The position numbers and the translations under genes are program-made. Shown piece after piece: positions 1 through 64,000 of a stretch of DNA of 64,000 bases (position 1 is the first letter of the stretch; the number at the start of each line of letters is the position of its first letter). The notes under the pieces are model-generated. The model saw nothing but the letters and a program-made list of their open reading frames with translations. It searched no databases and was not told the DNA's origin. Source of the DNA: a virus. The stretch covers positions 1 to 64,000 of IMG/VR virus record IMGVR_UViG_3300025010_000009; one strand, 5' to 3'.

Positions 1-1689
1 AGGGATGGGCAGGCCCTGCGGTTTTTGAATGCTGTACCTATAAGTCGTATTGCACGCATCCGGTGGTGTAATGACCCCCTGAGTGAACACTACATGCGGC
101 CTGAGTCATTCCTGGTCAATAGTAATGTTGTACACGTTAGTCGCTGCCTGGTATGGGATGGGGAGCCCCTATTTGACCCCTATGATTTTGCACTTAATAA
201 TTTTAGATCTAACCTGGCTGGCTTTGGACCCTCTAAACTTGCTCCGGTCTGGGATGATATTGTTAAGGCTGTTGGTACCCGGCAGGCGGCATACCAGCTT
301 ATTCAGATGAATAATGCGGTAATTGCAGCCATAGAGGGCCTAATTGATCTTCAGGGGACAACCTCAGGTCAGGCTGCAATTGAGAAGGTAAAGGAAATAT
401 CTAATCAGCTGAGTTTATACCGAGCTGCTGTTATTGACGGACGTAGTGTTGACATTAAACAACATAGTGCAAGTTTTGGTAGTGTACCTGAGCTGATCCT
501 TACCTTTATCCAGATTCTGAGCGCGGCAAGTGATATTCCGGCAACCCGTTTTCTTGGCCAAGCCCCTGGCGGTTTAAATGCTACGGGTGAGTCTGATCTT
601 GAGAATTATTATAATGTAATTGATAGCTATCAGCAACAGCGGATTGAACCTAATCTGCGCCGGGTATATGACGTACTGGGCTACAATATGTTTCCAAGTC
701 AGTGGCCTAAAGAACGGGAAAATCTGGTTTTCAAGTTCCCCCCACTTTGGAATCAGAGCGATCTTGAAGAGAGTCAGACTGCAACGGCAAGAATTGATAA
801 CGTGATGAAACTCCTGTCTGAGGGTCTGATTGGAGAGGATAAGGCCATTGAGGAAATTAATGCCAAGGGCTGTCTGAGTGTGACCTTGGATGAAACCGAT
901 ATCAGTATTGTTGACCGTACTGGTCTTGTCGGACAGACTGATAATAATCAGGTTAATGTCGGTCAGGAAATTCAGAAATTACGGAACGGCATCCGGGTAA
1001 ATAACATGGATGCTCTTGGACTACTTCTCCGGGCTGCGGGCGCGTCCAACCCTGATGATATTGACCGCCAGGCCTTTGAAAAGGGATTTGCTGTTGAAAT
1101 GGAACATTTGGGTACCCTGGGTGGTGACCGGGTAAAGGTGGCTAAGGTAGTTCTGGATCATCTGCGTGAGCGTCAGGATTACTATGACCGGCTGGAACGA
1201 GTTGAGAACTCAATTTATCTTGATAGACTTCCCCAGCCTACTGAGGGACAGCAGCATGCAGGGAATTATAAGAAACATCATCTGAAACTTCATGGCCTTG
1301 ATTTCAGTATTGAGAACCCCCAGGGAAGTGAACGCCAGGGAAAAGATAGTGCTGGGAAATCTTGGACAAGTATTCTGCCGGCTCATTACGGGTATGTGCG
1401 AAGGACAGAGGGTGCTGATGGTGATCACGTAGATGCCTATATTGGCCCCCATGAGGAAAGTGAGCTGGTATTTGTAGTTGACCAGCAAGATCCCCAGAGC
1501 AAGAAGTTTGATGAGCATAAGGTTATCTTTGGCTGTCTGTCAATGTTGCAGGCGAAAGAGCTTTATGTATCAGCATTTAGTGATGGTCAGGGTGAGGCCC
1601 GGATTGGTGGAATTACCCCTGCGCATATTCAGGAATTTAGGGGTTGGCTTACCGGGGGAAATACGCACGCACCCTACGGTAAGAAGTAA
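1..1689 (+). CDS. Portal protein (DUF1073 type) fused to pyrophosphatase-like domain, 5' partial
   Basis: The frame is open to the left edge, so the N-terminus is missing. At least 562 residues are visible. The first ~330 match the DUF1073 portal family, with the typical segment IPATRFLGQAPGG followed by NATGESDLENYY. The portal forms the dodecameric DNA channel at the capsid vertex. About nt 1075-1210 is a DUF5661-like helix (VVLDHLRERQDYYDRL). From about nt 1280 to the end is an inorganic-pyrophosphatase-like phage domain (ENPQGSERQGKD, HYGYVRRTEGADGDHVDAYI). The role of the enzymatic domain in a portal is unknown; it is an established accessory domain of phage structural proteins. The family calls are confident. 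Whether the domain is catalytic is not known. Confidence 0.9.
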   Translation, partial: RDGQALRFLNAVPISRIARIRWCNDPLSEHYMRPESFLVNSNVVHVSRCLVWDGEPLFDPYDFALNNFRSNLAGFGPSKLAPVWDDIVKAVGTRQAAYQLIQMNNAVIAAIEGLIDLQGTTSGQAAIEKVKEISNQLSLYRAAVIDGRSVDIKQHSASFGSVPELILTFIQILSAASDIPATRFLGQAPGGLNATGESDLENYYNVIDSYQQQRIEPNLRRVYDVLGYNMFPSQWPKERENLVFKFPPLWNQSDLEESQTATARIDNVMKLLSEGLIGEDKAIEEINAKGCLSVTLDETDISIVDRTGLVGQTDNNQVNVGQEIQKLRNGIRVNNMDALGLLLRAAGASNPDDIDRQAFEKGFAVEMEHLGTLGGDRVKVAKVVLDHLRERQDYYDRLERVENSIYLDRLPQPTEGQQHAGNYKKHHLKLHGLDFSIENPQGSERQGKDSAGKSWTSILPAHYGYVRRTEGADGDHVDAYIGPHEESELVFVVDQQDPQSKKFDEHKVIFGCLSMLQAKELYVSAFSDGQGEARIGGITPAHIQEFRGWLTGGNTHAPYGKK

Positions 1690-1693
1690 TGGT

Positions 1694-1788
1694 GAGAACC
1701 CACTTGTCTGCCCCGCTACGGGGTTTTTAGGGTGCCCCCTATAGGGTAGCCTGCCCTGGGGGTAAAAACCCCGGAGAAACGAAACAAA
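1694..1788 (+). repeat. Dispersed structured repeat element, copy A (intergenic)
   Basis: This 95-bp element begins GAGAACCCACTTGT and ends CGGAGAAACGAAACAAA. It folds into a short hairpin CCCCG-CTA-CGGGG (1711-1723). A long imperfect stem also forms: 1720-1729 pairs with 1763-1772 (10 bp), CCCCC 1735-1739 with GGGGG 1758-1762, and AGGG 1743-1746 with CCCT 1754-1757. Both ends and the layout recur at 16873-16966, and related copies lie at 27837, 43381 and 52111. It fills the gap between the portal gene and the next small gene. Function unknown. Confidence 0.75.
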
Positions 1789-1810
1789 TTAGTATAATGG
1801 AGAGTATCTA

Positions 1811-2044
1811 ATGGGAAATTTAATTGATAGAACATCTAAATTAACAATTCCTAATTTTTTAAGAATAGAAAAAGAAACAGTTACTGCGCAACATAAAATC
1901 TACTCAAAAGGGTTTAAAAATATAAGATCATATTGGTGGTGGGTGTGTAAATTTAGTTTTAATGATTTTTTCCGCGCCCTTTTGGGTATTAAAAGGACAC
2001 CTAAACAGAATAAAAGAACACCATTACAGCGATTAGGGTTTTAA
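1811..2044 (+). CDS. Small hypothetical protein (77 aa)
   Basis: Start is ATG after a GGAGAG site (1799-1804). The stop overlaps the ATG of the next gene (TTTTAATG), which suggests translational coupling. The protein is basic and aromatic, with a central hydrophobic stretch (SYWWWVCKFSFNDFFRALL) that could lie on or in a membrane. It is more A+T-rich than the flanking head genes, like other small inserted genes in this virion operon. I recognise no family. It could be a moron or a minor head protein. Confidence 0.65.
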   Translation: MGNLIDRTSKLTIPNFLRIEKETVTAQHKIYSKGFKNIRSYWWWVCKFSFNDFFRALLGIKRTPKQNKRTPLQRLGF

Positions 2045-2961
2045 TGCCAATTTTACTTGACCATAAACAACTTGAGAAGCTGGAAAGACGTAGGCGTACC
2101 CCGCGCAGGGTTAAGGGCGTAAAAAGTCCTGCTAGTCCTGAGCGTATTCTACGTCAGCAGCTTGAAGCCCTGTGGGCGCGGGTATTACTACCGGCAACAG
2201 AACGCCTGAAACAATATGCGCAGGAAGGGGTAAACGCACAGGTTATAGCAGATTATCTTGATCAGGTATTACGTCAGGCTGAATTCGAATACGGACTGGC
2301 TGCAGATGATTTCCTTACCACCTGGAAAGTGAGTATGGACCGGCAGACCCGGACGGCACTTATGCGTGGCCTTGCGGATAGTCTGGGCGTTGACCTCACA
2401 GCCCTTTATGATGATCCTATTATTCAGGATGTACTTGCAGTAAGTTCCCTGGACGCTGCGGGGTTGATAACAAGTATTCCCAGTGAGTATCTTGGGCAGG
2501 TAGCACGGTCAGTACGGGATAACTTTACTGGTGTCCCTCTTCCTGAGGGCAGGAGCCTGACGGAACAGATACAACACCTTGGGAGTGTGAGCTATGGGCG
2601 GGCAAAGCTGATAGCCCGTGACCAGACAAAGAAGTTGAATTCAAATCTTAACCAGGCCAGGCAGCAGAGTGTTGGCATTACCCTGTATATTTGGAAAACG
2701 GTAAGGGATGAGCGTGTTGTAGGCAGGCCGGGTGGTCTCTATCCCCAGGGAAATAAAGCACATGGTAACCACTACGTAATGGAAGGTTTGTACTGCCGGT
2801 GGGATGACAGTACAGTTTATAGTGAGGACCGGGGGGAAACGTGGAAGAAACGTCAGGCTGAGATGCCCCAGACCCACCCTGGACAGGATATTCAGTGCCG
2901 GTGTCATGCTGCCCCGGTTGTTGACATTGATCAAATACTAAAATATATGGAGGCTGCGTGA
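2044..2961 (+). CDS. MuF-like minor head (head morphogenesis) protein
   Basis: This 305-residue protein carries the phage Mu gpF C-terminal signature: IARDQTKKLN (about 190-200), a W-x-T-x-R-D-E-R-V segment, a glycine/histidine-rich middle, then HPGQDIQCRCHAAPVV near the C-terminus. MuF proteins are minor capsid components associated with the portal and are ejected or retained inside the head in different phages. Its place directly after portal is the usual one. The N-terminal 50 residues are basic. Family confident; exact role in this phage inferred. Confidence 0.88.
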   Translation: MPILLDHKQLEKLERRRRTPRRVKGVKSPASPERILRQQLEALWARVLLPATERLKQYAQEGVNAQVIADYLDQVLRQAEFEYGLAADDFLTTWKVSMDRQTRTALMRGLADSLGVDLTALYDDPIIQDVLAVSSLDAAGLITSIPSEYLGQVARSVRDNFTGVPLPEGRSLTEQIQHLGSVSYGRAKLIARDQTKKLNSNLNQARQQSVGITLYIWKTVRDERVVGRPGGLYPQGNKAHGNHYVMEGLYCRWDDSTVYSEDRGETWKKRQAEMPQTHPGQDIQCRCHAAPVVDIDQILKYMEAA

Positions 2962-3080
2962 TGAGTAATGTGATTAAAAAGGGACAAGTAGGAGAATTAG
3001 TTGGTATTGGTTAATTTAAAATTAAGGATATACGAGGGGAAGTTTTAGATATTGAGTGGGATGATGGGCGTATAGGAGCA
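2961..3080 (+). pseudogene. 5' part of the following gene, cut by an in-frame TAA
   Basis: A well-placed GGAGG precedes ATG 2961, and this ATG overlaps the TGA of the MuF gene. The frame reads 17 codons (MSNVIKKGQVGELVGIG), then TAA at 3012-3014. It then continues open in the same frame through FKIKDIRGEVLDIEWDDGRI into the 3081 gene. Residues on both sides of the stop look like one small beta-barrel (KOW/SH3-like) segment. So this is either a recently broken N-terminus or a read-through gene. A sequencing error is also possible. Confidence 0.5.
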
Positions 3081-3443
3081 ATGAATAGGGATTCTTTTTT
3101 GCGTTCTGGTGTAATAAAATGGAAAAATTCTCAAACCCCATTTGAAAACGGTTGTGCCCTGGCTCAGGCTGAAATTCAGAATAAACTGGGGAACAGGTTT
3201 GGGAATGATAATTATCAGTTTGAATGGCAAAAATTAGAAACTCAAATTAGGTTTTTAAGAAAACAAATAGAAAATCTATATTCTGGGGCTTCAAAAGAGT
3301 TTACTGTTTCTGGGAATGTGGAAAAACAGCGATTAAATTATATTAAGGCTGATAAATTACAAAAGGAAATGGATGGATTAATTAAACAACGGAATAAACT
3401 TGAAGAGGAAGAAAGGAAAAAGGAAAAATCTTTTAATTTTTAA
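3081..3443 (+). CDS. Coiled-coil small protein with FENG motif (120 aa from this ATG)
   Basis: The reading frame continues from ATG 2961 across a TAA at 3012. ATG 3081 is the first downstream ATG, but its GGAG lies only about 2 nt away, so initiation here is doubtful. Residues 21-36 read PFENGCALAQAEIQNK, the motif shared with the small genes at 11922, 12343 and 15853. The remainder is heptad-rich and charged, predicted coiled coil (KLETQIRFLRKQIENL; LQKEMDGLIKQRNKLEEE). It sits between the MuF and protease/scaffold genes. Function unknown. The protein is A+T-rich and lysine-rich compared with its neighbours. Confidence 0.6.
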   Translation: MNRDSFLRSGVIKWKNSQTPFENGCALAQAEIQNKLGNRFGNDNYQFEWQKLETQIRFLRKQIENLYSGASKEFTVSGNVEKQRLNYIKADKLQKEMDGLIKQRNKLEEEERKKEKSFNF

Positions 3444-3452
3444 GGAAATACC

Positions 3453-4706
3453 ATGCAACATATATTTAATTCATTCCTGGTAATTGATGAGCAGCCAGTA
3501 CCCAAGTGGGAGAAAACTCCTGATGGCTTTCTTCGCTGCCGGGCGCGCATATTAGCAGAGCGGGTAATGCCCTATTCAGTACAAGAGTTTGAGGAAGGTT
3601 CACTTCCTATTAATACCCCTGACGTTATTAATATGTATGTGAGTGGGGAAACTCTTGCTGACCCTGCTGCATTACGTAGTTTGGAGGGCTCCCTGGTAGT
3701 AGCCGGGGATCATGCCTGGTGTGATCTTGAGACGGTTAAACAGCATGCGGTTGGTCACGTAGTGGGCACACCCTATGTTCAGGATGGATATGTATGGTGT
3801 GAACTTCTTATTACTGATCAGAGCACAATTGATAAGGTAGTGAATAAGGAACTTGGGGAAATCTCTGCAGCTTACCTGGCTGAAAGTGTGTTTGAACCTG
3901 GAGAATTTAACGGTCAAGCATATGATGCCCGGCAAGAGCAGTTACAATATAACCATGTTGCAGTCCTTCCTATTGGGCATGGACGTGCAGGCCGCGATGT
4001 TAGAATCATGAACAAAAAAAATCAAGACAACAAAGGAGTAACTACAATGCCTGATGACAAAGACAAAGATGTAAAGGTAATTCGTGAACGACTGTTCCGG
4101 GTAAAGCTGGCTAATACCGGCAAGTTTATTAATGCTGATGAGGAAACGGCCACTGCTGTGGAGGAGGAGTCCAAAGTCAGTGGAGCCAAGCTGGAAACCA
4201 CCATGAGTGAACTTGAGACCAAGAATGCTGAGCTTGCTGAACTCCAGGGCCAGGTTGAGGAACTTAAGGGCCAGCTCAGTGTCTACAAGGAAAAATTGGA
4301 TCAGCTCCTTGCTGAGGAAACCATTGAGCACGCTGCTGAGGGTATGATTGCTGAGGGTGAAGAGGCTGAGGAAATCATTGAAAACTCAGCTATCTTCAAT
4401 GAGAAGGGTGAGGAAGAGCCGGAGGAGAAGAAAAAGGAGTTCATGAACTCCCTGCGCAAACTCCATGGCCCCAAACTTCATACAGCTGTCCTCGGTGCCC
4501 TGGGTGTTAATACTGAGGGGATGTCCCCTGAGGCGATTCGTGGCTCTTTTAAGGCACAGCACCAGATCTGCAATTCCATGAAGGGTAAACGTACTGTTGC
4601 CGGCGCAAAGATGTTCAATAGCGGCATGAAGAGAGAAACCACTGTTGCTGGGGATGGTGTGAATCGTTCTGGCCATCAGCGCCTTGGTTTTGGCGGTAAG
4701 AAATAA
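3453..4706 (+). CDS. Capsid maturation protease with C-terminal scaffold (DUF2213)
   Basis: 417 residues. The N-terminal ~180 residues match DUF2213, a phage prohead-protease-like family. Candidate catalytic segments are GDHAWCD and GEISAAYLAE, the latter resembling the Ser of S78-type proteases. The C-terminal half is acidic and coiled coil (ELETKNAELAELQGQVEELK) like a scaffold, ending in a basic tail with a repeated TVAG motif. The gene lies upstream of cement and capsid genes as expected. A strong internal ribosome-binding site at codon 199 suggests separate production of the scaffold part. Family confident; protease catalysis inferred from position and family. Confidence 0.85.
   Translation: MQHIFNSFLVIDEQPVPKWEKTPDGFLRCRARILAERVMPYSVQEFEEGSLPINTPDVINMYVSGETLADPAALRSLEGSLVVAGDHAWCDLETVKQHAVGHVVGTPYVQDGYVWCELLITDQSTIDKVVNKELGEISAAYLAESVFEPGEFNGQAYDARQEQLQYNHVAVLPIGHGRAGRDVRIMNKKNQDNKGVTTMPDDKDKDVKVIRERLFRVKLANTGKFINADEETATAVEEESKVSGAKLETTMSELETKNAELAELQGQVEELKGQLSVYKEKLDQLLAEETIEHAAEGMIAEGEEAEEIIENSAIFNEKGEEEPEEKKKEFMNSLRKLHGPKLHTAVLGALGVNTEGMSPEAIRGSFKAQHQICNSMKGKRTVAGAKMFNSGMKRETTVAGDGVNRSGHQRLGFGGKK
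4047..4706 (+). CDS. Nested scaffold protein from internal start
   Basis: Inside the DUF2213 gene, AAGGAG lies 8 nt before an in-frame ATG at 4047 (MPDDKDKDVKVIRERL). It would give a 219-residue product holding only the acidic coiled-coil region and basic C-terminus. This matches the nested protease/scaffold arrangement known from lambda C/Nu3. The ribosome-binding site is seen directly; use of the start is inferred. Confidence 0.6.
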   Translation: MPDDKDKDVKVIRERLFRVKLANTGKFINADEETATAVEEESKVSGAKLETTMSELETKNAELAELQGQVEELKGQLSVYKEKLDQLLAEETIEHAAEGMIAEGEEAEEIIENSAIFNEKGEEEPEEKKKEFMNSLRKLHGPKLHTAVLGALGVNTEGMSPEAIRGSFKAQHQICNSMKGKRTVAGAKMFNSGMKRETTVAGDGVNRSGHQRLGFGGKK

Positions 4707-4767
4707 CTTGGCCCGGTTATCAATTAATATATAAACAAGTTCATAATCCATTAAGGAGGATTAACAA

Positions 4768-5394
4768 ATGACTTTTGCAAGTGGTTACAGAGGTACAAGC
4801 ATGGGGTCCGTTCAGACCGCATATACTGATCAGCCCGGTCAGGCTGTTGCGGGCATGGAGGCATTTGCTAGTGATAACAATGCTAAAGATTCAATCTTCA
4901 TCGGTGAGACCAATGGTATTGCCTGTGGGCGTGGCATTGTTACTGCTCAGGTTGCTGAGGCTGCGTATAAAATGCAGTTGCCTAATATTGAGGCATACCT
5001 GCCCATTGGTAGTGAGGATGCTACTGATTTTGCTGGTATTCTTATGTTTGATGAGGCCTGTCAGAGTGATGAAAACGGCGTTCCCGGTTGGGCCAATGGT
5101 CGCCAGGGACGTTATATGCGGCCCCAGCGGTCAGGCGGCCGCATTTGGGTAAAGGCTGTTGAGGCTATTGATCCCCAGACGGCTAGTGTTAACTGGGTTG
5201 TTACTGCCCCGGCTGATGCCTCTTATGCTCTGGGTGAGTTCAGTCCGTCTGCCCTGGGTGGTGGTGCTGCGGGCGTGAGTGTTGCCCTTACTAACTGTAA
5301 ATGGATTACTGCTGCTGATGCCGGTGGTTTGGCTATCATTGAGATGGTGGGTGCTATTGTTGGTGTTACCCCCACGGATGAAAGCAGCTTCTAA
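4768..5394 (+). CDS. Capsid cement/decoration protein (Gp24-like structural cement)
   Basis: 208 residues, rich in Gly, Ala and Ser, with a strong AAGGAGG site. The N-terminus (MTFASGYRGTSMGSVQTAYTDQPGQ) and the segment PNIEAYLPIGSEDATDFAG resemble the phage structural cement (DUF2190-neighbour) family. Such proteins are usually encoded between scaffold and major capsid and stabilise the shell from outside. No enzymatic motif. Assigned by position and general resemblance, so the family name is moderate. Confidence 0.7.
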   Translation: MTFASGYRGTSMGSVQTAYTDQPGQAVAGMEAFASDNNAKDSIFIGETNGIACGRGIVTAQVAEAAYKMQLPNIEAYLPIGSEDATDFAGILMFDEACQSDENGVPGWANGRQGRYMRPQRSGGRIWVKAVEAIDPQTASVNWVVTAPADASYALGEFSPSALGGGAAGVSVALTNCKWITAADAGGLAIIEMVGAIVGVTPTDESSF

Positions 5395-5434
5395 TATCAA
5401 TAACTGAATATAAACGGCAAAAGGAGGAAATACA

Positions 5435-6391
5435 ATGCCTTACGATTTTACAAAAGGTGGTGCGAGTAACATCACTGCAACTGAGTTGATTGTCAGTGTA
5501 TTTGACCAGGTTGAGGCCGGGTTTTATGATGCACTGTATCCTGAAATCTTGTGGAGGGATATTATCGGTGAAGGAAGTGTCAAGACTGATATCAATCCCG
5601 GCGCAATGAATTACGTTTACCGTTCCAGGGATATTAAGGGCCAGGGTCAGTTTGTTCAGGGTGATCCTAATAATATCCCCCGTGTTGGCCAGGTTGTTGG
5701 TCAGGTAACTGTACCTATTCTGGACGCTGCGGTTGGGGCAACCCTGACCAATGCTGAGGCCAGACGGTATCAGTATGGTTATCAGTCAGCTCTCGCCCAG
5801 GACTATGGTGAGATTATGAAACGTGCTGTTGACTATCATGTTGAGCGTGTGTTCTTCTTTGGTGATGTCAGCGCTGGGTTTGCGGCCTTCCTGGATTATC
5901 CCAGTGTGGATAAAATTACAGCAGCTGCTCTGTGGTCTGCGGGCACTCCTGAGGATTGGGTTGAATCCATTAATGACGCAATCACAACGGTATGGGTGAA
6001 TAGCAAGACCATTCATTTGCCTGATACTGTTTACCTGCCCCCGGCCAAGTTCGCCATGTTGACGAAGGCCCATGTTATTGGCGCCGGTTCTGTGGGTGTG
6101 GCGGTAAGTGCCCTGAAGTATCTCATTGAAAATAATATCTACACTGCCCAGACTGGAAAACCCTTAAATGTCAAGTCCCTGCGGTATTTGACTGGCGCGG
6201 GTCCTGGTGGTGTTGATCGTGCGATTATTCTTGAGAGTAATCCGCGCAACTTTGTTCTGCCCTTCCCGATGCCGTATACCCTGGCCCAGCCGGTTCCGAT
6301 TCCCCTGGGCGTGGATATGTTTGCTGAGTATATTTTCGGCAGCTTTAACGTCAAGTATACGATGGCAATGGCTTACCTGGACGGCATTTAA
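5435..6391 (+). CDS. Major capsid protein (DUF2184)
   Basis: 318 residues beginning MPYDFTKGGASNITATEL after an AAAGGAGG site. It resembles the DUF2184 major-capsid family of HK97 fold: an N-terminal ELIVSVFDQVEAGFYDALYPEI arm, a central EIMKRAVDYHVERVFFFGD helix, and a C-terminal VPIPLGVDMFAEYIFGSFNVKY strand region. Preceded by scaffold and cement genes, and probably the most highly expressed gene of the operon. Confidence 0.87.
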   Translation: MPYDFTKGGASNITATELIVSVFDQVEAGFYDALYPEILWRDIIGEGSVKTDINPGAMNYVYRSRDIKGQGQFVQGDPNNIPRVGQVVGQVTVPILDAAVGATLTNAEARRYQYGYQSALAQDYGEIMKRAVDYHVERVFFFGDVSAGFAAFLDYPSVDKITAAALWSAGTPEDWVESINDAITTVWVNSKTIHLPDTVYLPPAKFAMLTKAHVIGAGSVGVAVSALKYLIENNIYTAQTGKPLNVKSLRYLTGAGPGGVDRAIILESNPRNFVLPFPMPYTLAQPVPIPLGVDMFAEYIFGSFNVKYTMAMAYLDGI

Positions 6392-6428
6392 CCCTAATTA
6401 GTAGTTTAATTTCAACAGGAGAATTAAA

Positions 6429-6836
6429 ATGGCAAATGCAAAACGACAACGGGAAGTACAGCCCGGAGCAGTTAAAAAGTCTTCAACCGTGCTTGTTGCA
6501 AATCAGCATACCGGGGGTATTGTATTCCCCCGGAAGGGACAGGGGGGAGTACACGTGCCCCCTCTGCGCCTGCCCCCCGGCAGTGTTACCCCGGTGGATC
6601 GTGAAGAATGGGAAGCACGCAAGAAATCGCCGGTTGTACAATATTACCTTGACAATGGATTGCTGGCTGAGGTCAACAGGGTGGGTCCGGTGCCCGTGCT
6701 GGATTCCACCACCTCCCACCCGGAAGTGCCGGAACATCTTCAGGATGAGGAGCATGAAGGAAAGCAAATCTTGGCGGAAGCGGCACCGGCAACGGCAAGG
6801 GTTCGCCAAAAGAAGAGGGCAACGATTACAATTTGA
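6429..6836 (+). CDS. Hypothetical virion protein after capsid (135 aa)
   Basis: Starts MANAKRQREVQPGAVKK with a CAGGAG site. The middle (GGIVFPRKGQGGVHVPPLRLPPGSV) is glycine/proline-rich and predicted beta. The C-terminus is Glu-rich then basic. Small genes of this type commonly follow the major capsid gene of DUF2184 phages, but I recognise no characterised family. A role in head decoration or head completion is only positional inference. Confidence 0.7.
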   Translation: MANAKRQREVQPGAVKKSSTVLVANQHTGGIVFPRKGQGGVHVPPLRLPPGSVTPVDREEWEARKKSPVVQYYLDNGLLAEVNRVGPVPVLDSTTSHPEVPEHLQDEEHEGKQILAEAAPATARVRQKKRATITI

Positions 6837-6864
6837 TGACTGGGAGTTTGAGTTGGAGTTTGAT

Positions 6865-6904
6865 GGTTGAACGGGCTCTGTTCAACCAGTTTGGGAACAG
6901 AGCC
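6865..6904 (+). terminator. Two mutually exclusive hairpins (attenuator-like)
   Basis: GGTTGAAC (6865-6872) can pair with GTTCAACC (6880-6887). Alternatively GGCTCTGTTC (6874-6883) pairs with GAACAGAGCC (6895-6904) in a perfect 10-bp stem with an 11-nt loop. The stems share bases and cannot form together. No long T-run follows. It sits between the capsid block and head completion genes, where reduced read-through would lower downstream expression (inference). Confidence 0.5.
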
Positions 6905-6936
6905 TATTTGAGCTATTAAGCCAGGAGGACTTAGAG

Positions 6937-7308
6937 ATGACATATGCTGAATTCATAGCCCTTTACCCTGAGTTTACAACTATGTCTCAGGTTATTGTTG
7001 AGGATAAACTTACACGTGCAGAATTGTTATTATCAAGTAGTGCGTGGGGTGACTTCTATCAAACAGCAATTGGCCTTGATGCGGCGCATAATCTGGCATT
7101 GAGAGCAGCTATTGGTAGTAGTACAACAGGGGGTATCAAGGCAGCAGCAGGACAGATAACGAGTGCAAGTGGTGCGGGCCTATCTGTTGGTTTTGCTCAA
7201 TCACAAAGTAATAATCAAACTGAAGAATGGTATAATAAGACAATTTATGGTCAAGAATATTTAAGACTGCGTTCTGTAGTCATAGCCCCGTGTTTGATGA
7301 CCACATGA
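6937..7308 (+). CDS. Head completion/adaptor protein (DUF4054-like)
   Basis: 123 residues, starting MTYAEFIALYPEF after CCAGGAGGAC. The opening and a C-terminal YNKTIYGQEYLRLRSVV match the DUF4054 group of phage adaptor proteins that bind below the portal. The ending APCLMTT is unusual for the family. The stop overlaps the ATG of the first glycan gene (ATGA at 7305). Confidence 0.75.
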   Translation: MTYAEFIALYPEFTTMSQVIVEDKLTRAELLLSSSAWGDFYQTAIGLDAAHNLALRAAIGSSTTGGIKAAAGQITSASGAGLSVGFAQSQSNNQTEEWYNKTIYGQEYLRLRSVVIAPCLMTT

Positions 7309-8297
7309 ATATTTTCTTGACTATACCGGGGTTTACCCCGCATGGCGGTATAAGGGTAATTCTTGAGTGGGCAAATAGGTTGTCTGCCTTTCACAAGGTT
7401 TACCTCTACAGTCGGAGCCGGCAACGGCTTGATTGGTTTGCTCTTGATAGGAGGGTACAACGTATTACAGCACCCAAGTTATTAAAGTGTTGTAATTGTT
7501 TGATTGTCAGTAGCCCACATGATGTTGAATTATTGACCAATCCTGATCGGCCTGACCGTTGTTTTGTATTTATGCAAATGTTGGAACATCTGTTCCAACC
7601 GGGAAATCCCCATTGGGCAGCAAGATGTAAACGGTTTTACCTAACAGGATATCCACTTATAGCAATTAGTCAGTGGAATATCAAAGAGTTGAAAAAAATG
7701 GGCAGAACTGGGCCTGTATATTACGTTGGAAATGGGGTAAATACAGTTGATTTCCCACCTTATACTGGTGGGGAAAAACCTGGGAATACAGTATTGGTGG
7801 AGGGTTGGCAGGCTATTAACCCAACTAAGGATGCCCAGAGAATTGCCCCTAAAGTTGCCCAGAGATTGAAGGCTTTGGGGTATAAGATCAAAGCCTATGG
7901 ACAATTGCCCCTAGATGGACAATATGATTCAGTTCTTGATAGGTATTATTGCTGTCCGGGCTTGCCTGTTCTTAACACCTTGTATGAAGAGGCTTCAATT
8001 TTGTTGAAGGCTAGTATTTGTGATGCCCGTAGTTGTAGCCCTATGGAGGCTATGGCAAAGAGTGCTGTGCCTGTTCGGGCTATTGACTACGGTGATGATG
8101 ACCTGGTCAATGATTATAATTGCCTAAGGGTTGGTTATAATGAGGATGGGTTATTTACGGCTGCAGTCAGGGTCTTAACAGATATTGAATTACAATCAAG
8201 GTTAAGGACTAATGGCCAGGCTTATATCCGGGAATATAGCTGGTCATATTGGATTAATCAAATTGATAATATACTAAGTACCCATTATGAAAAATAG
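7305..8297 (+). CDS. Glycosyltransferase, GT4/GT-B like
   Basis: I take the ATG at 7305, overlapping the upstream TGA, giving 330 residues starting MNIFLTIPGFTPHGGIRVI. It has a GT-B layout: an N-terminal PHGGIRV loop, a central NGVNTVDFPP, and C-terminal ARSCSPMEAMAKSAVPV, which resembles the E-x7-E nucleotide-sugar motif of GT4 enzymes. It ends with the usual C-terminal helix (EYSWSYWINQIDNIL). First gene of a five-gene cassette inserted among head/tail genes. Acceptor unknown; virion protein or host surface glycan are both possible. Confidence 0.8.
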   Translation: MNIFLTIPGFTPHGGIRVILEWANRLSAFHKVYLYSRSRQRLDWFALDRRVQRITAPKLLKCCNCLIVSSPHDVELLTNPDRPDRCFVFMQMLEHLFQPGNPHWAARCKRFYLTGYPLIAISQWNIKELKKMGRTGPVYYVGNGVNTVDFPPYTGGEKPGNTVLVEGWQAINPTKDAQRIAPKVAQRLKALGYKIKAYGQLPLDGQYDSVLDRYYCCPGLPVLNTLYEEASILLKASICDARSCSPMEAMAKSAVPVRAIDYGDDDLVNDYNCLRVGYNEDGLFTAAVRVLTDIELQSRLRTNGQAYIREYSWSYWINQIDNILSTHYEK

Positions 8298-8919
8298 AGT
8301 GATTGTAATTGCAGTAGTATATGAGGAGCCTGATTGGTATAAGACACGTAATTGTCTTGAGGCTCTTGATTGTCCTGTTTTTTATGTTGGTCGTCGGGGT
8401 GTAGGTAGTCTGGCGCATGCTCTTAATGTTGGGTTTTTAAAATACACTCTGCCTACCACTGAATATGTCTGGTTTGTTACGAATGTAACTTGGACTGAGG
8501 GGCTGTTGAAGAAATTGGTTAGGGAAATGGATGTGGGTGGTTGGGCAGCGGTTCATCCTTGTTTTGAAAGTGATCATATTCATGCTCGGCCTGCTGGTGT
8601 TGATGAAACTCGGGGGGTTCCTTTTATAGAGTTTACAGCGCCGATTGTCAGAGTTGATGTATTTAAGAAGTTTCTCCTTGATGAGCGGATGCCCTATTGG
8701 GGACATGATCTTGATTGGGGATGGCGTGTAACTCAGGCCGGGTATAAAATTGGAGTTTATCACGGACAGCAACTTGGACATACGTATATTCGACATAACC
8801 GTCATAATCATCCAATTACAATTGAAAGAGCAAGGTTGAGACGGGCAACAGATCCCAGCACCAGGGTTGCCCTCAGACAAAAATATGGACTTGGGTGGAG
8901 AAAATTAATATGGAAATGA
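8287..8919 (+). CDS. Glycosyltransferase, GT2/GT-A like
   Basis: 210 residues, overlapping the preceding gene by 11 nt. N-terminal beta strand RVIVIAVVYEEPDWY, a GSLAHALNVGF segment typical of GT-A proteins handling flat nucleotide sugars, and YWGHDLDWGWRVTQAGYKIGV, which resembles the ED-x-D-x(2)-R-x(3)-G acceptor-side motif of GT2 enzymes. Cytoplasmic. Probably acts with the neighbouring GT4 and methyltransferase. Substrate unknown. Confidence 0.75.
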   Translation: MKNRVIVIAVVYEEPDWYKTRNCLEALDCPVFYVGRRGVGSLAHALNVGFLKYTLPTTEYVWFVTNVTWTEGLLKKLVREMDVGGWAAVHPCFESDHIHARPAGVDETRGVPFIEFTAPIVRVDVFKKFLLDERMPYWGHDLDWGWRVTQAGYKIGVYHGQQLGHTYIRHNRHNHPITIERARLRRATDPSTRVALRQKYGLGWRKLIWK

Positions 8920-9557
8920 GTATTCCTCAACAATCAGCGCAAAAGCAGTATGACCTCTGGCAGGATAATCCCTATTATGCTCAAGCTGAGGAGCGGATGG
9001 ACTGTCAGTGGAATGAGTTGATTTGGCCCAGGATTAAAGACTGTAATTTTACCCATGTTGTTGACCTTGCTTGCGGTCATGGGCGTAATTCTGAAAAGTT
9101 CCTACCCCTTGCTGGCCGGATTACTCTTGTTGACTTGAGTGATAACAATATTACATTTTGTCGGAAACGGTTTGCCGGCAGGGCGCAGCGTATGCGGTTT
9201 ACCCGGACGACTGGGGTAGATATTCCATGTCATCCTGGAGTTGTAACCCTGTTATATTGTTTTGATGCCATGGTGCATTTCAGTCCTGAGGTTGTTTGTG
9301 CCTATATATATGAGGCACAAAGAGTCTTGACCTTGGGTGGGCATGCTTTTTTTCATCATAGTAACTTATCTACCCAGAATCCAACCTTTTCGTATAATCC
9401 GCATGCTCGGAATCATATGACCCAGGATTTGTTTAAATATTGGGTCAATGCTGCTGGGCTTGAGATTGTAAGCAGTGATGTTATTCCATGGGGGCAGGCT
9501 GAGTATAGGTTTGAGGCTCTTGATTGTATAACTGTTTTGAAAAAGGTCAGACTCTAA
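8910..9557 (+). CDS. Class I SAM-dependent methyltransferase
   Basis: Start placed at ATG 8910, about 9 nt after GGAG; ATG 8916 overlapping the upstream TGA is an alternative. Motif I VVDLACGHGRNSEKF (about 48-62) binds SAM, followed by the acidic strand ITLVDLSDNNI and a motif IV-like LLYCFDAMVHF. The end is strands consistent with a Rossmann methyltransferase. In this cassette a sugar or glycan methylation is more likely than DNA methylation (inference). Confidence 0.82.
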   Translation: MEMSIPQQSAQKQYDLWQDNPYYAQAEERMDCQWNELIWPRIKDCNFTHVVDLACGHGRNSEKFLPLAGRITLVDLSDNNITFCRKRFAGRAQRMRFTRTTGVDIPCHPGVVTLLYCFDAMVHFSPEVVCAYIYEAQRVLTLGGHAFFHHSNLSTQNPTFSYNPHARNHMTQDLFKYWVNAAGLEIVSSDVIPWGQAEYRFEALDCITVLKKVRL

Positions 9558-10555
9558 TGTCCGGAATTGTAATACATAGTAGACGGGTAGTCTACTGGCA
9601 GATACCAAAGGCAGCATGTACAGCTATCAAGCACTACCTTTGTTCTGTACTGGGCAATCCTAATCCTGGGAATCCCCATGATGAGCAGTTATATACTTGG
9701 ACCAATAAGGTCATCAAGGAATATTATAATTTTGCACTCGTGCGTAATCCGTTTAGTCGTTTATATTCCTTATGGAAAAATAAGGTTAGGGACAGTCTTG
9801 ATATCCATGTATTTGATCCCAAACGACATAGACGTTACGGCATAGTCCAGGGTATGCCTTTTGATGCTTTTATACGTGCAATTTTGTCTATACCTTTAGA
9901 TAGGGCAGATATTCATTATCTTCCTCAACATTGTCAATTACCCCAGGGGGTAACATGTATACATATGGAGGATGTCCAGGCATTTATGCGGGGAATTCTC
10001 CCTGTTGAGAATTCCTCCCCTGCTGGGGATTGGCATTATGCGTATGGTCCTGAAACTATGGGCATGGTTGTTCAATACTATGCTCCTGATTTTCAACGCT
10101 TTGGGTATCCGGCCACCCCGTGGGAAACCATATTGATTGATTGTGATGGTGTACTGACAGACGGACAACTTACAATTGATTGTGATGGGGAGAAGCTTTT
10201 TAAACGATTCCATACCCGTGACGTTCGGGCAATCAGGCAGTTAGTAGGTCTTGGATATCATTGTGTAATAGTAAGTGCTGATGACTGGCCTGGGATATTC
10301 CATTTTGCAAACAAAGTTGGGGCTAAGGTTTTGATCAGTAAGGATAAAAAGGAAAACGGTTATCAGAATTATATTGCAATTGGGGATGATGCGTGGGATG
10401 TACCTATGATAAAGGGGGCTGCCCTTGCTTTTGCTCCTGCTAATGCTGACTCCTCTGTTTTAAATTGCGGCCGTCCGGTAATAAGACTGGCTACCTCTGG
10501 TGGCCAGGGCGTTATGGCTGAGGTATTACAGAAATTATTGGCAGGAGTAAGATAA
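9557..10555 (+). CDS. Sulfotransferase fused to KdsC-like HAD phosphatase
   Basis: Start ATG 9557 overlaps the upstream TAA; 332 residues. The N-terminal half has sulfotransferase signatures: WQIPKAACTAIKHYL (about 15-29) for the PAPS 5'-phosphosulfate loop and FALVRNPFSRLYSLW (about 59-73) for the 3'-phosphate site. From about residue 190 there is a separate HAD domain with ILIDCDGVLTDG (motif I), VIVSADD (motif II), a lysine and GDDAWDVPM (motif III), closest to KDO-8-phosphate phosphatases. The fusion suggests linked sugar dephosphorylation and glycan sulfation. Both domains appear intact. Confidence 0.82.
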   Translation: MSGIVIHSRRVVYWQIPKAACTAIKHYLCSVLGNPNPGNPHDEQLYTWTNKVIKEYYNFALVRNPFSRLYSLWKNKVRDSLDIHVFDPKRHRRYGIVQGMPFDAFIRAILSIPLDRADIHYLPQHCQLPQGVTCIHMEDVQAFMRGILPVENSSPAGDWHYAYGPETMGMVVQYYAPDFQRFGYPATPWETILIDCDGVLTDGQLTIDCDGEKLFKRFHTRDVRAIRQLVGLGYHCVIVSADDWPGIFHFANKVGAKVLISKDKKENGYQNYIAIGDDAWDVPMIKGAALAFAPANADSSVLNCGRPVIRLATSGGQGVMAEVLQKLLAGVR

Positions 10556-11286
10556 TGAGGGTTGATATCGTTTACCCCCTGGCTAATCAAAGCAAGGACA
10601 AAGATGATTGGGAATTACGGTATAGTCTGCGTTCTCTTGCTGCCCAGGATTGGGTGGGGAATATCTACCTTGTGGGCTATAAACCGAATTGGACTATTGG
10701 GGTGACACACGTACCTATGGGTGATCCCTGCCGGGCAAAAGACGCAAATATCATTCGTAAAATCCTTGCTGTTTGTAATATGCCGGGAGTATCAAATAAT
10801 TTAGTTATAAATAGTGATGATCAATATGTTATGCGGAAAATAGACCTTAAAGACCTTGGCCCATGGGCGGAAGATCCTCATAATTTGAAACATCTTGATG
10901 TAAAGCGGTTGGCTTCTCGATGGTGGCAGAGGGTAGTTGATACTATGGATTGTTGTACTAGGGTTAAACGTCCTCAGTGGGTATTTGAGGCACATATACC
11001 GTATTTGATTGACGTCCAGGCGTACAAGAAACACATGACCAAATTACCTTGGAATATTGGTAATGGCCTCACTACTCATATTTATTTTAATATGGTTGGG
11101 GTTCAGGCTCCAGCGCAGCCACCAAAGGGTTTTGTATTTCGTAATGGTCACCAGGAAGATACTGATGCGTTACAAAAACTTGCAGGCTGTACTTTTTTCA
11201 ATCACAACAATACAGGTCTTACCTATGCAATTAAGGACTGGATGGCCCAGCGTTTCCCTGCCCCAAGTCCTTGGGAGGTAGTATGA
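10555..11286 (+). CDS. Stealth-like / glycosyltransferase-like protein
   Basis: 243 residues; ATG overlaps the upstream TAA. N-terminal DIVYPLANQSKDKDDWELRY and YSLRSLAAQ resemble the conserved region 1 of Stealth sugar-phosphotransferases. NLVINSDDQYVM holds a DDQ acidic pair like their conserved region 2. Such enzymes transfer sugar-1-phosphate to glycans. The family call is by motif resemblance only. Last of the five-gene glycan cassette; the stop overlaps the next ATG. Confidence 0.6.
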   Translation: MRVDIVYPLANQSKDKDDWELRYSLRSLAAQDWVGNIYLVGYKPNWTIGVTHVPMGDPCRAKDANIIRKILAVCNMPGVSNNLVINSDDQYVMRKIDLKDLGPWAEDPHNLKHLDVKRLASRWWQRVVDTMDCCTRVKRPQWVFEAHIPYLIDVQAYKKHMTKLPWNIGNGLTTHIYFNMVGVQAPAQPPKGFVFRNGHQEDTDALQKLAGCTFFNHNNTGLTYAIKDWMAQRFPAPSPWEVV

Positions 11287-11768
11287 ACCCTGAAATACTG
11301 ATAGCCCCGGCCTTGACATTATTACCAGCAGTTATGAACACTGCGCCGGCAGTACATATGGTTCTTGCCATTGGGTACCAGGAAAGCGGATTTACCCGGA
11401 GAAGGCAAATGGGGAATGGCCCAGCACGGAGTTTTTGGCAATTTGAGGTAAATGGGGTAAAGTCTGTACTCCAGCACCCTGCTAGTCAGCAACACGTCCA
11501 AAAGGCTTTGGCCCTAATGGATTATTGTGTTTCAGATGTTGGGACTATAATGAGGGCTATTGAACATAATGATATTCTTGCTTTTATATTTGCCCGGCTA
11601 CTACTCTGGACCTTACCCCAGCCTCTGCCAGGCAGGGATGATATAGATGGCGCCTGGGCTCAATATATTGCTGCCTGGCGTCCGGGTAAACCCCGGCGTG
11701 GAGATTGGTTTCATTCATTTACTCAGGCCCGAAGGATTGTATTTCTTCATTCCAGGTACCTGGAATGA
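11283..11768 (+). CDS. Lysozyme/transglycosylase-like protein
   Basis: Start ATG 11283 in ATGA overlap; about 161 residues. The segment AIGYQESGFTRRRQ places a Glu in the position of the catalytic Glu of goose-type/SLT folds, followed by GPARSFWQFEVNGV, typical of phage peptidoglycan hydrolases of this type. No signal peptide. It could be a lysis endolysin or a virion-associated hydrolase, since it lies among tail genes and the holin-like gene is elsewhere. Its 3' end runs into a duplicated tail-chaperone fragment. Confidence 0.75.
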   Translation: MNPEILIAPALTLLPAVMNTAPAVHMVLAIGYQESGFTRRRQMGNGPARSFWQFEVNGVKSVLQHPASQQHVQKALALMDYCVSDVGTIMRAIEHNDILAFIFARLLLWTLPQPLPGRDDIDGAWAQYIAAWRPGKPRRGDWFHSFTQARRIVFLHSRYLE

Positions 11769-11925
11769 AGAGTGGTGGATAAGCAGGCCGGTTTGGGCTG
11801 GGATGTGTAATTGGATGGATTTAAAGGTCAGTCTCACAGTTATTGATTTAATTGAAATGCACCGTAGTTTGAACTTAAAAGATTATCTTAATCAACAAAC
11901 ATACACACAGGAGGAAAAGAAATGA
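11749..11925 (+). pseudogene. Duplicated C-terminal fragment of the tail-assembly chaperone frameshift domain
   Basis: In the frame ending at 11925, IPGTWNEEWWISRPVWAG is followed by a region ending VIDLIEMHRSLNLKD. It matches the -1 frame extension of the chaperone at 17431-17565 (IPSGWEIDWWCGRPVWAG; VIDLMEMHRSLNLKD). No start codon or ribosome-binding site of its own is evident. Its last codons form the ribosome-binding site (CAGGAGG) of the next gene. Best read as a relic duplication. Confidence 0.65.
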
Positions 11926-11973
11926 AGACATACTTTGAAAATGGTCGGGCTAAAGCTCAGTCTGAAATAATGA
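11834..11973 (+). repeat. Direct repeat, copy 1 (pairs with 12257-12394)
   Basis: About 140 bp, nearly identical to 12257-12394 apart from a 2-nt difference near the ribosome-binding site and scattered substitutions. It carries the end of the chaperone-like relic, the ribosome-binding site and the first ~17 codons of a FENG-motif gene. Confidence 0.85.
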
Positions 11974-12110
11974 GTAAGTATAAAGTAATAAATGCTGTTC
12001 TTTCACATTATGAAAAAATGCGTGAAAAGCTAGGCAGTTTAATTAATCAAACTATTGAAGAGTTTGTAAGAATTGAATCAAAAAATATAAAAACAAAAAA
12101 AAGATTTTGA
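11922..12110 (+). CDS. FENG-motif small protein 1 (62 aa)
   Basis: Starts MKTYFENGRAKAQSEIM, 8 nt after AGGAGG. Only the first ~17 residues match the 12343 paralogue. The rest is helical and charged (SHYEKMREKLGSLINQTI) and ends lysine-rich. A+T-rich relative to the tail genes. The shared N-terminal peptide on different C-termini suggests a targeting or binding tag, possibly comparable to the capsid-targeting leaders of T4 internal proteins (inference only). Function unknown. Confidence 0.75.
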   Translation: MKTYFENGRAKAQSEIMSKYKVINAVLSHYEKMREKLGSLINQTIEEFVRIESKNIKTKKRF

Positions 12111-12114
12111 TACG

Positions 12115-12225
12115 ATGTGGAATAGCGGACTGCTTCAAAAGACGAAAAGTAATTTTCCAGGGGCAGATCACAGGGAGCTAGATTATGTATATAAAGTAAT
12201 ACGAGGGGAAAAAGCTCCGAGATAA
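12115..12225 (+). CDS. Possible small ORF (36 aa)
   Basis: ATG TGG AAT AGC opens a 36-codon frame ending ELDYVYKVIRGEKAPR just after FENG gene 1. No good ribosome-binding site. The basic, tyrosine-rich end looks protein-like, so it may be a remnant of a third FENG-type gene's C-terminus. Low confidence. Confidence 0.25.
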   Translation: MWNSGLLQKTKSNFPGADHRELDYVYKVIRGEKAPR

Positions 12226-12256
12226 ACATAATATAAGTAAACAATTTAATACACGG

Positions 12257-12394
12257 TCACAGTTATTGATTTAATTGAAATACACCGTAGTTTGAACTTA
12301 AAAGATTATCCCAATCAACAAACATACACAGGAGGAAAAGAAATGAAAACACATTTTGAAAATGGCAGAGCTAAAGCCCAGTCTGAAATAATGA
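12257..12394 (+). repeat. Direct repeat, copy 2 (pairs with 11834-11973)
   Basis: Second copy of the ~140-bp repeat, 421-423 bp downstream. The chaperone-like peptide VIDLIE-x-HRSLNLKDY is still readable here but has no use of its own. The copy ends in the shared start of FENG gene 2. Confidence 0.85.
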
Positions 12395-12573
12395 ACGCTT
12401 ATCCGGTGTTGAATGTATACGGAAGCATTGTTACTAGGATTGGTGGGTATGCTATTATTGAAGGGATTGGGCCAGATGGTGGTTTTTGGTTTGCAAAAGG
12501 GCATGGTGAATTAAAAAAGTTTAAAACAAGGAAACTTGCAGAAGAACATGCGCAGTTATCAAGTGATTTTTAA
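12343..12573 (+). CDS. FENG-motif small protein 2 (76 aa)
   Basis: Start ATG 12343 after CAGGAGGAAAAGAA. N-terminal MKTHFENGRAKAQSEIM is nearly identical to FENG protein 1, but residues 19-76 are unrelated: GGYAIIEGIGPDGGFWFAKG is beta-rich and KFKTRKLAEEHAQL forms a final helix. This gives a modular pattern of common head and variable body. Function unknown. Confidence 0.78.
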   Translation: MKTHFENGRAKAQSEIMNAYPVLNVYGSIVTRIGGYAIIEGIGPDGGFWFAKGHGELKKFKTRKLAEEHAQLSSDF

Positions 12574-12606
12574 TATTGCAATAAATAAATTGGAAGGGGT
12601 TTCGAA

Positions 12607-12765
12607 ATGAGTAGACTAGGCTTTGCCGCTGATATGGCTGGAGGTTCAGCTGAAGCACTGTGTCAAGATCTGAAGGAGTTGCTTGGTTCATTTGATTCCC
12701 CTATATGGGGTGAGTTCAACCAGTCGATGTTTCAGTTCTTTGGTGGTGATGCTTCTTTTCAGTAA
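12607..12765 (+). CDS. Small protein with in-frame UAA, possible read-through to 12843
   Basis: GGAAGGGG precedes ATG 12607. The frame codes 52 residues (MSRLGFAADMAGGSAEALCQ...) to TAA 12763-12765. The same frame then continues 25 codons with protein-like content (LRDMGDLLDAINVCMQAF) to a TAG at 12841 that overlaps the next gene's ATG. That overlap is the coupling pattern seen across this operon, so the 78-codon frame looks like the original gene. Either a nonsense mutation or leaky UAA-C read-through. Confidence 0.55.
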   Translation: MSRLGFAADMAGGSAEALCQDLKELLGSFDSPIWGEFNQSMFQFFGGDASFQ

Positions 12766-12833
12766 CTTCGAGATATGGGTGATTTGCTTGACGCAATTAA
12801 TGTGTGTATGCAAGCGTTTCCGGATAAGGCCCA

Positions 12834-13322
12834 ATGTCAGTAGTCACAAAGCGTAAAAATCCCAAGGCAGTAGGGAATGTGCTTAAACGTTGGAAGTCCT
12901 TAACTGAGCAGGAAATTGCTGTGGGCTTTCCTAAGGGCATAACTGAAGCCTATCCTGATGGAGAACAGGTATTGGACGTTGCTATTGCAAACTGTTATGG
13001 CACGTCCACAATCCCCCAGCGTGATTTTATGACCCTAGCGCAAAAGGGTATACGGTCTGGAACAAAGGCTATAATGGCAAAAATTGGACAGCTGGCAAAT
13101 ACTCAACAACCGGGTATGGCTGATGAGAAAAAAGTTATAGGCCTGCAAAATGCTGCCGGTATGACTGCTCAGGAAGCAATTCGGGAAGCAATTATTGAGT
13201 TGGATACACCCCCAAATGCTCCGGCTACAATTGAGGCAAAGGGTAGTAGCAACCCCCTTATTGATACCGGGCGGATGAAAGACAGTGTAACATGGGTAGT
13301 ACGACCAAAGAGGAGAAAATGA
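12834..13322 (+). CDS. Neck/tail completion protein (HK97 gp10-like position)
   Basis: 162 residues; ATG overlaps the upstream frame. Features VGFPKGITEAYPDGE, a NCYGTSTIPQRDFM segment, and a C-terminal PPNAPATIEAKGSSNPLIDTG with MKDSVTW. This pattern (IP-x-R-x-FM and NPLIDTG) is characteristic of phage neck/tail-completion proteins linking head and tail. Located between the adaptor and tail terminator genes as expected. Confidence 0.72.
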   Translation: MSVVTKRKNPKAVGNVLKRWKSLTEQEIAVGFPKGITEAYPDGEQVLDVAIANCYGTSTIPQRDFMTLAQKGIRSGTKAIMAKIGQLANTQQPGMADEKKVIGLQNAAGMTAQEAIREAIIELDTPPNAPATIEAKGSSNPLIDTGRMKDSVTWVVRPKRRK

Positions 13323-13323
13323 A

Positions 13324-13710
13324 ATGAGTATATTACCCCTGGATATTGCAGCCCTGGCTCTTGATTTCTTCACTACGGGTTATGCCATTACGGACTATGT
13401 ATATACTACTGTTGATGGGGAGGACAGGAAAGCTGTTAATGCTGTTCGAGCTGACGTAGCTCTTGCGATTGATCCTAGTGGTAGTAAGGAACTTGAAAGG
13501 ATTTTCGGTGGTAGTGTTTCTGATGGTGATCTGTTGGTAGTAAGTAGGGAGGTCCTGTATATGAGTGATATGTATGTTACGGGTGAAACTCGGAAACAGA
13601 GCGTTTTTACCTATAGCGGGGTGCCCTATTTTATTTCAGGCATTGCTGACTGGAATGCCCAGGTTGGGGTTCGGGTTTACCGCGCCAGCCGATACGTAAA
13701 TCAAGGATAA
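13324..13710 (+). CDS. Putative head-tail joining protein (128 aa)
   Basis: Begins MSILPLDIAALALDFF directly after the neck gene. Mixed alpha/beta with RKQSVFTYSGVPYFISGIADW near the C-terminus. I recognise the arrangement (neck protein, joining protein, terminator, sheath) but no named domain. A role at the head-tail interface is inferred from position. Confidence 0.65.
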   Translation: MSILPLDIAALALDFFTTGYAITDYVYTTVDGEDRKAVNAVRADVALAIDPSGSKELERIFGGSVSDGDLLVVSREVLYMSDMYVTGETRKQSVFTYSGVPYFISGIADWNAQVGVRVYRASRYVNQG

Positions 13711-13714
13711 GCCA

Positions 13715-14305
13715 ATGAGTAGCCGGGGAACAAGTATTGGGGCATTATATACAGCTATTGGAGCAATTATCCTATCCTCAACTGGTCGTAGTTGGTGGAA
13801 AAAGGCTGGACTTCAGGCAATTCCACCAAGTCCATACGCTCTTATTCAATTAGTTGAGGGCCAGGGTATTGAAAACGAAGTTGTTGAAACTGTTGAACTC
13901 GATGAGGCGTTAGAAACTGGGGAATGGTTTCAAGAGCGTCCTTGGGGTACACGTCTTATCCGTGTTACTGTTGAGTTTTTTAGGGATGCTGCAAATAATA
14001 AGGCACTTGAGGCTGCAACACGTTTTATGCTCGCACTTAGACTTGAGGAACGGGTGTGGGATTTATGGCAAATATGTGGTCTCGTTGGGGGCTTGGACTT
14101 GGTTGATTTAAGTATGGCCTTTCGGCAGGATATAGAGGGCAGGGCATTGGTTAAGTTCAATGTCTATGCTAATATTGCTCTGCCATTGCCCCTTGATGAT
14201 GTTAATATTTTTGATATTGATACCCAAACAATCAACGTTGTCCACGTCCAGATAGACGGCCAGGAAACAGAGATTGAAGTTGAAGTTGAAAACACTGAAA
14301 ATTAA
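13715..14305 (+). CDS. Tail terminator / neck protein (LIC_12616-like)
   Basis: 196 residues immediately upstream of the sheath gene. Opens MSSRGTSIGALYTAIGAIIL, with SPYALIQLVEGQGIENEV and a C-terminal acidic strand (QIDGQETEIEVEVEN). The size and place fit the tail-terminator protein that caps sheath and tube. Family resemblance is to LIC_12616-type phage neck proteins. Moderate certainty. Confidence 0.65.
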   Translation: MSSRGTSIGALYTAIGAIILSSTGRSWWKKAGLQAIPPSPYALIQLVEGQGIENEVVETVELDEALETGEWFQERPWGTRLIRVTVEFFRDAANNKALEAATRFMLALRLEERVWDLWQICGLVGGLDLVDLSMAFRQDIEGRALVKFNVYANIALPLPLDDVNIFDIDTQTINVVHVQIDGQETEIEVEVENTEN

Positions 14306-14320
14306 AGTGGAGGAACAACA

Positions 14321-15853
14321 ATGCCCTATGTAACTGCAGATCAGAGTTTACCGCGCAGCCTGGACGTGACTATCAGTTTGAGTAGACCCCAGACTGAGAC
14401 CAGGACTAATTTAACCCGGCTTTGTGTCGCATGTGAGGATTTGGGATTTTTGCCCAATGAAAATCGGATCAGATTTTATTCTACTATTGAGGCTGTTGAG
14501 AATGATTTTGCTGTTGGTACAGAGGCACATTATGCGGCCAGTGCGTTTTTCAGCCAGACCCCCCGGTCTGTACAGATGGCTCTGGGGGAAGTGTTTCTTG
14601 ATCCCCAGCCCGCTTTGCTTGTAAGTGCAGAACTTACTGCCGCTGATATTACAGCTCTTGAGCTTATATCGGATGGCACCCTGCTTATTGTCTATAACCC
14701 GGACACTGAGGACAGTGGTAGTGGCAGTGCCGTAAGTCTTGAAATGACTGGTTTGGATTTTGATGGCGTTACAACCATCGCTGAGATTGCAGCCATTCTT
14801 GACGCTGCTACTGATGCCGGCCTTGCCTGTACAGTTCGGACCCTACCAGGTGGGGATGAAATTCTTGAGTTTCGCACCACTGCTACAGGGGATTACGTGA
14901 GTATTACGTATGCAACAGATCAGGGTACTGGAACTGATGTTAGTGCTTTGCTTAACCTTACTCTGGCAAGTGGTGGACAGGCAATGAATGGGTATACCCC
15001 CACGGGTATTGCTGATGAACTTGCCAGTATTGCGAATGCGGCAAATCAGATTGATGAGTATATTTATGCCTGGGCTTTGGGTGCCAGTCTGCGTGATGTA
15101 GCGTATCAAACCGCTGTTGCAACATGGGTACTGGCTCGGACTGCTGTTACTGCTCTGGTTACAAACGATGTTACGGCGTTAAGTGCCTCATATGACCTTG
15201 ACCTTGGTAGTGTGGTTAATGCTGAGGGCAATCGCCGGACAGTTGCCATTTACCATGATGATGCTCAGGCCTATCCTGATGTATCTATCCTGGCCTATAT
15301 GCTGCATGTCAATTACCAGCTTCAGGATAGTACGGTAACAGCTAAGTTCAAGACCCTGCCGGGTATCGCTACAGTTCAGCTGACTGAAACTGAATGGACT
15401 ATCCTCCAGAGTAAGGGCTACAATACCTATACTGCAATTGGTAATGATGCCCGGACTTTCCGTGAGGGTGAGGCTGAATCAAGTGGTTGGTTCCTGGATA
15501 CTGTTATCAATTTGGATAACTTTGTTGAGGACTTAAGCGTTAATGTCTTCAATGTTTTCCTGCGTAATAAAAAGGTGCCGTATACCCGGCGTGGTCAGAT
15601 GATGATTGCTGATGCCTGTACTGATACTGGATATCAGTACACTTATAATGGCACCTTTGCTGACCGGGAGGAGCTTGACACTACTCGTAAATCAGGCACT
15701 ATCATTACCCCGGCTGTACAGGTATTGCCCACAAGTATTGCACTCATGTCGGCTGCTGACCGGGCAAGTCGTATCGGTCCCCCTATTGAGATGATTTGCC
15801 AAGAGGCTGGGGCTATTCATTCAATTGCAATCAACGTGGAGATTGTGCCCTAA
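14321..15853 (+). CDS. Contractile tail sheath protein (DUF3383)
   Basis: 510 residues starting MPYVTADQSLPRSLDVTISL after GTGGAGG. The long DUF3383 family contains sheath proteins of myoviruses with T4-unlike tails. Supporting segments are RLCVACEDLGFLP, SAFFSQTPRSVQMALGEVF, and C-terminal VNVFNVFLRNKKVPYTRRGQ and DREELDTTRKSG. Followed by the tube gene, confirming a contractile tail. The stop overlaps the ATG of the next small gene. Confidence 0.87.
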   Translation: MPYVTADQSLPRSLDVTISLSRPQTETRTNLTRLCVACEDLGFLPNENRIRFYSTIEAVENDFAVGTEAHYAASAFFSQTPRSVQMALGEVFLDPQPALLVSAELTAADITALELISDGTLLIVYNPDTEDSGSGSAVSLEMTGLDFDGVTTIAEIAAILDAATDAGLACTVRTLPGGDEILEFRTTATGDYVSITYATDQGTGTDVSALLNLTLASGGQAMNGYTPTGIADELASIANAANQIDEYIYAWALGASLRDVAYQTAVATWVLARTAVTALVTNDVTALSASYDLDLGSVVNAEGNRRTVAIYHDDAQAYPDVSILAYMLHVNYQLQDSTVTAKFKTLPGIATVQLTETEWTILQSKGYNTYTAIGNDARTFREGEAESSGWFLDTVINLDNFVEDLSVNVFNVFLRNKKVPYTRRGQMMIADACTDTGYQYTYNGTFADREELDTTRKSGTIITPAVQVLPTSIALMSAADRASRIGPPIEMICQEAGAIHSIAINVEIVP

Positions 15854-16101
15854 TGACTAGTCAATGCTTTCAAAATGGCGTAGTTAAGGCACAGGCTGAG
15901 GTAATGAACACCTTGGCACAGGCCGGGGTAAAAATATCAAATGATATGCCTGTTAATGCTATTAATAAACTCATTGATGAGGGAAAGATTGATGAGGCAT
16001 ATCAATTATATCTGAAAGATTCCACGTCTTTTAAAGGTAATATTTCAAAAGAGCAGTTCCTGCGGATGTGGAAAAGACATTTCCAAGGTGAATCCTGGTG
16101 A
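15853..16101 (+). CDS. FENG-motif small protein 3 (82 aa)
   Basis: Start ATG 15853 overlaps the sheath TAA. N-terminal MTSQCFQNGVVKAQAEVMN is a diverged form of the FENG head. The remainder is helical (VNAINKLIDEGKIDEAYQLYL; SKEQFLRMWKRHF). It is wedged between sheath and tube genes, which are normally adjacent, so it is an inserted moron. Function unknown. Confidence 0.75.
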   Translation: MTSQCFQNGVVKAQAEVMNTLAQAGVKISNDMPVNAINKLIDEGKIDEAYQLYLKDSTSFKGNISKEQFLRMWKRHFQGESW

Positions 16102-16141
16102 TAAATAAAGTATAAAAATTTGAATTCAAGGGAGGTTTATA

Positions 16142-16396
16142 ATGCGTTTTCAAAAAGGGCAGAATATAGCTCTTCAGTATATTAATAGTCGTATGTCAGC
16201 ATTAAAAATAAAGGTTGAAAATGCTTGGTATGAAAAGGGGGATAAGGTAAAATGGTTAGCTCCTGATGGGCATATAATGACAGGGGTGGTTACTTTTTCT
16301 TTTATGGATGGAGTTTTGACAGTAATGCCGGATCAACCTAATGATAATGGAAAAAGATCTCCTATCCGTATTAATCATAATCAGGTAATTAAATAA
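16142..16396 (+). CDS. Small protein, possible FENG relative with SH3-like body (84 aa)
   Basis: AGGGAGG precedes ATG 16142. N-terminus MRFQKGQNIALQYINSR is a weak match to the FENG head (F-Q-K-G-x3-A). The body KGDKVKWLAPDGHIMTGVV and RINHNQVI resembles a small KOW/SH3-like barrel, similar in character to the interrupted N-terminus at 2961. Second moron between sheath and tube. Function unknown. Confidence 0.7.
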   Translation: MRFQKGQNIALQYINSRMSALKIKVENAWYEKGDKVKWLAPDGHIMTGVVTFSFMDGVLTVMPDQPNDNGKRSPIRINHNQVIK

Positions 16397-16412
16397 AGGA
16401 GGATAATAACAA

Positions 16413-16865
16413 ATGCGATTAAATCTTTATGCACAGAATAGACACACTCTCATTATTGACGGCGTACCAATCAGTGGCTTTGCTGATGGGGATTGGCTTC
16501 AGATGAAAGTCGATGGTAATGCAGCGGCAAGAACCCAGGGCGGAGATGGCCCGTCAATGAATTTGAGTACTGCCCAGGGTGGTACTATTACAGTTAACCT
16601 CCTGCCCACAAGTCCGGCTCTTGGGGTTTTATACTCAATTCGGGATGCGCAAAGGGTTAACCCCCGTATGTTCAGTATTGTACTCATGACAGGAGTTGAG
16701 GAGGTAATTAAGGGTGCTGGTTGTGCCTTTGGTGATACCCCCCAATTTCAATCTGGCGGGCCGACTATGCAGGGCAGGCAGTTTGTGTTTGAATGCCTTG
16801 AAATTCAATTGGATACCAGTGCTATAGAGTCCGTAGTGGGCGGCTTTGTAGGCGCACTACTTTAA
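16413..16865 (+). CDS. Tail tube protein (DUF3277)
   Basis: 150 residues after AAGGAGG. Matches the DUF3277/KPP10 Orf10-like tube family: NRHTLIIDGVPISGFADGDW at the start, GGDGPSMNLSTAQGGTITVNL, SALGVLYSI-type helix, and C-terminal GRQFVFECLEIQLD. It forms the inner tube of the tail, following the sheath gene in the standard order. Confidence 0.87.
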   Translation: MRLNLYAQNRHTLIIDGVPISGFADGDWLQMKVDGNAAARTQGGDGPSMNLSTAQGGTITVNLLPTSPALGVLYSIRDAQRVNPRMFSIVLMTGVEEVIKGAGCAFGDTPQFQSGGPTMQGRQFVFECLEIQLDTSAIESVVGGFVGALL

Positions 16866-16872
16866 TACTGTC

Positions 16873-16966
16873 GAGAACCCACTTGTTTTAAACGGAGCCG
16901 GGCTTTTAGCCCCTATCCTATAGGGTACTACCCCCTTAACTAAAAACTGCGGAGAAGCGAAACAAA
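16873..16966 (+). repeat. Dispersed structured repeat element, copy B (5' UTR of tail chaperone)
   Basis: 94 bp with the same ends as copy A: GAGAACCCACTTGT at the left and CGGAGAAGCGAAACAAA at the right, the latter abutting ATG 16967. The internal hairpin differs in sequence, but CTTTTAG and CTAAAAA can still pair around a CCTATAGG core. GGAG within the conserved right end is the only ribosome-binding candidate for the chaperone gene, so the element may govern its translation (inference). Confidence 0.7.
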
Positions 16967-17449
16967 ATGGAAAAACGGGAAAAAGCAGTTGATGACCGGG
17001 TATATACTATGCTGGTGCCCCCGGTTAGGCCAGCAATGCGTTTGTGTACGAGGGTGTCTGTATTGATTGGGCCTGTTCTTGGTACACTCATTCCGATGGT
17101 AAAATCCCTTGGTACAGATGTTGAAAACGCTGGGTGGGATAAGCTCCGACTTTCCCTAGATGATTTTGGGTCTGTTCTGGATAAAGTTGATCCTGATAAA
17201 GTTGATGCCCTGTTCATGGAAGCCGTCACGTCCTCAAAATTAACCTGTGGGGGGCAAACCCTTTGTACTGAGGCTGATTTTGAGCGTCATTTTATGAACC
17301 ACCGTGGGGATGTCTACCCAGTCAGTATCTGGGTGCTCTGGGAGTGCATCCGTGATTTTTTTCCGCAATTGGGAGCCTTCGCCCAGACTGTCAAGGACAA
17401 GACAGCCCAGGCGGTGATGGTATCCCGATCCCTTCAGGGTGGGAAATAG
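16967..17449 (+). CDS. Tail assembly chaperone, short form
   Basis: 160 residues directly upstream of the tape-measure region, as expected for tail assembly chaperones of myoviruses. Helical and acidic, with DKLRLSLDDFGSVLDKVDPD and WVLWECIRDFFPQLG. Seven consecutive T at 17356-17362 form T_TTT_TTT in frame (GAT TTT TTT), a canonical -1 slippery site. The short form ends at TAG 17447. Copy B of the structured repeat precedes the start without spacing. Confidence 0.78.
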   Translation: MEKREKAVDDRVYTMLVPPVRPAMRLCTRVSVLIGPVLGTLIPMVKSLGTDVENAGWDKLRLSLDDFGSVLDKVDPDKVDALFMEAVTSSKLTCGGQTLCTEADFERHFMNHRGDVYPVSIWVLWECIRDFFPQLGAFAQTVKDKTAQAVMVSRSLQGGK

Positions 17450-17664
17450 ACTGGTGGTGTGGGCGGCCTGTCTGGGCAGGTTTATGCTCTTGGATTGAAT
17501 TAAATAATATGAGCGTTATTGACCTTATGGAAATGCATCGGAGCCTTAACCTTAAAGATTGGCTGGAGTACCGAAGTTATGAACAAGCGCAAGCGCAAGT
17601 TCAGGTTCAGGTTCAGGCTCAGGCTCAGGCTCAAACGCGAACAAGACAAGGGGGTGGTAGATGA
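16967..17664 (+). CDS. Tail assembly chaperone, -1 frameshift long form
   Basis: Slippage at 17356-17362 would join the first 132 codons to a -1 frame of 100 codons ending TGA 17662. The extension contains IPSGWEIDWWCGRPVWAG, then VIDLMEMHRSLNLKDW, then a Gln-alternating tail (EQAQAQVQVQVQAQAQ). A WW-x2-RP motif is typical of frameshift products of myovirus chaperone pairs. The frame downstream of the short-form stop is open and its end overlaps the next ATG (ATGA), supporting real translation. Frameshift efficiency unknown. Confidence 0.72.
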
Positions 17665-17975
17665 CAATAGATGTTGCAACAGCAATCATGCTATTAGGTG
17701 GTATTGTAGGGCTCAGTGTAGTAAATGAGCTTGTTAAGATTTTCTTTCAACGACTGAGGACATCAGATTACATGACTGAGAAAAAGTGTGGAATTCAACA
17801 GGCACTATGTCAGCAGGGAAGAGAAACTGAGGAAGAAACTCTTGCCCAGGAAGTAGCTGATGTCAAAAAGGATATAGCGTGTGTAAAGGATAAGGTAGAC
17901 GCTATTGCAAAGTTGCTAATGAAAATGGCAGTTGAAATGAAGATCAACCCCAGAGATATTGAAGGAATTATGTAA
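17661..17975 (+). CDS. Small membrane-anchored coiled-coil protein (104 aa)
   Basis: One N-terminal hydrophobic segment (about residues 5-28, IMLLGGIVGLSVVNELVKIF) followed by a charged helix with heptads (LAQEVADVKKDIACVKDKVDAI). Lies between chaperone and tape-measure genes with ATGA-type overlaps on both sides. Topology is like a spanin or type III holin-like protein, or a tape-measure partner. I cannot decide which. Confidence 0.65.
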   Translation: MTIDVATAIMLLGGIVGLSVVNELVKIFFQRLRTSDYMTEKKCGIQQALCQQGRETEEETLAQEVADVKKDIACVKDKVDAIAKLLMKMAVEMKINPRDIEGIM

Positions 17976-19603
17976 TGCCTACTGTTATTGATGAACTTGT
18001 AACTATATTAGGCCTGGATATTGCTTCTGGAGTGGCTGCAAAAGTCCAGAAGTTTAATGCCGGACTTGATGGTGTTACCCGGTTTGCGGGCTGGGCCGGA
18101 GCTGCCCTTGTAGCAGCTGCTGGTAGTGTTGCTTATTTTGTTGAGCGTGCAAGTCAGGCTGCAGCAGAACTTGACAAATTTCATCAATTAACAGGTATCT
18201 CAACCACCAGTCTTCAGGGTCTTCAGTTTGCGGTAGAACAGGCAGGAGGTAGTGCAGATAGCCTGACTAGTGATTTAATGTCCTTGACCAAAGGGATGTC
18301 AAGCCCTATTCCGGGTGAGTTTAACCATGCTCTGTTTATGCTCGGGATAAACTTGAGAAAAGCCAGTGGAGAGGCCAAAACTGCTGATGAGGTTTTGCTG
18401 GATATTGCGGATAGACTTAAGGGTATGTCTACAATTCAGCAAATTCAGTGGGCAAGTCGTATCGGCCTTAGTAATGACACAATCCTCTTACTTCAGCAGG
18501 GACGGGGAGAAATTGAACGCCTGGTCCAACAGGCTAAGAATATTCCTACAATTGTAGGACCCCAGCAATTAAAAGATGCACGTGAGTTTGTTATCCAATT
18601 AGCAATGGCCCGGCGTATCCTGACCTATTTGGGGCAAGAGGCTTCAAGTGCGGCTGGCCCTGCCCTACAAGCCCTTGTTGGTGACTTTTCTGATTGGTTG
18701 AGGCTCAATAAAGAGTTTATCCAATTAGGTCTTAAAAATTTTATTGACGGCGTTGTAGATGGTTTTGGTCGTTTTGGTCAAGTGATTAGATCAGTTAGGG
18801 AGGAGGTTGAATACTATTTACCGCAGGCCAGTAAATTTATCCAGGCTCTTACAGACGCTCACACTATTTCTGCTGTGGTTTTTGCAACGCTGACGGCTTT
18901 AGCGGGTGTGCTGGCATTAATGACTGTTAAATTTGCGGCCATTGCGGCCGCAATACTGGCAGCTGCTCTTGTGTTTGAGGACTTTCTGACCTATTTACGG
19001 GGTGGGAGTTCAGAAATAGGGAAATTAATTATCTGGGTTGATAAGATGTATACTCAATTCAGTAAGAAATTTCCGGCCATAACTGATATATTAAAAAGTT
19101 TTGCCAGTGTCATTAAGGGCGTAGTAGTCATAAGCATAGACGCCGTGACAAAGAGCGTACGCTTACTTTGGGAGGGGTTAAAGATGATGGGCGGGGCTCT
19201 GAGTTGGGTGCTTGATAAAGTAGAGGGTGGCATGTCCTTCTTGGGGTTTGGAACTGGATCAGATATGTCACCTCTAACCCAATCAGTTATGAATGAAATT
19301 GCTGTTAAGGTTTCTACTTTTGGAACTGGACTTGTACAAGATGCGCAAAAGTTTAACAATACGCAAGCTCCTATACCCCCAGCACTGCAACAAGGAGTGG
19401 GTATGCCCCCGGCTGAAGTTGGTATAGATCGACAAAAGTCTACTGGATCTGAAATGAAGGAATGGCAACAAAAAGTTGAGATTAAGCAGGAATTTCATAT
19501 TCAGGGGGATAATGCTATGGGTATAGCTGCAGAAACGAGTAGGAAAATGGAAACTGCATTACACCAGTTATTCCCTGGGGGTCTTGCCCCGGTTTCAAAT
19601 TAA
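17975..19603 (+). CDS. Tape measure protein
   Basis: 542 residues. N-terminal ILGLDIASGVAAKVQKFNAGL and YFVERASQAAAELDKFHQLTG are typical of tape-measure proteins. Hydrophobic stretches lie near residues 33-55 and about 295-330 (VFATLTALAGVLALM then KFAAIAAAILAAALVFEDF). The C-terminus is Gln-rich. It sets tail length and enters the host membrane during injection. At roughly 0.15 nm per residue this suggests a short tail of about 80 nm (inference). Confidence 0.87.
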   Translation: MPTVIDELVTILGLDIASGVAAKVQKFNAGLDGVTRFAGWAGAALVAAAGSVAYFVERASQAAAELDKFHQLTGISTTSLQGLQFAVEQAGGSADSLTSDLMSLTKGMSSPIPGEFNHALFMLGINLRKASGEAKTADEVLLDIADRLKGMSTIQQIQWASRIGLSNDTILLLQQGRGEIERLVQQAKNIPTIVGPQQLKDAREFVIQLAMARRILTYLGQEASSAAGPALQALVGDFSDWLRLNKEFIQLGLKNFIDGVVDGFGRFGQVIRSVREEVEYYLPQASKFIQALTDAHTISAVVFATLTALAGVLALMTVKFAAIAAAILAAALVFEDFLTYLRGGSSEIGKLIIWVDKMYTQFSKKFPAITDILKSFASVIKGVVVISIDAVTKSVRLLWEGLKMMGGALSWVLDKVEGGMSFLGFGTGSDMSPLTQSVMNEIAVKVSTFGTGLVQDAQKFNNTQAPIPPALQQGVGMPPAEVGIDRQKSTGSEMKEWQQKVEIKQEFHIQGDNAMGIAAETSRKMETALHQLFPGGLAPVSN

Positions 19604-19618
19604 TAATAGGAGAATACC

Positions 19619-20296
19619 GTGGCCTTAACTGATAGACTGCAATTAATATCAAATAGTTTAGTGGGTGGAAATATTGTTTCTGTCCTAACTAGACAGGCTA
19701 TCAGGTTAAATGCCCTTGGTAGTGCAGCAGCTTTTGCTCTGCGTAAAAGTCAATTATACACCCAGGCTCAGGCATATATTCCCCCGGCTATTTTTGTGGC
19801 CGGTATCCCAGTATCAGCCAGGATGCAGGAGGCTTACACCTTTCAATCTGATATTTCCCAGCATCCTGTTGAGTCCGGTGCGCCCGTAACTGACCATGTA
19901 CTCCTGCACCCATTACGAATAAATTTATCATTTGAAATCAGTAATTGGCGTAAGGGTGATGCTGAATATAGTTTATCTCTTTTTGAACTTATGTGGCAAC
20001 AACGTGTTCTTGTTGAGCTATTGACGGAGCATAAGAAAATACCTGATATGGTTCTTATTCATTTTGAGGCCGCAAACACAACACCTGTATGGGGTAGACT
20101 TGAATGTCGGGCAACCTTTCAACAGGTAAAATTAGTTGAACTTGAAACAGCTCCATACCCAGAGGAAAAGGTCACCCCCACTGAAAATACAGGAGGGGAG
20201 GATGTATCAAAAAGCGCAGAATCCCCAGTGGATCAGGGACAACAAACCCCGCAGGATAAATCAGGGTTAACAAATTTATTGGATTTGTTCAGATGA
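19619..20296 (+). CDS. Baseplate Dit-like / distal tube protein
   Basis: GTG start after AGGAG; 225 residues. Contains PPAIFVAGIPVSARMQEAYTF and LHPLRINLSFEISNWRKGDA, matching Dit-like baseplate proteins that attach tube to hub. Residues beyond 185 are a Pro/Thr/Gln-rich flexible tail (VTPTENTGGEDVSKSAESP). Placement right after the tape measure is standard. Confidence 0.75.
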   Translation: MALTDRLQLISNSLVGGNIVSVLTRQAIRLNALGSAAAFALRKSQLYTQAQAYIPPAIFVAGIPVSARMQEAYTFQSDISQHPVESGAPVTDHVLLHPLRINLSFEISNWRKGDAEYSLSLFELMWQQRVLVELLTEHKKIPDMVLIHFEAANTTPVWGRLECRATFQQVKLVELETAPYPEEKVTPTENTGGEDVSKSAESPVDQGQQTPQDKSGLTNLLDLFR

Positions 20297-20622
20297 AATT
20301 AATTGAACTCACATCAAGCGGGCAGGGGCAGACAGCAGTTGATCTCAATACAGCTGTTGTTACTTTTATTACCCGTTATAACCATTCTGCTGAGGCCTGG
20401 GTATTAGACTTATATGATTCAGAGGGTAATGACATCTTATTAGGCCTGATGCTCCTGCCCGGAATTGACCTGCTTTCCCCATATCAGCACCAGAAACTCC
20501 TATATGGCGGGCTAGTCTTAGTTGAAAAAGAGACAGACGCATATAAGGATCCTGATGGACTTGGTACTAGTACAAAATTGTTATGGTACCCCCCTGGGGA
20601 AGAGGTTGTAATCCCGACATGA
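20293..20622 (+). CDS. Baseplate plug-like protein (Pam3 gp18-like)
   Basis: 109 residues; ATG overlaps the previous stop. Strand-rich with FITRYNHSAEAWVLDLYDSE, LLGLMLLPGIDLLSPY and a late Gly-rich segment, as in the small baseplate plug family named after cyanophage Pam3 gp18. Located between Dit-like and hub genes, the same order as in Pam3-like baseplates. Confidence 0.72.
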   Translation: MKLIELTSSGQGQTAVDLNTAVVTFITRYNHSAEAWVLDLYDSEGNDILLGLMLLPGIDLLSPYQHQKLLYGGLVLVEKETDAYKDPDGLGTSTKLLWYPPGEEVVIPT

Positions 20623-21512
20623 GTAACCAGCCATTTATAAGACAGGTAGAACTTCTAATCGGACCCCTTGAGGAATGGCGTGGGGGTGGTAATCAGGATC
20701 TTGCCCTGCGTATTTTTTCAGACGGCAGCAATGATGGTCTGAGGATAAGGTTTGCAGTTCGTAAACATATAATTAGTACAGCAAGCCCAACAGTTATATC
20801 AGTATATAATCTTGGACCAAAATTAAGAGCAAGCCTTCAAAAATCTAATGCTCAAATTGTTCTCCGGGCTGGGTGGGCAAATACAGGCTTGACTACAATA
20901 TTTAGTGGCTCCCTTCTGGCCTGTGTTCACCAAAGAGAAGGTGCTGATATTGTAACACAATTAATTAGTTTATCTGGTTTTGGCGGGTGCGCTCGTACAA
21001 CAATTGCTGGAACATTTACTGAGGGGGCGTCAATAACTGAAATTGTGACAGGGTTTGCTGGTGTTATACCGGGGGTTAAAGTTGACCCAAAATTGATTCA
21101 AATATCTGAACATTTTGTTGGTAGTCAGGGTATGTCCTTCCCACCTATTCCGGTGGCTGAGGCCCTTGATAAACTTGCTCGGGTTTATGGTTTTAGTTGG
21201 TGGATTGATAAGGGTTATTTTCATGCTCTTGATGATGAACAATCTATTTCTGGCGGTGAGGTATTCCTGAGTACCAATAATGGATTTTTATTCAGAGTGG
21301 AGCCTATGTTAGTTTCCCCTATGCAAGTGAAAGCAGGGGTTTCAGTACATTCCCTATTTAACCCTGGAATTGAGGCAGGTAAGACAGTAAGGATTGAGAG
21401 CACTGTAAATCCGCAGCTTAATGGTAGTTACAAGGTACACACCCTTAGTCATTCGGGTGATACTCATGGAAGTCAATGGGATACCCATGTGGAAAGTTGG
21501 GTGGTGGTCTAA
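20619..21512 (+). CDS. Baseplate hub protein (gp27/gpD-like)
   Basis: Start ATG 20619 in ATGA overlap; about 297 residues. The pattern RIRFAVRKHIISTASPTVIS, SVYNLGPKLRASL and later IPVAEALDKLARVYGFSWWI with SLFNPGIEAGKTVRIES and LSHSGDTHGSQWDTHVES is characteristic of phage baseplate hub proteins of the gp27/gpD type that form the trimeric hub above the spike. The next gene is the spike. Confidence 0.8.
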   Translation: MSNQPFIRQVELLIGPLEEWRGGGNQDLALRIFSDGSNDGLRIRFAVRKHIISTASPTVISVYNLGPKLRASLQKSNAQIVLRAGWANTGLTTIFSGSLLACVHQREGADIVTQLISLSGFGGCARTTIAGTFTEGASITEIVTGFAGVIPGVKVDPKLIQISEHFVGSQGMSFPPIPVAEALDKLARVYGFSWWIDKGYFHALDDEQSISGGEVFLSTNNGFLFRVEPMLVSPMQVKAGVSVHSLFNPGIEAGKTVRIESTVNPQLNGSYKVHTLSHSGDTHGSQWDTHVESWVVV

Positions 21513-22232
21513 ATGGATACTAGAACATCTGATCAAATAACGCAAATGAGGGAAATTATTGACCGCGCCCTCTCTAGGATTAATACATGTATTCCTGGTG
21601 TTATCCAATCATTTAATCCACTGACTCAGACTGCTAGTGTTACTCCAGCAGTTCAGAGTAAAAAGATAGTGGATGGGGTTGTATCCTATGAGGATTACCC
21701 GGTGGTCATTAATGTGCCTGTGGTATTTCCGTTTGTTACTGTTCAGGGCTTTGCACTTACCCTGCCTATTTCAGCTGGAGATGCCTGTATATTGATATTT
21801 GCTCAACGGGCTCTGGATAATTGGCATGATCATGGGGGAGTACAACCCCCGGAAATGACTAATGGTGGTTGTCGTCATCATGATCTTACGGACGCAATAG
21901 CAATTCTGGCGGCACCCCCGGCGCCGAATGCGCTTTCTGCTTGGAATACTACGGGTATTGAACTTAGAAATGAGGATAGATCAAATCGGATTACCCTTGA
22001 CGATACTGGAATTACTCTATGGGTAGGCTCCAGTACAAGAATTGTGATTACAGACGGACAAATCCTCTTTCAGGTTGGGACAAAAACATTTACTATGACT
22101 GAAACTAATATTGAATCTAATATCACTATTAATACCACTGGAGATATTATTTCCAATGATGTGGTACTTGATAGTCATGTACATAGTGGGGTAGAACCCG
22201 GTAGCGGTACAACTGGAGGACCTGTAGTATGA
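21513..22232 (+). CDS. Membrane-puncturing spike protein (Gp138/gpV-like)
   Basis: 239 residues. Resembles the Gp138 N-terminal OB-fold family (CIPGVIQSFNPLTQTASVTP; LPISAGDACILIFAQRALD; HHDLTDAIAIL), followed by repeated beta strands (RIVITDGQILFQVG; ESNITINTTGDIIS) forming a beta-helix spike. It ends with DSHVHSGVEPGSGTTGG, whose His-x-His is the usual iron-binding tip motif. It pierces the outer membrane on sheath contraction, consistent with a Gram-negative host. Confidence 0.85.
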   Translation: MDTRTSDQITQMREIIDRALSRINTCIPGVIQSFNPLTQTASVTPAVQSKKIVDGVVSYEDYPVVINVPVVFPFVTVQGFALTLPISAGDACILIFAQRALDNWHDHGGVQPPEMTNGGCRHHDLTDAIAILAAPPAPNALSAWNTTGIELRNEDRSNRITLDDTGITLWVGSSTRIVITDGQILFQVGTKTFTMTETNIESNITINTTGDIISNDVVLDSHVHSGVEPGSGTTGGPVV

Positions 22233-22615
22233 GTATGACCTGGGGAATAAGTCTTGACTACCATGATCTTGTAGTAGATACAGGGGGCACACTCTTAAAA
22301 GTATATGGTGCTGAGGAAGTACGTCAGCGCATTCTCGTGTCCTTGCTTCATCATTGGGAAGAGTATTTTTTGAACGTACCGGCTGGGGTGCCCTGGTATC
22401 AGCTTATACTAGGTAGTAAGGATAAAAAGATGGTTGAAACTATTTTACGCAGACGGGTTCTTGAGGTTCCGGGTGTTGCCAGTATCCTTGACTTTCAGCT
22501 TGTTTGGCCGAGTACAACAACAGCTCGACAGATGGAAGTATACATGAGTGTTGAGGTCTTAGGCCAGGATGCCCCTGAAATTGTAGACCTAACTGCAGCT
22601 ATTCTTTTACAATAA
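22229..22615 (+). CDS. Baseplate wedge protein (gp25-like)
   Basis: 128 residues, ATGA overlap with the spike gene. Motif EEVRQRILVSLLHHWEEYF followed by NVPAGVPWYQLILG and LRRRVLEVPGV fits the gp25/GPW lysozyme-like wedge family. It precedes the J-like gene as in many myoviruses. Confidence 0.8.
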   Translation: MSMTWGISLDYHDLVVDTGGTLLKVYGAEEVRQRILVSLLHHWEEYFLNVPAGVPWYQLILGSKDKKMVETILRRRVLEVPGVASILDFQLVWPSTTTARQMEVYMSVEVLGQDAPEIVDLTAAILLQ

Positions 22616-22625
22616 AGGAAATGCC

Positions 22626-23846
22626 ATGACTGAATTTGGAATAAATGAGACTGGTTTTAACCTGAAGCGTCTGGCAGATATTCTTGCTGATATGAAGACT
22701 GCTTTATCTACTGTAACAGATCCAATTACAGGTGAAAGCCTTACTCCTGATTTACTTGATGAAAATGATCCACTTATTCAATTGGTCAATACCTTTAGTG
22801 ATACCCTGGCCTTAGGTTGGGAGCAACTTCAACTTGCATATAATCAATTTGATCCCCTAAAGGCTACGGGGGCTGGCCTATCTGGATTGGTACAGCTTAA
22901 TAAGCTATCTCGTCAGGCAGGTAGTAAGTCAACAGTAGTCTTGACCTTGACTGGTACTGTTGACAAATCTGTTCCTGCGGGCAAGATTGTTACTGATATG
23001 AATTCTACCTATAATTGGGTTCTACCCGCATTTACATTTGATGGCGCTGGTGAGGCTACTGTTACAGCAACGGCTTCAGAATATGGGCCATCAACAGCAT
23101 TAGCTGGCACTCTCGTTAAAATTGTAACCCCGTATTCAGGTTGGACCTCAGTTACAAATGCTGCTGATGCCATAGTAGGTACAGATGAAGAGACGGATTC
23201 AGAGTTAAGAACTCGACAACAGGATAGCACTGCAACAGGTGGAGCTACTATTGAAAGTATTTACACTGCACTTTTAGCACTTGATGGGGTCACCTATGCG
23301 CACGTATACCAGAATATAACTGATGTTGTAGATTCTCGGGGAATACCTGCTCATCAGGTTGCTGTTGTTATTTTAGGCGGTGATGACGGAGAGATAGCAG
23401 ATGTCCTCTTTAACCATATGCCTGCTGGGGTATCTACATATGGTACTTCCTCAGATACTGTAACAGATACCCAGGGCATTACCTATACCTATTATTTTAC
23501 TCGGCCTGCTGAGATTGATATATATATTGATATTGAGGTTGAAGTTGTTGACACTTCTCTCTGGCCGGATGATGGGGATGATCAAATTAAGGCCGCAATT
23601 CTGGCTTATGCTGTTTATGGTCGGGATGGACTGGGTATCCCGGCCGGATTTGACCCTGATGGATACCCCCCTGGGCAGAGCGTTTACGCCAGTGAACAAT
23701 ATACTCCAATTAATAGTATTCAGGGACATAGGGTTGTATCTGTTTATGTAGATACAACTCCAAGTCCAGCAGCGGTGTCTGTTAGTATTGATTGGAATGA
23801 AATTGCAGTATTTGATGCCGCGAATATAAATATTACAGTGAGTTAA
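22626..23846 (+). CDS. Baseplate J-like protein
   Basis: 406 residues. N-terminal FGINETGFNLKRLADILADM, central GTDEETDSELRTRQQ and later RDGLGIPAGFDPDGYPPGQS match the baseplate J (P2 gpJ / T4 gp6) wedge family. It forms the inner baseplate ring. Directly downstream of the gp25-like gene. Confidence 0.85.
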   Translation: MTEFGINETGFNLKRLADILADMKTALSTVTDPITGESLTPDLLDENDPLIQLVNTFSDTLALGWEQLQLAYNQFDPLKATGAGLSGLVQLNKLSRQAGSKSTVVLTLTGTVDKSVPAGKIVTDMNSTYNWVLPAFTFDGAGEATVTATASEYGPSTALAGTLVKIVTPYSGWTSVTNAADAIVGTDEETDSELRTRQQDSTATGGATIESIYTALLALDGVTYAHVYQNITDVVDSRGIPAHQVAVVILGGDDGEIADVLFNHMPAGVSTYGTSSDTVTDTQGITYTYYFTRPAEIDIYIDIEVEVVDTSLWPDDGDDQIKAAILAYAVYGRDGLGIPAGFDPDGYPPGQSVYASEQYTPINSIQGHRVVSVYVDTTPSPAAVSVSIDWNEIAVFDAANINITVS

Positions 23847-23848
23847 TC

Positions 23849-24640
23849 ATGACATTTCAATCTGTAGAATTTCCAGAAATTGATATTGAAACCAGGGCAT
23901 TGAGTAGGGTTTTACTACAATTCCGAAAGTCTCCGGTATTCCTCCAGGTATTGGAGGCCATGATGTCTGAATTAACAGCATTTGTAACAGCTGTACAACA
24001 GGTAATGGAATATCGTACGTGCGCAAATGCTGAGGGGGAAAATCTTGATGTACTGGGGCGGATTGTTGGACAATTTCGAGAGTTAATTAATTATGATGTA
24101 ATTACCTGGTTTACCCCTGATGCAGAGTATGCCCTGCTTAATCAAGCTCCTATATGGGTTACAAATGCACCACTTGCAGAGAGTTTTGAGGCTGATGATT
24201 TTTGGTTCCGGCAACTCATTGAGGGTAAGATTGCTCGAAATTTTGTTCAGTACGGAAGTGTACCTGAAATACAGGATATGGTAAAACGAGCACTTGGCCT
24301 TGATATAAGTATTGTTAATGTGGTTGGTAATCCCCTTACGGTATTAATCATTGTGCCTGATAATACATCATTAAATAATCTATTGCTATTGCAGAGAGTA
24401 GGTAATAACGCAACAGTTGATAGCGTATTTTTCTTACCCCTTCCTGCTGGAGTACAGATAGCGCAGGTAATCTATTGGTCTGATTATTTCTCATCTTGGG
24501 GTACTACTTCAGATTGGTCAGACGTTGGGGATTGGAGTGATACTGGGGATTGGAGTGATACTGGGGATTGGAGTGATACTGGGGATATTGAGGCCCTTGA
24601 TTTTGATGGTCGTGGGGCAATTTTGCCCGGCATAGGATAA
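23849..24640 (+). CDS. Tail/baseplate protein (DUF2612-like) with DWSDTG repeats
   Basis: 263 residues. The middle resembles DUF2612-type baseplate proteins (CANAEGENLDVLGRIVGQF; FWFRQLIEGKIARNFVQYG), a wedge-to-fibre connector. The C-terminus carries tandem D-W-S-D-x-G repeats (about residues 222-246) encoded by an 18-bp DNA repeat. The repeat is rich in Asp/Trp, perhaps a metal-binding or flexible spacer. Confidence 0.75.
   Translation: MTFQSVEFPEIDIETRALSRVLLQFRKSPVFLQVLEAMMSELTAFVTAVQQVMEYRTCANAEGENLDVLGRIVGQFRELINYDVITWFTPDAEYALLNQAPIWVTNAPLAESFEADDFWFRQLIEGKIARNFVQYGSVPEIQDMVKRALGLDISIVNVVGNPLTVLIIVPDNTSLNNLLLLQRVGNNATVDSVFFLPLPAGVQIAQVIYWSDYFSSWGTTSDWSDVGDWSDTGDWSDTGDWSDTGDIEALDFDGRGAILPGIG
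24527..24586 (+). repeat. Tandem 18-bp repeat coding DWSDTG
   Basis: GGGGATTGGAGTGATACT occurs three times without change (24527-24580), with partial and diverged units on both sides. Identical DNA copies indicate recent expansion or gene conversion. Confidence 0.9.
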
Positions 24641-24654
24641 TTTGGAGGATGATT

Positions 24655-25164
24655 ATGTGGCTTAAAAGATTTCAAAATTGGTTACCTGTTATACTCTTAA
24701 CTGTATTTTTTGCACCCCCTGCATTTGGTGCCGGGAGTTGTACCCCTTCCTGGGCTTATCAGGGAGCACTCAGCCATCAATTACTATTTGATTGTACTGG
24801 AGATGCTGTTGATGGTTCAATTCCTGATATTGAAATGGGGGATGCTGCTTTTGCGCTCTTACAGGGACATAGGCTTGAGTTTGTTTCAGCCTGGCCAGTA
24901 TCAGGTGGTACTGCCCCGGATGCTGCTGATGTTTTTGTATTTGATGTTTATGGTGAGGATCTGTTAGGTAGTCCTGATGGTGGAACTACTGCTGGGCAGG
25001 GGGCTAATCTTATTGACCCTGATTATAAGCAAACAACTCAACCCTTCCCAAATAAGGGTGTTGGTCCAAATTTTCCGATCATTACACATAAGTATACACT
25101 GCGAGTTACTGGACAAGCTACTGCCAGTGCACGTTATTATGTGATGCTTGGATTTGCTAAATAA
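24655..25164 (+). CDS. Secreted tail-region protein with signal peptide (169 aa)
   Basis: I choose ATG 24655, 6 nt after GGAGG, since ATG 24649 abuts the site. The first ~25 residues are a clear Sec signal (WLKRFQNWLPVILLTVFF then APPAFGA). The mature part is beta-rich with two early Cys (SCTPSW; FDCTGD) and HKYTLRVTGQATASARYYVM at the end. It resembles the protein at 62525 in layout. A signal peptide on a gene between baseplate and fibre is unusual for a tailed phage. Function unknown. Confidence 0.75.
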   Translation: MWLKRFQNWLPVILLTVFFAPPAFGAGSCTPSWAYQGALSHQLLFDCTGDAVDGSIPDIEMGDAAFALLQGHRLEFVSAWPVSGGTAPDAADVFVFDVYGEDLLGSPDGGTTAGQGANLIDPDYKQTTQPFPNKGVGPNFPIITHKYTLRVTGQATASARYYVMLGFAK

Positions 25165-25176
25165 GGAGTTACTACC

Positions 25177-26016
25177 ATGGCAGATAGAACTGATTCCCTA
25201 AATGGTTGGATTTGGGCTACTGGTGCGGGTGATCCCCCTGCAGTACCTGTAACGGGCGTTACATACGCTACGTCTACCCTTTCTCAAACAGTGGTAGAAA
25301 CAGGTTGGCCATATAATCAGATTGCTAACGGTGCAGATTTTAATGAGGTAATGAGAAGAATTACCTCATTAATTGAAAACATTGAAAAATATGGAGTTTT
25401 GACCTGGTGTCCTACTATTACCTATCAAACAGGGGCGATGGTAATTGCCTCAAATGATATTGCGTATAGGGCTGTTCAATCTAATCTGAATCAAGACCCT
25501 ATATCAGATACAACGGGCACATATTGGGAAAGACTTTATGGTGATATTGGTCGTATAGGCATCTTCCCCCTTGAAACTGCTCCGGTAGGTTGGCTTGAAT
25601 GTAATGGTGCAGCAGTTAGTCGTACTACTTATTCTGCTCTTTTTTCCATTATTGGTACTACACATGGGGCTGGTAATGGCTCAACTACATTCAATATTCC
25701 TGATTACCGTGGGCGTTTTCTACGTGGTTGGGATCATGGTCTTGGCCTGGACCCTGATGCTGCTAGTCGTACAAATCGTGGCGATGGCACATCTGGGGAT
25801 CACGTGGGTACAAAACAAGCTGATCAATATGAATCACATGCCCATCAAAATCAAAGTCTTGGCTCTGCCAATAACGTGACAACAGCTGCTGGAGTTGATG
25901 ATGCTGCATATGTTGATGATGCTGCATTCACAAATGCTCTTAATACCCAGGTTTCAGGTGGTAATGAAACCCGACCGGTAAATATAAATGTAATGTTTTG
26001 TATTAAATACAGATAA
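25177..26016 (+). CDS. Tail fibre/collar-domain protein
   Basis: 279 residues. C-terminal phage tail-collar domain from about residue 128: GRIGIFPLETAPVGWLECNG, TTFNIPDYRGRFLRGWDHG, and NETRPVNINVMFCIKYR at the end, which are hallmark segments. The N-terminal part (NGADFNEVMRRITSLIENIE) likely joins the baseplate. Recognises the host surface. Last plus-strand gene before the convergent minus-strand block; only 5 bp separate the two. Confidence 0.87.
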   Translation: MADRTDSLNGWIWATGAGDPPAVPVTGVTYATSTLSQTVVETGWPYNQIANGADFNEVMRRITSLIENIEKYGVLTWCPTITYQTGAMVIASNDIAYRAVQSNLNQDPISDTTGTYWERLYGDIGRIGIFPLETAPVGWLECNGAAVSRTTYSALFSIIGTTHGAGNGSTTFNIPDYRGRFLRGWDHGLGLDPDAASRTNRGDGTSGDHVGTKQADQYESHAHQNQSLGSANNVTTAAGVDDAAYVDDAAFTNALNTQVSGGNETRPVNINVMFCIKYR

Positions 26017-26021
26017 GTGGG

Positions 26022-26657
26022 TTATCTATCTTCAACTTCAATAACAGTTGTCTTTCCACTCTTTTTCAGATGGAATACCCGGTCAGCAGCTTGAATAATG
26101 GATTGATCATGCGTGATAACAATATGCTGAATACCCCGGCTATGACTAACAGCTCGCATTAATTCACCAATCTTTGGCCTGACGGTCTTATCCGGATTTT
26201 TAAATGGCTCATCCATGACCATTATAGAACGCATAGGTGGATTTGCCAGGCCAAGGAGGGCAATCTTAAGTCCATAGGATGCAACATCAACCTGGCCATA
26301 CCCAGTCATTTCCATAGGGTTTGCCAGGTGACCATAGCGTTCAAAATACAGGTCCACCTCAAGTCTGCTCTTGGGTAGGTCATCCCCAAGGGGGAGGTTA
26401 AAGTCCATTACAAAATTATAGGCATCTTCCTCAAATACACTACTGAGGGCAAGGTTTACTGGCTCAACAATATGATACTCAAGCTCAGCCTGGGTATTAC
26501 GTGCAACCTCCTGGGCAATGAACCTTCCCTGTTCAATTCGCTTACCCCTACGCCTGGCATCAAGGAATTTCTTATTGACCACATTAAGATCTCGTTTAAC
26601 CCTTCCACGTTCACCCTTCCGACGTTCAAGTTCCTTTCGTATATCACTGAGATTCAT
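26022..26657 (-). CDS. C-terminal half of split SbcC/Rad50-like ATPase
   Basis: Start ATG 26657 lies 7 nt after GGGG and within the end of the upstream coiled-coil gene; 211 residues. It has an N-terminal coiled coil (RKELERRKGERGRVKRDLN), a signature-like YGLKIALLGLANPP, Walker B SIMVMDEPF and a D/H-loop QHIVITHDQS, as in the C-terminal lobe of SbcC/T4 gp46. Walker A is absent and is found instead in the gene at 28521. The two halves would assemble into one ATPase head with the nuclease at 27347. Confidence 0.75.
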   Translation of the reverse strand: MNLSDIRKELERRKGERGRVKRDLNVVNKKFLDARRRGKRIEQGRFIAQEVARNTQAELEYHIVEPVNLALSSVFEEDAYNFVMDFNLPLGDDLPKSRLEVDLYFERYGHLANPMEMTGYGQVDVASYGLKIALLGLANPPMRSIMVMDEPFKNPDKTVRPKIGELMRAVSHSRGIQHIVITHDQSIIQAADRVFHLKKSGKTTVIEVEDR

Positions 26658-26904
26658 CTTCATTCCCCAGTCCATACTTTTCTTTGAAGGCAGTAAGTCC
26701 ACGTTGTACGCCATCAAGTAAGTCCTGCTCTTTCTTTTCAAGAGCATCACAGGTAGTATTAGCTTTCTCCGGGGTTGTGCCGTGTTCATCTTTCATCTGT
26801 TTTTCAATACCGGCAATTTCCCCCTCAAGTTGATGATACCTTGCCTTTTTGCTACCAATTTCCTTCTTTAGTTCTTGGAATTCTTGCGCCAGGGATTTCG
26901 CCAT
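26644..26904 (-). CDS. Small coiled-coil protein (86 aa)
   Basis: Start ATG 26904 overlaps the upstream TAA (TAATG) with GAGG 7 nt before. Almost entirely heptad coiled coil (LAQEFQELKKEIGSKKARYH; LEKKEQDLLDGVQRGLTAF) with one Cys. Just upstream of the split ATPase C-half, so it may supply the return coiled coil of an SbcC-like arm. Not certain. Confidence 0.65.
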   Translation of the reverse strand: MAKSLAQEFQELKKEIGSKKARYHQLEGEIAGIEKQMKDEHGTTPEKANTTCDALEKKEQDLLDGVQRGLTAFKEKYGLGNEDESQ

Positions 26905-27350
26905 TACCATACCTCAACTTTAAATTCTGGACTGAGGGCAAAGCCGGGTCCCCAGGTTTTATTTGATGCCCCAAATTCCCGAACCATTCTGTACGCAATA
27001 TTGCACAAGCTTTCAGACAGAAATCCCGTTGCAAGTAAATCAGTTCTGAATTTTTCATCAGCCCAGCGCCTGCGTTCCGAGCTTGTACAAACACCATAAA
27101 CAATATCATGTGGCCGGCAAATATTTTGAACAATAACCCAATATTGTTCAGGCGGCATAGCCATTCTGAGGAAGTTATTGATGGCTGAGCAGCCATCAAA
27201 TATAAATGGCTGACATACTCTAGGGGTTCTATACACAAGGGTCTCTGCGTGAAGTCCGTATGCTTCCGCTGTATCCGCAGCCTCATCTGGGGTAATGATT
27301 TGTTTTATTTCCCAAGCTGGGTAGATTATAGTATTTTTGTCCATGGTCAT
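26904..27350 (-). CDS. DUF1353-like hypothetical protein (148 aa)
   Basis: Segment FIFDGCSAINNF, then CRPHDIVYG, then a RRRWADEKFRTDLLATGF helix and NIAYRMVREFG. This order (aspartate-serine, HD-x-x-YG, R-x-AD-x-x-F) resembles DUF1353 phage proteins, whose function is not known. It sits between the nuclease and the coiled-coil gene. Confidence 0.6.
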   Translation of the reverse strand: MTMDKNTIIYPAWEIKQIITPDEAADTAEAYGLHAETLVYRTPRVCQPFIFDGCSAINNFLRMAMPPEQYWVIVQNICRPHDIVYGVCTSSERRRWADEKFRTDLLATGFLSESLCNIAYRMVREFGASNKTWGPGFALSPEFKVEVW

Positions 27351-28270
27351 TTCTCCTGTTTTTCAGTCCAACCCCAGACAAGTTCCTCAACCTGTTTAGA
27401 TTGGTCATTAATAGAAAAGAATTTCTTCAGATTGTCCTCAAAATGAATTGTAATGCGTTTAACTCCCTTCATACGCTCAATATAGGCAGCAAAGCGTTGT
27501 TCCTTCTGTACCTTAACGTCAAGGTGTTCCCTACTTACTACCCCAGTTCTTATAGGTACAAATACCTCTTTAACTATATTTATATCAGCATACCAGAGAT
27601 ATACCCTGGGCTGGTGTTCTACCTGATCTGCTTCAGACCTGAGTAGACTACCTGGATTTACTAGGAGCCTGCCCTTATAACTGATAACAAATGGCTCGTG
27701 GTTGTCCCCCGTGAGGATAAGCTGATATTCAGGAAATTTCTTTAATAACCGAAGGGCCTCACCCTCAGGGGGTGCCCCCGGAAACGGAGGTTTACCCGCA
27801 TAGGTCAGGGTATGTGCCATAGCTACAGCAGGAAGGCACTTGTCTGGCTCGCTACGAGGTTTTATAGACCTACCCCAGGGGAAGGTACAGAGGAGGAAGT
27901 TCGAGCCGTCTGCGCCACGCAAATCGATTTCTCCCTCAGATAACACTTTTACACGTCCAGACTGATTAAGTACCCAGAGCCCACTTTCCTCTAGTCGATC
28001 CATTTTATGCGCTGGTAATTCATGCTGGCCCGGTATAGTTATAATACCATGAGGAAGGTGAGTAAATAACAGAGCGAGCAGCCAGGGACTTGATTTCCAG
28101 ACGTCAAGAAGATCCCCTGCGTGTAGGATTGGGCACTGATACTGTTCCTGAAGTCGGGCTAGCCATTGCCATTTTCTGATCTGAGTTTTAATCAAGTCAT
28201 CAGTACGGCAAACTGGCTGCCCGTCCATACAGTGCCAATCAGCTGTAAGTATTGCAGTTGGGGTTTTCAT
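27347..28270 (-). CDS. SbcD/Mre11-like metallophosphoesterase nuclease
   Basis: 307 residues. Metal-binding motifs in order: ILTADWHCMD, LHAGDLLDVW, TIPGQHELPA (GNHE-type with Q), VAMAHTL, and LTGDNHEPF followed by LLVNPGSLLR. This is the nuclease subunit of an SbcCD/gp46-47 complex for double-strand-break processing. Residues near GRSIKPRSEPDKCLP are encoded by copy E of the dispersed repeat, an in-frame insertion between motifs. ATGA overlaps with both neighbours. Confidence 0.85.
   Translation of the reverse strand: MKTPTAILTADWHCMDGQPVCRTDDLIKTQIRKWQWLARLQEQYQCPILHAGDLLDVWKSSPWLLALLFTHLPHGIITIPGQHELPAHKMDRLEESGLWVLNQSGRVKVLSEGEIDLRGADGSNFLLCTFPWGRSIKPRSEPDKCLPAVAMAHTLTYAGKPPFPGAPPEGEALRLLKKFPEYQLILTGDNHEPFVISYKGRLLVNPGSLLRSEADQVEHQPRVYLWYADINIVKEVFVPIRTGVVSREHLDVKVQKEQRFAAYIERMKGVKRITIHFEDNLKKFFSINDQSKQVEELVWGWTEKQEK
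27837..27863 (+). repeat. Dispersed structured repeat element, copy E (inside nuclease gene)
   Basis: 27 bp identical to 52123-52149. Contains the CTCG-CTA-CGAG hairpin. It lies within the SbcD-like coding frame on the opposite strand and is read as IKPRSEPDKC. Confidence 0.8.
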
Positions 28271-28536
28271 ATTAGTGATTCAATTTTAATTCTTTTGAAA
28301 TTCAATGCACTAAACTTTTTATTAACTTCTGTCTGAATGATTTTGATAATTTTTTGGATCTCATTATCAGATAAATAACGAGATAGTGGTATACTTCCAA
28401 CATTAGGTATTATAATTTGTATACCAGTACTAAGAGGACTATTAATTATTCCCACATCATTTTTAATTGTATTATAATCAGTCAGGAATTCCTCAATTGT
28501 TTTTGTTCCAACTTCTTTTTTTAAATCAGTGGACAT
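28267..28536 (-). CDS. Small hypothetical protein (89 aa)
   Basis: Start ATG 28536 (MSTDLKKEVGTKTIEEF) within the end of the upstream ATPase gene, with AGGAAGG upstream. Isoleucine- and lysine-rich, A+T-rich DNA, alpha/beta. No recognised family. Its insertion between ATPase-N and nuclease genes suggests a moron or a small partner. Confidence 0.6.
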   Translation of the reverse strand: MSTDLKKEVGTKTIEEFLTDYNTIKNDVGIINSPLSTGIQIIIPNVGSIPLSRYLSDNEIQKIIKIIQTEVNKKFSALNFKRIKIESLI

Positions 28537-29588
28537 TTTCCTTCCTCCAGTATAGTACACAGACCTTTTGTTTTTGCTGTTAACCCAGCCTCTTTTTCTT
28601 TAATTTCCAAATCTATTTTATGTAAATCTTTTACTAATTGCTGATGACTGGTAATAAGTCTATCTAAATTCAATAACTTCTTTCCCACCCCAGTCAGTTC
28701 CTCAATTTGTTTATTTAGGTTAGCAAGATCAGCCTCAGCCTGGGTAAAATCCGGCATCCTCTCTTTTTCACTGCTAAGAGCGTTATATTGAGTAATTAAG
28801 TTAGCAAGGCCAAGTTGCTTTCCCCTAACTCGTAAGTACTCATCATACTGTTTTCTGATTTCCTCAAGTGCATCCTCAGCAGTAAGGTAGTGTACCAGGG
28901 TTTTCTTTTCTACCTGTAGTGATTCCCAACGAGAAATAGCTGATTTTAAATGCCGGGCCTTCTTCCCGGTAGAAAGGGCCTGGGCCTGAAAACCTTCCAG
29001 GTCAGTCAGATCCTCTTCCATTTCATCCAGGTAATCAAATGTTTTTAACTCAGCCTCAAGTTCCTCAGCCTCAGCCCCATATTTACGAACTTCAGCAGTA
29101 CAGGCATCAGCATCACGCTTGGCAGCACTAAGTGTCCGGTCAATAACTTCAAGATTTGCAATCTTGTTCAGATACCGGCTTACTTCAGGAGCACTCGAAT
29201 TAAGGAGAAAGAATTGATCCTTTTGATGTTGAATATTCAGATCACCAATATTAAGTGCGGCAAGAATAGGCTCCGGGGGATTGTGACCAAATCCACTTTC
29301 TGGTTCCTCGTCATTAATTTGATAATAATTTTTTGACCCACTCTTATTTCGATATCTGCGAATAACTCCTACGTCATCAAAATCAAGGTCAACCTGCATG
29401 AACTTCATATCCCAATTCATCAGGTATTCAACCCCAAGTGGTCGGTTGGTACGTACCCAGTTAAACCCACGCCAAAGGGCTGATTTCCCACTGTCTGTAT
29501 CACCGATAATAGCGTTGAAACCAGGATGAAATTCAAGAAAGGTTTCCCTATGACGTTGGATACCAATAAAAAGGGCAGATTTTAACAT
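28521..29588 (-). CDS. N-terminal half of split SbcC/Rad50-like ATPase
   Basis: 355 residues. N-terminal FIGIQRHRETFLEFHPGFNA then Walker A IIGDTDSGKSALW (about 28-40) and a Q-loop-like QHQKDQFFLL. From ~160 to the end is long coiled coil. It ends CTILEEGKCPLI, resembling half of a Rad50 zinc hook but with only CP-x-I. No Walker B. So this is the N-lobe and outgoing arm. The C-lobe is encoded at 26022, with the nuclease gene between. Confident on fold; complex formation inferred. Confidence 0.8.
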   Translation of the reverse strand: MLKSALFIGIQRHRETFLEFHPGFNAIIGDTDSGKSALWRGFNWVRTNRPLGVEYLMNWDMKFMQVDLDFDDVGVIRRYRNKSGSKNYYQINDEEPESGFGHNPPEPILAALNIGDLNIQHQKDQFFLLNSSAPEVSRYLNKIANLEVIDRTLSAAKRDADACTAEVRKYGAEAEELEAELKTFDYLDEMEEDLTDLEGFQAQALSTGKKARHLKSAISRWESLQVEKKTLVHYLTAEDALEEIRKQYDEYLRVRGKQLGLANLITQYNALSSEKERMPDFTQAEADLANLNKQIEELTGVGKKLLNLDRLITSHQQLVKDLHKIDLEIKEKEAGLTAKTKGLCTILEEGKCPLI

Positions 29589-29597
29589 TGTAGACCT

Positions 29598-29777
29598 TTA
29601 ATCATTATCATTATCAGTATATAAAACTCTGGAAAGGTATTGGGCACATACATGCCTTTCCCCTCGCTTAATTTTTCCCCGGTAGTTTCTAGCCCTCTTA
29701 TCGGAGGGGTTATAACGTGTACAACTTGTACGCAGTGGACAACTCCCTGAACAACATGAAGAAATATTCTCGCTCAT
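29598..29777 (-). CDS. Cysteine-rich small protein (59 aa)
   Basis: ATG 29777 overlaps the TGA of the resolvase gene (ATGA). Sequence opens MSENISSCCSGSCPLRTSC, giving CC-x3-C-x5-C plus a later VCAQY cysteine, a likely metal-binding knuckle. The remainder is basic (RARNYRGKIKRGERH). No family recognised. Overlap coupling supports it as real despite the short length. Confidence 0.6.
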   Translation of the reverse strand: MSENISSCCSGSCPLRTSCTRYNPSDKRARNYRGKIKRGERHVCAQYLSRVLYTDNDND

Positions 29778-30274
29778 TTTACTCTTGTCCTTACTGGATT
29801 TGAATTAAGGTTATAATATCCCATCCCATACCAGGCCATTAGTAGGGCATCACTTCTTCCGTCAAGGTGCCCACCCCGAGGGCCTTTTAACTCTGCTGCC
29901 GGAAATAACCTTGAAGCTACTTTATATGCTCTTTCTTTTGTCGTCTGGCCATCACTCTTTTTAACCAGGCCTTTCTGCCATGTTTGAGGTGGTGGTTTAA
30001 AGAAACTAATCATTGTGGCAACTAGTGCCATTTCCCAATGTCCGGTATTAGTCCCAAATGAAAATGTTGATTTTGCACTTGTACCATAAATTGCATGAAC
30101 GTCCTCAAGGATAGCACCTATAATTTGATAGTCCCTGCGCCAGGTTTTAAGCTGCATGAAAACTGAGTAAAGATCATTATCCTTTGGCCAATCAAAGAAT
30201 TCAAATGAAAGATTTTCAGTAAGTAGACAAGCAGCCCCAGACTTGCCGGGGTCAATACCAATAACAGCTTTCAT
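29774..30274 (-). CDS. RuvC-like Holliday junction resolvase
   Basis: 166 residues with an RNase H-like layout. AVIGIDPGKSGAA (first acidic residue), AILEDVHAIYG (second), and C-terminal HLDGRSDALLMAWYG (last acidic pair). KPPPQTWQKG is also typical of phage RuvC-like proteins. It resolves branched DNA before packaging. Sits in the recombination cluster. Confidence 0.82.
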   Translation of the reverse strand: MKAVIGIDPGKSGAACLLTENLSFEFFDWPKDNDLYSVFMQLKTWRRDYQIIGAILEDVHAIYGTSAKSTFSFGTNTGHWEMALVATMISFFKPPPQTWQKGLVKKSDGQTTKERAYKVASRLFPAAELKGPRGGHLDGRSDALLMAWYGMGYYNLNSNPVRTRVK

Positions 30275-30498
30275 TATTCCTCAATTACCTTATCAACTTT
30301 AGGCCTTTTTTCGTAACAAAAATGGGGATAGCCTTTAATAACGTCAACAACATGGCCACAAACTTGACATTGATAGGTATCTGCCTGTCTTACATACCAG
30401 ATATGTACTACTTCTTTATTTTCATTAATATATTCTGAGTGAAACCCAAGTTTTAATTCTTGTCCCTTAGACATTGGCTTACTGCAACATAATATCAT
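30274..30498 (-). CDS. Small zinc-binding-like protein (74 aa)
   Basis: CC near the N-terminus (MILCCSKPMSKGQEL), CQVCGHVVDV in the middle and a final FCYEKRPK, a plausible zinc ribbon with incomplete spacing. Strand-rich (VVHIWYVRQADTYQCQVCGH). ATG adjoins the resolvase gene. Function unknown. Confidence 0.65.
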   Translation of the reverse strand: MILCCSKPMSKGQELKLGFHSEYINENKEVVHIWYVRQADTYQCQVCGHVVDVIKGYPHFCYEKRPKVDKVIEE

Positions 30499-30511
30499 GA
30501 TAACTCCTCTT

Positions 30512-30925
30512 TTAAAATTGATTATTAAATTTTATAATTTTATTATATTTATCAGTCATGTCTTTTTTATTTTTAGCTATACCCAAAAGATAATCTGCAT
30601 ATTTTGACCAAGTTTCCCCTTTATAAATCATGGATTTTAATACTGATATTATATTTGCTCGTTTAATAACTGTACGAGGTTTCTTTTTAATTCTACCCCT
30701 ACGTCGGGTATCTGGATATAATTTACAAAGTTTTGAATACCATTCAGGATTATGTTCATATGGTACTCGTAACAACGCATCTGATAAAATTGATTTTACT
30801 TTTTCTACTCGTAATTTATTTTCACTAAGTTCTAACAACATTTCATCTAAAAAAGGGATTAATTCACCATTTACTATCTGGAAATAAGGATAACTGCCCT
30901 GCTTCTTCAAGTTTTTTTCTTGCAT
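30512..30925 (-). CDS. Hypothetical protein (137 aa), start uncertain
   Basis: I use ATG 30925 (MQEKNLKKQGSYPYF); ATG 30964 and 30841 are alternatives, and the chosen start overlaps the HNH gene by 62 bp. Contains HNPEWYSKLCKLYPDTRRRG and basic KKKPRTVIKRANIISVLKSM, suggesting nucleic-acid binding (inference). A+T-rich. Confidence 0.5.
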   Translation of the reverse strand: MQEKNLKKQGSYPYFQIVNGELIPFLDEMLLELSENKLRVEKVKSILSDALLRVPYEHNPEWYSKLCKLYPDTRRRGRIKKKPRTVIKRANIISVLKSMIYKGETWSKYADYLLGIAKNKKDMTDKYNKIIKFNNQF

Positions 30926-31268
30926 CTCTTCTTTTTCTCCGATAAATGGCCAGATAATTTTCAATCGGTGGTAGTTGTTGCAAGTGGTCTGGTCTTACAC
31001 AAATTGGATTTCTACACTTATGGTCAATATGCATGTTTTTTGCTATCGGTCCAATAAAAGTTGCGTAGCTCGCACGATGTGCCCAAATGCTCGATCTATA
31101 CCCTTTTACTAAAACGCACGGATAATTATTAACTATTCTCCCCCGCCATTCCCAACATCCACAGATCGATACTTTTATATTTTTTCTGATCGCTTCAATA
31201 AAATTATCTCGTAGTTCTTCAGGAACCTCAAAAGATTTTATTATTATTTTAGAAACTCCGAAACTCAT
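30864..31268 (-). CDS. HNH endonuclease (homing type)
   Basis: 134 residues. CWEWRGRIVNN, AHRASYATFIGP and IDHKCRNPICVRPDHLQ make a complete HNH (AHR-type) nuclease with the metal-binding His/Asn-His set. Freestanding homing endonucleases of this type are common in phages. It interrupts a run of small recombination genes. Confidence 0.82.
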   Translation of the reverse strand: MSFGVSKIIIKSFEVPEELRDNFIEAIRKNIKVSICGCWEWRGRIVNNYPCVLVKGYRSSIWAHRASYATFIGPIAKNMHIDHKCRNPICVRPDHLQQLPPIENYLAIYRRKRRDARKKLEEAGQLSLFPDSKW

Positions 31269-31295
31269 TTATTTACCTTTAACTTGCAATTTTAC

Positions 31296-31676
31296 TCATT
31301 TGCCTACTACTTGCATATCATTAAAGTATAACCCACCAAATTTACCCCCACATTTAGGACAACCCCGCAGCCAGATAATGTGATGTTGATATTTATTTTT
31401 AGCAAATTTTCTGCTTACCCACTGGCTGCTGCAGCACTCAAAACAGTAGAGCAGCGTCCAATCATTGCCCAGCAGGGCAGTTGCACAGTCAAAGCAGACC
31501 GGCACCACCATATCTCGTATAGCAATGTCAGTGACTAGATTTTCTGCCCGGCCAAAGGGAATGACAATATAGTCAACTGCTGGAAATTGTTCTTTCTGTG
31601 TATTTGGGCCATGATTCAGCTCGCAAAATTCATGATCTAAATTTGCCAATAATACAAGTTTGTCTGCCTCATTCAT
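31296..31676 (-). CDS. Zinc-ribbon protein (about 126 aa)
   Basis: Start ATG 31676 (MNEADKLVLL) chosen for 7-nt spacing to GGGG. Two Cys clusters: VPVCFDCATALL with YCFECCSSQW, and LRGCPKCGGKFGG near the end, so two zinc knuckles or one long ribbon. YIVIPFGRAENL precedes. No named family. Confidence 0.6.
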   Translation of the reverse strand: MNEADKLVLLANLDHEFCELNHGPNTQKEQFPAVDYIVIPFGRAENLVTDIAIRDMVVPVCFDCATALLGNDWTLLYCFECCSSQWVSRKFAKNKYQHHIIWLRGCPKCGGKFGGLYFNDMQVVGK

Positions 31677-31692
31677 GCCCATACCCCATTGA

Positions 31693-31935
31693 TTAATTTG
31701 TATTTGGTATTTTTGACCAACAATCTGGACAAACCCAAACTGGATGACCATTCTTAGAAAATAAGTAATGTGATGTTTTTCTCCACCCCTCATCATATGC
31801 ATGTTTTTCAGAATAAAAAGTTGGTATTACTTTGTCACACTTTACTACCCCATTTAAATAATTTATTTTACACGCAGGACATGTATGAAAGGAAATTTCT
31901 CTATTATTATATAATATACGCATGCTATTTTTCAT
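31693..31935 (-). CDS. Small zinc-finger protein (80 aa)
   Basis: TCPACKINYLNG near the N-terminus and VWVCPDCWSKIP near the C-terminus form a CXXC...CXXC zinc finger. Basic and tyrosine-rich between. Sits just downstream of the RecA-like gene. Function unknown. Confidence 0.65.
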   Translation of the reverse strand: MKNSMRILYNNREISFHTCPACKINYLNGVVKCDKVIPTFYSEKHAYDEGWRKTSHYLFSKNGHPVWVCPDCWSKIPNTN

Positions 31936-31937
31936 AA

Positions 31938-33074
31938 TTAATACCTTGGTTTGCGATCTAGTGCTCGTTTGATATCATCTTCCCGGTTATCCCAGGCTCG
32001 TTGGACAAGGCGTTTTAGCTTATCAATTTTACCACTATTCTCAACTGCACGAGTAAGATTTGCCCACCCCTGTTCCCGTAAATCAAATTCAGGGGCATCC
32101 ACCCAGGAGCCCTTGATTTCCCAGACCTTTTGTTCCCGGAGAAAATCCACCATGGACCCGATGTCATCAATACCAAGTTCATTATAGATTGAAAACCGGA
32201 TATTTCTTAATTTGCCGGTGGTACTATTCTTATCCATAATGACTTCAGTATCAGTACCAACCTCACACCCACATTCCTTTCTGATGCCCACCCTAGTCAT
32301 AAATGGTCTGACCTGGCTATAAAAATAAGGGCCTTCCCCACCATTGGTAGTCCACTTGCGTTCAAAAGGTTTGGCATCAATTTTCTGTTTAAGTTGTTGG
32401 GTAATGATGAGTAGACTTTTAGTATTAGCGATAAGACCATTTACATTACGAAGAATCCGGTGAATTATACCAGCTTTGCGCGCAGCATGCGCCTGGGCAA
32501 CTTTATCAGCAGCATCTTTACTCTTAGCGGCTGCAACAGCTTTAAGCAATTCCTTTGCAACCTCCTCATCAGTGGAGAAGCTGTCAAGACTATCAGCAAC
32601 ATAAATAAAGGGTTGCCCCTTCTTTGCCAAGGTAGTGAGGGTGATTTCCATATCCTCAATGGTATTACTGATACCGGATTTATCCTCATTTCCGCGCAAA
32701 TCTGCATAGAGCAGACCACTGGGGGTAATCAACCGGCTTGTTAACGGGGAGAAAAGTTTGTCAAGATTAAAATCGCACCGGCGTTCAACATCATCATAGA
32801 TAAGTAGATAGTTATCAAATCTGGGGTCAAGGCAGGCTTCAGCAAAGGTAGAGAGCACAAGTACTGTTTTACCAGCAGTACTCTTGCCCGGTAGGGTATT
32901 TATTTTGCCCATAGGCCACCCGCCATCAATACGGTCAGTCATAGCCAGGTTAAGCATAGTGCTTCCAGTGGGGAGGAAAAAGCCCTCTTTCCGGGTCTTT
33001 GGCGGCGGTTTGGGCACAGCACGTTGTCTTACCCGTTGCTCAACCTGCTCTACTACTCGTTGTCTTTCAGTCAT
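31938..33074 (-). CDS. RecA/Sak4-like recombinase ATPase
   Basis: Start ATG 33074 (MTERQRVVEQV) overlaps the upstream stop; 378 residues. Walker A LPGKSTAGKTVLVLS, an EAC-type strand after it, Walker B FIYVADSLDSFS, and LLIITQQLKQKI like the RecA L1/L2 region. C-terminal basic (DDIKRALDRKPRY). Likely the strand-exchange protein partnered by the SSB and UvsY-like genes upstream. Confidence 0.8.
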   Translation of the reverse strand: MTERQRVVEQVEQRVRQRAVPKPPPKTRKEGFFLPTGSTMLNLAMTDRIDGGWPMGKINTLPGKSTAGKTVLVLSTFAEACLDPRFDNYLLIYDDVERRCDFNLDKLFSPLTSRLITPSGLLYADLRGNEDKSGISNTIEDMEITLTTLAKKGQPFIYVADSLDSFSTDEEVAKELLKAVAAAKSKDAADKVAQAHAARKAGIIHRILRNVNGLIANTKSLLIITQQLKQKIDAKPFERKWTTNGGEGPYFYSQVRPFMTRVGIRKECGCEVGTDTEVIMDKNSTTGKLRNIRFSIYNELGIDDIGSMVDFLREQKVWEIKGSWVDAPEFDLREQGWANLTRAVENSGKIDKLKRLVQRAWDNREDDIKRALDRKPRY

Positions 33075-33261
33075 AAATTTTCTCCAGACCGTGTTTATCA
33101 ACTAGGTAATGACCCCACTTACCATTCGGTTGTTTGTAGATATTATGTTTTTTAATCAGTTTGTAAAATGTTGGCTTGGTCAGGGTTACATTATACTTCT
33201 CTTTGAGAAAAGCTAATGCATCCTCTGTCCTTACCCAATCTGGTTTTTGTTTTACTGACAT
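33067..33261 (-). CDS. Small winged-helix/excisionase-like DNA-binding protein (64 aa)
   Basis: RTEDALAFLKEKYNVTLTKP then TFYKLIKKHNIYKQPNGKWG is an HTH with a wing as in excisionase/MerR-like proteins. No integrase is present, so it is more likely a regulator of this operon than an excisionase (inference). Just downstream of the tRNA-like gene. Confidence 0.7.
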   Translation of the reverse strand: MSVKQKPDWVRTEDALAFLKEKYNVTLTKPTFYKLIKKHNIYKQPNGKWGHYLVDKHGLEKIYD

Positions 33262-33295
33262 ATTATGCTTTTCTCCTTTATAAAGTATGGGTTAA

Positions 33296-33414
33296 AGGCA
33301 AGGCAGGATTCGAACCTGCACGCTGCTACGGGCCTAACCTGGCTTCTATACTTCTCCCGCTTCTGCGCTCTAGCCGGTATAAAACGATGCGTCTACCAAT
33401 TCCGCCACTTGCCT
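33296..33414 (-). tRNA. Leu-type (class II) tRNA-like gene, atypical
   Basis: On the minus strand AGGCAAG pairs with CTTGCCT (acceptor), the D arm GCGGAATTGGTAGACGC equals that of bacterial tRNA-Leu, and GCAGG-TTCGAAT-CCTGC is a perfect T arm. The middle is about 69 nt instead of about 33, and I find no good 5-bp anticodon stem with a 7-nt loop, so no anticodon is assigned. The acceptor helix extends to 14 perfect base pairs (33289-33302 with 33408-33421). No CCA encoded. It may be an unusual, insertion-bearing or decayed tRNA. Confidence 0.6.
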
Positions 33415-33436
33415 TTAACCCAATATGAAAAGGGTA

Positions 33437-34759
33437 TTACTTACCCTTTGTTAACTGTTCATTCAGGTCATCACAATCTGACCATACTTTGCACTTTTTA
33501 CAGGAATTACTGGTATTACAGTCATATCCATAGCGCAGACCTTCAGGGCAATTGCCTTTTGCACTGGTGCTTCCTTTATCAGGCTCAGGATCATCTGCCG
33601 GTGCGACCTTTTCACACTCATCAGCATTCTCACAGCGTCGGCAACGTTTTTCCTTTCCATAGTCTTCACCGAAAGTAAAACCATAAGGGCATTCATTCCC
33701 AGCTGGTTCAGGATCAGGTTCAGGTTCTTTTTCTGCACGGGTTCTGGTCCGGGTACGGGTTTCAGCAGCAGGTTCCTGATCAGAGGTTTGACGTTCACGG
33801 GTAGCCCGTTCACGTATTCTAGCAGGCTGTTCTTCACGTTGCTGTTCATCTTGTTCATGTTCCTCAGCCACTCCATTATAAATGGCTGCAATCTGGTCAT
33901 AGGTCATTTCTTTGAGAAAAGCATTCAGATCATATCCATGATCAATAGCCCAATCAGGCGGGACCTGCTTAGTTAACTCAAAATCAATCTTCTCAGCTTC
34001 AAAGTAGGTGGCCTTGCCAAAACTCTTTTCGTTATACCGAATATTGGTAACAACACCAGAATCAGGATCAGCAAACCAGGGGTCATCATCAGCAACCTCC
34101 TCAATTTCATCATTAAGGAGGGATCCGAAAAGATGGTAGCTAATATCCTGCAGATACAATTCCTCAGCCTGCGCCTCTGGGTCATACCAGAGGCTGAGTT
34201 CCCGCTGTTTGGCTTTGTATGCCTTGATAGTATCCTCATTAGCATCCCGGTCTTTCATAAGTTCATTCAGATCCTCACAAACCGGGCACCGCCTGCCGAA
34301 TGTCTTGGCCGGGCAGATAACCTTGATTTCCTCGGGGCCAATCTTGTGAATGTAGAAAGTACGCTTGTAAAAGAGGGCGCCGGGCTCGATCTTATCCGTA
34401 TAGTTGAACCCAATTGATTCATAGGGCAGGGTATAGAGACTTACCCGGCATTTTCCTTTCCGGTCAGCCTTTAACGGTAACCAATCAATATCCACATTAC
34501 CACGTGGAATAGCAATATAACTACTCCCCCCTGATTGTTGCTCCCTGGCCTGTTCTCTAGCTCTTTCCCGCATAGCCTGCATTTGCGCTGCTCGATTGGG
34601 TTTTCCAGCCTTGCCTGCTGATCCTGCTGCTCTTGCCATATTACTACCTCCTGATAATTGTTTTTGATATTCTAGCATTTGCGGTTGATCCCCCGGATTT
34701 GCTTTCCAGTAGGACATCCACTCTGATGTACCTGGTGTAAGGTGTTTAAAACCGTTCAT
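33437..34759 (-). CDS. Single-stranded DNA-binding protein (T4 gp32-like) with cysteine repeats
   Basis: 440 residues from ATG 34759. Core with zinc-binding ICPAKTFGRRCPVCEDLNEL, followed by an acidic linker and two C-terminal Cys-rich repeats (ECPYGFTFGEDYGKEKRCRR; NCPEGLRYGYDCNTSNSCKK), as in SSBs of large phages. A second ATG at 34639 has AGGAGG at 7 nt and would give a 400-residue form lacking GFKHLTPGTSEWMSYWKANP. Upstream of the RecA-like gene. Confidence 0.8.
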   Translation of the reverse strand: MNGFKHLTPGTSEWMSYWKANPGDQPQMLEYQKQLSGGSNMARAAGSAGKAGKPNRAAQMQAMRERAREQAREQQSGGSSYIAIPRGNVDIDWLPLKADRKGKCRVSLYTLPYESIGFNYTDKIEPGALFYKRTFYIHKIGPEEIKVICPAKTFGRRCPVCEDLNELMKDRDANEDTIKAYKAKQRELSLWYDPEAQAEELYLQDISYHLFGSLLNDEIEEVADDDPWFADPDSGVVTNIRYNEKSFGKATYFEAEKIDFELTKQVPPDWAIDHGYDLNAFLKEMTYDQIAAIYNGVAEEHEQDEQQREEQPARIRERATRERQTSDQEPAAETRTRTRTRAEKEPEPDPEPAGNECPYGFTFGEDYGKEKRCRRCENADECEKVAPADDPEPDKGSTSAKGNCPEGLRYGYDCNTSNSCKKCKVWSDCDDLNEQLTKGK

Positions 34760-34762
34760 ATT

Positions 34763-35281
34763 CTACTGCCTTGTGCGAATTTTACCCATTACTTTTTGGA
34801 CCTGTTCCATCCTGGTCCTTGCCTTGTCATTAATTTGGGTTGCCCGGCGCTCATTATAGTTCTTCAGCTCCTCAGCAAGTTCCCGACCAAGGCCAGGGCG
34901 CGCAAACCACTCGGCCAGGGCAAGGCGTACAAGGTTTTCAAGAACTGTTTTGCGCTGATGAAGGCTAAAAACAGTATTACTCAAGATATTTGCCTCATAC
35001 TCAGCCTGGATAAGTTTTTCCTTTGCTGCCTGATGATCCGGGTGATCCCGATAATAGGCCTCAACTTTTTGTGCATTGCCATAATCTTTATTGCCGGAAA
35101 CCTCTTTGATGAGTTGGGATCGGGTGACCTTTAGATCCTCATGTGCTTCAGCCAGGGCTTTTTTTGCCTCAGCTTCCATTCTTGCATATTTGGAAAAAAG
35201 CATGGGCTGGCGTAAAAGCTCAACATCAAGATTATCTGGGTCAATTTCAAGATCAGTATTAAATTCATTTTCATCATACAT
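34763..35281 (-). CDS. UvsY-like recombination mediator (putative)
   Basis: 172 residues, mostly alpha-helical. DPDNLDVELLRQPMLFSKYA then coiled coil with KLIQAEYEANILSNTVFSLH and basic RRATQINDKARTRMEQVQKV. Phage UvsY-type mediators are helical, of this length, and sit next to SSB genes. Assigned by context and character rather than a clear motif. Confidence 0.6.
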   Translation of the reverse strand: MYDENEFNTDLEIDPDNLDVELLRQPMLFSKYARMEAEAKKALAEAHEDLKVTRSQLIKEVSGNKDYGNAQKVEAYYRDHPDHQAAKEKLIQAEYEANILSNTVFSLHQRKTVLENLVRLALAEWFARPGLGRELAEELKNYNERRATQINDKARTRMEQVQKVMGKIRTRQ

Positions 35282-35296
35282 AGTTATATACTCCTA

Positions 35297-35803
35297 TTAC
35301 TTTGGTTCGAAAAATAAGATATTTGGAGTAATTCCAACAGCTAACCGCAGGGCATTAAGGCTTTCCCGAAGGATATCAGAACCAAACATAAATTGGAATG
35401 CAACCCGTGCCTCATCTGTAATATCTTTATCAAGGGTTATTGTTATATGCTGGTGGGGCAGCCCTGTTTTAGATGGCTTTTCAATAATATCAACTATATT
35501 AATATGTATTGAATTTTCCATCCAATATTTCAAGTCATTAACCCTTCCCCTAAAATAAGTATATTGCTCTTTACAATCAATATCAATCTGAAGTTGATTT
35601 TTCTTAGGTAGGATAATATTACAGTTATTTGCCTCAGCAATCTTATTAACATCTTGTTCAATATCATATACCTGTTGAAAAAATTTCTCATTATAAATAA
35701 GAGAATTGAGTATATCCCAGATAGCACCTTTATTTTTAGCTATACAATTTTTAGTTTCTGAGGTAATATCATCTAATTCACAAAGTTCTAATTGCGCTTT
35801 CAT
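35297..35803 (-). CDS. Hypothetical protein (168 aa)
   Basis: Charged alpha/beta protein (QVYDIEQDVNKIAEANNCNI; LPHQHITITLDKDITDEARV). First gene after the promoter at 35844. No recognised domain; the C-terminal VAFQFMFGSDILRESLNALR helix is well ordered in character. May act with the recombination genes downstream. Confidence 0.6.
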   Translation of the reverse strand: MKAQLELCELDDITSETKNCIAKNKGAIWDILNSLIYNEKFFQQVYDIEQDVNKIAEANNCNIILPKKNQLQIDIDCKEQYTYFRGRVNDLKYWMENSIHINIVDIIEKPSKTGLPHQHITITLDKDITDEARVAFQFMFGSDILRESLNALRLAVGITPNILFFEPK

Positions 35804-35843
35804 TTCCCAATCCTCTAGCTAAAGTTAAAGAAGGTATACTTTT

Positions 35844-35871
35844 ATTATAAAGTAAATAAAATAAAAGTAAA
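35844..35871 (-). promoter_or_regulatory. CTTTACT-type sigma70 promoter, 16-bp spacer
   Basis: Minus strand TTTACT (35871-35866) and TATAAT (35849-35844) with a 16-bp spacer, about 40 bp upstream of the gene at 35803. Shares the CTTTACTTT -35 context with promoters at 46643, 51442 and 57930. Probably drives 35803 to 26022. Confidence 0.6.
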
Positions 35872-35886
35872 GTTAAAAATTAAAGG

Positions 35887-36861
35887 TTAAAAAGGTACAT
35901 CATCTGTTTCAGGTGCTTCAACACTCGCAAGGGCATCATAACAGGCCATAGTAAGACCGGGTGCGCCCGTATCATAAAATGGAGTTCTGAACGCATCCAT
36001 AATAATGAAAGCACGTGCATCATCCTCCTGAAGTAATACCTTATTACAGTATCCTAGGACAGCCCGGCGTACCTTTTCAGGGTCCTCATCCTTTAAGTTC
36101 AATAGGATCTTCCGCACCTGGGGCCATGCAAATTTCTGCAGCATAGATCGGCATAAGTCAATAACAGTAGTCTCAATGATCTGCACACATTTTACAGCAT
36201 CAAGCTGCTTATCTTTAGGTAGGTCAATAACTTGATCAAGGGCTACAAGAGCATTTCTAGGGTGTCCCTCAGCTAAGTGTATTACAGCGTCAAGTACCTC
36301 CCTGTTAATAGCTTTTCCCTCAGCCCGGCAAATACCTTTTAGAAGTCTGAGCATATCCATGTCATCAAGGAGTTCAACCTCAAATACACTACACCGACTA
36401 CGGATACCCTCCAGAAGTCCTTGGGGTTCAGACGTACAGAGGAAAAAATAAGTATGGTCCGGGGGTTCCTCAAGTAGCTTGAGTAGGGCACTCTGTGCCT
36501 GATTCTTGGCACTTGCCCCACCTTGGCCAAGCATATGTACCTCGTCAAAAAGCCAACATCGGACGTTCTTTCCGCCCAGGGCTTTCATATTGGCATTTTT
36601 TCTGACCTCCCGAACGTCATCAATAGAACGGAAAACAGCACTATCAAGTTCAACAAAATCCCGTTCTAGATCACATCCAAACTCCTGGGCAACAATCCGC
36701 GCAAGAGTGGTTTTCCCGCACCCGATAGGTCCGGTGAAAAGATAAGCGTGAGGGATCTTCTCCAGTGGTTTACCCAGTACGGTCCCCAGCTTTTCTATCA
36801 TATCATCATTGCCTACAAAATCATCTAATATTTTGGGCCTGTACTCAATATGTAATGGCAT
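35887..36861 (-). CDS. Clamp loader ATPase (DnaX/gp44-like)
   Basis: 324 residues. YRPKILDDFVGNDDMIEKL, Walker A FTGPIGCGKTTLARIVAQ, Walker B WLFDEVHMLG, sensor 1 FFLCTSEPQGL, arginine finger SRC motif GIRSRCSVFEV and sensor 2 GHPRNALVALDQV. Loads the sliding clamp encoded at 41624. No second large loader subunit is evident. Confidence 0.87.
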   Translation of the reverse strand: MPLHIEYRPKILDDFVGNDDMIEKLGTVLGKPLEKIPHAYLFTGPIGCGKTTLARIVAQEFGCDLERDFVELDSAVFRSIDDVREVRKNANMKALGGKNVRCWLFDEVHMLGQGGASAKNQAQSALLKLLEEPPDHTYFFLCTSEPQGLLEGIRSRCSVFEVELLDDMDMLRLLKGICRAEGKAINREVLDAVIHLAEGHPRNALVALDQVIDLPKDKQLDAVKCVQIIETTVIDLCRSMLQKFAWPQVRKILLNLKDEDPEKVRRAVLGYCNKVLLQEDDARAFIIMDAFRTPFYDTGAPGLTMACYDALASVEAPETDDVPF

Positions 36862-36878
36862 TATTTATCCTCTTCAGT

Positions 36879-37889
36879 TTACTTTCGTTTAATAGGTGTA
36901 TATAACCTCTTTGATATAAAATCCTGCCGAGCCATTTCCATGACCTCTCGCATCTGGGGGTGGGCTCCAGGATTTTCCTCACTACGCAGGTGGAACATAT
37001 AATGCCATTGGGTAATATCTGCCTGGACAAGGAGTTCTGCTGCCAGAGCATTTTGCAGTAATCCCCTTGCCTGCTCAGGACGTTGCTTGCTCGCTTCTCC
37101 AACTACATTTTCATTCATGAGCAAGCAATATTCATTGTAGGATTGAATTATAGACTTTACCCAAATCCTAACAGCAGGATTTTCAATTACATTTGCACAA
37201 TGTATATCGTATACGCCAGGGCTTATCTGTGTATAAAACCATGGGGGGAGGATAAACCTGGCTGGTCTTTTCAGGTAATTTACATAACGGGTACTTTCCT
37301 GGAGAAAGCTGCAGGGGCGGTGTCGTACCATCTCATGTGTAATACCCCTGTCAATAGTGAATTTAATACAGATAGGGAGAAAATTGAGGGGCAACTTATT
37401 TTCTCTGGTAATTATTGCCCAGCCCCCGGTAGGACGTAAAGGCTGGTAGGAGAAAAATTCAGGATATTTTTCCAGTAATAAGCAATATATATCAATTAAT
37501 GGCTGAAATGATATCCACCAAGGAGTAATTTCAAATGTATCTATCCAGGCCCTGAGACTACCACCAAAGAATAATACCCCATTCTTTTCATTGAATTCAA
37601 TCTTGTGGAACTGAATCCGGTGATGATGAGCAAGTATAGCCAACAGTTTGGAATAGATAGAAATATCAGTATAAGTTCTGAATACAATCCATCCAAATTC
37701 TAAAACACTCATATGTTTCTTCTTTGCCTTATCAATTACAAAGGGCGTAGCGGATTCAGCAGTAATCTTATCCTCACTTTTATAACACAGACGCCCAGCG
37801 CGTTCAATCCTTTGCATCATCTCTTCACGTTTAAGAGGAGGAGGACCCCAGACATCAATACTGGGTTTAATCAATTCTATTTCAATCAT
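36879..37889 (-). CDS. thyX: Flavin-dependent thymidylate synthase-like (ThyX)
   Basis: 336 residues, longer than the usual 220-250. ThyX signature RHRPCSFLQESTRYVNY (R-H-R-x2-S-x4-S-x-RY). Also FTIDRGITHEMVRHR upstream and RNALAAEL-type and HYMFHLRSEENPGAHPQMRE at the C-terminus, which bind FAD/dUMP. Makes dTMP, or possibly a modified pyrimidine given the DNA-modification genes nearby (inference). Confidence 0.85.
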   Translation of the reverse strand: MIEIELIKPSIDVWGPPPLKREEMMQRIERAGRLCYKSEDKITAESATPFVIDKAKKKHMSVLEFGWIVFRTYTDISIYSKLLAILAHHHRIQFHKIEFNEKNGVLFFGGSLRAWIDTFEITPWWISFQPLIDIYCLLLEKYPEFFSYQPLRPTGGWAIITRENKLPLNFLPICIKFTIDRGITHEMVRHRPCSFLQESTRYVNYLKRPARFILPPWFYTQISPGVYDIHCANVIENPAVRIWVKSIIQSYNEYCLLMNENVVGEASKQRPEQARGLLQNALAAELLVQADITQWHYMFHLRSEENPGAHPQMREVMEMARQDFISKRLYTPIKRK

Positions 37890-38212
37890 TTCAACACCTC
37901 CAAAGTTTTAAATTGGATATTCAGAGGCCATATGTCCTGTCCTTCCCGAATAGCCTCACCTAACCTGCATTGTTTACATGCATCCTCATTAACATGTAAT
38001 AGCGGGTAATCAATAGATCTGCTTGCTTGCCTAATACGTATCGCAATATAGGTACACCGCAGTTGACAAAAGGAACGGAAATATAAATGGGCAATATCAA
38101 GAGTTTCAGCATAGAAAATAGTTTCTCGCTTCTCAGCAATAAAACACTGTCGAGTAAATCGCCTTTGTGTAGTCTTTCCCCGTTTACTCTTCTTCGTCTT
38201 AGGCTTAGGCAT
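37886..38212 (-). CDS. Basic hypothetical protein (108 aa)
   Basis: N-terminal very basic (PKPKTKKSKRGKTTQRRFTR), with CQLRCTYIAIRIRQ and DACKQCRLGEAIREG, so CXXXC and CXXC cysteines in a probable zinc site. ATG overlaps the thyX start (ATGA). May bind nucleic acid. No family recognised. Confidence 0.6.
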   Translation of the reverse strand: MPKPKTKKSKRGKTTQRRFTRQCFIAEKRETIFYAETLDIAHLYFRSFCQLRCTYIAIRIRQASRSIDYPLLHVNEDACKQCRLGEAIREGQDIWPLNIQFKTLEVLK

Positions 38213-38215
38213 GGG

Positions 38216-38722
38216 CTATTCCCTATCAATATCTTCATTAACAAAAAGAATTGATCTACATTGTGTTTGGTGTGCATATACTTTTATACTCACTCCATTT
38301 TTACAAGCAATTCCAAGTCTACGTAAACAACTTATAAGTATAGTTATTTCTGCGTTAATTTTTCTTTCCTGTGGCTGTGCCCGTTTAGTATGGATAAAAC
38401 CATTCCCACGCCATTCCAAGAGTCCCCATTTAGGGGGTAGTTCATCAACTTGGATCAATCCCTTTGGACAAGCATAATACCGCCATTTACCCATACCAGT
38501 ATCTGGCTTACGCCTGAATATCTTTTTTGCATCATTCAGAAAATCACTCCGATCTGCTTTGACTTCAATTAGAATTGTATTACCGCCTGTATTAAATCCT
38601 AGAACATCAGGGTGTTCTCTATTTTGAGTAGCAAGCTCAGTAACAACAACAGGACAATTATGAGTTAACCACTTAGCAGCTTTTTCAACTAGGAAACCGT
38701 GTGTTATTTTCTTTCCAGTCAT
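38216..38722 (-). CDS. PD-(D/E)XK nuclease-like protein
   Basis: 168 residues. HPDVLGF then ILIEVKADRSDFLNDAKKIF gives the D...E-x-K core of this nuclease superfamily, followed by GMGKWRYYACPKGLI and a C-terminal extension. Similar small proteins occur in phages as Holliday resolvase or MmcB-like nucleases. Which substrate is unknown. Confidence 0.72.
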   Translation of the reverse strand: MTGKKITHGFLVEKAAKWLTHNCPVVVTELATQNREHPDVLGFNTGGNTILIEVKADRSDFLNDAKKIFRRKPDTGMGKWRYYACPKGLIQVDELPPKWGLLEWRGNGFIHTKRAQPQERKINAEITILISCLRRLGIACKNGVSIKVYAHQTQCRSILFVNEDIDRE

Positions 38723-38753
38723 GACCTCACGTCCTATATTAACTTATTAACTA

Positions 38754-40208
38754 TTAACTATTAACCTGAGCACATACTGGGCAGGTCAAATCTTTATAAA
38801 GCCATTTATTTCCGCACTGTGTACAACCCTGTGGGTATTCTTTTACTTTTTTCAGGTGGTACCAGCTAGCCCCTGCCGGCCCCAATTCCAAGTCAATTTT
38901 AAGGGGAACAATTATCCAAGGCCAATGCTGGCGAACATCTACGCACATAACCCGATTTACAACACCTACAATATGGTTAATCTCACTTGGCTCAAAGTCA
39001 AATACGAGAGCATCATGAATTTGCCCTAAAATCTTGGATTCCCACTTTTCCTCAACGGCAATCTTCTGTAACTGAATAATTGACCAGAGGAGGAAATGAA
39101 AGCTGCTACCCTGAATTGGATAGTTACAAACTTCATTCCTGGTCATTACCCCCTGATACCGAAAGCCTGTGAGGCTATCCACATAACCCTGTCTGTGATA
39201 GAGTTTTACCCAGTCATCTTTCCACTTTGCATATACCGGGAAACGCTGTCCCCAGAAACGTTCTTCAACTTTCTCAATATGTTTTTCAAATTGAGCTAAG
39301 TTACGAATACCCTTTTTGCGCAGGTGATCATAAAGGGGAGTACCTTTCTTTGTAATGAGTTTAAGCTGCTGAATTGCATTCCAGAGGTTCTTTGCACACA
39401 TTACATAATAATCACCATAAAACTCAGCAAAAGTGAAGTTGTTCTTACCCGCATATCGAATATCCCCAGTCCACTCATCAAGGTCAAGTAAGTAACACTC
39501 ACAGGCTATATCCCGGTGCATATCAAGCTCAGGATTCATAATCTCAGCAATCATATTCGGGTCCTGGTGATAGCAGCAGCTGCCGATAACCTCAGCCTTA
39601 CTGTAGTCAACCTCCCCTAATAGCCGGTGCCTTGTACGTGGAATAAATTTTGTACGTACAAGTCTTTTAAGCTCTTCCTCATGTTTCGGGACGTTCTGAA
39701 AATTGATATTACTTGAGCTTGATCTGTAGCTTATAAGCAGGAGGTTAAAGAAGGGGTGGAGCATTCCACCCACTTGTTCACGGAGAATACCCTCAAGATT
39801 TGTGGACCTTACCTTTTCAAGTTTTCTGCGCTCAATAAGGTCTAAAAGCCAGGGTTGTTCCAGGGCCTTTAGACTTTCTTCATCTGTGCTGCCAGTGGTT
39901 TTATTCTCACTACTCTTTTCAGTTTCTTTAAATGGCTTGAGTTTAAGCCTGGTATAGAGTAATTCCCGAAGTTGATCATCACTATCCAGATTGAACTTCA
40001 GCCCGTACATCTCTTTCCAGATTTTGACCTCTTTAGACGCATAAAGTCGGGCCTCAATAGCAGGTATACGCTTTTCCCCAAGTCTACGCATATCCAACTC
40101 AATAGCAGGGACATCTACACGCAGGCCATTAAGTTGTATTTGACTCAGGGCTAGGGCTCCCTCATGTAAAAGTTGGTACCCAGAATGTGTTATAGGTAAA
40201 CAGGTCAT
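38754..40208 (-). CDS. DNA polymerase, family A, polymerase domain only
   Basis: 484 residues. Motif A region GEVDYSKAEVIGS, where the usual D-Y-S-Q-I-E is D-Y-S-K-A-E. Motif B RYAGKNNFTFAEFYGD and motif C ILGQIHDALVFD carry their acidic residues. A C-terminal zinc knuckle (CTQCGNKWLYKDLTCPVC) is present. It lacks a 3'-5' exonuclease, which is encoded in the next upstream gene. Replicative polymerase of this phage. The K-A change in motif A may alter nucleotide selection (inference). Confidence 0.86.
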   Translation of the reverse strand: MTCLPITHSGYQLLHEGALALSQIQLNGLRVDVPAIELDMRRLGEKRIPAIEARLYASKEVKIWKEMYGLKFNLDSDDQLRELLYTRLKLKPFKETEKSSENKTTGSTDEESLKALEQPWLLDLIERRKLEKVRSTNLEGILREQVGGMLHPFFNLLLISYRSSSSNINFQNVPKHEEELKRLVRTKFIPRTRHRLLGEVDYSKAEVIGSCCYHQDPNMIAEIMNPELDMHRDIACECYLLDLDEWTGDIRYAGKNNFTFAEFYGDYYVMCAKNLWNAIQQLKLITKKGTPLYDHLRKKGIRNLAQFEKHIEKVEERFWGQRFPVYAKWKDDWVKLYHRQGYVDSLTGFRYQGVMTRNEVCNYPIQGSSFHFLLWSIIQLQKIAVEEKWESKILGQIHDALVFDFEPSEINHIVGVVNRVMCVDVRQHWPWIIVPLKIDLELGPAGASWYHLKKVKEYPQGCTQCGNKWLYKDLTCPVCAQVNS

Positions 40209-41428
40209 TTCAGGCCCTCAAATTGTTTCCATTGCAAGCTAGCAATACGGTATTCAGTAAGGCTATCCAAGGCGCAACGTTTAAGTATATCCCTCATTGG
40301 CGCATCATATATTCGGTTAAGAGCATTTGCATTCTTTTCGTTTGATTTAAGGTATTCATCCGTTGCGCCCTTAAAGTTGAAGAAACCCAATGTTTTTGCT
40401 GCCTGGAATTCAAGATTTTTAGTACCCCGGCGATTGTCAAGAGTATGTTCTCCATACATAGTGTCCCAATACCATCCATTTACGGGACAGTTAAGTACTG
40501 CCCTTGACCACATATCCTCAAATTTCATATTCTGTGCAATTTTTTTTATACTACTGTCAACAAGTATTTTTTTAAGCAGGCGTTCAATATTGATGTCATT
40601 AAATTGAAAGGCAAAAGCGTGGTCAAACCCGGTAGCAATACTACAGGCAACAATATGTTGCTCTCTAGCTATAGGCCGCAGCCCAGTTGTCTCATAATCA
40701 AATGCTATTGGGTTATGGAATTGACGAGCAACCCGGTCAAGACGGTTTAGAACATCATCCGTATTAGTAAGGATTTCAATACAATCCTCTTCAGGTTTCC
40801 AGGTCGGGAAGGGATCTTGATAGTGCTTTATAGCATACTCAAGGTCATTAAGAAATACGGTCTCAACAGCGGGGTTAACCTTCTCATTTCTGAGTACATA
40901 ACTGGGATGAAATAAGGGAAATACCCAACAATGGTTTTCCCGATCAGGTATTTGCCAACCCCTCCAGAGGGTAATACCACCACCAATATTCGTCCGGTGT
41001 CCGAAGTAGCTCTCAATAGCAGCACCACCCAACAGGAATACTGCCTTGGGTTTAACCTCATGCAGAACACTGTAACAACGGGAACGGCAGGCCTGAATTT
41101 CATGTGATTTGGGTGCCCGGTTATCCGGTGGCCGGCAATTAACGCTATTAATTTTAACAGTATCCCTATCAAGGTCAATACCATGTTCGCCAAGGCATCC
41201 CCGATAGTATGTGCCAATTTTTCCAACAAGTTGTTTCCCCCGTTTGTCCTCATCTTCCCCAGGTGCCTCAGCCCAATTGAGAATACCTAACTGGCCCTGA
41301 CCGTGCGGCGCCATCTTTGGACTTAGGCATTGCCGGTATAACCCACATGAGGCACAGCCTATTGGCTTGCCCCCGACCACGCCCTTATGTAATCCAATTA
41401 CATCATCTTTGGAAAAGAATCCGGACAT
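40205..41428 (-). CDS. UDG family 4-like domain fused to 3'-5' exonuclease
   Basis: 407 residues. N-terminal CASCGLYRQC (C25, C28, C34) for an iron-sulfur cluster, then LNWAEAPGEDEDKRGKQLVG and FPLFHPSYVL, the family 4 uracil-DNA glycosylase motifs. From about residue 243 a DEDD exonuclease follows: IAFDYETTGLRP, AQNMKFEDMW and CALDSLTEYRIA. SPO1-type polymerases carry a similar UDG domain, but here UDG plus exonuclease is a separate gene overlapping the polymerase by 4 nt. Confidence 0.82.
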   Translation of the reverse strand: MSGFFSKDDVIGLHKGVVGGKPIGCASCGLYRQCLSPKMAPHGQGQLGILNWAEAPGEDEDKRGKQLVGKIGTYYRGCLGEHGIDLDRDTVKINSVNCRPPDNRAPKSHEIQACRSRCYSVLHEVKPKAVFLLGGAAIESYFGHRTNIGGGITLWRGWQIPDRENHCWVFPLFHPSYVLRNEKVNPAVETVFLNDLEYAIKHYQDPFPTWKPEEDCIEILTNTDDVLNRLDRVARQFHNPIAFDYETTGLRPIAREQHIVACSIATGFDHAFAFQFNDINIERLLKKILVDSSIKKIAQNMKFEDMWSRAVLNCPVNGWYWDTMYGEHTLDNRRGTKNLEFQAAKTLGFFNFKGATDEYLKSNEKNANALNRIYDAPMRDILKRCALDSLTEYRIASLQWKQFEGLK

Positions 41429-41434
41429 GAACGG

Positions 41435-41620
41435 CTACCCCCTTTTAGTTGCCTTTTCCCAAATATTGTTAAGCGTTTCATCTTGTTTAGGAGTAAGGTC
41501 AGAGCCGGTAGCTAATCTATCTGATATTGATTCAATAAAATTGGTTTCCCATTCGGTTAACCGACTTTCCCTGGCCTCACAGTCATCAATCATTTCAAGC
41601 CATTCTTCTTTTCTAGACAT
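41435..41620 (-). CDS. Small acidic helical protein (61 aa)
   Basis: Helical and charged (RKEEWLEMIDDCEARESRLT; DRLATGSDLTPKQDETLNNI), in the style of a small zinc-independent DNA-associated protein. Lies between clamp and UDG-exonuclease genes with short spacing. No family recognised. Confidence 0.6.
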   Translation of the reverse strand: MSRKEEWLEMIDDCEARESRLTEWETNFIESISDRLATGSDLTPKQDETLNNIWEKATKRG

Positions 41621-41623
41621 GAA

Positions 41624-42637
41624 CTATGCCTCCATAGTCACCACATGTTGAAATTTATCATCTTTGAAGAGGATTGCCCCACTACCCACAATAGCAGTTC
41701 TGACCTTACTCAGAATTTGACTGAAGTTATCAGGGTGGATATTAAACTGAAATCCTTTAGTGGCATTAATTTCAATATCCTCCCTGAACCATCCACTTTT
41801 ACCCTCACTGCTTACCTCAAGTTTTTTACCCACGGCCTTAACTACAATTGTCTCATCCCCCTCATTATTTACAGCCAGCACTCGGGCACGGTCAATAACG
41901 TCAATCAGGCTTTCAGGAAACTCAATACTCACGCCATCCACGTCAAGGAAGGTCCCAACTTCAGGGAAAGTACCCTCATAAACACGGGAAGAGAATACTG
42001 TGCCCTCACGATTCTTAAAGTGCGCCCACCCTCCTATACAACAAACCTTCTCCGGGGCATAGGCCGGCAGGTATTTAGCGCTCCACGATGGAAGTAAATA
42101 AGGTGTTGCCGCACCTGTCTTTACAACCCAGCGGGTAATCCGGTATCTGTCAGTGCTCTCAATATAATCAGGACAGACATTCAGACAACAGAGTATGGGT
42201 GTTGTCATATTCCGACTGGCACTGAATGTACAGGATTTAATAGCCTGAATAAATCCCTGGGGGTCTGTGATCTTACTCCATTTACCCGGCTTAGACATCT
42301 CATCAATAGGCAGACGTACTTCCTGTTCAAGTCGAATACCAGCCTCAGAGCGGATACCCTGAAGAATAAATTCAGTATCAGTCAGGGTAATATTCAGGAC
42401 ATCATCCTTACTACGCCTGAGCAGGTTGAACAACTCTTTGGCCTGTACTGCACCTGTGAGTTCAAATTTATCCTCTGTTGATATGGGGTGGCAGATAGCA
42501 ACCTCATCATTAAAGGTCATAACCTCCCGGCCTTGAAAGACAAAGCAGGCACTCTGGTCCACAAGGCTTTTCTCATTACCCAGGCCGGGTTGTACCTTCT
42601 GAAGAATATCTAATAATTCTGTGCGTTTAATCTTCAT
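41624..42637 (-). CDS. Sliding clamp (DnaN-like)
   Basis: 337 residues with the three-domain beta-clamp layout. N-terminal KRTELLDILQKVQPGL, mid ELTGAVQAKELFNLLRR and DTEFILQGI, and an EGTFPEVGTFLDVDGV segment typical of beta clamps. C-terminal KGFQFNIHPDNFSQILSKVR. Gives processivity to the polymerase; the loader is at 35887. Confidence 0.78.
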   Translation of the reverse strand: MKIKRTELLDILQKVQPGLGNEKSLVDQSACFVFQGREVMTFNDEVAICHPISTEDKFELTGAVQAKELFNLLRRSKDDVLNITLTDTEFILQGIRSEAGIRLEQEVRLPIDEMSKPGKWSKITDPQGFIQAIKSCTFSASRNMTTPILCCLNVCPDYIESTDRYRITRWVVKTGAATPYLLPSWSAKYLPAYAPEKVCCIGGWAHFKNREGTVFSSRVYEGTFPEVGTFLDVDGVSIEFPESLIDVIDRARVLAVNNEGDETIVVKAVGKKLEVSSEGKSGWFREDIEINATKGFQFNIHPDNFSQILSKVRTAIVGSGAILFKDDKFQHVVTMEA

Positions 42638-42670
42638 TCCTATTTCCTTCCTATTTCAATGTAAATAAAA

Positions 42671-42712
42671 AACCGGCTCCCCGGCTTGACGAAAGTTTTG
42701 AGGGAGCCGGTT
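42671..42712 (-). terminator. Rho-independent terminator (minus strand)
   Basis: Perfect 11-bp stem AACCGGCTCCC (42671-42681) with GGGAGCCGGTT (42702-42712). Read on the minus strand, it is followed by TTTTTTATTT. It would end transcripts coming from the 43-kb region before the clamp gene. On the plus strand the tail is only TTTT. Confidence 0.75.
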
Positions 42713-42755
42713 TTGAGTCCTTACCTACTTACCAGGCCACGGTGACCTAGGCAAA

Positions 42756-42827
42756 CTACAATCTCATTTGATGGTCCCATACACGGGCCTCTACCGTGCG
42801 GTTCCACATTTTCAATTTAATTTTCAC
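42756..42827 (-). CDS. Tiny ORF with ribosome-binding site (23 aa)
   Basis: GTG start 42827 preceded by AGAGGGG. Codes MKIKLKMWNRTVEARVWDHQ plus MRL. It resembles the peptide at 43069 in its N-x-x-V-x-A-x-V core. Leader peptide or small protein; low confidence. Confidence 0.35.
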   Translation of the reverse strand: MKIKLKMWNRTVEARVWDHQMRL

Positions 42828-42866
42828 TTTAATTCCCCTCTTGCTTCTAGGTAGGTGCCGGTAATA

Positions 42867-42905
42867 TTATTTATTTTTCATATTGATAAAGTTAAGCACA
42901 AACAT
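42867..42905 (-). CDS. Tiny ORF with strong ribosome-binding site (12 aa)
   Basis: AAGGAGGTGG precedes ATG 42905 at 4-8 nt; codes MFVLNFINMKNK then TAA. The site is among the strongest in the window, yet the frame is only 12 codons. Possible leader peptide or decoy. Confidence 0.35.
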   Translation of the reverse strand: MFVLNFINMKNK

Positions 42906-43068
42906 AAAACCACCTCCTTTTTTATTCTTGGCAAATTTTGGCATTTATTGACGGGGACGTCCCCGGTCATTCACTGCCTTAAGCCGCATGCTTTCGCAGA
43001 GGCGGCTTGTTTGCAGGCGGCTGATAAAAATCAGAGTGGCTACGTAATAGCCCTGTTGCCTGCGTTAT

Positions 43069-43116
43069 TTATCTAGGGGTTCTTGCCGATACATGGGCCA
43101 TCACCATGCCGTTCAT
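43069..43116 (-). CDS. Tiny ORF with strong ribosome-binding site (15 aa)
   Basis: AAAGGAGAATAAAA precedes ATG 43116; codes MNGMVMAHVSARTPR then TAA. Lies just after the structured region at 43143-43335. Possible leader peptide. Confidence 0.35.
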   Translation of the reverse strand: MNGMVMAHVSARTPR

Positions 43117-43142
43117 TTTTATTCTCCTTTAAATAAAGGGTA

Positions 43143-43335
43143 GGGGTTAATAAAATTAACCCCTTCACCCAGAATCCCCGCTCACCGGCCAGCTATAACA
43201 TCAGCAAGCCCGTGGCGGGGTATATACTGGGGCTCCGACATTTTCCAGTCGGGCAGCACTTGCGGCGGGGCAACCGCGACTGCGCAACCGGGTGGGGTTC
43301 AGGACCTCGGAGCAACAGACCTGCTGGGAAACTTT
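43143..43335 (-). ncRNA. GC-rich structured non-coding region (possible RNA)
   Basis: An 825-bp stretch (42638-43462) lacks normal genes. This part has nested perfect stems: GGGGTTAAT/ATTAACCCC (43143-43163), CCCCGC 43176-43181 with GCGGGG 43215-43220, and GCTCCGA 43232-43238 with TCGGAGC 43317-43323, the last enclosing about 80 nt with its own hairpins. It is far richer in G+C than its flanks. Strand and function uncertain; the neighbouring tiny ORFs favour the minus strand. Confidence 0.35.
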
Positions 43336-43380
43336 TTCTAATTCTTTCTTAGTAGGTAACTATTTTTCTTTTAAAAATAT

Positions 43381-43455
43381 ACTTGTTTGGACCGTAGAGC
43401 AGTTTTTAATTATTTTCTATAGGGGTACTACCCCTAGGGGGTAAAAATCGCTTAG
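43381..43455 (+). repeat. Dispersed structured repeat element, copy C (degenerate)
   Basis: Starts ACTTGTTTGG and keeps GTTTTTA, CTATAGGG and TAAAAA blocks in the order of copies A and B, with GGGGTACTACCCC as an inner hairpin and CCCTAGGGGG. It lies just after the stop of the glycosyltransferase gene and may terminate that transcript. Confidence 0.6.
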
Positions 43456-43462
43456 AACTAAT

Positions 43463-44614
43463 TCATTTACTTTTTACTAATTCCATATCATATTCATTAT
43501 TTTCTTTAATCAGAATAACCCCAGGGCAAAGAATAGGTTTATTTCGTTTAAACTTTGAGTAATCTACCTGATGATGCCATCTTCCAAATTTCCAAACTAT
43601 TTCCACCTCATCAGGATGCTGCTCTTTTAAACTCTCAGCAAAGGAAAGACGATAATCATTTTGGTTATAAACATTATCTGTATTTCCACCACGAAGTGCT
43701 GGGGTATTACTCTTTGAGCTACCATTATGTGTAGCTAGTTTATTCATCAAAAAGGCCCTGAATAAAAGGGTACACCATCCATCTTTTAATACCCGCAGAC
43801 TCAGGTCAGTGTCCTCATTATACCTTCCACGCCAACGATAAGGGAGTTCAGTATTTATAAGGGTACATGAATATACACGGGAATTAAAAAGATATGGACT
43901 TATATCCCCCTGTCTATCTGCTACAAATCCCTGATCATGTGGTCCAGCAAGGGCAATATTTGTATACCGATCTACAAAATCTTCCATAGCTCGGAAAAAT
44001 CCGCCACCACGAACTTGAAGACGTCGATTACAATTACATCTTGTAAACATATTAATATTATCATCAACAACCCAATGCCGGGGAAACCCCCGTTTTTCAG
44101 CCCAATCCCAGATAAAATTCCGGGCCGGGATGGACCCTTGACCAAGATCATGAAAGGGCATTACTACAACATTATTCTTCCCGAGGTTCTTAATATAAAT
44201 ATCTTTTTCCGTACTCTCTACAAAGAATTTATAACTAACTCCCAACTGATCAAGAAGTTTTCCGGTTGTTTGAATTTCAGCCCGCCCTTTACTCGGTATA
44301 CAGATTGGATATTTAGAGTCTATAGCAGGCCCAATGTATTCAAACTCACTATTTTTTAACCTCTTTTGTTCTGGGTACCATGCTGAGTCAGTAGTAGTAG
44401 AGATATGAAGGCCAAGCCGGTCCGCGAACTCTTTTATATCTTCTTTAGTCATAAAATTCATAACTATTTTATACTGGGGTGTTGCATCCTCCATTTCAAA
44501 TTCAGGCATTCCCCACCATATATCCCGCCAGTAGGGTTCAACGTCAAAAAAGCCTGAAGGGGTTTTCTGCTTTACTGGACGACGGCTTTTCAATTCTTTC
44601 TTCAAATTAGACAT
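43463..44614 (-). CDS. TET-associated glycosyltransferase-like (TAGT) protein
   Basis: 383 residues. N-terminal ~110 residues (PQYKIVMNFMTKEDIKEFAD) precede a GT-A domain starting YPICIPSKGRAEIQTTGKLL, with HWVVDDNINMF as the D-x-D-like motif and RWRGRYNEDTDLSLRVLKDGW downstream. This matches phage TAGT-like enzymes that glycosylate hydroxymethyl bases in DNA. The next gene upstream makes a UDP-pentose. No TET-type hydroxylase is in the window. Family assignment by motif; substrate inferred. Confidence 0.7.
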   Translation of the reverse strand: MSNLKKELKSRRPVKQKTPSGFFDVEPYWRDIWWGMPEFEMEDATPQYKIVMNFMTKEDIKEFADRLGLHISTTTDSAWYPEQKRLKNSEFEYIGPAIDSKYPICIPSKGRAEIQTTGKLLDQLGVSYKFFVESTEKDIYIKNLGKNNVVVMPFHDLGQGSIPARNFIWDWAEKRGFPRHWVVDDNINMFTRCNCNRRLQVRGGGFFRAMEDFVDRYTNIALAGPHDQGFVADRQGDISPYLFNSRVYSCTLINTELPYRWRGRYNEDTDLSLRVLKDGWCTLLFRAFLMNKLATHNGSSKSNTPALRGGNTDNVYNQNDYRLSFAESLKEQHPDEVEIVWKFGRWHHQVDYSKFKRNKPILCPGVILIKENNEYDMELVKSK

Positions 44615-44626
44615 GTAAATACCTAA

Positions 44627-45559
44627 TTAAATAATTGATTCAAAATATTCAATTGTTTTATTAAGCCCATAAATAATATCAACTTTAGGCTCCCAGTCAA
44701 GAAGTTCTTTTGCCCTAGTTATATCCGGTTTCCTCTGCCTTGGGTCATCAACCGGGAGTTGTACATACTTAATCTTTGATTTTGTATCAATAAGGGAAAG
44801 GACTAAATACGCAAGTTCTCCGATATTATATTCTAAAGGATTTCCAAGATTAATAGGTCCAGTAATACCTTCATCTGAGTCCATTAACCTTATAAACCCA
44901 TCAATCATATCATCTACATAACAAAAGGACCGGGTTTGACTTCCATCCCCATAAATTGTAATATCCTTTCCCTGTAGGGCCTGGACTATAAAATTTGAGA
45001 CTACACGACCATCATCAGGATGCATTTTTGGACCGTAGGTATTGAAAATACGAGCTACCTTTATTTTTACCCCATGCTGTCGGTGGTAATCAAACATTAA
45101 AGATTCAGCAGCACGTTTACCCTCATCATAACAGGATCTGGGCCCATTTGGGTTTACCCTTCCCCAATATGTTTCAGGTTGGGGGTGTACCTCAGGGTCA
45201 CCGTATACTTCACTTGTTGAGGCCTGAAATATTTTTGCTCCAGTTCTCTTAGCAAGACCGAGCATATTAATAATTCCTAAAATTGATGTCTTTATTGTCT
45301 GAACAGGATCATGTTGGTAATGAATTGGGGATGCAGGGCAAGCAAGATTATAAATTTCATCTACTTCAATATAGAGAGGAAAGCAGAGATCATGACGAAT
45401 AAATTCAAATTTATTATTTTGGAAAAGATGTTGTATATTTTCCTTAGTACCAGTAAAGCAGTTATCAACACAAATAACCTCATTACCTTGAGAAAGTAAT
45501 ACCCCACATAAATGAGAGCCAAGAAAACCTGCTCCACCAGTTACTAAGATTCGTTTCAT
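44627..45559 (-). CDS. UDP-glucuronate decarboxylase (UDP-xylose synthase)-like SDR
   Basis: Start ATG 45559 ([16 protein letters not shown]). 310 residues. NAD-binding GGAGFLGSH, then [16 protein letters not shown], the catalytic Y-x3-K in [11 protein letters not shown], and [20 protein letters not shown], which together form the UXS signature. It would convert UDP-glucuronate to UDP-xylose. Adjacent to the TAGT-like gene, so likely supplies its sugar donor (inference). Confidence 0.87.
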
Positions 45560-45586
45560 GTTTTTTACCAAGTAGATAGTGAGAAA

Positions 45587-45614
45587 TATAGGGGGGAGCC
45601 GGCTCCCCCCTATA
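45587..45614 (-). terminator. Perfect 28-bp palindrome, terminator-like
   Basis: TATAGGGGGGAGCC and GGCTCCCCCCTATA abut with no loop. On the minus strand the stem is followed by TATATTTCTC. It lies between the stop of the 45643 gene and the UDP-xylose synthase gene. Confidence 0.7.
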
Positions 45615-45642
45615 GTTAGAGTTACAGGAGAAGGGCAGTTAC

Positions 45643-46587
45643 TTATTTCTGTCCCTTTTTCTGCCGAGCAAGAACTGCGTAAATAGAGTTGCCGATAACC
45701 CGATACGGTTTTTCCGGGAATTTTTCCTTGGCCATGAGCACAATATCATCCTCGTGCCGGTCACCGAGACCATCCTTCAGTACATCTTCCAGGAAAATTG
45801 CCATTCCTTCCTTGCCCTTTTTACCGGGACCAGCAGCCTTGACCTTGCCCTTCTTCTTGGTCGGGGCTTTGCCGGCGCCAAGGTCATTCAGTTTTCCGGT
45901 GACATAATCACGCAGCTTGGCCAGATCCTTCAGGAAAGGCGGGGCGATGCGGATGCCGTTGTCTTTGGCGATGGCCTTCAGATTATTGATAGTCTTGGCC
46001 TTCTTAACAGCTGCAAGAGGGGCAGAGACGTCAACGGGTTCACCCGCAGGCTCTTCCTCAGCTTCAGCCTCAGCTTCACTGGCGCGGGGACCAACTTCCC
46101 ACTCGGCAAACAGTGCCCAGGTGCTGTCATCCAGCTCATCCTCAGCAACCAGCTGTTCTGAAGTTTCCTTCAGTTCTGTCATCAGGGAATCATCATCCAT
46201 TTCCAGGTTGATCGGGGGCTTGAAGTACCCCCGGCCATTGATGTCCTCAGCGGCAGCAATCATGCGGTCATGCATAACATCAACATTAACGTCGGCGTCA
46301 GCAGGTTCAGTTTTAGATTCAACTTCTTTCGGTGTAGCAGTACGTTTTGTTGCCATTTCAGTGTTCTCCTTGTCTGTGGTTGTAGTTGTGATCTTGCCCT
46401 CAGTAATGGCAGTAAGGCTTGATCGTTTTACGGTCTTTTTGATTTGGTCTATCTCTATCACGGCACTCTCTGAGCCGGACAGACTTACGAATACTGCGAG
46501 GATTTCCTTTTTGGGACCCCGCCGAACATGCTGCTGGTATATAACGCGGTTTCCGGCTTCAATTGTTGAGAAATCGATTGATTGCAT
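45643..46587 (-). CDS. Hypothetical protein with KOW-like N-terminus and internal start (314 aa)
   Basis: N-terminal [20 protein letters not shown] to about residue 60 is strand-rich and KOW-like. A strong AAGGAG 8 nt before ATG 46356 ([17 protein letters not shown]) would give a 237-residue form. C-terminal [17 protein letters not shown] resembles a SAP-like helix pair, followed by basic [18 protein letters not shown] and a winged-helix-like [20 protein letters not shown]. Probably DNA-associated. First gene after the promoter at 46643. Confidence 0.65.
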
Positions 46588-46642
46588 TTTAATTCTCCCC
46601 CGAGAAGGTTTTATTTTCTGATTTTTGTCCCCTGTTAGAAAT

Positions 46643-46671
46643 ACTATAAACCTCCTGGTTAAGAAAGTAAA
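46643..46671 (-). promoter_or_regulatory. CTTTACT-type sigma70 promoter, 17-bp spacer
   Basis: Minus strand TTTACT (46671-46666), 17-bp spacer, TATAGT (46648-46643). A 39-bp block (46635-46673) is identical to 57922-57960. Drives the gene at 46587 and perhaps the downstream units. Confidence 0.7.
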
Positions 46672-46717
46672 GAGAAAAATAACTTTAAAGTAAAAAAATA
46701 TTGCGCGGGGGTAACTC

Positions 46718-48250
46718 CTAGAAATAACTACCTAAATATGGCCTGCCTATCTCCAGACATTGGAGTACAGTTGCTTGTACTCTAGTATCAAACAGGCCTT
46801 CCCGGCCAAGAAGAGGTGCTATACGTACAATTTTTTTCCGCTTCTCCTCAGGGGTCTGATTTATACCATAGGCAGCGGTCACGTGATCCCATTTCCGAAC
46901 GTTCTCACTAAAGTTGCCTGTGCCCAATGACTTGGCCTCCATACCCCCGGCATCACTCTGGGTAGCCCCAACCACACAGCAATCAAAGTCAATACTCATC
47001 TGCCTGACCTGACGCCACGTTTCATTAATCCGGTGCCTGACATCAAGATTGGTAGAGAGTTCAAGCAAATCAAGATAATCAATTACTATAACATGTGGGC
47101 GCCAGCCCCGTCCATTCCAAATATCCAGGATTGATCTTAGCTCAGTAGTATTCATTCTGGACCGGCATACTACCCGAAAATCATTATTTCCAGCCTGCTG
47201 CCGCATCCACTTTTCCCCGGCCAGGATACCCTCACGCCAGGTAAGTGGAGACACAGCTGGGCGTTGTTTATACCAGACAGCGCCTTTAAAATCTCTTGGG
47301 CTATTCTTTTTACATACAGTACAAACACAATACCCACCAGAGTTCGCTACTTCCCAATCAATAGCTTCTCCCTTTTCCTTATCAGTAATAACTCCAAACT
47401 CACAAACCCTTTCTGGACTATCACACTCATCACTCTGATTATGTGCGCAATCAAGTATAGGCACAAGCATGGGCCCACAATACTGGGGATCATAACTGCG
47501 GCCACTAAGTCGTACATGCAGGCGTCTGATCTGTTGTTCTTCTGAGAGGTCACCTATCTGGAACAGGGCAACCCGATTCCTTGCCCTGTGTGCCCGAAAA
47601 GCAAGTTCGTCAAGCCACCAGGTTTTACCTCGTTTTGGCGGGGCCAGCAAGGTCACAAATGTTGCGGGGCTGAATTGATTATTGAAAACTTGACCCAGGG
47701 CTCCAGGATAGGTAAAGAATGGGCTAGAGAAGGATTCAAAAGCACTTTGTATTTTTTCAATACTGGTAAAGGGGTTAAACCCCAGATCCTCAACCAGTTC
47801 CTGCCGCTTATACCCCTCTAGTATTGCCTGTGCTTCTTCAAATTCTCCCTCCTGTACAGCCCGGCCTGCTTCCCTGACGGTTAGACGTGTCCGGCGCTCA
47901 TCAAGGTAGCGTTTACTCTGCTTGAGATAATAATCAGCATCAAATTCATTTGCTCGTTCATACTCCTTGCTCAGTATATCAAGAAGTTCTGCAAGGTCAT
48001 CTGCATGATCGTCATCAATACTATCATCCCGGATATGCTGTTCATAAACATCTTGGAGGAGTTTACCGGGGGCTTTCCCGTGTACTTGGTAATGATCCAG
48101 GCACCACCGGCAGATGACCTTGCTTATATCAGCCTGGAGGAGTTCGGGTTCAAATACGTCCTTAATTGCATTGAGGAATGGCGTACTGACAGCCATTCCT
48201 ATAATGAGCTGGCGTTCCTGCCCGGTATCAATTTTACGCTTAGTTATCAT
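46718..48250 (-). CDS. DnaB-like replicative helicase with zinc-binding insertion
   Basis: 510 residues. Walker A LLAPPKRGKTWWLDELAF, Walker B HVIVIDYLDLLELS, and CVVGATQSDAGG as the following strand, typical of DnaB/gp41 RecA-like cores. Inserted between Walker A and B are Cys clusters (ILDCAHNQSDECDSP, VCEFG and YCVCTVCKKN) suggesting a zinc ribbon not usual for DnaB. Works with the DnaC-like loader at 48510. Confidence 0.85.
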   Translation of the reverse strand: MITKRKIDTGQERQLIIGMAVSTPFLNAIKDVFEPELLQADISKVICRWCLDHYQVHGKAPGKLLQDVYEQHIRDDSIDDDHADDLAELLDILSKEYERANEFDADYYLKQSKRYLDERRTRLTVREAGRAVQEGEFEEAQAILEGYKRQELVEDLGFNPFTSIEKIQSAFESFSSPFFTYPGALGQVFNNQFSPATFVTLLAPPKRGKTWWLDELAFRAHRARNRVALFQIGDLSEEQQIRRLHVRLSGRSYDPQYCGPMLVPILDCAHNQSDECDSPERVCEFGVITDKEKGEAIDWEVANSGGYCVCTVCKKNSPRDFKGAVWYKQRPAVSPLTWREGILAGEKWMRQQAGNNDFRVVCRSRMNTTELRSILDIWNGRGWRPHVIVIDYLDLLELSTNLDVRHRINETWRQVRQMSIDFDCCVVGATQSDAGGMEAKSLGTGNFSENVRKWDHVTAAYGINQTPEEKRKKIVRIAPLLGREGLFDTRVQATVLQCLEIGRPYLGSYF

Positions 48251-48510
48251 TGTTTGATTCTAATATAGGGTAAAAGTGCAATTTGTTCTGAATTTAATAT
48301 TGCAGCATGATCAATAATTAATCCGTTAAATTCACGTCCTTCAATATTCCTAATAGATAACCATGATAATGGTTTTATATCAAGATCATTTCGTCCAATT
48401 TTACTTGCTAATAATTTTGGATAACCTAAGTTACTATTTACCCATATAAAAATGGAACTATAAGGAGCAGAGGTCATTTGTATAGTTGTATTCCCCTTCC
48501 TTCTTTCCAT
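48247..48510 (-). CDS. Small hypothetical protein (87 aa)
   Basis: Overlaps both helicase and loader genes by 1-4 nt. Mixed alpha/beta (NTTIQMTSAPYSSIFIWVNS; FNGLIIDHAAILNSEQI). May be a loader-helicase adaptor by position only; no family recognised. Confidence 0.6.
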   Translation of the reverse strand: MERRKGNTTIQMTSAPYSSIFIWVNSNLGYPKLLASKIGRNDLDIKPLSWLSIRNIEGREFNGLIIDHAAILNSEQIALLPYIRIKQ

Positions 48511-49052
48511 TATTTCCTCCCCCTTTTATCAACTCCAGTCATAGTCTTTACCCGGCACATTTCCATAATCCGGCTGGTAAGACGGTCATCATATATTTCA
48601 GACAATTCAGAAAGACTGAGATTACTACTTACTACCAGATTTTTACCCATTTGATACAGGGTATCAATTATGAGGTAGAGGCTTGCCCGCACCCAATCAC
48701 TCGGCTTATCAGCGCCCAGGTCATCAAGGTAGAGCCAATCCACCTTGGTATAGTGGTCAATAATCTGCTTTTCAGTTTCGAGCGCACCGGGGGTAAAACT
48801 TGACCGTAATCTGAATAATAGTCCGGGAGCCCCCGTCCAGGTAATAACAGGCCATTCCTGCTTTTCCTGAACTACTCTCTGCCATTGAGCATAGAGCATG
48901 GCCGCCATGTAATACGTTTTCCCCACGCCTACAGGGCCGGTAATAAATAAGGGCCTGACCTCAATATCTTGGATGGTCTTTCCCCACCATTTCTCTGGTA
49001 TACCTGATTTTTCAATCTGCTTATTAATTATTTGCTGATGAATAGGGTTCAT
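48510..49052 (-). CDS. DnaC-like helicase loader ATPase
   Basis: 180 residues. Walker A FITGPVGVGKTYYMAAMLYA, Walker B KVDWLYLDDLGADK, sensor NLVVSSNLSLSELSEIYDDR and RIMEMC. A short AAA+ loader of the DnaC/DnaI class, next to the DnaB-like helicase. Confidence 0.85.
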   Translation of the reverse strand: MNPIHQQIINKQIEKSGIPEKWWGKTIQDIEVRPLFITGPVGVGKTYYMAAMLYAQWQRVVQEKQEWPVITWTGAPGLLFRLRSSFTPGALETEKQIIDHYTKVDWLYLDDLGADKPSDWVRASLYLIIDTLYQMGKNLVVSSNLSLSELSEIYDDRLTSRIMEMCRVKTMTGVDKRGRK

Positions 49053-49054
49053 AA

Positions 49055-49264
49055 CTAGGCTTTAACTCCCTGATAGGCTATACCAGCTAGGTAAGGGTAT
49101 GCCGGGGCTGGGCAATTATTTGGATGCTTAGTACAATTCAAACATCGATTAAGCGGGGCGTACTCCCCGTTACACCATACATTTGTTTTCCAGAGGTCAA
49201 CGCCTTTATATTTTCGGCGTTGCCGCTGACGTCTGTCTATTCCTGAACGTCTATTGTCAATCAT
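49055..49264 (-). CDS. Basic Cys-containing small protein (about 69 aa)
   Basis: Start ATG 49264 with GGAG at 6 nt. N-terminal basic IDNRRSGIDRRQRQRRKYKG; then RCLNCTKHPNNCPAP, a C-x2-C-x5-C cluster that may bind zinc. Located between loader and the next replication gene. Confidence 0.6.
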   Translation of the reverse strand: MIDNRRSGIDRRQRQRRKYKGVDLWKTNVWCNGEYAPLNRCLNCTKHPNNCPAPAYPYLAGIAYQGVKA

Positions 49265-49733
49265 CATCCACTCCCAATTGTGCCTGAAGATTTTCAAGAT
49301 TATGACATATTGCTTTTAACTCATGTTGAATAAAATCCTTTTTGCTTTCCTCAGTTTTTGGCCCAACCCTTTCCAAATATTCATATAGGGGTTCAAAGGT
49401 TCCCCCAATTTCAATTTTAGGCTCTTCTACTGGTTTTCTCTTACCCTTCATTATTCTTAAGTAAGATGATAATGAAACACGGGTTGGCCCAACATGTACA
49501 ATTGGTTCAAGTTCTTCCCTTACATACCCAACTGAAAGAAAATTCTTATCCTGGCCACTAGCCCGCATATAGTGGCAGATTACCTTATTGACCTTAGCCG
49601 GAAGCGGGTCCGTAATTTTAATTAGGTCTTTCAGGATAAATCCATTAGGACCGAAGTTATTGTTCAGATTTGCGTTAGTTTGATCATATTCCCAAACAGC
49701 TTTGTGTAATAATGCCTCAAGTCTGCCGTTCAT
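49257..49733 (-). CDS. Hypothetical replication-region protein (158 aa)
   Basis: Start ATG 49733 after GGAGGAAAGGGG. Helical with NGFILKDLIKITDPLPAKVN and CHYMRASGQDKNFLSVGYVR, then basic KGKRKPVEEPK and a helical C-terminus. Adjacent to the initiator gene. No family recognised. Confidence 0.6.
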   Translation of the reverse strand: MNGRLEALLHKAVWEYDQTNANLNNNFGPNGFILKDLIKITDPLPAKVNKVICHYMRASGQDKNFLSVGYVREELEPIVHVGPTRVSLSSYLRIMKGKRKPVEEPKIEIGGTFEPLYEYLERVGPKTEESKKDFIQHELKAICHNLENLQAQLGVDDD

Positions 49734-49746
49734 CCCCTTTCCTCCA

Positions 49747-50679
49747 TTAACAGTCATTATTTATAACTTCTGCACCTTCCATATACCGATCATATTTACT
49801 CTTGTCCTGGCAGCGGATTCCCCCTGAGGGTGTAAACCTATTGGACTGACTAGGGGATTTGTCTTTTTTATTATCATAATTCCCTTCCATCACCTTTACC
49901 CAATTTGTACTATTTGTGATAATCCAGTCAAATGTTATAGTCCAATTTCGGTCATTATCACCACAGAGGAAATTGCTACGCAATATTTTATTTACTAGCC
50001 GACGCCAATCTCTCTCAGTAGCCAGACCCTCTTTGCGCCGGGCGGTAAGTTTATCAGCGCGCGCTGCTGTTATTTGATTAATTTTTCTGACTGGAGTGGA
50101 CTCAAAAGCCTCATTCCATATTTGAAGGATTGTTTGATTATTAAATTTAGAAGGAAGGTCTTTTACTCTTTGTTTAGGAAAGGTTGTGCTTTGTTCTTGA
50201 TTATTTTCCAATGAAGGAGGATTATAGGAGAAAGAATCTTCTTCTTTCTTTCCTTCTTTAGAATTCTTATTAGTACTTACTTTAGTATTCTTAAAGGGTC
50301 CGGAAAAACCGCTAGCCGGTTTTTCCGCTAGCGGTAATTCTGGCTCACGGTTTTTCTCATCATCCCAAATATATAACTCTAATCGTGTATTTCCAAATTG
50401 ACCGTTAACTCTTTCCTGAACCCTGCCTATTAATCCCATTTCTTCAAGCTGTAGGAGTACTGGGCCAACTGTTTCCCTATGCATGCCGGCATAGGTACAG
50501 ACTGTTTGAAGGAAGTTCTTGATATTGGGATTTTCATTGAAATCAGAATCAATTTCACACAGGGCAAGATATACAGATCTTAAATTCTTATATTCTTTGG
50601 TAGGGAAGTTATGACGAAAATATCGAATGATTCGTTTATCCCACCAGGCATGTGCACAATCTCTTTTTCTCTTATCCAT
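49747..50679 (-). CDS. Replication initiator, lambda O-like winged helix
   Basis: 310 residues. N-terminal winged helix (KNFLQTVCTYAGMHRETVGP then VLLQLEEMGLIGRVQ) followed by a low-complexity linker and a C-terminal domain with helices that probably bind helicase or loader. The linker DNA at 50302-50334 carries a palindrome cluster. Such an arrangement resembles lambda O, whose gene holds the origin (inference). Confidence 0.72.
   Translation of the reverse strand: MDKRKRDCAHAWWDKRIIRYFRHNFPTKEYKNLRSVYLALCEIDSDFNENPNIKNFLQTVCTYAGMHRETVGPVLLQLEEMGLIGRVQERVNGQFGNTRLELYIWDDEKNREPELPLAEKPASGFSGPFKNTKVSTNKNSKEGKKEEDSFSYNPPSLENNQEQSTTFPKQRVKDLPSKFNNQTILQIWNEAFESTPVRKINQITAARADKLTARRKEGLATERDWRRLVNKILRSNFLCGDNDRNWTITFDWIITNSTNWVKVMEGNYDNKKDKSPSQSNRFTPSGGIRCQDKSKYDRYMEGAEVINNDC
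50302..50334. other. Palindrome cluster in initiator gene (candidate origin)
   Basis: GGAAAAACCG (50302-50311) and CGGTTTTTCC (50317-50326) form a perfect 10-bp inverted repeat. CCGCTAGC occurs at 50309-50316 and again within the palindrome CCGCTAGCGG at 50325-50334, spaced 16 bp. Iteron-like sites inside an initiator gene suggest an origin. Confidence 0.4.
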
Positions 50680-50681
50680 AG

Positions 50682-51194
50682 TTAGGGCTCCTGTACAACT
50701 AAATCCATTGTATGTTCTATTTTTATTTTTGATAAAACTTTTATAATATATAATAAATCACTTTTTTTATAATAAACTCTTCCATTTAATTCAATTTTAG
50801 AAATCCACGGATTTGTTCTTAATACCCTATTAAAAGAATCAAATATTTTTATTTCTTTAATTATTTCTTTTGCTTGTTCACGAGGTAACCAAATACTATT
50901 TTTTGGTAGAATAAAGTTATATTTTGGTAGGAATGAAGCTATTAATTCAGCTTCAATTTTATTTAAAGAAGATAAGGGGCAGGGTAATATTTTGAAATGA
51001 GTAAATTCTTTTTTACTTTTTAGGTAATGTTCAATTATTCTAGGCAAACCATTTTTGGTTTGCCCAATATATACAATTGTATTTTTTTGAAATAATAAAT
51101 ATATAAGGGGGGATGACCATAAATCAAGCCATTCTTTAGAAAAATCAGGAGATGATTCAATTTCCCTGATTGTTTGGTCTTCATCATATTCCAT
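50682..51194 (-). CDS. GIY-YIG nuclease
   Basis: 170 residues. SSPLIYLLFQKNTIVYIGQT is the GIY-YIG core, GLPRIIEHYLKSKKEFTHF holds the basic residue, and LNKIEAELIASFLPKYN gives the acidic catalytic residue. C-terminal part (SKIELNGRVYYKKSDLLYII) may be a DNA-binding wing. Likely a homing nuclease inserted between primase and initiator genes. Confidence 0.8.
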   Translation of the reverse strand: MEYDEDQTIREIESSPDFSKEWLDLWSSPLIYLLFQKNTIVYIGQTKNGLPRIIEHYLKSKKEFTHFKILPCPLSSLNKIEAELIASFLPKYNFILPKNSIWLPREQAKEIIKEIKIFDSFNRVLRTNPWISKIELNGRVYYKKSDLLYIIKVLSKIKIEHTMDLVVQEP

Positions 51195-51310
51195 TTACTT
51201 TCCCCTAAGTAGGTAAAAAGTTGGCCTTAATTCATGGCCCAGAAATAAAAAATAATCAGGGGGAGGGTAAAACTAAACACCCCTGTGTCGGGCTATGTGA
51301 AAAGGGATTC

Positions 51311-51357
51311 GGAGGAAGTGTTTATAACTAGACACAGTAATTATAAACACTTCCTCC
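51311..51357. other. Perfect 17-bp inverted repeat, 13-nt loop
   Basis: GGAGGAAGTGTTTATAA (51311-51327) and TTATAAACACTTCCTCC (51341-51357) lie in a 311-bp gene-free region upstream of the GIY-YIG gene. No G+C-rich terminator character; both arms carry a ribosome-binding-like AGGAGG/CCTCC. Operator, terminator or replication site. Confidence 0.5.
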
Positions 51358-51441
51358 TTTACCAGAAACTCTGGGCTGACCTGGCCGGGCCAACATCCAA
51401 CAGGTTAGGAAGAGAAAGGGAATTCTCCAGATACACTTTCT

Positions 51442-51470
51442 ATTTTAGGCTAAAAAAATAAAAAAGTAAA
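51442..51470 (-). promoter_or_regulatory. CTTTACT-type sigma70 promoter, 17-bp spacer
   Basis: Minus strand TTTACT (51470-51465), 17-bp spacer, TAAAAT (51447-51442). Upstream of 51194. Drives the GIY-YIG, initiator, loader and helicase genes. Confidence 0.6.
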
Positions 51471-51505
51471 GAAATTTCTTTCCCTTTAATATTAAATACT
51501 TAACT

Positions 51506-52417
51506 CTAACCTTCCTGTAGTAATTCCTTCATTAAATCCCGTGCATAATCCCTGGGAAGTTCAGCGGGGTCCACCCCTCTTTTCTTAATGTTAATTTGTA
51601 TCACTTCCTTCCTGTACATAGCCAGATAGGCTGCAATACGCTCACTCTGTACCTCAGCTTGGGGATCTGGGTCAAAAAATGTAAATACTTTATCAAATCT
51701 GCGTAACTTCTTGGCCTGCTCTATCCGGTATTTGATACCGAAAGTACAGACAGCCCCCGGCCCTAATCTCCAGGCATCAGTTATACCCTCTACAATAACA
51801 GCAGTATTTCCCTCAATGAAGTCAAGGCCATATAGACAGTGCTTATGATCAATAACTTCATCCTCTTTTCTGCACGCTTTATACCTGAGTTCAGCCCGGC
51901 CAGTCCAATCCCGGCCCTGATAGCTTACTAGCTGGCTGTATTGGTATATTGGGGCTATAATTCTGAATGCGTAAGGACCGTGCCGGCCAGTACCCTGGAT
52001 ACCCCATTGCTGAATAATTTCATCAGGGTCAAATCCCCTCTTGAGTAGGTAATTTCGGTGCCCAGTTTGTAGCGGACCGCAGCCGTAGGGTAAGACCAGG
52101 GTTTTTTTCCGTAGCGAGAACCCACTTGTCTGGCTCGCTACGAGGTTTTTAGCCACACCCCTATACCTACCTATGGTTTTCCCCGCCTCGGCCCAGGAGC
52201 AGCTTAACAACGCTTTTACTACTTCTTTAACACTATGTCCCCCGCAGCGCCAGCATGAGTAGAAACCATCACGTAGGTGATACCCCAGATGCCATCCGAA
52301 GTTGCCTGTGCAGAATGGGCATTGGGTATGTACCCACCCGACGCTACAGTGCTTATGCCCGGAGCTTAGATTGGGAATTCCATTATCACGATAGAATTTA
52401 AGGGCATCGAAAATCAT
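51506..52417 (-). CDS. DNA primase (DnaG-like: zinc ribbon plus TOPRIM)
   Basis: 303 residues. Zinc-binding CSVGWVHTQCPFC with FYSCWRCGG (CHC2-like), then a helical linker, TOPRIM core VIVEGITDAWRLG with acidic FTFFDPDPQAE. The linker segment VAKNLVASQTSGFSLRKK is encoded by copy D of the dispersed repeat, between zinc and TOPRIM domains. Short form of a phage primase. Confidence 0.85.
   Translation of the reverse strand: MIFDALKFYRDNGIPNLSSGHKHCSVGWVHTQCPFCTGNFGWHLGYHLRDGFYSCWRCGGHSVKEVVKALLSCSWAEAGKTIGRYRGVAKNLVASQTSGFSLRKKTLVLPYGCGPLQTGHRNYLLKRGFDPDEIIQQWGIQGTGRHGPYAFRIIAPIYQYSQLVSYQGRDWTGRAELRYKACRKEDEVIDHKHCLYGLDFIEGNTAVIVEGITDAWRLGPGAVCTFGIKYRIEQAKKLRRFDKVFTFFDPDPQAEVQSERIAAYLAMYRKEVIQINIKKRGVDPAELPRDYARDLMKELLQEG
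52111..52149 (+). repeat. Dispersed structured repeat element, copy D (inside primase gene)
   Basis: GTAGCGAG (52111-52118) pairs with CTCGCTAC (52134-52141) around AACCCACTTGTCTGG, and CTCG-CTA-CGAG forms an alternative hairpin. 27 bp (52123-52149) are identical to copy E. Here it is read on the opposite strand as KNLVASQTSG. Confidence 0.8.
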
Positions 52418-52596
52418 AATTTTATGTCAGTAAATATTATGGTCAAGTATGCGAGTATAATGACTATCCAGAGGATTACATTTTCATTCTTGCTTTCCTT
52501 CTGGTGTTTTTTATACCCATCGTTAAATCCATCATTATAGCTATTAATTTTGGTTTCTGTAATCATGTTCTTGAGTTCATTAATTGTTTTTTTCAT
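52414..52596 (-). CDS. Small single-TM protein (60 aa)
   Basis: N-terminal polar part (KTINELKNMITETKINSYND) and a C-terminal hydrophobic helix ENVILWIVIILAYLTIIF, so likely a tail-anchored membrane protein. Overlaps primase by 4 nt. Function unknown. Confidence 0.6.
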   Translation of the reverse strand: MKKTINELKNMITETKINSYNDGFNDGYKKHQKESKNENVILWIVIILAYLTIIFTDIKL

Positions 52597-54262
52597 TCCC
52601 GCCCCCTATTTTATTCATAAGGTATTTGATTGTACTTGTTTCCTCAATGTCCAGGCCTTCCATTGCCGCGTGAATAACTGCTGCTTTGTAGTCAAGGATT
52701 TCAATAAATCCTTCCTCAATCGTTCCTCTGGCCATGAGGTAGTATGCTGTTGATTTACGTGTTTGACTTATACGCCAAATCCGGTCCTCAGCCTGGCTAT
52801 GGTCTGTGGGTTTAAAACTGTACTCAAGGGTGCAACTATTTGCGGCCGCAGTTAGGGTTAGGCCCACCCCGGCTGCAGTTAGGTTGCCTATGAAAAGTTG
52901 ACAACTGGGATCTGATTGAAATCGATCCTCAGCAGCTTTCCTGGCCAGGCCTGTAACACTGCCATCAACTTTAACAGCAATAGCGCCAAACTTTTTCATC
53001 AGGGTGTCAATTATTTTCTTGTGCCAGGCAAACACAACAAGCTTTTCCCCGCTCTCAAGGAAATCACTAATCCAGTCAATAGCAGAATCTAGTTTGGCCT
53101 CAGCAGCAGCCTGCCGTAATTTACTGATCTGTACTATAGGCTCAAGCTCAGTGCATTCTTTCACTACCTTATTGTATAAGGTTTTATCAACCTCAATGGG
53201 GATAACAACTCTGGTTTTAGGTGGTAAGTCTTTCAGGACATCAACCTTTTTACGCCTGAGCATTACTGTGCTCATGAGTTTGCGATTGAGTTCAGCAGTA
53301 TTGCTCCGGCCATTGTATTTCCAACCCCATCCATCATGGTGTCCCTCACAATATCGGCGGATAAAGTCAAGCCAGTTGGGGAAAATAGTTGGGTTGATTA
53401 TCTGTAGTAGTCGATAGATATCAATAATTCGGTTTTCAATTGGGGTGCCCGTTAGACCAATTCGGAAAGGGGCTGACTTAGCTGCCTGGATAAATGCCCT
53501 ATGTCGTTGTGTCTTTTCAACTCCAAGTTTATGAAATTCATCAGCAACAACAGTTTTCCATTCTATCTCAGCCAGATCTGGTCTGAGTTCAACAGCCTTT
53601 CCCGTTTTTTTACACGCTCGACACTCCCTTCTTTTATAGTCAATACCCTGGCATTTTGGGCATACCTGACTTTCAGCAAGAATATCATAGTTAATGACTA
53701 CAATATCTGTATTAGGGGTAATACCCTGTTTTCCTGTCCGGCCTTCAATTACTTGAACCCTAACTCCAGTCATAAGTTTTTGAGCCTCTTGTACCCACAT
53801 ATACTTGACTGTGGCTGGGCATACTATAAGAGCGGGTAAGGCATCAGCTTTACGTAATTGGAGCCAGGCAAGAGTTTGCCAGGTTTTCCCCAGGCCCATA
53901 TCATCTGCATTGAGTACCCTGCCATTTTGGAGTTCGTAGAATCCAACACCCTCTGCCTGGAATGGCATGAGTTGCCCGTTGAATCCAGGGATGTCCCAGA
54001 TGGCCTGAGCTTTTCTGTTCTCGGGGATTTTATACAGTGTCCACCACTTTTTGATCTTGGGATGGATTTCAAATCCCCAATCAATAAGCTGCTCCACATT
54101 CTTTTCATTCAGGGGTGCTGTCCAGTGCGGACTAGGCTGCGTATAAAACCTCCTGCTGTTTAGGGTTTTAACCTTAGAGACTAGTGCTGGTAATTTGGGG
54201 AAATAAATTTTAATGGAATTCCCCTCAAGTTCAGTATATTTTTGAGCTGCTCTGGATTTCAT
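52580..54262 (-). CDS. SNF2-family DEAD/DEAH helicase (HARP/SMARCAL1-like)
   Basis: Start ATG 54262 (MKSRAAQKYTEL), beginning right before the upstream stop at 54265; 560 residues. Motif I LNADDMGLGKTWQTLAWL, Ia PALIVCPATVKYMW, II TVVADEFHKLG, III LTGTPIENRI, and C-terminal GVGLTLTAAANSCTLEYSF with DRIWRISQTRKSTAYYLM. A CPKC/C-x2-C zinc knuckle sits between. Probably remodels forks or recombination intermediates. Confidence 0.85.
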   Translation of the reverse strand: MKSRAAQKYTELEGNSIKIYFPKLPALVSKVKTLNSRRFYTQPSPHWTAPLNEKNVEQLIDWGFEIHPKIKKWWTLYKIPENRKAQAIWDIPGFNGQLMPFQAEGVGFYELQNGRVLNADDMGLGKTWQTLAWLQLRKADALPALIVCPATVKYMWVQEAQKLMTGVRVQVIEGRTGKQGITPNTDIVVINYDILAESQVCPKCQGIDYKRRECRACKKTGKAVELRPDLAEIEWKTVVADEFHKLGVEKTQRHRAFIQAAKSAPFRIGLTGTPIENRIIDIYRLLQIINPTIFPNWLDFIRRYCEGHHDGWGWKYNGRSNTAELNRKLMSTVMLRRKKVDVLKDLPPKTRVVIPIEVDKTLYNKVVKECTELEPIVQISKLRQAAAEAKLDSAIDWISDFLESGEKLVVFAWHKKIIDTLMKKFGAIAVKVDGSVTGLARKAAEDRFQSDPSCQLFIGNLTAAGVGLTLTAAANSCTLEYSFKPTDHSQAEDRIWRISQTRKSTAYYLMARGTIEEGFIEILDYKAAVIHAAMEGLDIEETSTIKYLMNKIGGGNEKNN

Positions 54263-54264
54263 TG

Positions 54265-54513
54265 TTATATTTTGCGTTTGATAGTCCAGCCTTCGGGAGC
54301 TGCACCAGATCCTATATAATATCCGGGGATAAAAGCTGGCCACATGGTTGAAGCAGCCCCGGCATATGCCAGACTGAAACAGTAATTTTGAATTTTCTCA
54401 GCTTTGGACAGAGCATCAAAGTGTTGGGCAAAGAATGTATTTAACCAACCGGCGAGAATAAACCAGGAAATAACTGCGCTAATGACATATATTTTAAGTA
54501 TTTTGTTTTTCAT
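54265..54513 (-). CDS. Small membrane protein (82 aa)
   Basis: Two hydrophobic segments (VISAVISWFILAGWLNTFF and YAGAASTMWPAFIPGYYIG). Basic C-terminus. In a cluster of small membrane/zinc genes upstream of the SNF2 gene. Might be a superinfection-exclusion or host-takeover protein (inference from character only). Confidence 0.6.
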   Translation of the reverse strand: MKNKILKIYVISAVISWFILAGWLNTFFAQHFDALSKAEKIQNYCFSLAYAGAASTMWPAFIPGYYIGSGAAPEGWTIKRKI

Positions 54514-54518
54514 AGCTA

Positions 54519-54830
54519 TTACTCCTCAGTACAGGTTACAATATCCCCAGTTTCTGTTAGGGCATCAACCAGTGTATAGGTATCTTGTTCAGTGAGTACT
54601 ATATAATAGCGGATTCCTGCGTGACAGATGGCGTAAATTCCCATATCCGTTGTTAAATCGGGGGAGGTTTCCCAGTGTTTAAGTTCTGAATTGAATTCAG
54701 TTACTTTGTTATGAAGAAGGTTATCTACATAGATAACCCAGGTTGAGATTCCAATAAGTAGAATCCCCATTGCTAGAAAAAAAACTGGAACTCCATAATT
54801 GTGGATGAAATAGATTAACTTGGTTTTCAT
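54519..54830 (-). CDS. Small membrane protein with periplasmic domain (103 aa)
   Basis: One N-terminal TM helix (YGVPVFFLAMGILLIGISTW) followed by an acidic soluble domain with three late Cys (IYAICHAGIRYYIV; DIVTCTEE). Orientation suggests the domain faces the periplasm. Function unknown. Confidence 0.6.
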   Translation of the reverse strand: MKTKLIYFIHNYGVPVFFLAMGILLIGISTWVIYVDNLLHNKVTEFNSELKHWETSPDLTTDMGIYAICHAGIRYYIVLTEQDTYTLVDALTETGDIVTCTEE

Positions 54831-55012
54831 TTTACCCTCACTCTGGTTCTGGTCCTAACCCGTTCATGACTGATAGGTAAGGCTCTTCTTCGTTTAGGTT
54901 CCCCGCGCATATAGGCTATAACTAGGCCACAAATAGGACAGGATTTAACCCACTGCCCATAGGTTAAATCCTGGGCCTGAAATCCTTTACATTTTGGGTT
55001 TGGGCATTTCAT
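54827..55012 (-). CDS. Zinc-ribbon protein with basic tail (61 aa)
   Basis: [10 protein letters not shown] and [10 protein letters not shown] form a four-Cys zinc ribbon. The C-terminus is Arg-rich ([19 protein letters not shown]). Likely binds nucleic acid. ATGA overlaps with both neighbours. Confidence 0.65.
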
Positions 55013-55506
55013 AATCTTTTTATATCATCCCTGAATTCACAGAAATAATCAGATACAGCCATTTTACGAATGATTTCAATAGCCTCTTGAACACCTCCAG
55101 AAGTCTCTATCCAATCACCTCTTGTAAGATGGAAAATCATTTGGGCAAATAGACGGTCATCCCCTTTGAACCTAGTTCCACCACAGTGGAACGGTATTCC
55201 TGATGAAAAATCAAGGTCAGCCCCTCCCAGGTTAGCCCCTCCCAGGTCAGCCTCTCTCAGGTCAGCCTCTCCCAGGTTAGCCCCTCCCAGGTTAGCCCCT
55301 CCCAGGTTAGCCCATCTCAGGTTAGCCCATCTCAGGTTAGCCCCTCCCAGGTTAGCCTCTCCCAGGTTAGCCCCTCCCAGGTTAGCCCCTCCCAGGTTAG
55401 CCCCTCCCAGGTTAGCCCATCTCAGGTTAGCTCGTTTTCCGTATCTTTTATTACTTTCAATCCAAAGTAAATGTTCAGCTAATATATCATATAATAATCT
55501 TTTCAT
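55009..55506 (-). CDS. Pentapeptide-repeat protein
   Basis: Start ATG 55506, 6 nt after AAAGGAG. About 165 residues: N-terminal [15 protein letters not shown], then about 17 tandem A-(N/D)-L-x-x repeats (residues ~24-110) that fold as a right-handed quadrilateral helix, then a capping domain with an [11 protein letters not shown] start. Pentapeptide proteins can mimic DNA (for example MfpA/Qnr against gyrase); such a role here is possible but not shown. The DNA repeats are 15 bp and very uniform. Confidence 0.8.
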
Positions 55507-55508
55507 GC

Positions 55509-55694
55509 CTACTCCTTTATTAGACAATAACCAGCTAACATCCAACCTTCTCCTGCTGGTTTATATTGGCAGATTTGTTTTATAATAGGACCGTGACTAT
55601 TTTTCCATTTTAAATCATTAATTTGAATATTGGTTATACTTTTGGTTTCAGTCTTTCCCTTTTGCTTTCTCCAGAAACTAGCATTAATCAGCAT
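55509..55694 (-). CDS. Small hypothetical protein (61 aa)
   Basis: Basic ([20 protein letters not shown]) with [20 protein letters not shown] at the end. No family recognised. Adjoins the pentapeptide gene with 2-3 nt spacing, so likely co-translated. Confidence 0.5.
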
Positions 55695-55703
55695 AACTTA
55701 CCT

Positions 55704-56009
55704 TTATTCAGTTTTTAAATGGGTAGAAAAAGAAAATTTTCTGCTGTATGTTTTGATTAACCTGCGGAGGGAAAGCATATGTGCTTCATATGCTCCTTCA
55801 CGTTCAAGATCAATACCAATAGTATCTTGTCTTGCGCTAAGAATATTATACTCAAGAATGGTATCTATAAGTAATTTAGTGCCGTAGCTAAATGGTTCAG
55901 CTTGTTCAACTCGTGCAACTATCTCTTTTGCTCTATCCTGGTTTTCTTGTGTTTGCTTACAAGATAATCCAATTACCTTTCCCCGCCCTTCTAATGTATT
56001 TTTACTCAT
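55704..56009 (-). CDS. Small helical protein (101 aa)
   Basis: Start ATG 56009 (MSKNTLEGRGKVIGLSCKQT) after AAGGGG. Helical with NQDRAKEIVARVEQAEP and DTILEYNILSARQDTIGIDL. No recognised family. Downstream of the Pyr_excise-like gene. Confidence 0.55.
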   Translation of the reverse strand: MSKNTLEGRGKVIGLSCKQTQENQDRAKEIVARVEQAEPFSYGTKLLIDTILEYNILSARQDTIGIDLEREGAYEAHMLSLRRLIKTYSRKFSFSTHLKTE

Positions 56010-56022
56010 GATATTCCCCTTA

Positions 56023-56457
56023 TTAGGATTTATTTTTCGATACTGGCCAGATATAAGGTAGGTTATCCGGTACATTCCAGTCATACTGTTTATAGAAATC
56101 AGGTGCTTTTCTTAATAGGTTACTCTGGTGTGCCCGGCAGAACTCTTCTGTAATCCATTCAGGTTTTAATACCCTTGAAAGAGAAAGAGCATATTCAAAG
56201 GTATAAAGTTGCTTCATATTATTTTTATACCCCCTTTCTACCCAGGTGTAAATAGATAAATCTCTGTATGCTGTTAGGGCAAGTTCATGACCTTTCCACA
56301 TAAGGACAGCCGGGTGGTTGGCCCAGGCTTTTGATTTTGCTTTGCCGTTAAGGATATTGAGTATCTGATCTGCCTCAACACGTTGCTTACCTAACCGTCT
56401 ATAATCGAGACACCAGAGGCTATCATAGATTGAGAGAAGCGGAAGGAATGTTTGCAT
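56023..56457 (-). CDS. Pyrimidine dimer DNA glycosylase-like protein (MSMEG_6728/Pyr_excise)
   Basis: 144 residues. MQTFLPLLSIYDSLWCLDYR then RLGKQRVEADQILNIL, NHPAVLMWKGHELAL and WVERGYKNN match the widespread phage/bacterial family related to T4 endonuclease V-like DNA repair enzymes. Catalytic function not demonstrated for this subgroup. Confidence 0.75.
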   Translation of the reverse strand: MQTFLPLLSIYDSLWCLDYRRLGKQRVEADQILNILNGKAKSKAWANHPAVLMWKGHELALTAYRDLSIYTWVERGYKNNMKQLYTFEYALSLSRVLKPEWITEEFCRAHQSNLLRKAPDFYKQYDWNVPDNLPYIWPVSKNKS

Positions 56458-56471
56458 AATAGTACCTAAAA

Positions 56472-56492
56472 GGGGGTAGCCAGTCTACCCCC
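56472..56492 (-). terminator. Rho-independent terminator
   Basis: GGGGGTAG (56472-56479) with CTACCCCC (56485-56492), 5-nt loop. On the minus strand the stem is followed by TTTTAGG. Lies just after the DUF932 stop. It shares the AACTATAGGGGG lead-in with the palindrome at 45587. Confidence 0.65.
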
Positions 56493-56507
56493 TATAGTTA
56501 TTGAGTA

Positions 56508-57635
56508 TTAAAGCAGCTCGTCAATAAGATCCCAGGCCTTGTTCTTCAGGACGTTGCTTGATCCGAACAGGTTATTGTTCAGCCGGTGTTCTACACTCCG
56601 GGCTCCCCGGTGGTGATCAGCATACTCAGTAACGGCATTGAGCAATCCCCAGGCAGTACCGTTAGCACTTACCAGTTCACTACCCATGGCCTTACCGGCA
56701 TAGAGTTCATGAACGGTTCGCATAGCACGGGCATCGACGTTCTCAAGCAGGGCTTCAACCGCATCAGTACGGTCAGCCTGGCTCCAGGATTGCCCCAACA
56801 ATTCAGCAACAACTTCCCGCTCCTGATCTTTCTGGCTGGTCTGTCCGGCCAGCATCTCGTTAATAACTGCCTGATCAGCATTCTGGCGTGCAAAGAGTTT
56901 AACCAGCCACTCACTTGCTTCACGTTCTCCAACCCGGCGTTTTGCCAGCGCAGTAGCCTTGTCAATAAACTGGCTGAAGCTCCCCTGTACAAGACCGAGC
57001 TGGGCCTTAACGGCATCAGCGTCAAATACCTGATTGTGTGCAACTTTGATTGCTCTAACAGACTTTCCACTGTCAATTTCTGAGAGTGCCACGCCCAGGG
57101 TATTATGGCAGACAACTCGCTCAATAACAAACCCGGCAGTAGTTGCAAGGCTATAATCACAGGAGGAACTCAGAAGCAGATAGCCCTCTACTTTGTCAAC
57201 ACCGGCAATCTGCGCCTCAGCCCCAACTTTTGCCAGTGCCCAGAATTTCTGGCCGTTGAAGAGAATACCACAGGTTTCAAGCTGAAAACCACCGGCTTCA
57301 ACAAGGCTTTTGAAAAAGTGAAGGACCTCCCTGGGCTGTACGATTTTATACCCAGCGGAAACGATAGAAAGGGGGGAGCCGTTATCAGAACGGTAAAGGG
57401 CATGCCTGGCCGGGAAGGTCTTGGGCACGTCAATAACTCTACGGGAATCAGCGGGGGGAGGAACCCTGTAGGTAAGGGCACTGCGCTGAATTTCCCAGTC
57501 AAAACCACCCTCTTTTTCCCAGACCTCAATGGGGGCTCCGGGCGTAAGGGCTTGTCCCATGCCATGCCATGGGGTTTTCCCGGTATAGGCCATACTTGCC
57601 TGTCCTGCCTGGTTTACATAGATTTCTGCACTCAT
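56508..57635 (-). CDS. DUF932 phage/plasmid-like protein (375 aa)
   Basis: MSAEIYVNQAGQASMAYTGK and TPWHGMGQALTPGAPIEVW mark the DUF932 (TIGR03299) family. Mid LLLSSSCDYSLATTAGFVIE and VVCHNTLGVAL; C-terminal NGTAWGLLNAVTEYADHHRG with RSVEHRL. Widely conserved in phages and plasmids, function unknown. Expressed early from the 57930 promoter as second gene. Confidence 0.82.
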   Translation of the reverse strand: MSAEIYVNQAGQASMAYTGKTPWHGMGQALTPGAPIEVWEKEGGFDWEIQRSALTYRVPPPADSRRVIDVPKTFPARHALYRSDNGSPLSIVSAGYKIVQPREVLHFFKSLVEAGGFQLETCGILFNGQKFWALAKVGAEAQIAGVDKVEGYLLLSSSCDYSLATTAGFVIERVVCHNTLGVALSEIDSGKSVRAIKVAHNQVFDADAVKAQLGLVQGSFSQFIDKATALAKRRVGEREASEWLVKLFARQNADQAVINEMLAGQTSQKDQEREVVAELLGQSWSQADRTDAVEALLENVDARAMRTVHELYAGKAMGSELVSANGTAWGLLNAVTEYADHHRGARSVEHRLNNNLFGSSNVLKNKAWDLIDELL

Positions 57636-57647
57636 TTTGGGTTCTCC

Positions 57648-57848
57648 TTATTTATCAAGTTTTTCATTAATAAATTCGACAACACAAAGAAGATTATCAC
57701 GGATATTTGCTAAATCCTCTTTTTTGATTGCATATTTGTTACGGCTATTAATATAGCCGTGGAGGCGAATAATTTCATTTATGCAATCGTGGATATCTTC
57801 TTCTGTGCTGGGGATACTGAGTGCGAATTGGGTTGCGGTTGTACTCAT
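57648..57848 (-). CDS. Small helical protein (66 aa), first gene of the early unit
   Basis: ATG 57848 downstream of the strong promoter at 57930. MSTTATQFALSIPSTEEDIH then HDCINEIIRLHGYINSR and helical LANIRDNLLCVVEFINEKL. No family recognised. Position suggests early high expression. Confidence 0.65.
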   Translation of the reverse strand: MSTTATQFALSIPSTEEDIHDCINEIIRLHGYINSRNKYAIKKEDLANIRDNLLCVVEFINEKLDK

Positions 57849-57929
57849 TTTAGGTTCTCCTTTATCACCCCCGTATAGGGTGGTCAGAGGTTTATGTGGT
57901 AGGTGGCTTACGTCTCAGCCTTTAGAAAT

Positions 57930-57958
57930 ACTATAAACCTCCTGGTTAAGAAAGTAAA
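57930..57958 (-). promoter_or_regulatory. CTTTACT-type sigma70 promoter, 17-bp spacer (strong)
   Basis: Minus strand TTTACT (57958-57953), 17-bp spacer containing CCAGGAGG, TATAGT (57935-57930). 39-bp identity with 46635-46673. In the divergent region 57849-58119 next to terS. Confidence 0.7.
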
Positions 57959-58042
57959 GAAAAAAATAATAATAAAGTAAAAAAAATAATGAACCCCCTA
58001 ACTATAAGGAATTACTAGGAATAAAAAGTATAAAATTTGCGT

Positions 58043-58068
58043 TTTAATATTATATTTATAATATTAAA
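58043..58068. other. Perfect A+T-rich palindrome, 12-bp arms
   Basis: TTTAATATTATA (58043-58054) and TATAATATTAAA (58057-58068) with a 2-nt centre in the divergent region between the early unit and terminase. Could be an operator or a strand-opening element. Contains TATAAT in both directions. Confidence 0.5.
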
Positions 58069-58119
58069 CTCTAAGTATAGGCAATTAAATTCAAAAAAAT
58101 TAAGTTGAGCACATAGCCC

Positions 58120-58854
58120 ATGAGAGAAATAGTCAGAGAAAGAGTTAAACCCCTACCCCAATCAGAACAGCAGGGACATGCTCCAAGACAACGTCAACGT
58201 CAACGTCAAAGGGTTAATCCCTCGGTTAATCCCTCGGTTAATCCCTCGGTTAATCCCTCGGTTAATCCCCCGGCCAATACCCCTGATACATATGAGTTTG
58301 AGCACGCGGCCAAGAGAAATACTAAGGGTCAGTTTGGTCAAGGTAATTGCCTTTGGAAATTTGTAAATCCCGGGAGACCTCGTATATTTGAGACCCCTGA
58401 AGCTATGTGGGCTAAGGCCTGTGAATATTTTAAATACCAACAAGATAATCCCTGGCGGGAACAGCGTATAGCAAGTAAAAGGGGAGAACCTGATATTGTT
58501 GAACTTGATAAACCAGTGCCATTTACCCTAGAGGGCTTTCGGTTGTTCTCAAATATAACTGAGGGATGTTGGCACGCTTATCAATTGAGAACCGAATATG
58601 TAAAAGTCTGTAGGCAAATCATGGAAGTTATAAGGAATCAGAAGTTTGCTGGCGCGGCAGCAGGCTTTTTTAATCACGCTATCATAGCTAGGGATCTTGG
58701 CCTTGCGGATAAGAAGGAATTGACTGGTGTAGATAATACCCCGCTTATACCCCCGGAGCAGGGTGATAACCGGGCAAAGAATATGCGGGCTATGATGTTG
58801 GCTGCTCTGGCGGTAGACGCTGACGCTGATAGTGAGGAAGAGTCTGGTGGTTGA
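58120..58854 (+). CDS. terS: Terminase small subunit
   Basis: 244 residues. N-terminal Gln/Arg run and V-N-P-S repeats from a 12-bp DNA repeat; then NTKGQFGQGNCLWKFVNPGR and PRIFETPEAMWAKACEYFKY, typical of small terminase/DNA-packaging proteins. C-terminal NHAIIARDLGLADKKELTGV and an acidic end. Recognises packaging-start DNA and stimulates the large subunit next door. Confidence 0.8.
   Translation: MREIVRERVKPLPQSEQQGHAPRQRQRQRQRVNPSVNPSVNPSVNPSVNPPANTPDTYEFEHAAKRNTKGQFGQGNCLWKFVNPGRPRIFETPEAMWAKACEYFKYQQDNPWREQRIASKRGEPDIVELDKPVPFTLEGFRLFSNITEGCWHAYQLRTEYVKVCRQIMEVIRNQKFAGAAAGFFNHAIIARDLGLADKKELTGVDNTPLIPPEQGDNRAKNMRAMMLAALAVDADADSEEESGG
58213..58272 (+). repeat. Five tandem 12-bp repeats in terS (candidate pac site)
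   Basis: GTTAATCCCTCG occurs four times plus one variant (CCCCCG), 58213-58272, coding VNPS. Preceded by a short CAACGT repeat (58189-58206). A packaging site inside the small terminase gene is known from P22 and SPP1; by analogy this is a candidate. Confidence 0.5.
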
Positions 58855-59056
58855 CCTTGAGTGTATTCCCGTATCAGATTACTCCTGCTTTCTGGATAGT
58901 GTGGGCGTAATGGACGCTACTGATTGGGAAATATTGCGTAAAATGGTCAGGGAAAGTGATTTTGTATATATCTGTGAACGAAATCAATATACAGGTCATC
59001 ACTATTTTATCCACTTCCTTCCCCTAGTAAGCAAGGGCCAGGGGTATATAAAATGA
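58847..59056 (+). CDS. Small hypothetical protein between terminase genes (69 aa)
   Basis: GTG start 58847 (VVDLECIPVSDYSC) with GAGGA upstream; a GTG at 58832 is an alternative. CFLDSVGVMDATDWEILRKM and DFVYICERNQYTGHHYFIHF follow. Stop overlaps the terL start (ATGA-type). No family recognised. Confidence 0.55.
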   Translation: MVDLECIPVSDYSCFLDSVGVMDATDWEILRKMVRESDFVYICERNQYTGHHYFIHFLPLVSKGQGYIK

Positions 59057-60612
59057 GTACTGGGGGTCAATATCTTCCCAGTCTGATTGAATTCTGGAGG
59101 ATAAAACGGAAACACCAGGGGTTGCCCTGTATTATTAAGCCGTTTCATTATGATCTGGCAAATGCATATACTAAGTTGCTCTTAGGGGTACTACCCCGGC
59201 CTAACCTGATGGTCTTGGAACCCCCTAGGTGTTTGAAGACAAGTCTTTGTGATACGTTTATTGAGTACGCTCTTTCATATTTTCCGGATAGTGAGTTCAT
59301 TAAGGCTGGATTTGGTAAGGAATTACCTGTAGAGAGCGTGATTGATATTCGTAATACACTTTCAAGTGATTGGTATCGGAGCATGGTAGATGATCAGTGG
59401 GGTTGCCATGTTCAGATGATTGGTGAGAAAGCAGGTGGTCGTCAGGACCACTTTTATACCCTGGAGGGTGGTAGCGTTAAGGCCGGTGGCGTTGGCACGG
59501 GTATTATCGGTTTCGGAGCTGGTAAGTTAAGGCCTGAATTTGGCGGGGCTATCGTAATGGATGACCTTCTTAAACCCCAGGATATGCGCTCTGCAGTGGT
59601 GAGGAAGGCTACCTGGGATTATGTACAGAATGGCCTTAAACCCCGGAGAAACCGGCAGAGTCCTCCATATACGCCCATTATTCTCATAATGCAGAGACTC
59701 CACCCGGAAGATCCTGCTGGAATGTGCCTGAGGGAAGAACGTGATGACTGGTATGTGGTGTGCGTACCGGCACATAATCCTGATGGTACGAGTATTTGGG
59801 AGGAAAGGATCTCAGCTGCTGAGCTTGAGAAGATGCGGGCGCGGGACCCGGAAAAGTATTATAGTCAGTACCAGCAGAACCCAAAAGCAGGTGCGGGTGT
59901 AATACTCCAGGGGCAATGGTGGTACCACTGGCAGGACCGGCTTGAGATGGAAAGAAGATTTACCCTCAAGTTCATTACTGCTGATACTGCGTTTAAGGCC
60001 CAGGATGCTAATGACTGGAGTGTATTTCAATGCTGGGGGTGTGAGGGTAAACAGGGCTTACACCTTGTTGATCAAATAAGGGGAAAATGGGAATTCCCTG
60101 AACTTCTGAAGTATGCCAAGGCATTTTGGCTTAAACACCGAACACCCCGGCGTGGATATACCCCGGCAGCACATTTCTTCATTGAGGACAAGGCAAGTGG
60201 TATCAGTCTTATCCAGAGTATGCAGCGTCAGGGTATCCCGGTAATACCCTGGGCACCGGCTGATAATACTAGCCCTGATAAGGTGGGACGTGCTAAACAG
60301 GCAAGTGATCCTCTTGCTACAGGTAGGATAAGCCTTCCACCACTAGATGCTCGACAGGATCTTAAATGGAGAGATTTACCCCCGGCGTTTAAGCGGGAGT
60401 ACCCCCGGCCTGATACCTTTGAGGATTTGCCTGATATTAAGTGGGTACAATGCCTAAAGGATGAGGCTGAGAGTTTTTCAACTGATGACAGTCATCTTTT
60501 TGATGACCAGGTTGATACATTTACTGAGGCTGCTTGTATTTGGATGGAGAATGGTGGGGGTGTAGGACCCCTGCCCAATATGAGTGGACTTATACAAATT
60601 AATGAACAATAG
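59053..60612 (+). CDS. terL: Terminase large subunit
   Basis: 519 residues. Walker A-like LEPPRCLKTSLCDTFIEY (P-x4-K-T/S), Walker B GGAIVMDDLLKP, and motif III-like segment; nuclease acidic residues in FITADTAFKAQDANDWSVF and SHLFDDQVDTFTEAACIW. ATPase motor plus headful or end-cutting nuclease. Directly after terS and a small gene. Confidence 0.88.
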   Translation: MSTGGQYLPSLIEFWRIKRKHQGLPCIIKPFHYDLANAYTKLLLGVLPRPNLMVLEPPRCLKTSLCDTFIEYALSYFPDSEFIKAGFGKELPVESVIDIRNTLSSDWYRSMVDDQWGCHVQMIGEKAGGRQDHFYTLEGGSVKAGGVGTGIIGFGAGKLRPEFGGAIVMDDLLKPQDMRSAVVRKATWDYVQNGLKPRRNRQSPPYTPIILIMQRLHPEDPAGMCLREERDDWYVVCVPAHNPDGTSIWEERISAAELEKMRARDPEKYYSQYQQNPKAGAGVILQGQWWYHWQDRLEMERRFTLKFITADTAFKAQDANDWSVFQCWGCEGKQGLHLVDQIRGKWEFPELLKYAKAFWLKHRTPRRGYTPAAHFFIEDKASGISLIQSMQRQGIPVIPWAPADNTSPDKVGRAKQASDPLATGRISLPPLDARQDLKWRDLPPAFKREYPRPDTFEDLPDIKWVQCLKDEAESFSTDDSHLFDDQVDTFTEAACIWMENGGGVGPLPNMSGLIQINEQ

Positions 60613-60620
60613 GATTATAT

Positions 60621-60821
60621 ATGTATAGTCTTGTCGTTAATTTACAATTATGTGTTGGTTGTGGGAATTGTACTGATATTTTTCGTGATCGTTATACTAC
60701 ACTCCTGAGCCGGGGGGAACTCTTGCTTGATGATCTTACTGATAAGGATAAGGAATTAATTGAGTACGCTGTAAACCAATGTTATGTTGATGCCCTTTTA
60801 TTTAAGGAGATTGCAAAATGA
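60621..60821 (+). CDS. Ferredoxin-like protein, single [4Fe-4S] cluster (66 aa)
   Basis: C11, C14 and C17 (LCVGCGNCTDIF) and C54 (NQCYVDALLF) give the CX2CX2C...C set of a bacterial single-cluster ferredoxin. C-Y-V-D-A replaces the usual C-P-V-D-A. Length equals the family. Small soluble electron carrier, 8 nt downstream of terL. Rare in tailed phages of non-cyanobacterial hosts. Confidence 0.75.
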   Translation: MYSLVVNLQLCVGCGNCTDIFRDRYTTLLSRGELLLDDLTDKDKELIEYAVNQCYVDALLFKEIAK

Positions 60822-61027
60822 GTTTTAAGCCCATGACACATAGGAAATCTATTATAATCGCTCTGGTTGTAATAGCTGAGACTGCGTTGGTATTGTCCGG
60901 CCTTGCTCTTTTCCGGGCTGACCTGGATAAGACAATCCTGCTTGCCCTTATTGGCGTGGCATCAAATATTGTGTCCGTACTGGCTGGGGTATATATCGGT
61001 AAGACAAAAGAGGATACCCCAGCGTGA
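60818..61027 (+). CDS. Holin-like protein, two TM segments (69 aa)
   Basis: Two hydrophobic helices (about 11-32, SIIIALVVIAETALVLSGLA; about 39-61, TILLALIGVASNIVSVLAGV) with a short turn RADLDKT and a charged C-terminus. Size and topology fit a class II holin. The peptidoglycan hydrolase is distant at 11283. ATGA overlap with the ferredoxin gene. Confidence 0.65.
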   Translation: MSFKPMTHRKSIIIALVVIAETALVLSGLALFRADLDKTILLALIGVASNIVSVLAGVYIGKTKEDTPA

Positions 61028-62496
61028 AAAAGAAACTCTTTATACTAGCTTTGTTTCTCTGCCTGCCTTCTGTTGGGTGGGCTGCAGTATATTACCATGA
61101 TCCTGATTGCGCAGAAAATGGGAATGGGCTTTCTTTCGCGTGTGCAGAAACTCCAGGCGGTGCAGGGGCTTTCAATACTACCTCTGGCGTCACATACTCA
61201 GGGGCTAATTGGTATTTATTTAAAGCTGGTTCAACTATGTCTGCCGCCTATGTAGATATTTCTGCTGGTGGGACCTCGGCATCAGATAGGTTAACCATTG
61301 GGAGCTACACAACGGGTGGGGTGATCACAACATCAAAAGCCGTTCTTGATGGTTTCGGCAATGGGCAGACCAGAGTAATAAATTCAACCAATAAGTATTA
61401 CTGGACTATCCAGGATCTTGAAATTGTCTATGACGATGAATTAACGCAAGATAATCGTATAGGGATCGCGTGCCCGTCATCAGGAGGAACAGTTAGTACT
61501 GATTACGACAACATCATCCAGAGGGTATACGTTCACGATATACTAATAGACGAGTCTGCTGGTAATTATGCAAACGGGATTCGCTCTGTTAGCAATGGAG
61601 GATTGCAAATTATAGACACCGCCATAGATAATATATCGAGTGATGACTTTTATGGTGGTGGTGATAATTTGCAAATTATCAGGCCAAATTTTTCAGGATC
61701 TGGGCAAGGGTCTTTGGTGACAGGTGATGAAATTCAGCTAACCACTGGTACTGGATGGTTAGTACAGGGCGGGACACTTACTCATCCCCAGCATGACGAG
61801 AAGAATACTTTCAACGCTGCTTCTACTGCTGGGGCCGGAGTGATCGAGGACGTCACGTTGAATTGTTATGAGGGAGAGGCATTAGCAGCTTACTGCTGTT
61901 ATATCCAAGCTCCAGGTACAGTTGCCAGAAGATTAAAAATAAAGGGCAGCGGCATAGTTGGTCCTGTATTTTTTTCGGCGTCATCTACTGGCGGCGAATT
62001 CTATGATAACTATGTTATTGCGACTCAGGCAGCAGACCGGGGTGCATATGTTTTCGCAAATGACGTAAGCATGCTCAATAACACATTCGTTTATAATGGA
62101 AGTGGCGCTTCAACTGGTTATGGAATTCATGAACCTGTGACCATTACAGGTGGAATTCAAACCAATAATATTATCTCTGGATTTTCAACAGGTATCCGCA
62201 GCACAAATAGCACAGATAGCTACAATGATATTCACGGGGTTACGTCAGACTGTACAAATTCTGACGGTACAGCAAGAGATTGTGGGACAGGGACAATAAC
62301 CTCTGACCCGCTTCTCGATAGCCAAGGACACCCGGCTTTGAATTCCCCAGTTATTAATGCTGGGGCTGATGTGGGTTTACCCTTTTGGGGTACTGCTCCT
62401 GAGATTGGTGCTTTTGAAGTTGGGGGGTACCCAGTTAAAGTCAATAACTTACCATACCTGATGCCAATTTGGCGGATGGGCGTAGGTGTACAGTAA
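61024..62496 (+). CDS. Secreted beta-helix protein with signal peptide (490 aa)
   Basis: MKKKLFILALFLCLPSVGWA is a complete Sec signal. The mature part is a right-handed parallel beta-helix (NGNGLSFACAETPGGAGA; repeated N-G-I, N-N-I/T turns; NNTFVYNGSGASTGYGIHEP) ending EIGAFEVGG, typical of secreted pectate-lyase-like glycan-binding or cleaving proteins. As a phage tailspike it would be unusual to have a signal. Codon use looks less G+C-biased at third positions than the neighbours. Confidence 0.72.
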   Translation: MKKKLFILALFLCLPSVGWAAVYYHDPDCAENGNGLSFACAETPGGAGAFNTTSGVTYSGANWYLFKAGSTMSAAYVDISAGGTSASDRLTIGSYTTGGVITTSKAVLDGFGNGQTRVINSTNKYYWTIQDLEIVYDDELTQDNRIGIACPSSGGTVSTDYDNIIQRVYVHDILIDESAGNYANGIRSVSNGGLQIIDTAIDNISSDDFYGGGDNLQIIRPNFSGSGQGSLVTGDEIQLTTGTGWLVQGGTLTHPQHDEKNTFNAASTAGAGVIEDVTLNCYEGEALAAYCCYIQAPGTVARRLKIKGSGIVGPVFFSASSTGGEFYDNYVIATQAADRGAYVFANDVSMLNNTFVYNGSGASTGYGIHEPVTITGGIQTNNIISGFSTGIRSTNSTDSYNDIHGVTSDCTNSDGTARDCGTGTITSDPLLDSQGHPALNSPVINAGADVGLPFWGTAPEIGAFEVGGYPVKVNNLPYLMPIWRMGVGVQ

Positions 62497-62524
62497 TAAA
62501 TTAGAGAAAAGAGAGGAGAAGGTA

Positions 62525-62947
62525 ATGTCACGACTGATATGGTTAAAAACAATAGCACTATGGTTGGGTATAGCTGGGTGTTTACTCCCCCTGTTCTCAT
62601 GTGATGTCCTGGCTGCTCCGTCATATAAGTCAGGGCAGGCTGCTGCAACGGGTGCAGTAAATTATACCTTTACTGCTGAGGATGAATCTTGGGTGCAGGA
62701 AGTTCGCCTTCACCTTGGAGCCGTGGGACAGGCCGGTAATCTAGTTATTTTTGTGGACCGGGTAACTGGACCCTCTTATGATGTTGTTTATGTTACTCAG
62801 GACATGACCTCAACCCAGAATTTTGTATACCAGCCGGTAAGTCCTATAGTGCTCCAGGCTGGGGATGCCCTACGTGTTACCTGGGTAAATGCAAGTAATA
62901 TTGGCTATGGTCTTGAGGTTGTTTACACTAAGGGGTGGACACGATGA
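62525..62947 (+). CDS. Secreted small protein with signal peptide (140 aa)
   Basis: ATG 62525 after GAGGAGAAGG. Signal segment WLKTIALWLGIAGCLLPLF then SCDVLAAP. Mature part beta-sandwich-like with NYTFTAEDESWVQEVRLHLG and PIVLQAGDALRVTWVNASN, in layout like the 24655 protein. Function unknown; a tail-fibre-associated carbohydrate-binding role is possible. Confidence 0.7.
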   Translation: MSRLIWLKTIALWLGIAGCLLPLFSCDVLAAPSYKSGQAAATGAVNYTFTAEDESWVQEVRLHLGAVGQAGNLVIFVDRVTGPSYDVVYVTQDMTSTQNFVYQPVSPIVLQAGDALRVTWVNASNIGYGLEVVYTKGWTR

Positions 62948-64000
62948 AAAGCGGTATAACCTTTTTAATCCTATTGACCTGGTTGATCCTCTTCCCGGTT
63001 ATAGGCCAGGGTGCTGTTCTTGTTAATGGTGTGGATCAATCTGGGGGTGACCTCCATTTTGTAGCCCTGTCATCTTGCGTGGGTATAACTGATGGAGTGT
63101 GTTATAATCTTACAGATCATAAACTGTATCAATGGAATGGCCTGGCAGTAGTTGAATTTACAGGTACAGGTGATAACCTTGGGACGTCAACGTATGAAAC
63201 AGTACGTGAGCTTTGGGGGGCTGGTACAGGGTTTTTACTTACGGACGGGACAGTTAAGGCTGAATCAGCTATCTCTATTACTACAGATCAAATTACTGAC
63301 TTACCTACCTATTTAGATTATGCGGATATTGTAGCTCTATGGGCAGCAGGGACGGGGTTGCTTAAAACAGATGGCACAATTGATGCGAGTGTTTATCTTA
63401 CTGCTGAGGCTGATCCTGTATTTCTGGCATGGGATAAAGATTATACTGATCTGATTAATACCCCTACTATTCCGGCAGCTTCCACGGATTTATCTGATAC
63501 TGCTGATCTATTACGTACAACTGATATTGGGGTGAGTGTACAGACTCCTCTTGTTGCTGGGACTGATTATCTCGCTCCTGATGGAGACGGAAGCGGGCTG
63601 AGCGGGGTGGGCGACATCACCGGAGTTCTTGGGGATGTAACAGGAGATGTTCCAGTTCTTTATCAAACATATTCAGCATTCACCGGGTCTGATGCGACCC
63701 CAGACGTGTCAACCAGTAGCCACTGGAAAACGGTTGACACCACAACGATAACTACATTTGACGGGACTCCGGTTGATGGTCAGCACTTATGGGTAAGGTG
63801 TGATGCTGCAACCGTGTTTGATCTGACAAGTTCCGGTATTGTGTCAGTGAACAGAACCAGTGATTTTACTTGTGCCGCAAATACCATTCTGCATTTCATC
63901 TATGATGGCACCAGCGCAAAGTGGATCGCTACGAACATGCCGACTACGGCGGATCAGATTTCAACAACTGGACTGGTTTACTACACATCTGGAGTTGGTT
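62944..64000 (+). CDS. Secreted tail-fibre-like protein with signal peptide, 3' partial
   Basis: ATG 62944 overlaps the previous stop (ATGA); open to the window end (352 residues visible). MKSGITFLILLTWLILFPVI is a signal segment. The rest is repetitive and Asp/Thr/Gly-rich (LWGAGTGFLLTDGTVKAESA; LWAAGTGLLKTDGTIDASVY; DLLRTTDIGVSVQTPLVAGT), as in phage tail fibres. Third of three consecutive signal-bearing genes. Confidence 0.75.
   Translation, partial: MKSGITFLILLTWLILFPVIGQGAVLVNGVDQSGGDLHFVALSSCVGITDGVCYNLTDHKLYQWNGLAVVEFTGTGDNLGTSTYETVRELWGAGTGFLLTDGTVKAESAISITTDQITDLPTYLDYADIVALWAAGTGLLKTDGTIDASVYLTAEADPVFLAWDKDYTDLINTPTIPAASTDLSDTADLLRTTDIGVSVQTPLVAGTDYLAPDGDGSGLSGVGDITGVLGDVTGDVPVLYQTYSAFTGSDATPDVSTSSHWKTVDTTTITTFDGTPVDGQHLWVRCDAATVFDLTSSGIVSVNRTSDFTCAANTILHFIYDGTSAKWIATNMPTTADQISTTGLVYYTSGVG

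Follow-up and report, generated by a model that had tools for sequence, protein, structure and literature searches.

The closest described counterparts of the RNA elements reported here are the bacterial class II tRNA-Leu, with which they share the acceptor, the D and T arms and the core residues A14, A15-U48, G18G19 and A20a, and typical members also A73. They differ from these tRNAs in having neither an anticodon arm nor a variable-arm hairpin and in carrying 50-110 or more nt of other structure in that place, and the copy studied in most detail differs further in its U73 and its 15-bp acceptor. tmRNA, which also occurs in phages, is likewise a non-decoding tRNA-like RNA in which pseudoknots replace the anticodon domain, but the elements combine a D stem with a Leu-type frame, lack an mRNA domain or tag, carry hundreds of unrelated inserts and occur in several copies per genome. 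The 3' tRNA-like structures of plant viruses are viral tRNA mimics with pseudoknots and possible recognition by tRNA enzymes; the elements, in contrast, are genes in their own right in dsDNA phages, not the 3' ends of genomes, and their pseudoknot lies in the anticodon domain, not in the acceptor. In the tRNA-scaffold RNAs of biotechnology, the top half of a tRNA bears a foreign structured RNA in the anticodon arm for stability, whereas the elements are natural and phage-borne, and their insert also replaces the variable arm. Finally, tRNA-Sec, tRNA-Pyl and mitochondrial tRNAs depart from the cloverleaf as the elements do, although those tRNAs decode; a review of such non-canonical tRNAs mentions neither pseudoknots nor phages (PMC7609411).

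Searches of the open literature found no such class described, with preprints and subscription journals mostly outside their reach and an earlier description therefore possible, and the phage RNA class is apparently undescribed so far. The reading we favor, with modest confidence, is that the element analyzed here is a non-decoding, tRNA-Leu-framed RNA of a large phage class, which would mature in the manner of a tRNA, whose typical members would probably be leucylated and whose insert would act as an effector.

A tRNA-Leu frame without an anticodon arm

The window, by which we mean the whole 64-kb stretch of DNA analyzed, comes from a virus record of 68,775 bases, and tail sheath, terminase and UvsX-like matches show the virus to be a myovirus. 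The element, its parts and its neighbors are as follows.

33437-34759, minus strand: SSB-like gene, upstream of the element and on the same strand (phrog_1192, E 6e-11)
33288-33422, minus strand: tRNA-framed element (sequence)
33408-33422, minus strand: 5' strand of the extended 15-bp acceptor helix (sequence and inverted-repeat count)
33408-33414, minus strand: canonical 7-bp acceptor, AGGCAAG (sequence)
33389-33405, minus strand: D arm GCGGAATTGGTAGACGC with A14, A15, G18 G19 and A20a, tRNA-Leu type (sequence and Rfam tRNA alignment)
33320-33388, minus strand: 69-nt insert where the anticodon and variable arms would be (ARAGORN negative, deletion test)
33303-33319, minus strand: T arm, GCAGG-TTCGAAT-CCTGC (sequence and Rfam)
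33288-33302, minus strand: 3' strand of the extended acceptor helix (sequence)
33296-33302, minus strand: canonical acceptor 7 nt, CTTGCCT (sequence)
33295, minus strand: discriminator U73 (sequence)
33067-33261, minus strand: 64-aa ORF, downstream and on the same strand, called HTH in an earlier note on this DNA; no PHROG match

Read on the minus strand, 33288-33422 is TGGGTTAA-AGGCAAG-T-G-GCGGAATTGGTAGACGC-(69-nt insert)-GCAGGTTCGAATCCTGC-CTTGCCT-TTAACCCA. The earlier note, made from the letters of the window, had recognized an acceptor, D arm and T arm of the class II tRNA-Leu type, and both the sequence and Rfam RF00005 agree: the D arm is exact, the D stem GCG/CGC is present and the Leu-type core of A14, A15-U48, G18G19 and A20a is kept. 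With a score of 38.5 bits (E 1.5e-4), RF00005 (tRNA) is the sole Rfam match within the 64-kb window; its alignment to the element skips the anticodon region. The insert begins at tRNA position 26 and ends with the U of position 48. In a normal tRNA-Leu the D stem and T stem are about 33 nt apart, and because 69 nt are present here the window copy has the 36-nt excess reported earlier. ARAGORN in its default run called no tRNA in the element, and a 5-bp anticodon stem with a 7-nt loop and U33 is absent from the window copy by ARAGORN with and without introns and by a deletion test. Standard models, suggested earlier as a check, thus yield no normal anticodon arm whether or not introns are allowed, with Rfam matching the tRNA frame only, in line with the original remark that no clear anticodon arm could be seen.

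Where a normal tRNA has a 7-bp acceptor, the window copy has 15 perfect pairs; the earlier description of a 14-bp perfect acceptor was right in its pairing and short in its length, the outermost pair joining 33288 (T) with 33422 (A). This is the longest acceptor in the first set of 115 elements of the class described below, in which only two other members have at least four extra acceptor pairs, and the discriminator is U73 and not the A73 of tRNA-Leu. From its length, it is plausible that the acceptor hinders 5' processing of the window copy, and the extension probably alters processing; taken together, U73 and the 15-bp acceptor suggest that this copy is probably neither charged nor trimmed in the usual way. 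One further 14-bp perfect inverted repeat with a similar spacer, and no more, occurs in the 64 kb: GCAAGGTCATCTGC, at 47991-48123 and within the coding region 46718-48250.

Having a tRNA frame and an expanded insert from which no anticodon arm can be recovered, the window copy belongs to the class, though as an atypical member in its U73, its 15-bp acceptor and an insert without a proven fold. Such features might instead mark a degenerate tRNA pseudogene with a random insertion, and it fits this that the window copy is a singleton with no significant insert fold: RecA-like and clamp-loader searches for relatives of the phage returned identical contigs only, and the element has no relatives beyond these. 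Yet the frame helices and core contacts of the window copy are all perfect, its acceptor exceeds the normal length instead of showing decay, and more than 300 similar elements keep insert structure, which together make decay improbable.

Expanded tRNA-Leu-like elements in phage genomes

BLAST located the two pieces of the frame, unannotated and with an unrelated insert between them, in Bacteroides phage BS-TP2. Scans of viral contigs for the frame returned at least 120 stretches with an over-long gap of 50-80 nt and 109 stretches with a gap of 81-111 nt, and a scan fixing only the acceptor AGTCAGG/CCTGACTAC gave at least 120 further stretches. Pooled, the scans give at least 384 expanded tRNA-Leu-like elements in at least 300 insert families, 247 of which are singletons. 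The 384 elements among the matches listed are 83-211 nt long (median 109), and for 329 elements among the same matches ARAGORN made no call at all. The suggestion that the window element is a tRNA mimic is supported, and such tRNA-framed RNAs prove to form a large class.

The elements are mostly phage-borne and often sit in tRNA arrays, with several copies side by side. Up to nine copies occur in one 14-kb locus (L151), and a canonical tRNA lies within 2 kb of 165 of 361 elements. A search of 84,980 species-level genomes gave only 10 stretches; among these, copies in Sphingobacterium adjoin phage genes (terminase, portal, tape measure, anti-repressor), a prophage context, and no host tRNA with the AGTCAGG frame was present in 395 Bacteroidota genomes. 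When the three neighboring genes on each side were clustered, no candidate for a conserved partner appeared in more than five loci. Separately, an expanded tRNA-Leu-like element that is unannotated in Bacteroides phage BI-TP1 (L124:296-460) has an insert exceeding 100 nt, and similar matches occur in LoVEphage and PV4-TP1; the hosts are cultured Bacteroides and Phocaeicola.

One related contig (L011) encodes a predicted tmRNA and, on the same strand some 160 bases away, a tRNA-framed element (2992-3315 and 3473-3564). Both this proximity and the coupling of a non-decoding tRNA-like domain with pseudoknots in tmRNA itself would suit a cut-down tmRNA. A tmRNA, however, has an alanine-type acceptor, a reading frame and no true D stem, whereas the window frame is Leu-type with a D stem, and its insert is not long enough to accommodate the usual tag and pseudoknots. 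Relaxed ARAGORN tmRNA calls draw on unrelated upstream sequence and give spurious tags only. With an alanine-type, D-stem-less domain also absent, a tmRNA identity was rejected, and we regard such an origin as scarcely credible.

Inserts contain positioned helices and pseudoknots

The inserts are hypervariable across the class, and most are mutually unrelated. Among the first 115 inserts, helices are enriched at one position, with the 3' strand finishing exactly two nt short of the T stem; their mean energy there is -5.16 kcal/mol, compared with -2.88 kcal/mol in dinucleotide shuffles, and neighboring end positions show weaker or no enrichment. This T-stem-adjacent helix was replicated in 234 new family representatives (-4.58 vs -3.05 kcal/mol in shuffles). 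Helices that cross it, forming a pseudoknot, exceed shuffles (Wilcoxon p = 9e-4), and helices nested inside it show no excess (p = 0.68). Pair counting in three aligned families found 3, 7 and 3 compensatory double-changed pairs, counts reached by 6/500, 0/500 and 19/500 shuffles, respectively, and the pseudoknot helix itself covaries in two of the three tested families; the acceptor is nearly invariant in these three covarying families, a pattern partly selected by the search seeds. Class inserts are structured, often as a pseudoknot whose last strand ends two nt before the T stem. Taken without position information, the energy of the best pseudoknot barely exceeds shuffles (mean z -0.94; nested -0.82), and so no single universal fold is claimed. 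Such a fold was considered and set aside, clear signals having come only from position-specific tests and family alignments.

For the insert of the window copy, the following pairings are candidates.

33377-33384, minus strand: 5' strand of candidate stem P1, TTTTATAC, pairing with 33344-33351; alone not significant
33344-33351, minus strand: 3' strand of candidate stem P1, GTATAGAA; alone not significant
33356-33360, minus strand: candidate pseudoknot strand, GCGGG, pairing with 33328-33332; alone not significant
33328-33332, minus strand: candidate pseudoknot strand, CCCGT, pairing with 33356-33360

No internal helix of this insert exceeds shuffles (best helix p = 0.51), and an 8-bp helix arises in 12% of its shuffles. 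The inner stem ACC-GGCT/AGCC-a-GGT proposed in the earlier note can indeed be drawn but does no better than shuffled sequence. The helix two nt before the T stem, with its pseudoknot, is not significant in the window copy, though it is enriched across the class.

The genomic position of the window copy invites another interpretation. The element occupies the gap between two co-directional genes, which had been described as SSB and HTH genes; the first is SSB-like by its PHROG match, while the HTH call for the second finds no match there. No promoter match was found just upstream of the element, so the window copy is probably co-transcribed with ssb. The acceptor-T minihelix is the best-kept part, and across the class co-directional flanking genes are the commonest arrangement. 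All of this is compatible with a punctuation element, in which the tRNA-like fold would serve as a processing or stability signal between phage genes, with RNase P and 3' enzymes recognizing the acceptor-T-arm minihelix and cutting the polycistronic mRNA, and the insert would be free filler. Positioned helices, pseudoknots and compensatory changes, however, would not be maintained in filler, nor would filler give insert families common to phages with different acceptors, as is the case for 14 of 53. Several copies side by side in tRNA arrays are also difficult to square with punctuation, as is the 15-bp window acceptor, a poor one for RNase P. RNase P does not depend on the acceptor sequence, yet 269 of the 384 elements among the matches listed retain AGTCAGG, a figure that the seeding favors. 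On balance, we think punctuation unlikely, though it is the alternative to an effector RNA that we take most seriously.

Hypervariable, pseudoknotted inserts in elements almost confined to phages could also reflect an arms race, with the RNA a decoy or antidote, that is, a tRNA mimic that would occupy host nucleases, defense proteins or RNA-binding toxins. Phage-encoded tRNAs are known to counter tRNA-cleaving defenses such as Septu and retron-Eco7 (PMC13096335). The usual cleavage sites, in the anticodon loop and variable loop, are missing from the elements, which makes a simple substrate decoy odd. A permissive search of 16 loci against other Rfam families yielded tRNA and sub-threshold matches, many of them overlapping ordinary tRNAs, and tRNA aside no family fits the inserts convincingly. 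We rate a decoy as somewhat less likely still than punctuation and continue to prefer a non-decoding RNA whose insert is an effector.

Leucine-identity residues of the frame

Across the class, the frame (acceptor, D arm, T arm and core contacts such as A15-U48) is kept, and the anticodon and variable arms are replaced. In 147 elements seeded on the D and T arms only, U48, the partner of A15, is found in 144 and A73 in 124. By-catch elements matching neither seed (n = 102) have A73 in 83, A14 in 94 and A15-U48 in 72 cases, and A73 is present in 88 of the first set of 115. Among ordinary tRNAs in the same DNA, G15-C48 accounts for 73 of 131 vs 38 for A-U.

According to a review of tRNA identity, the E. 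coli LeuRS depends on A73, A15-U48 and G18G19; it takes no account of the anticodon or the variable arm, and variants that lack both are still charged (PMC9976931). Judged by these residues, typical members (A14, A15-U48, G18G19, A73) would probably be substrates of the host's leucyl-tRNA synthetase. Among expanded frames the Leu type was seen most often, with two scans of at least 120 stretches each vs 67 stretches with a class I D arm. Some members carry non-Leu D arms, and given these and the expanded class I frames, leucylation cannot be the whole story. A strict Leu-only class is ruled out by the class I frames; the Leu frame is preferred, not exclusive.

Introns in class I frames but not in Leu-type elements

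Excess length located at the anticodon would be expected of an ordinary tRNA whose short intron is removed to give a functional product, and the earlier note had offered a tRNA with an intervening sequence as one possibility. In our intron test any single deletion was allowed, and restoration of a canonical anticodon arm was compared with shuffles and with a class I positive control. The complete control scan with the commonest class I D arm gave 67 expanded stretches; the frame is intact in 39 of 55 distinct stretches, and a canonical anticodon arm is restored in 16 of these 39, where 0.5 are expected. These 16 look like genuine tRNAs interrupted by introns of about 34-54 nt, and some class I phage tRNAs do have short introns. 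For 202 Leu-type elements, by comparison, restoration was near chance (11 vs 6.0 expected and 2 vs 1.4 expected). In the window copy a canonical arm is not restored by any single deletion, and the sole solution from ARAGORN with introns allowed sets a Tyr(ATA) anticodon, on a mismatched stem, in a Leu body. An intron is rejected for the window copy and for the Leu-type set, the intervening-sequence proposal is not supported and we consider a spliced, decoding tRNA very improbable as an explanation.

Some further observations concern other expanded tRNA frames. From the control scan, intron-bearing class I tRNA genes are found in L382, L383, L386, L388, L391, L395, L397, L402, L408, L413 and others, several on phage contigs of 340-480 kb; most of the introns interrupt the anticodon stem in its 5' strand (after position 28), and several have in common a hairpin with ACAGCAA next to it on the 3' side. 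Another type of expanded tRNA, at L252:4013-4117 (reverse-complement coordinates) with relatives in L109 and L350, has the acceptor CCATTCT or TCACTCT, the D arm TAGTGTTATGTGG and a long covarying anticodon-side stem, and is conserved in three tRNA arrays. A further family, of structured RNAs that use a class I tRNA frame (L371, L384, L387, L414, L424 and L381), has the acceptor AGAAGTG or GTAACTG, a conserved GGTGAAGGACC-like motif and apparently compensatory stems.

Conclusions

If the elements are effector RNAs in a tRNA-Leu frame, tRNA maturation enzymes would cut the RNA from its transcript and the folded elbow would shield it. Such RNAs could not decode, and the insert would be the working part, with each insert family probably having its own host or phage target; a role in host takeover or counter-defense is our guess. 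The atypical window copy may function as a stable, closed RNA, or as part of the ssb mRNA. A bolder form of this proposal, which we put forward only tentatively and doubt more than we believe, is that phages possess a very large unrecognized set of small structured RNAs built on a common tRNA-Leu chassis, matured by the host, charged with leucine and fitted with interchangeable effector inserts, many per phage, as an arsenal for counter-defense or host takeover.

Cultured carriers, among them Bacteroides phage BS-TP2 and the Sphingobacterium prophages, make the question directly testable. If true, these findings would mean that a diverse class of phage RNAs has been overlooked by tRNA gene finders, which miss the elements because they fail the anticodon test, and would provide a natural precedent for the tRNA scaffold of biotechnology. 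Phages would then be reusing tRNA enzymes to make and charge RNAs that do not decode, and hundreds of candidate effector RNAs would have host targets to be found.
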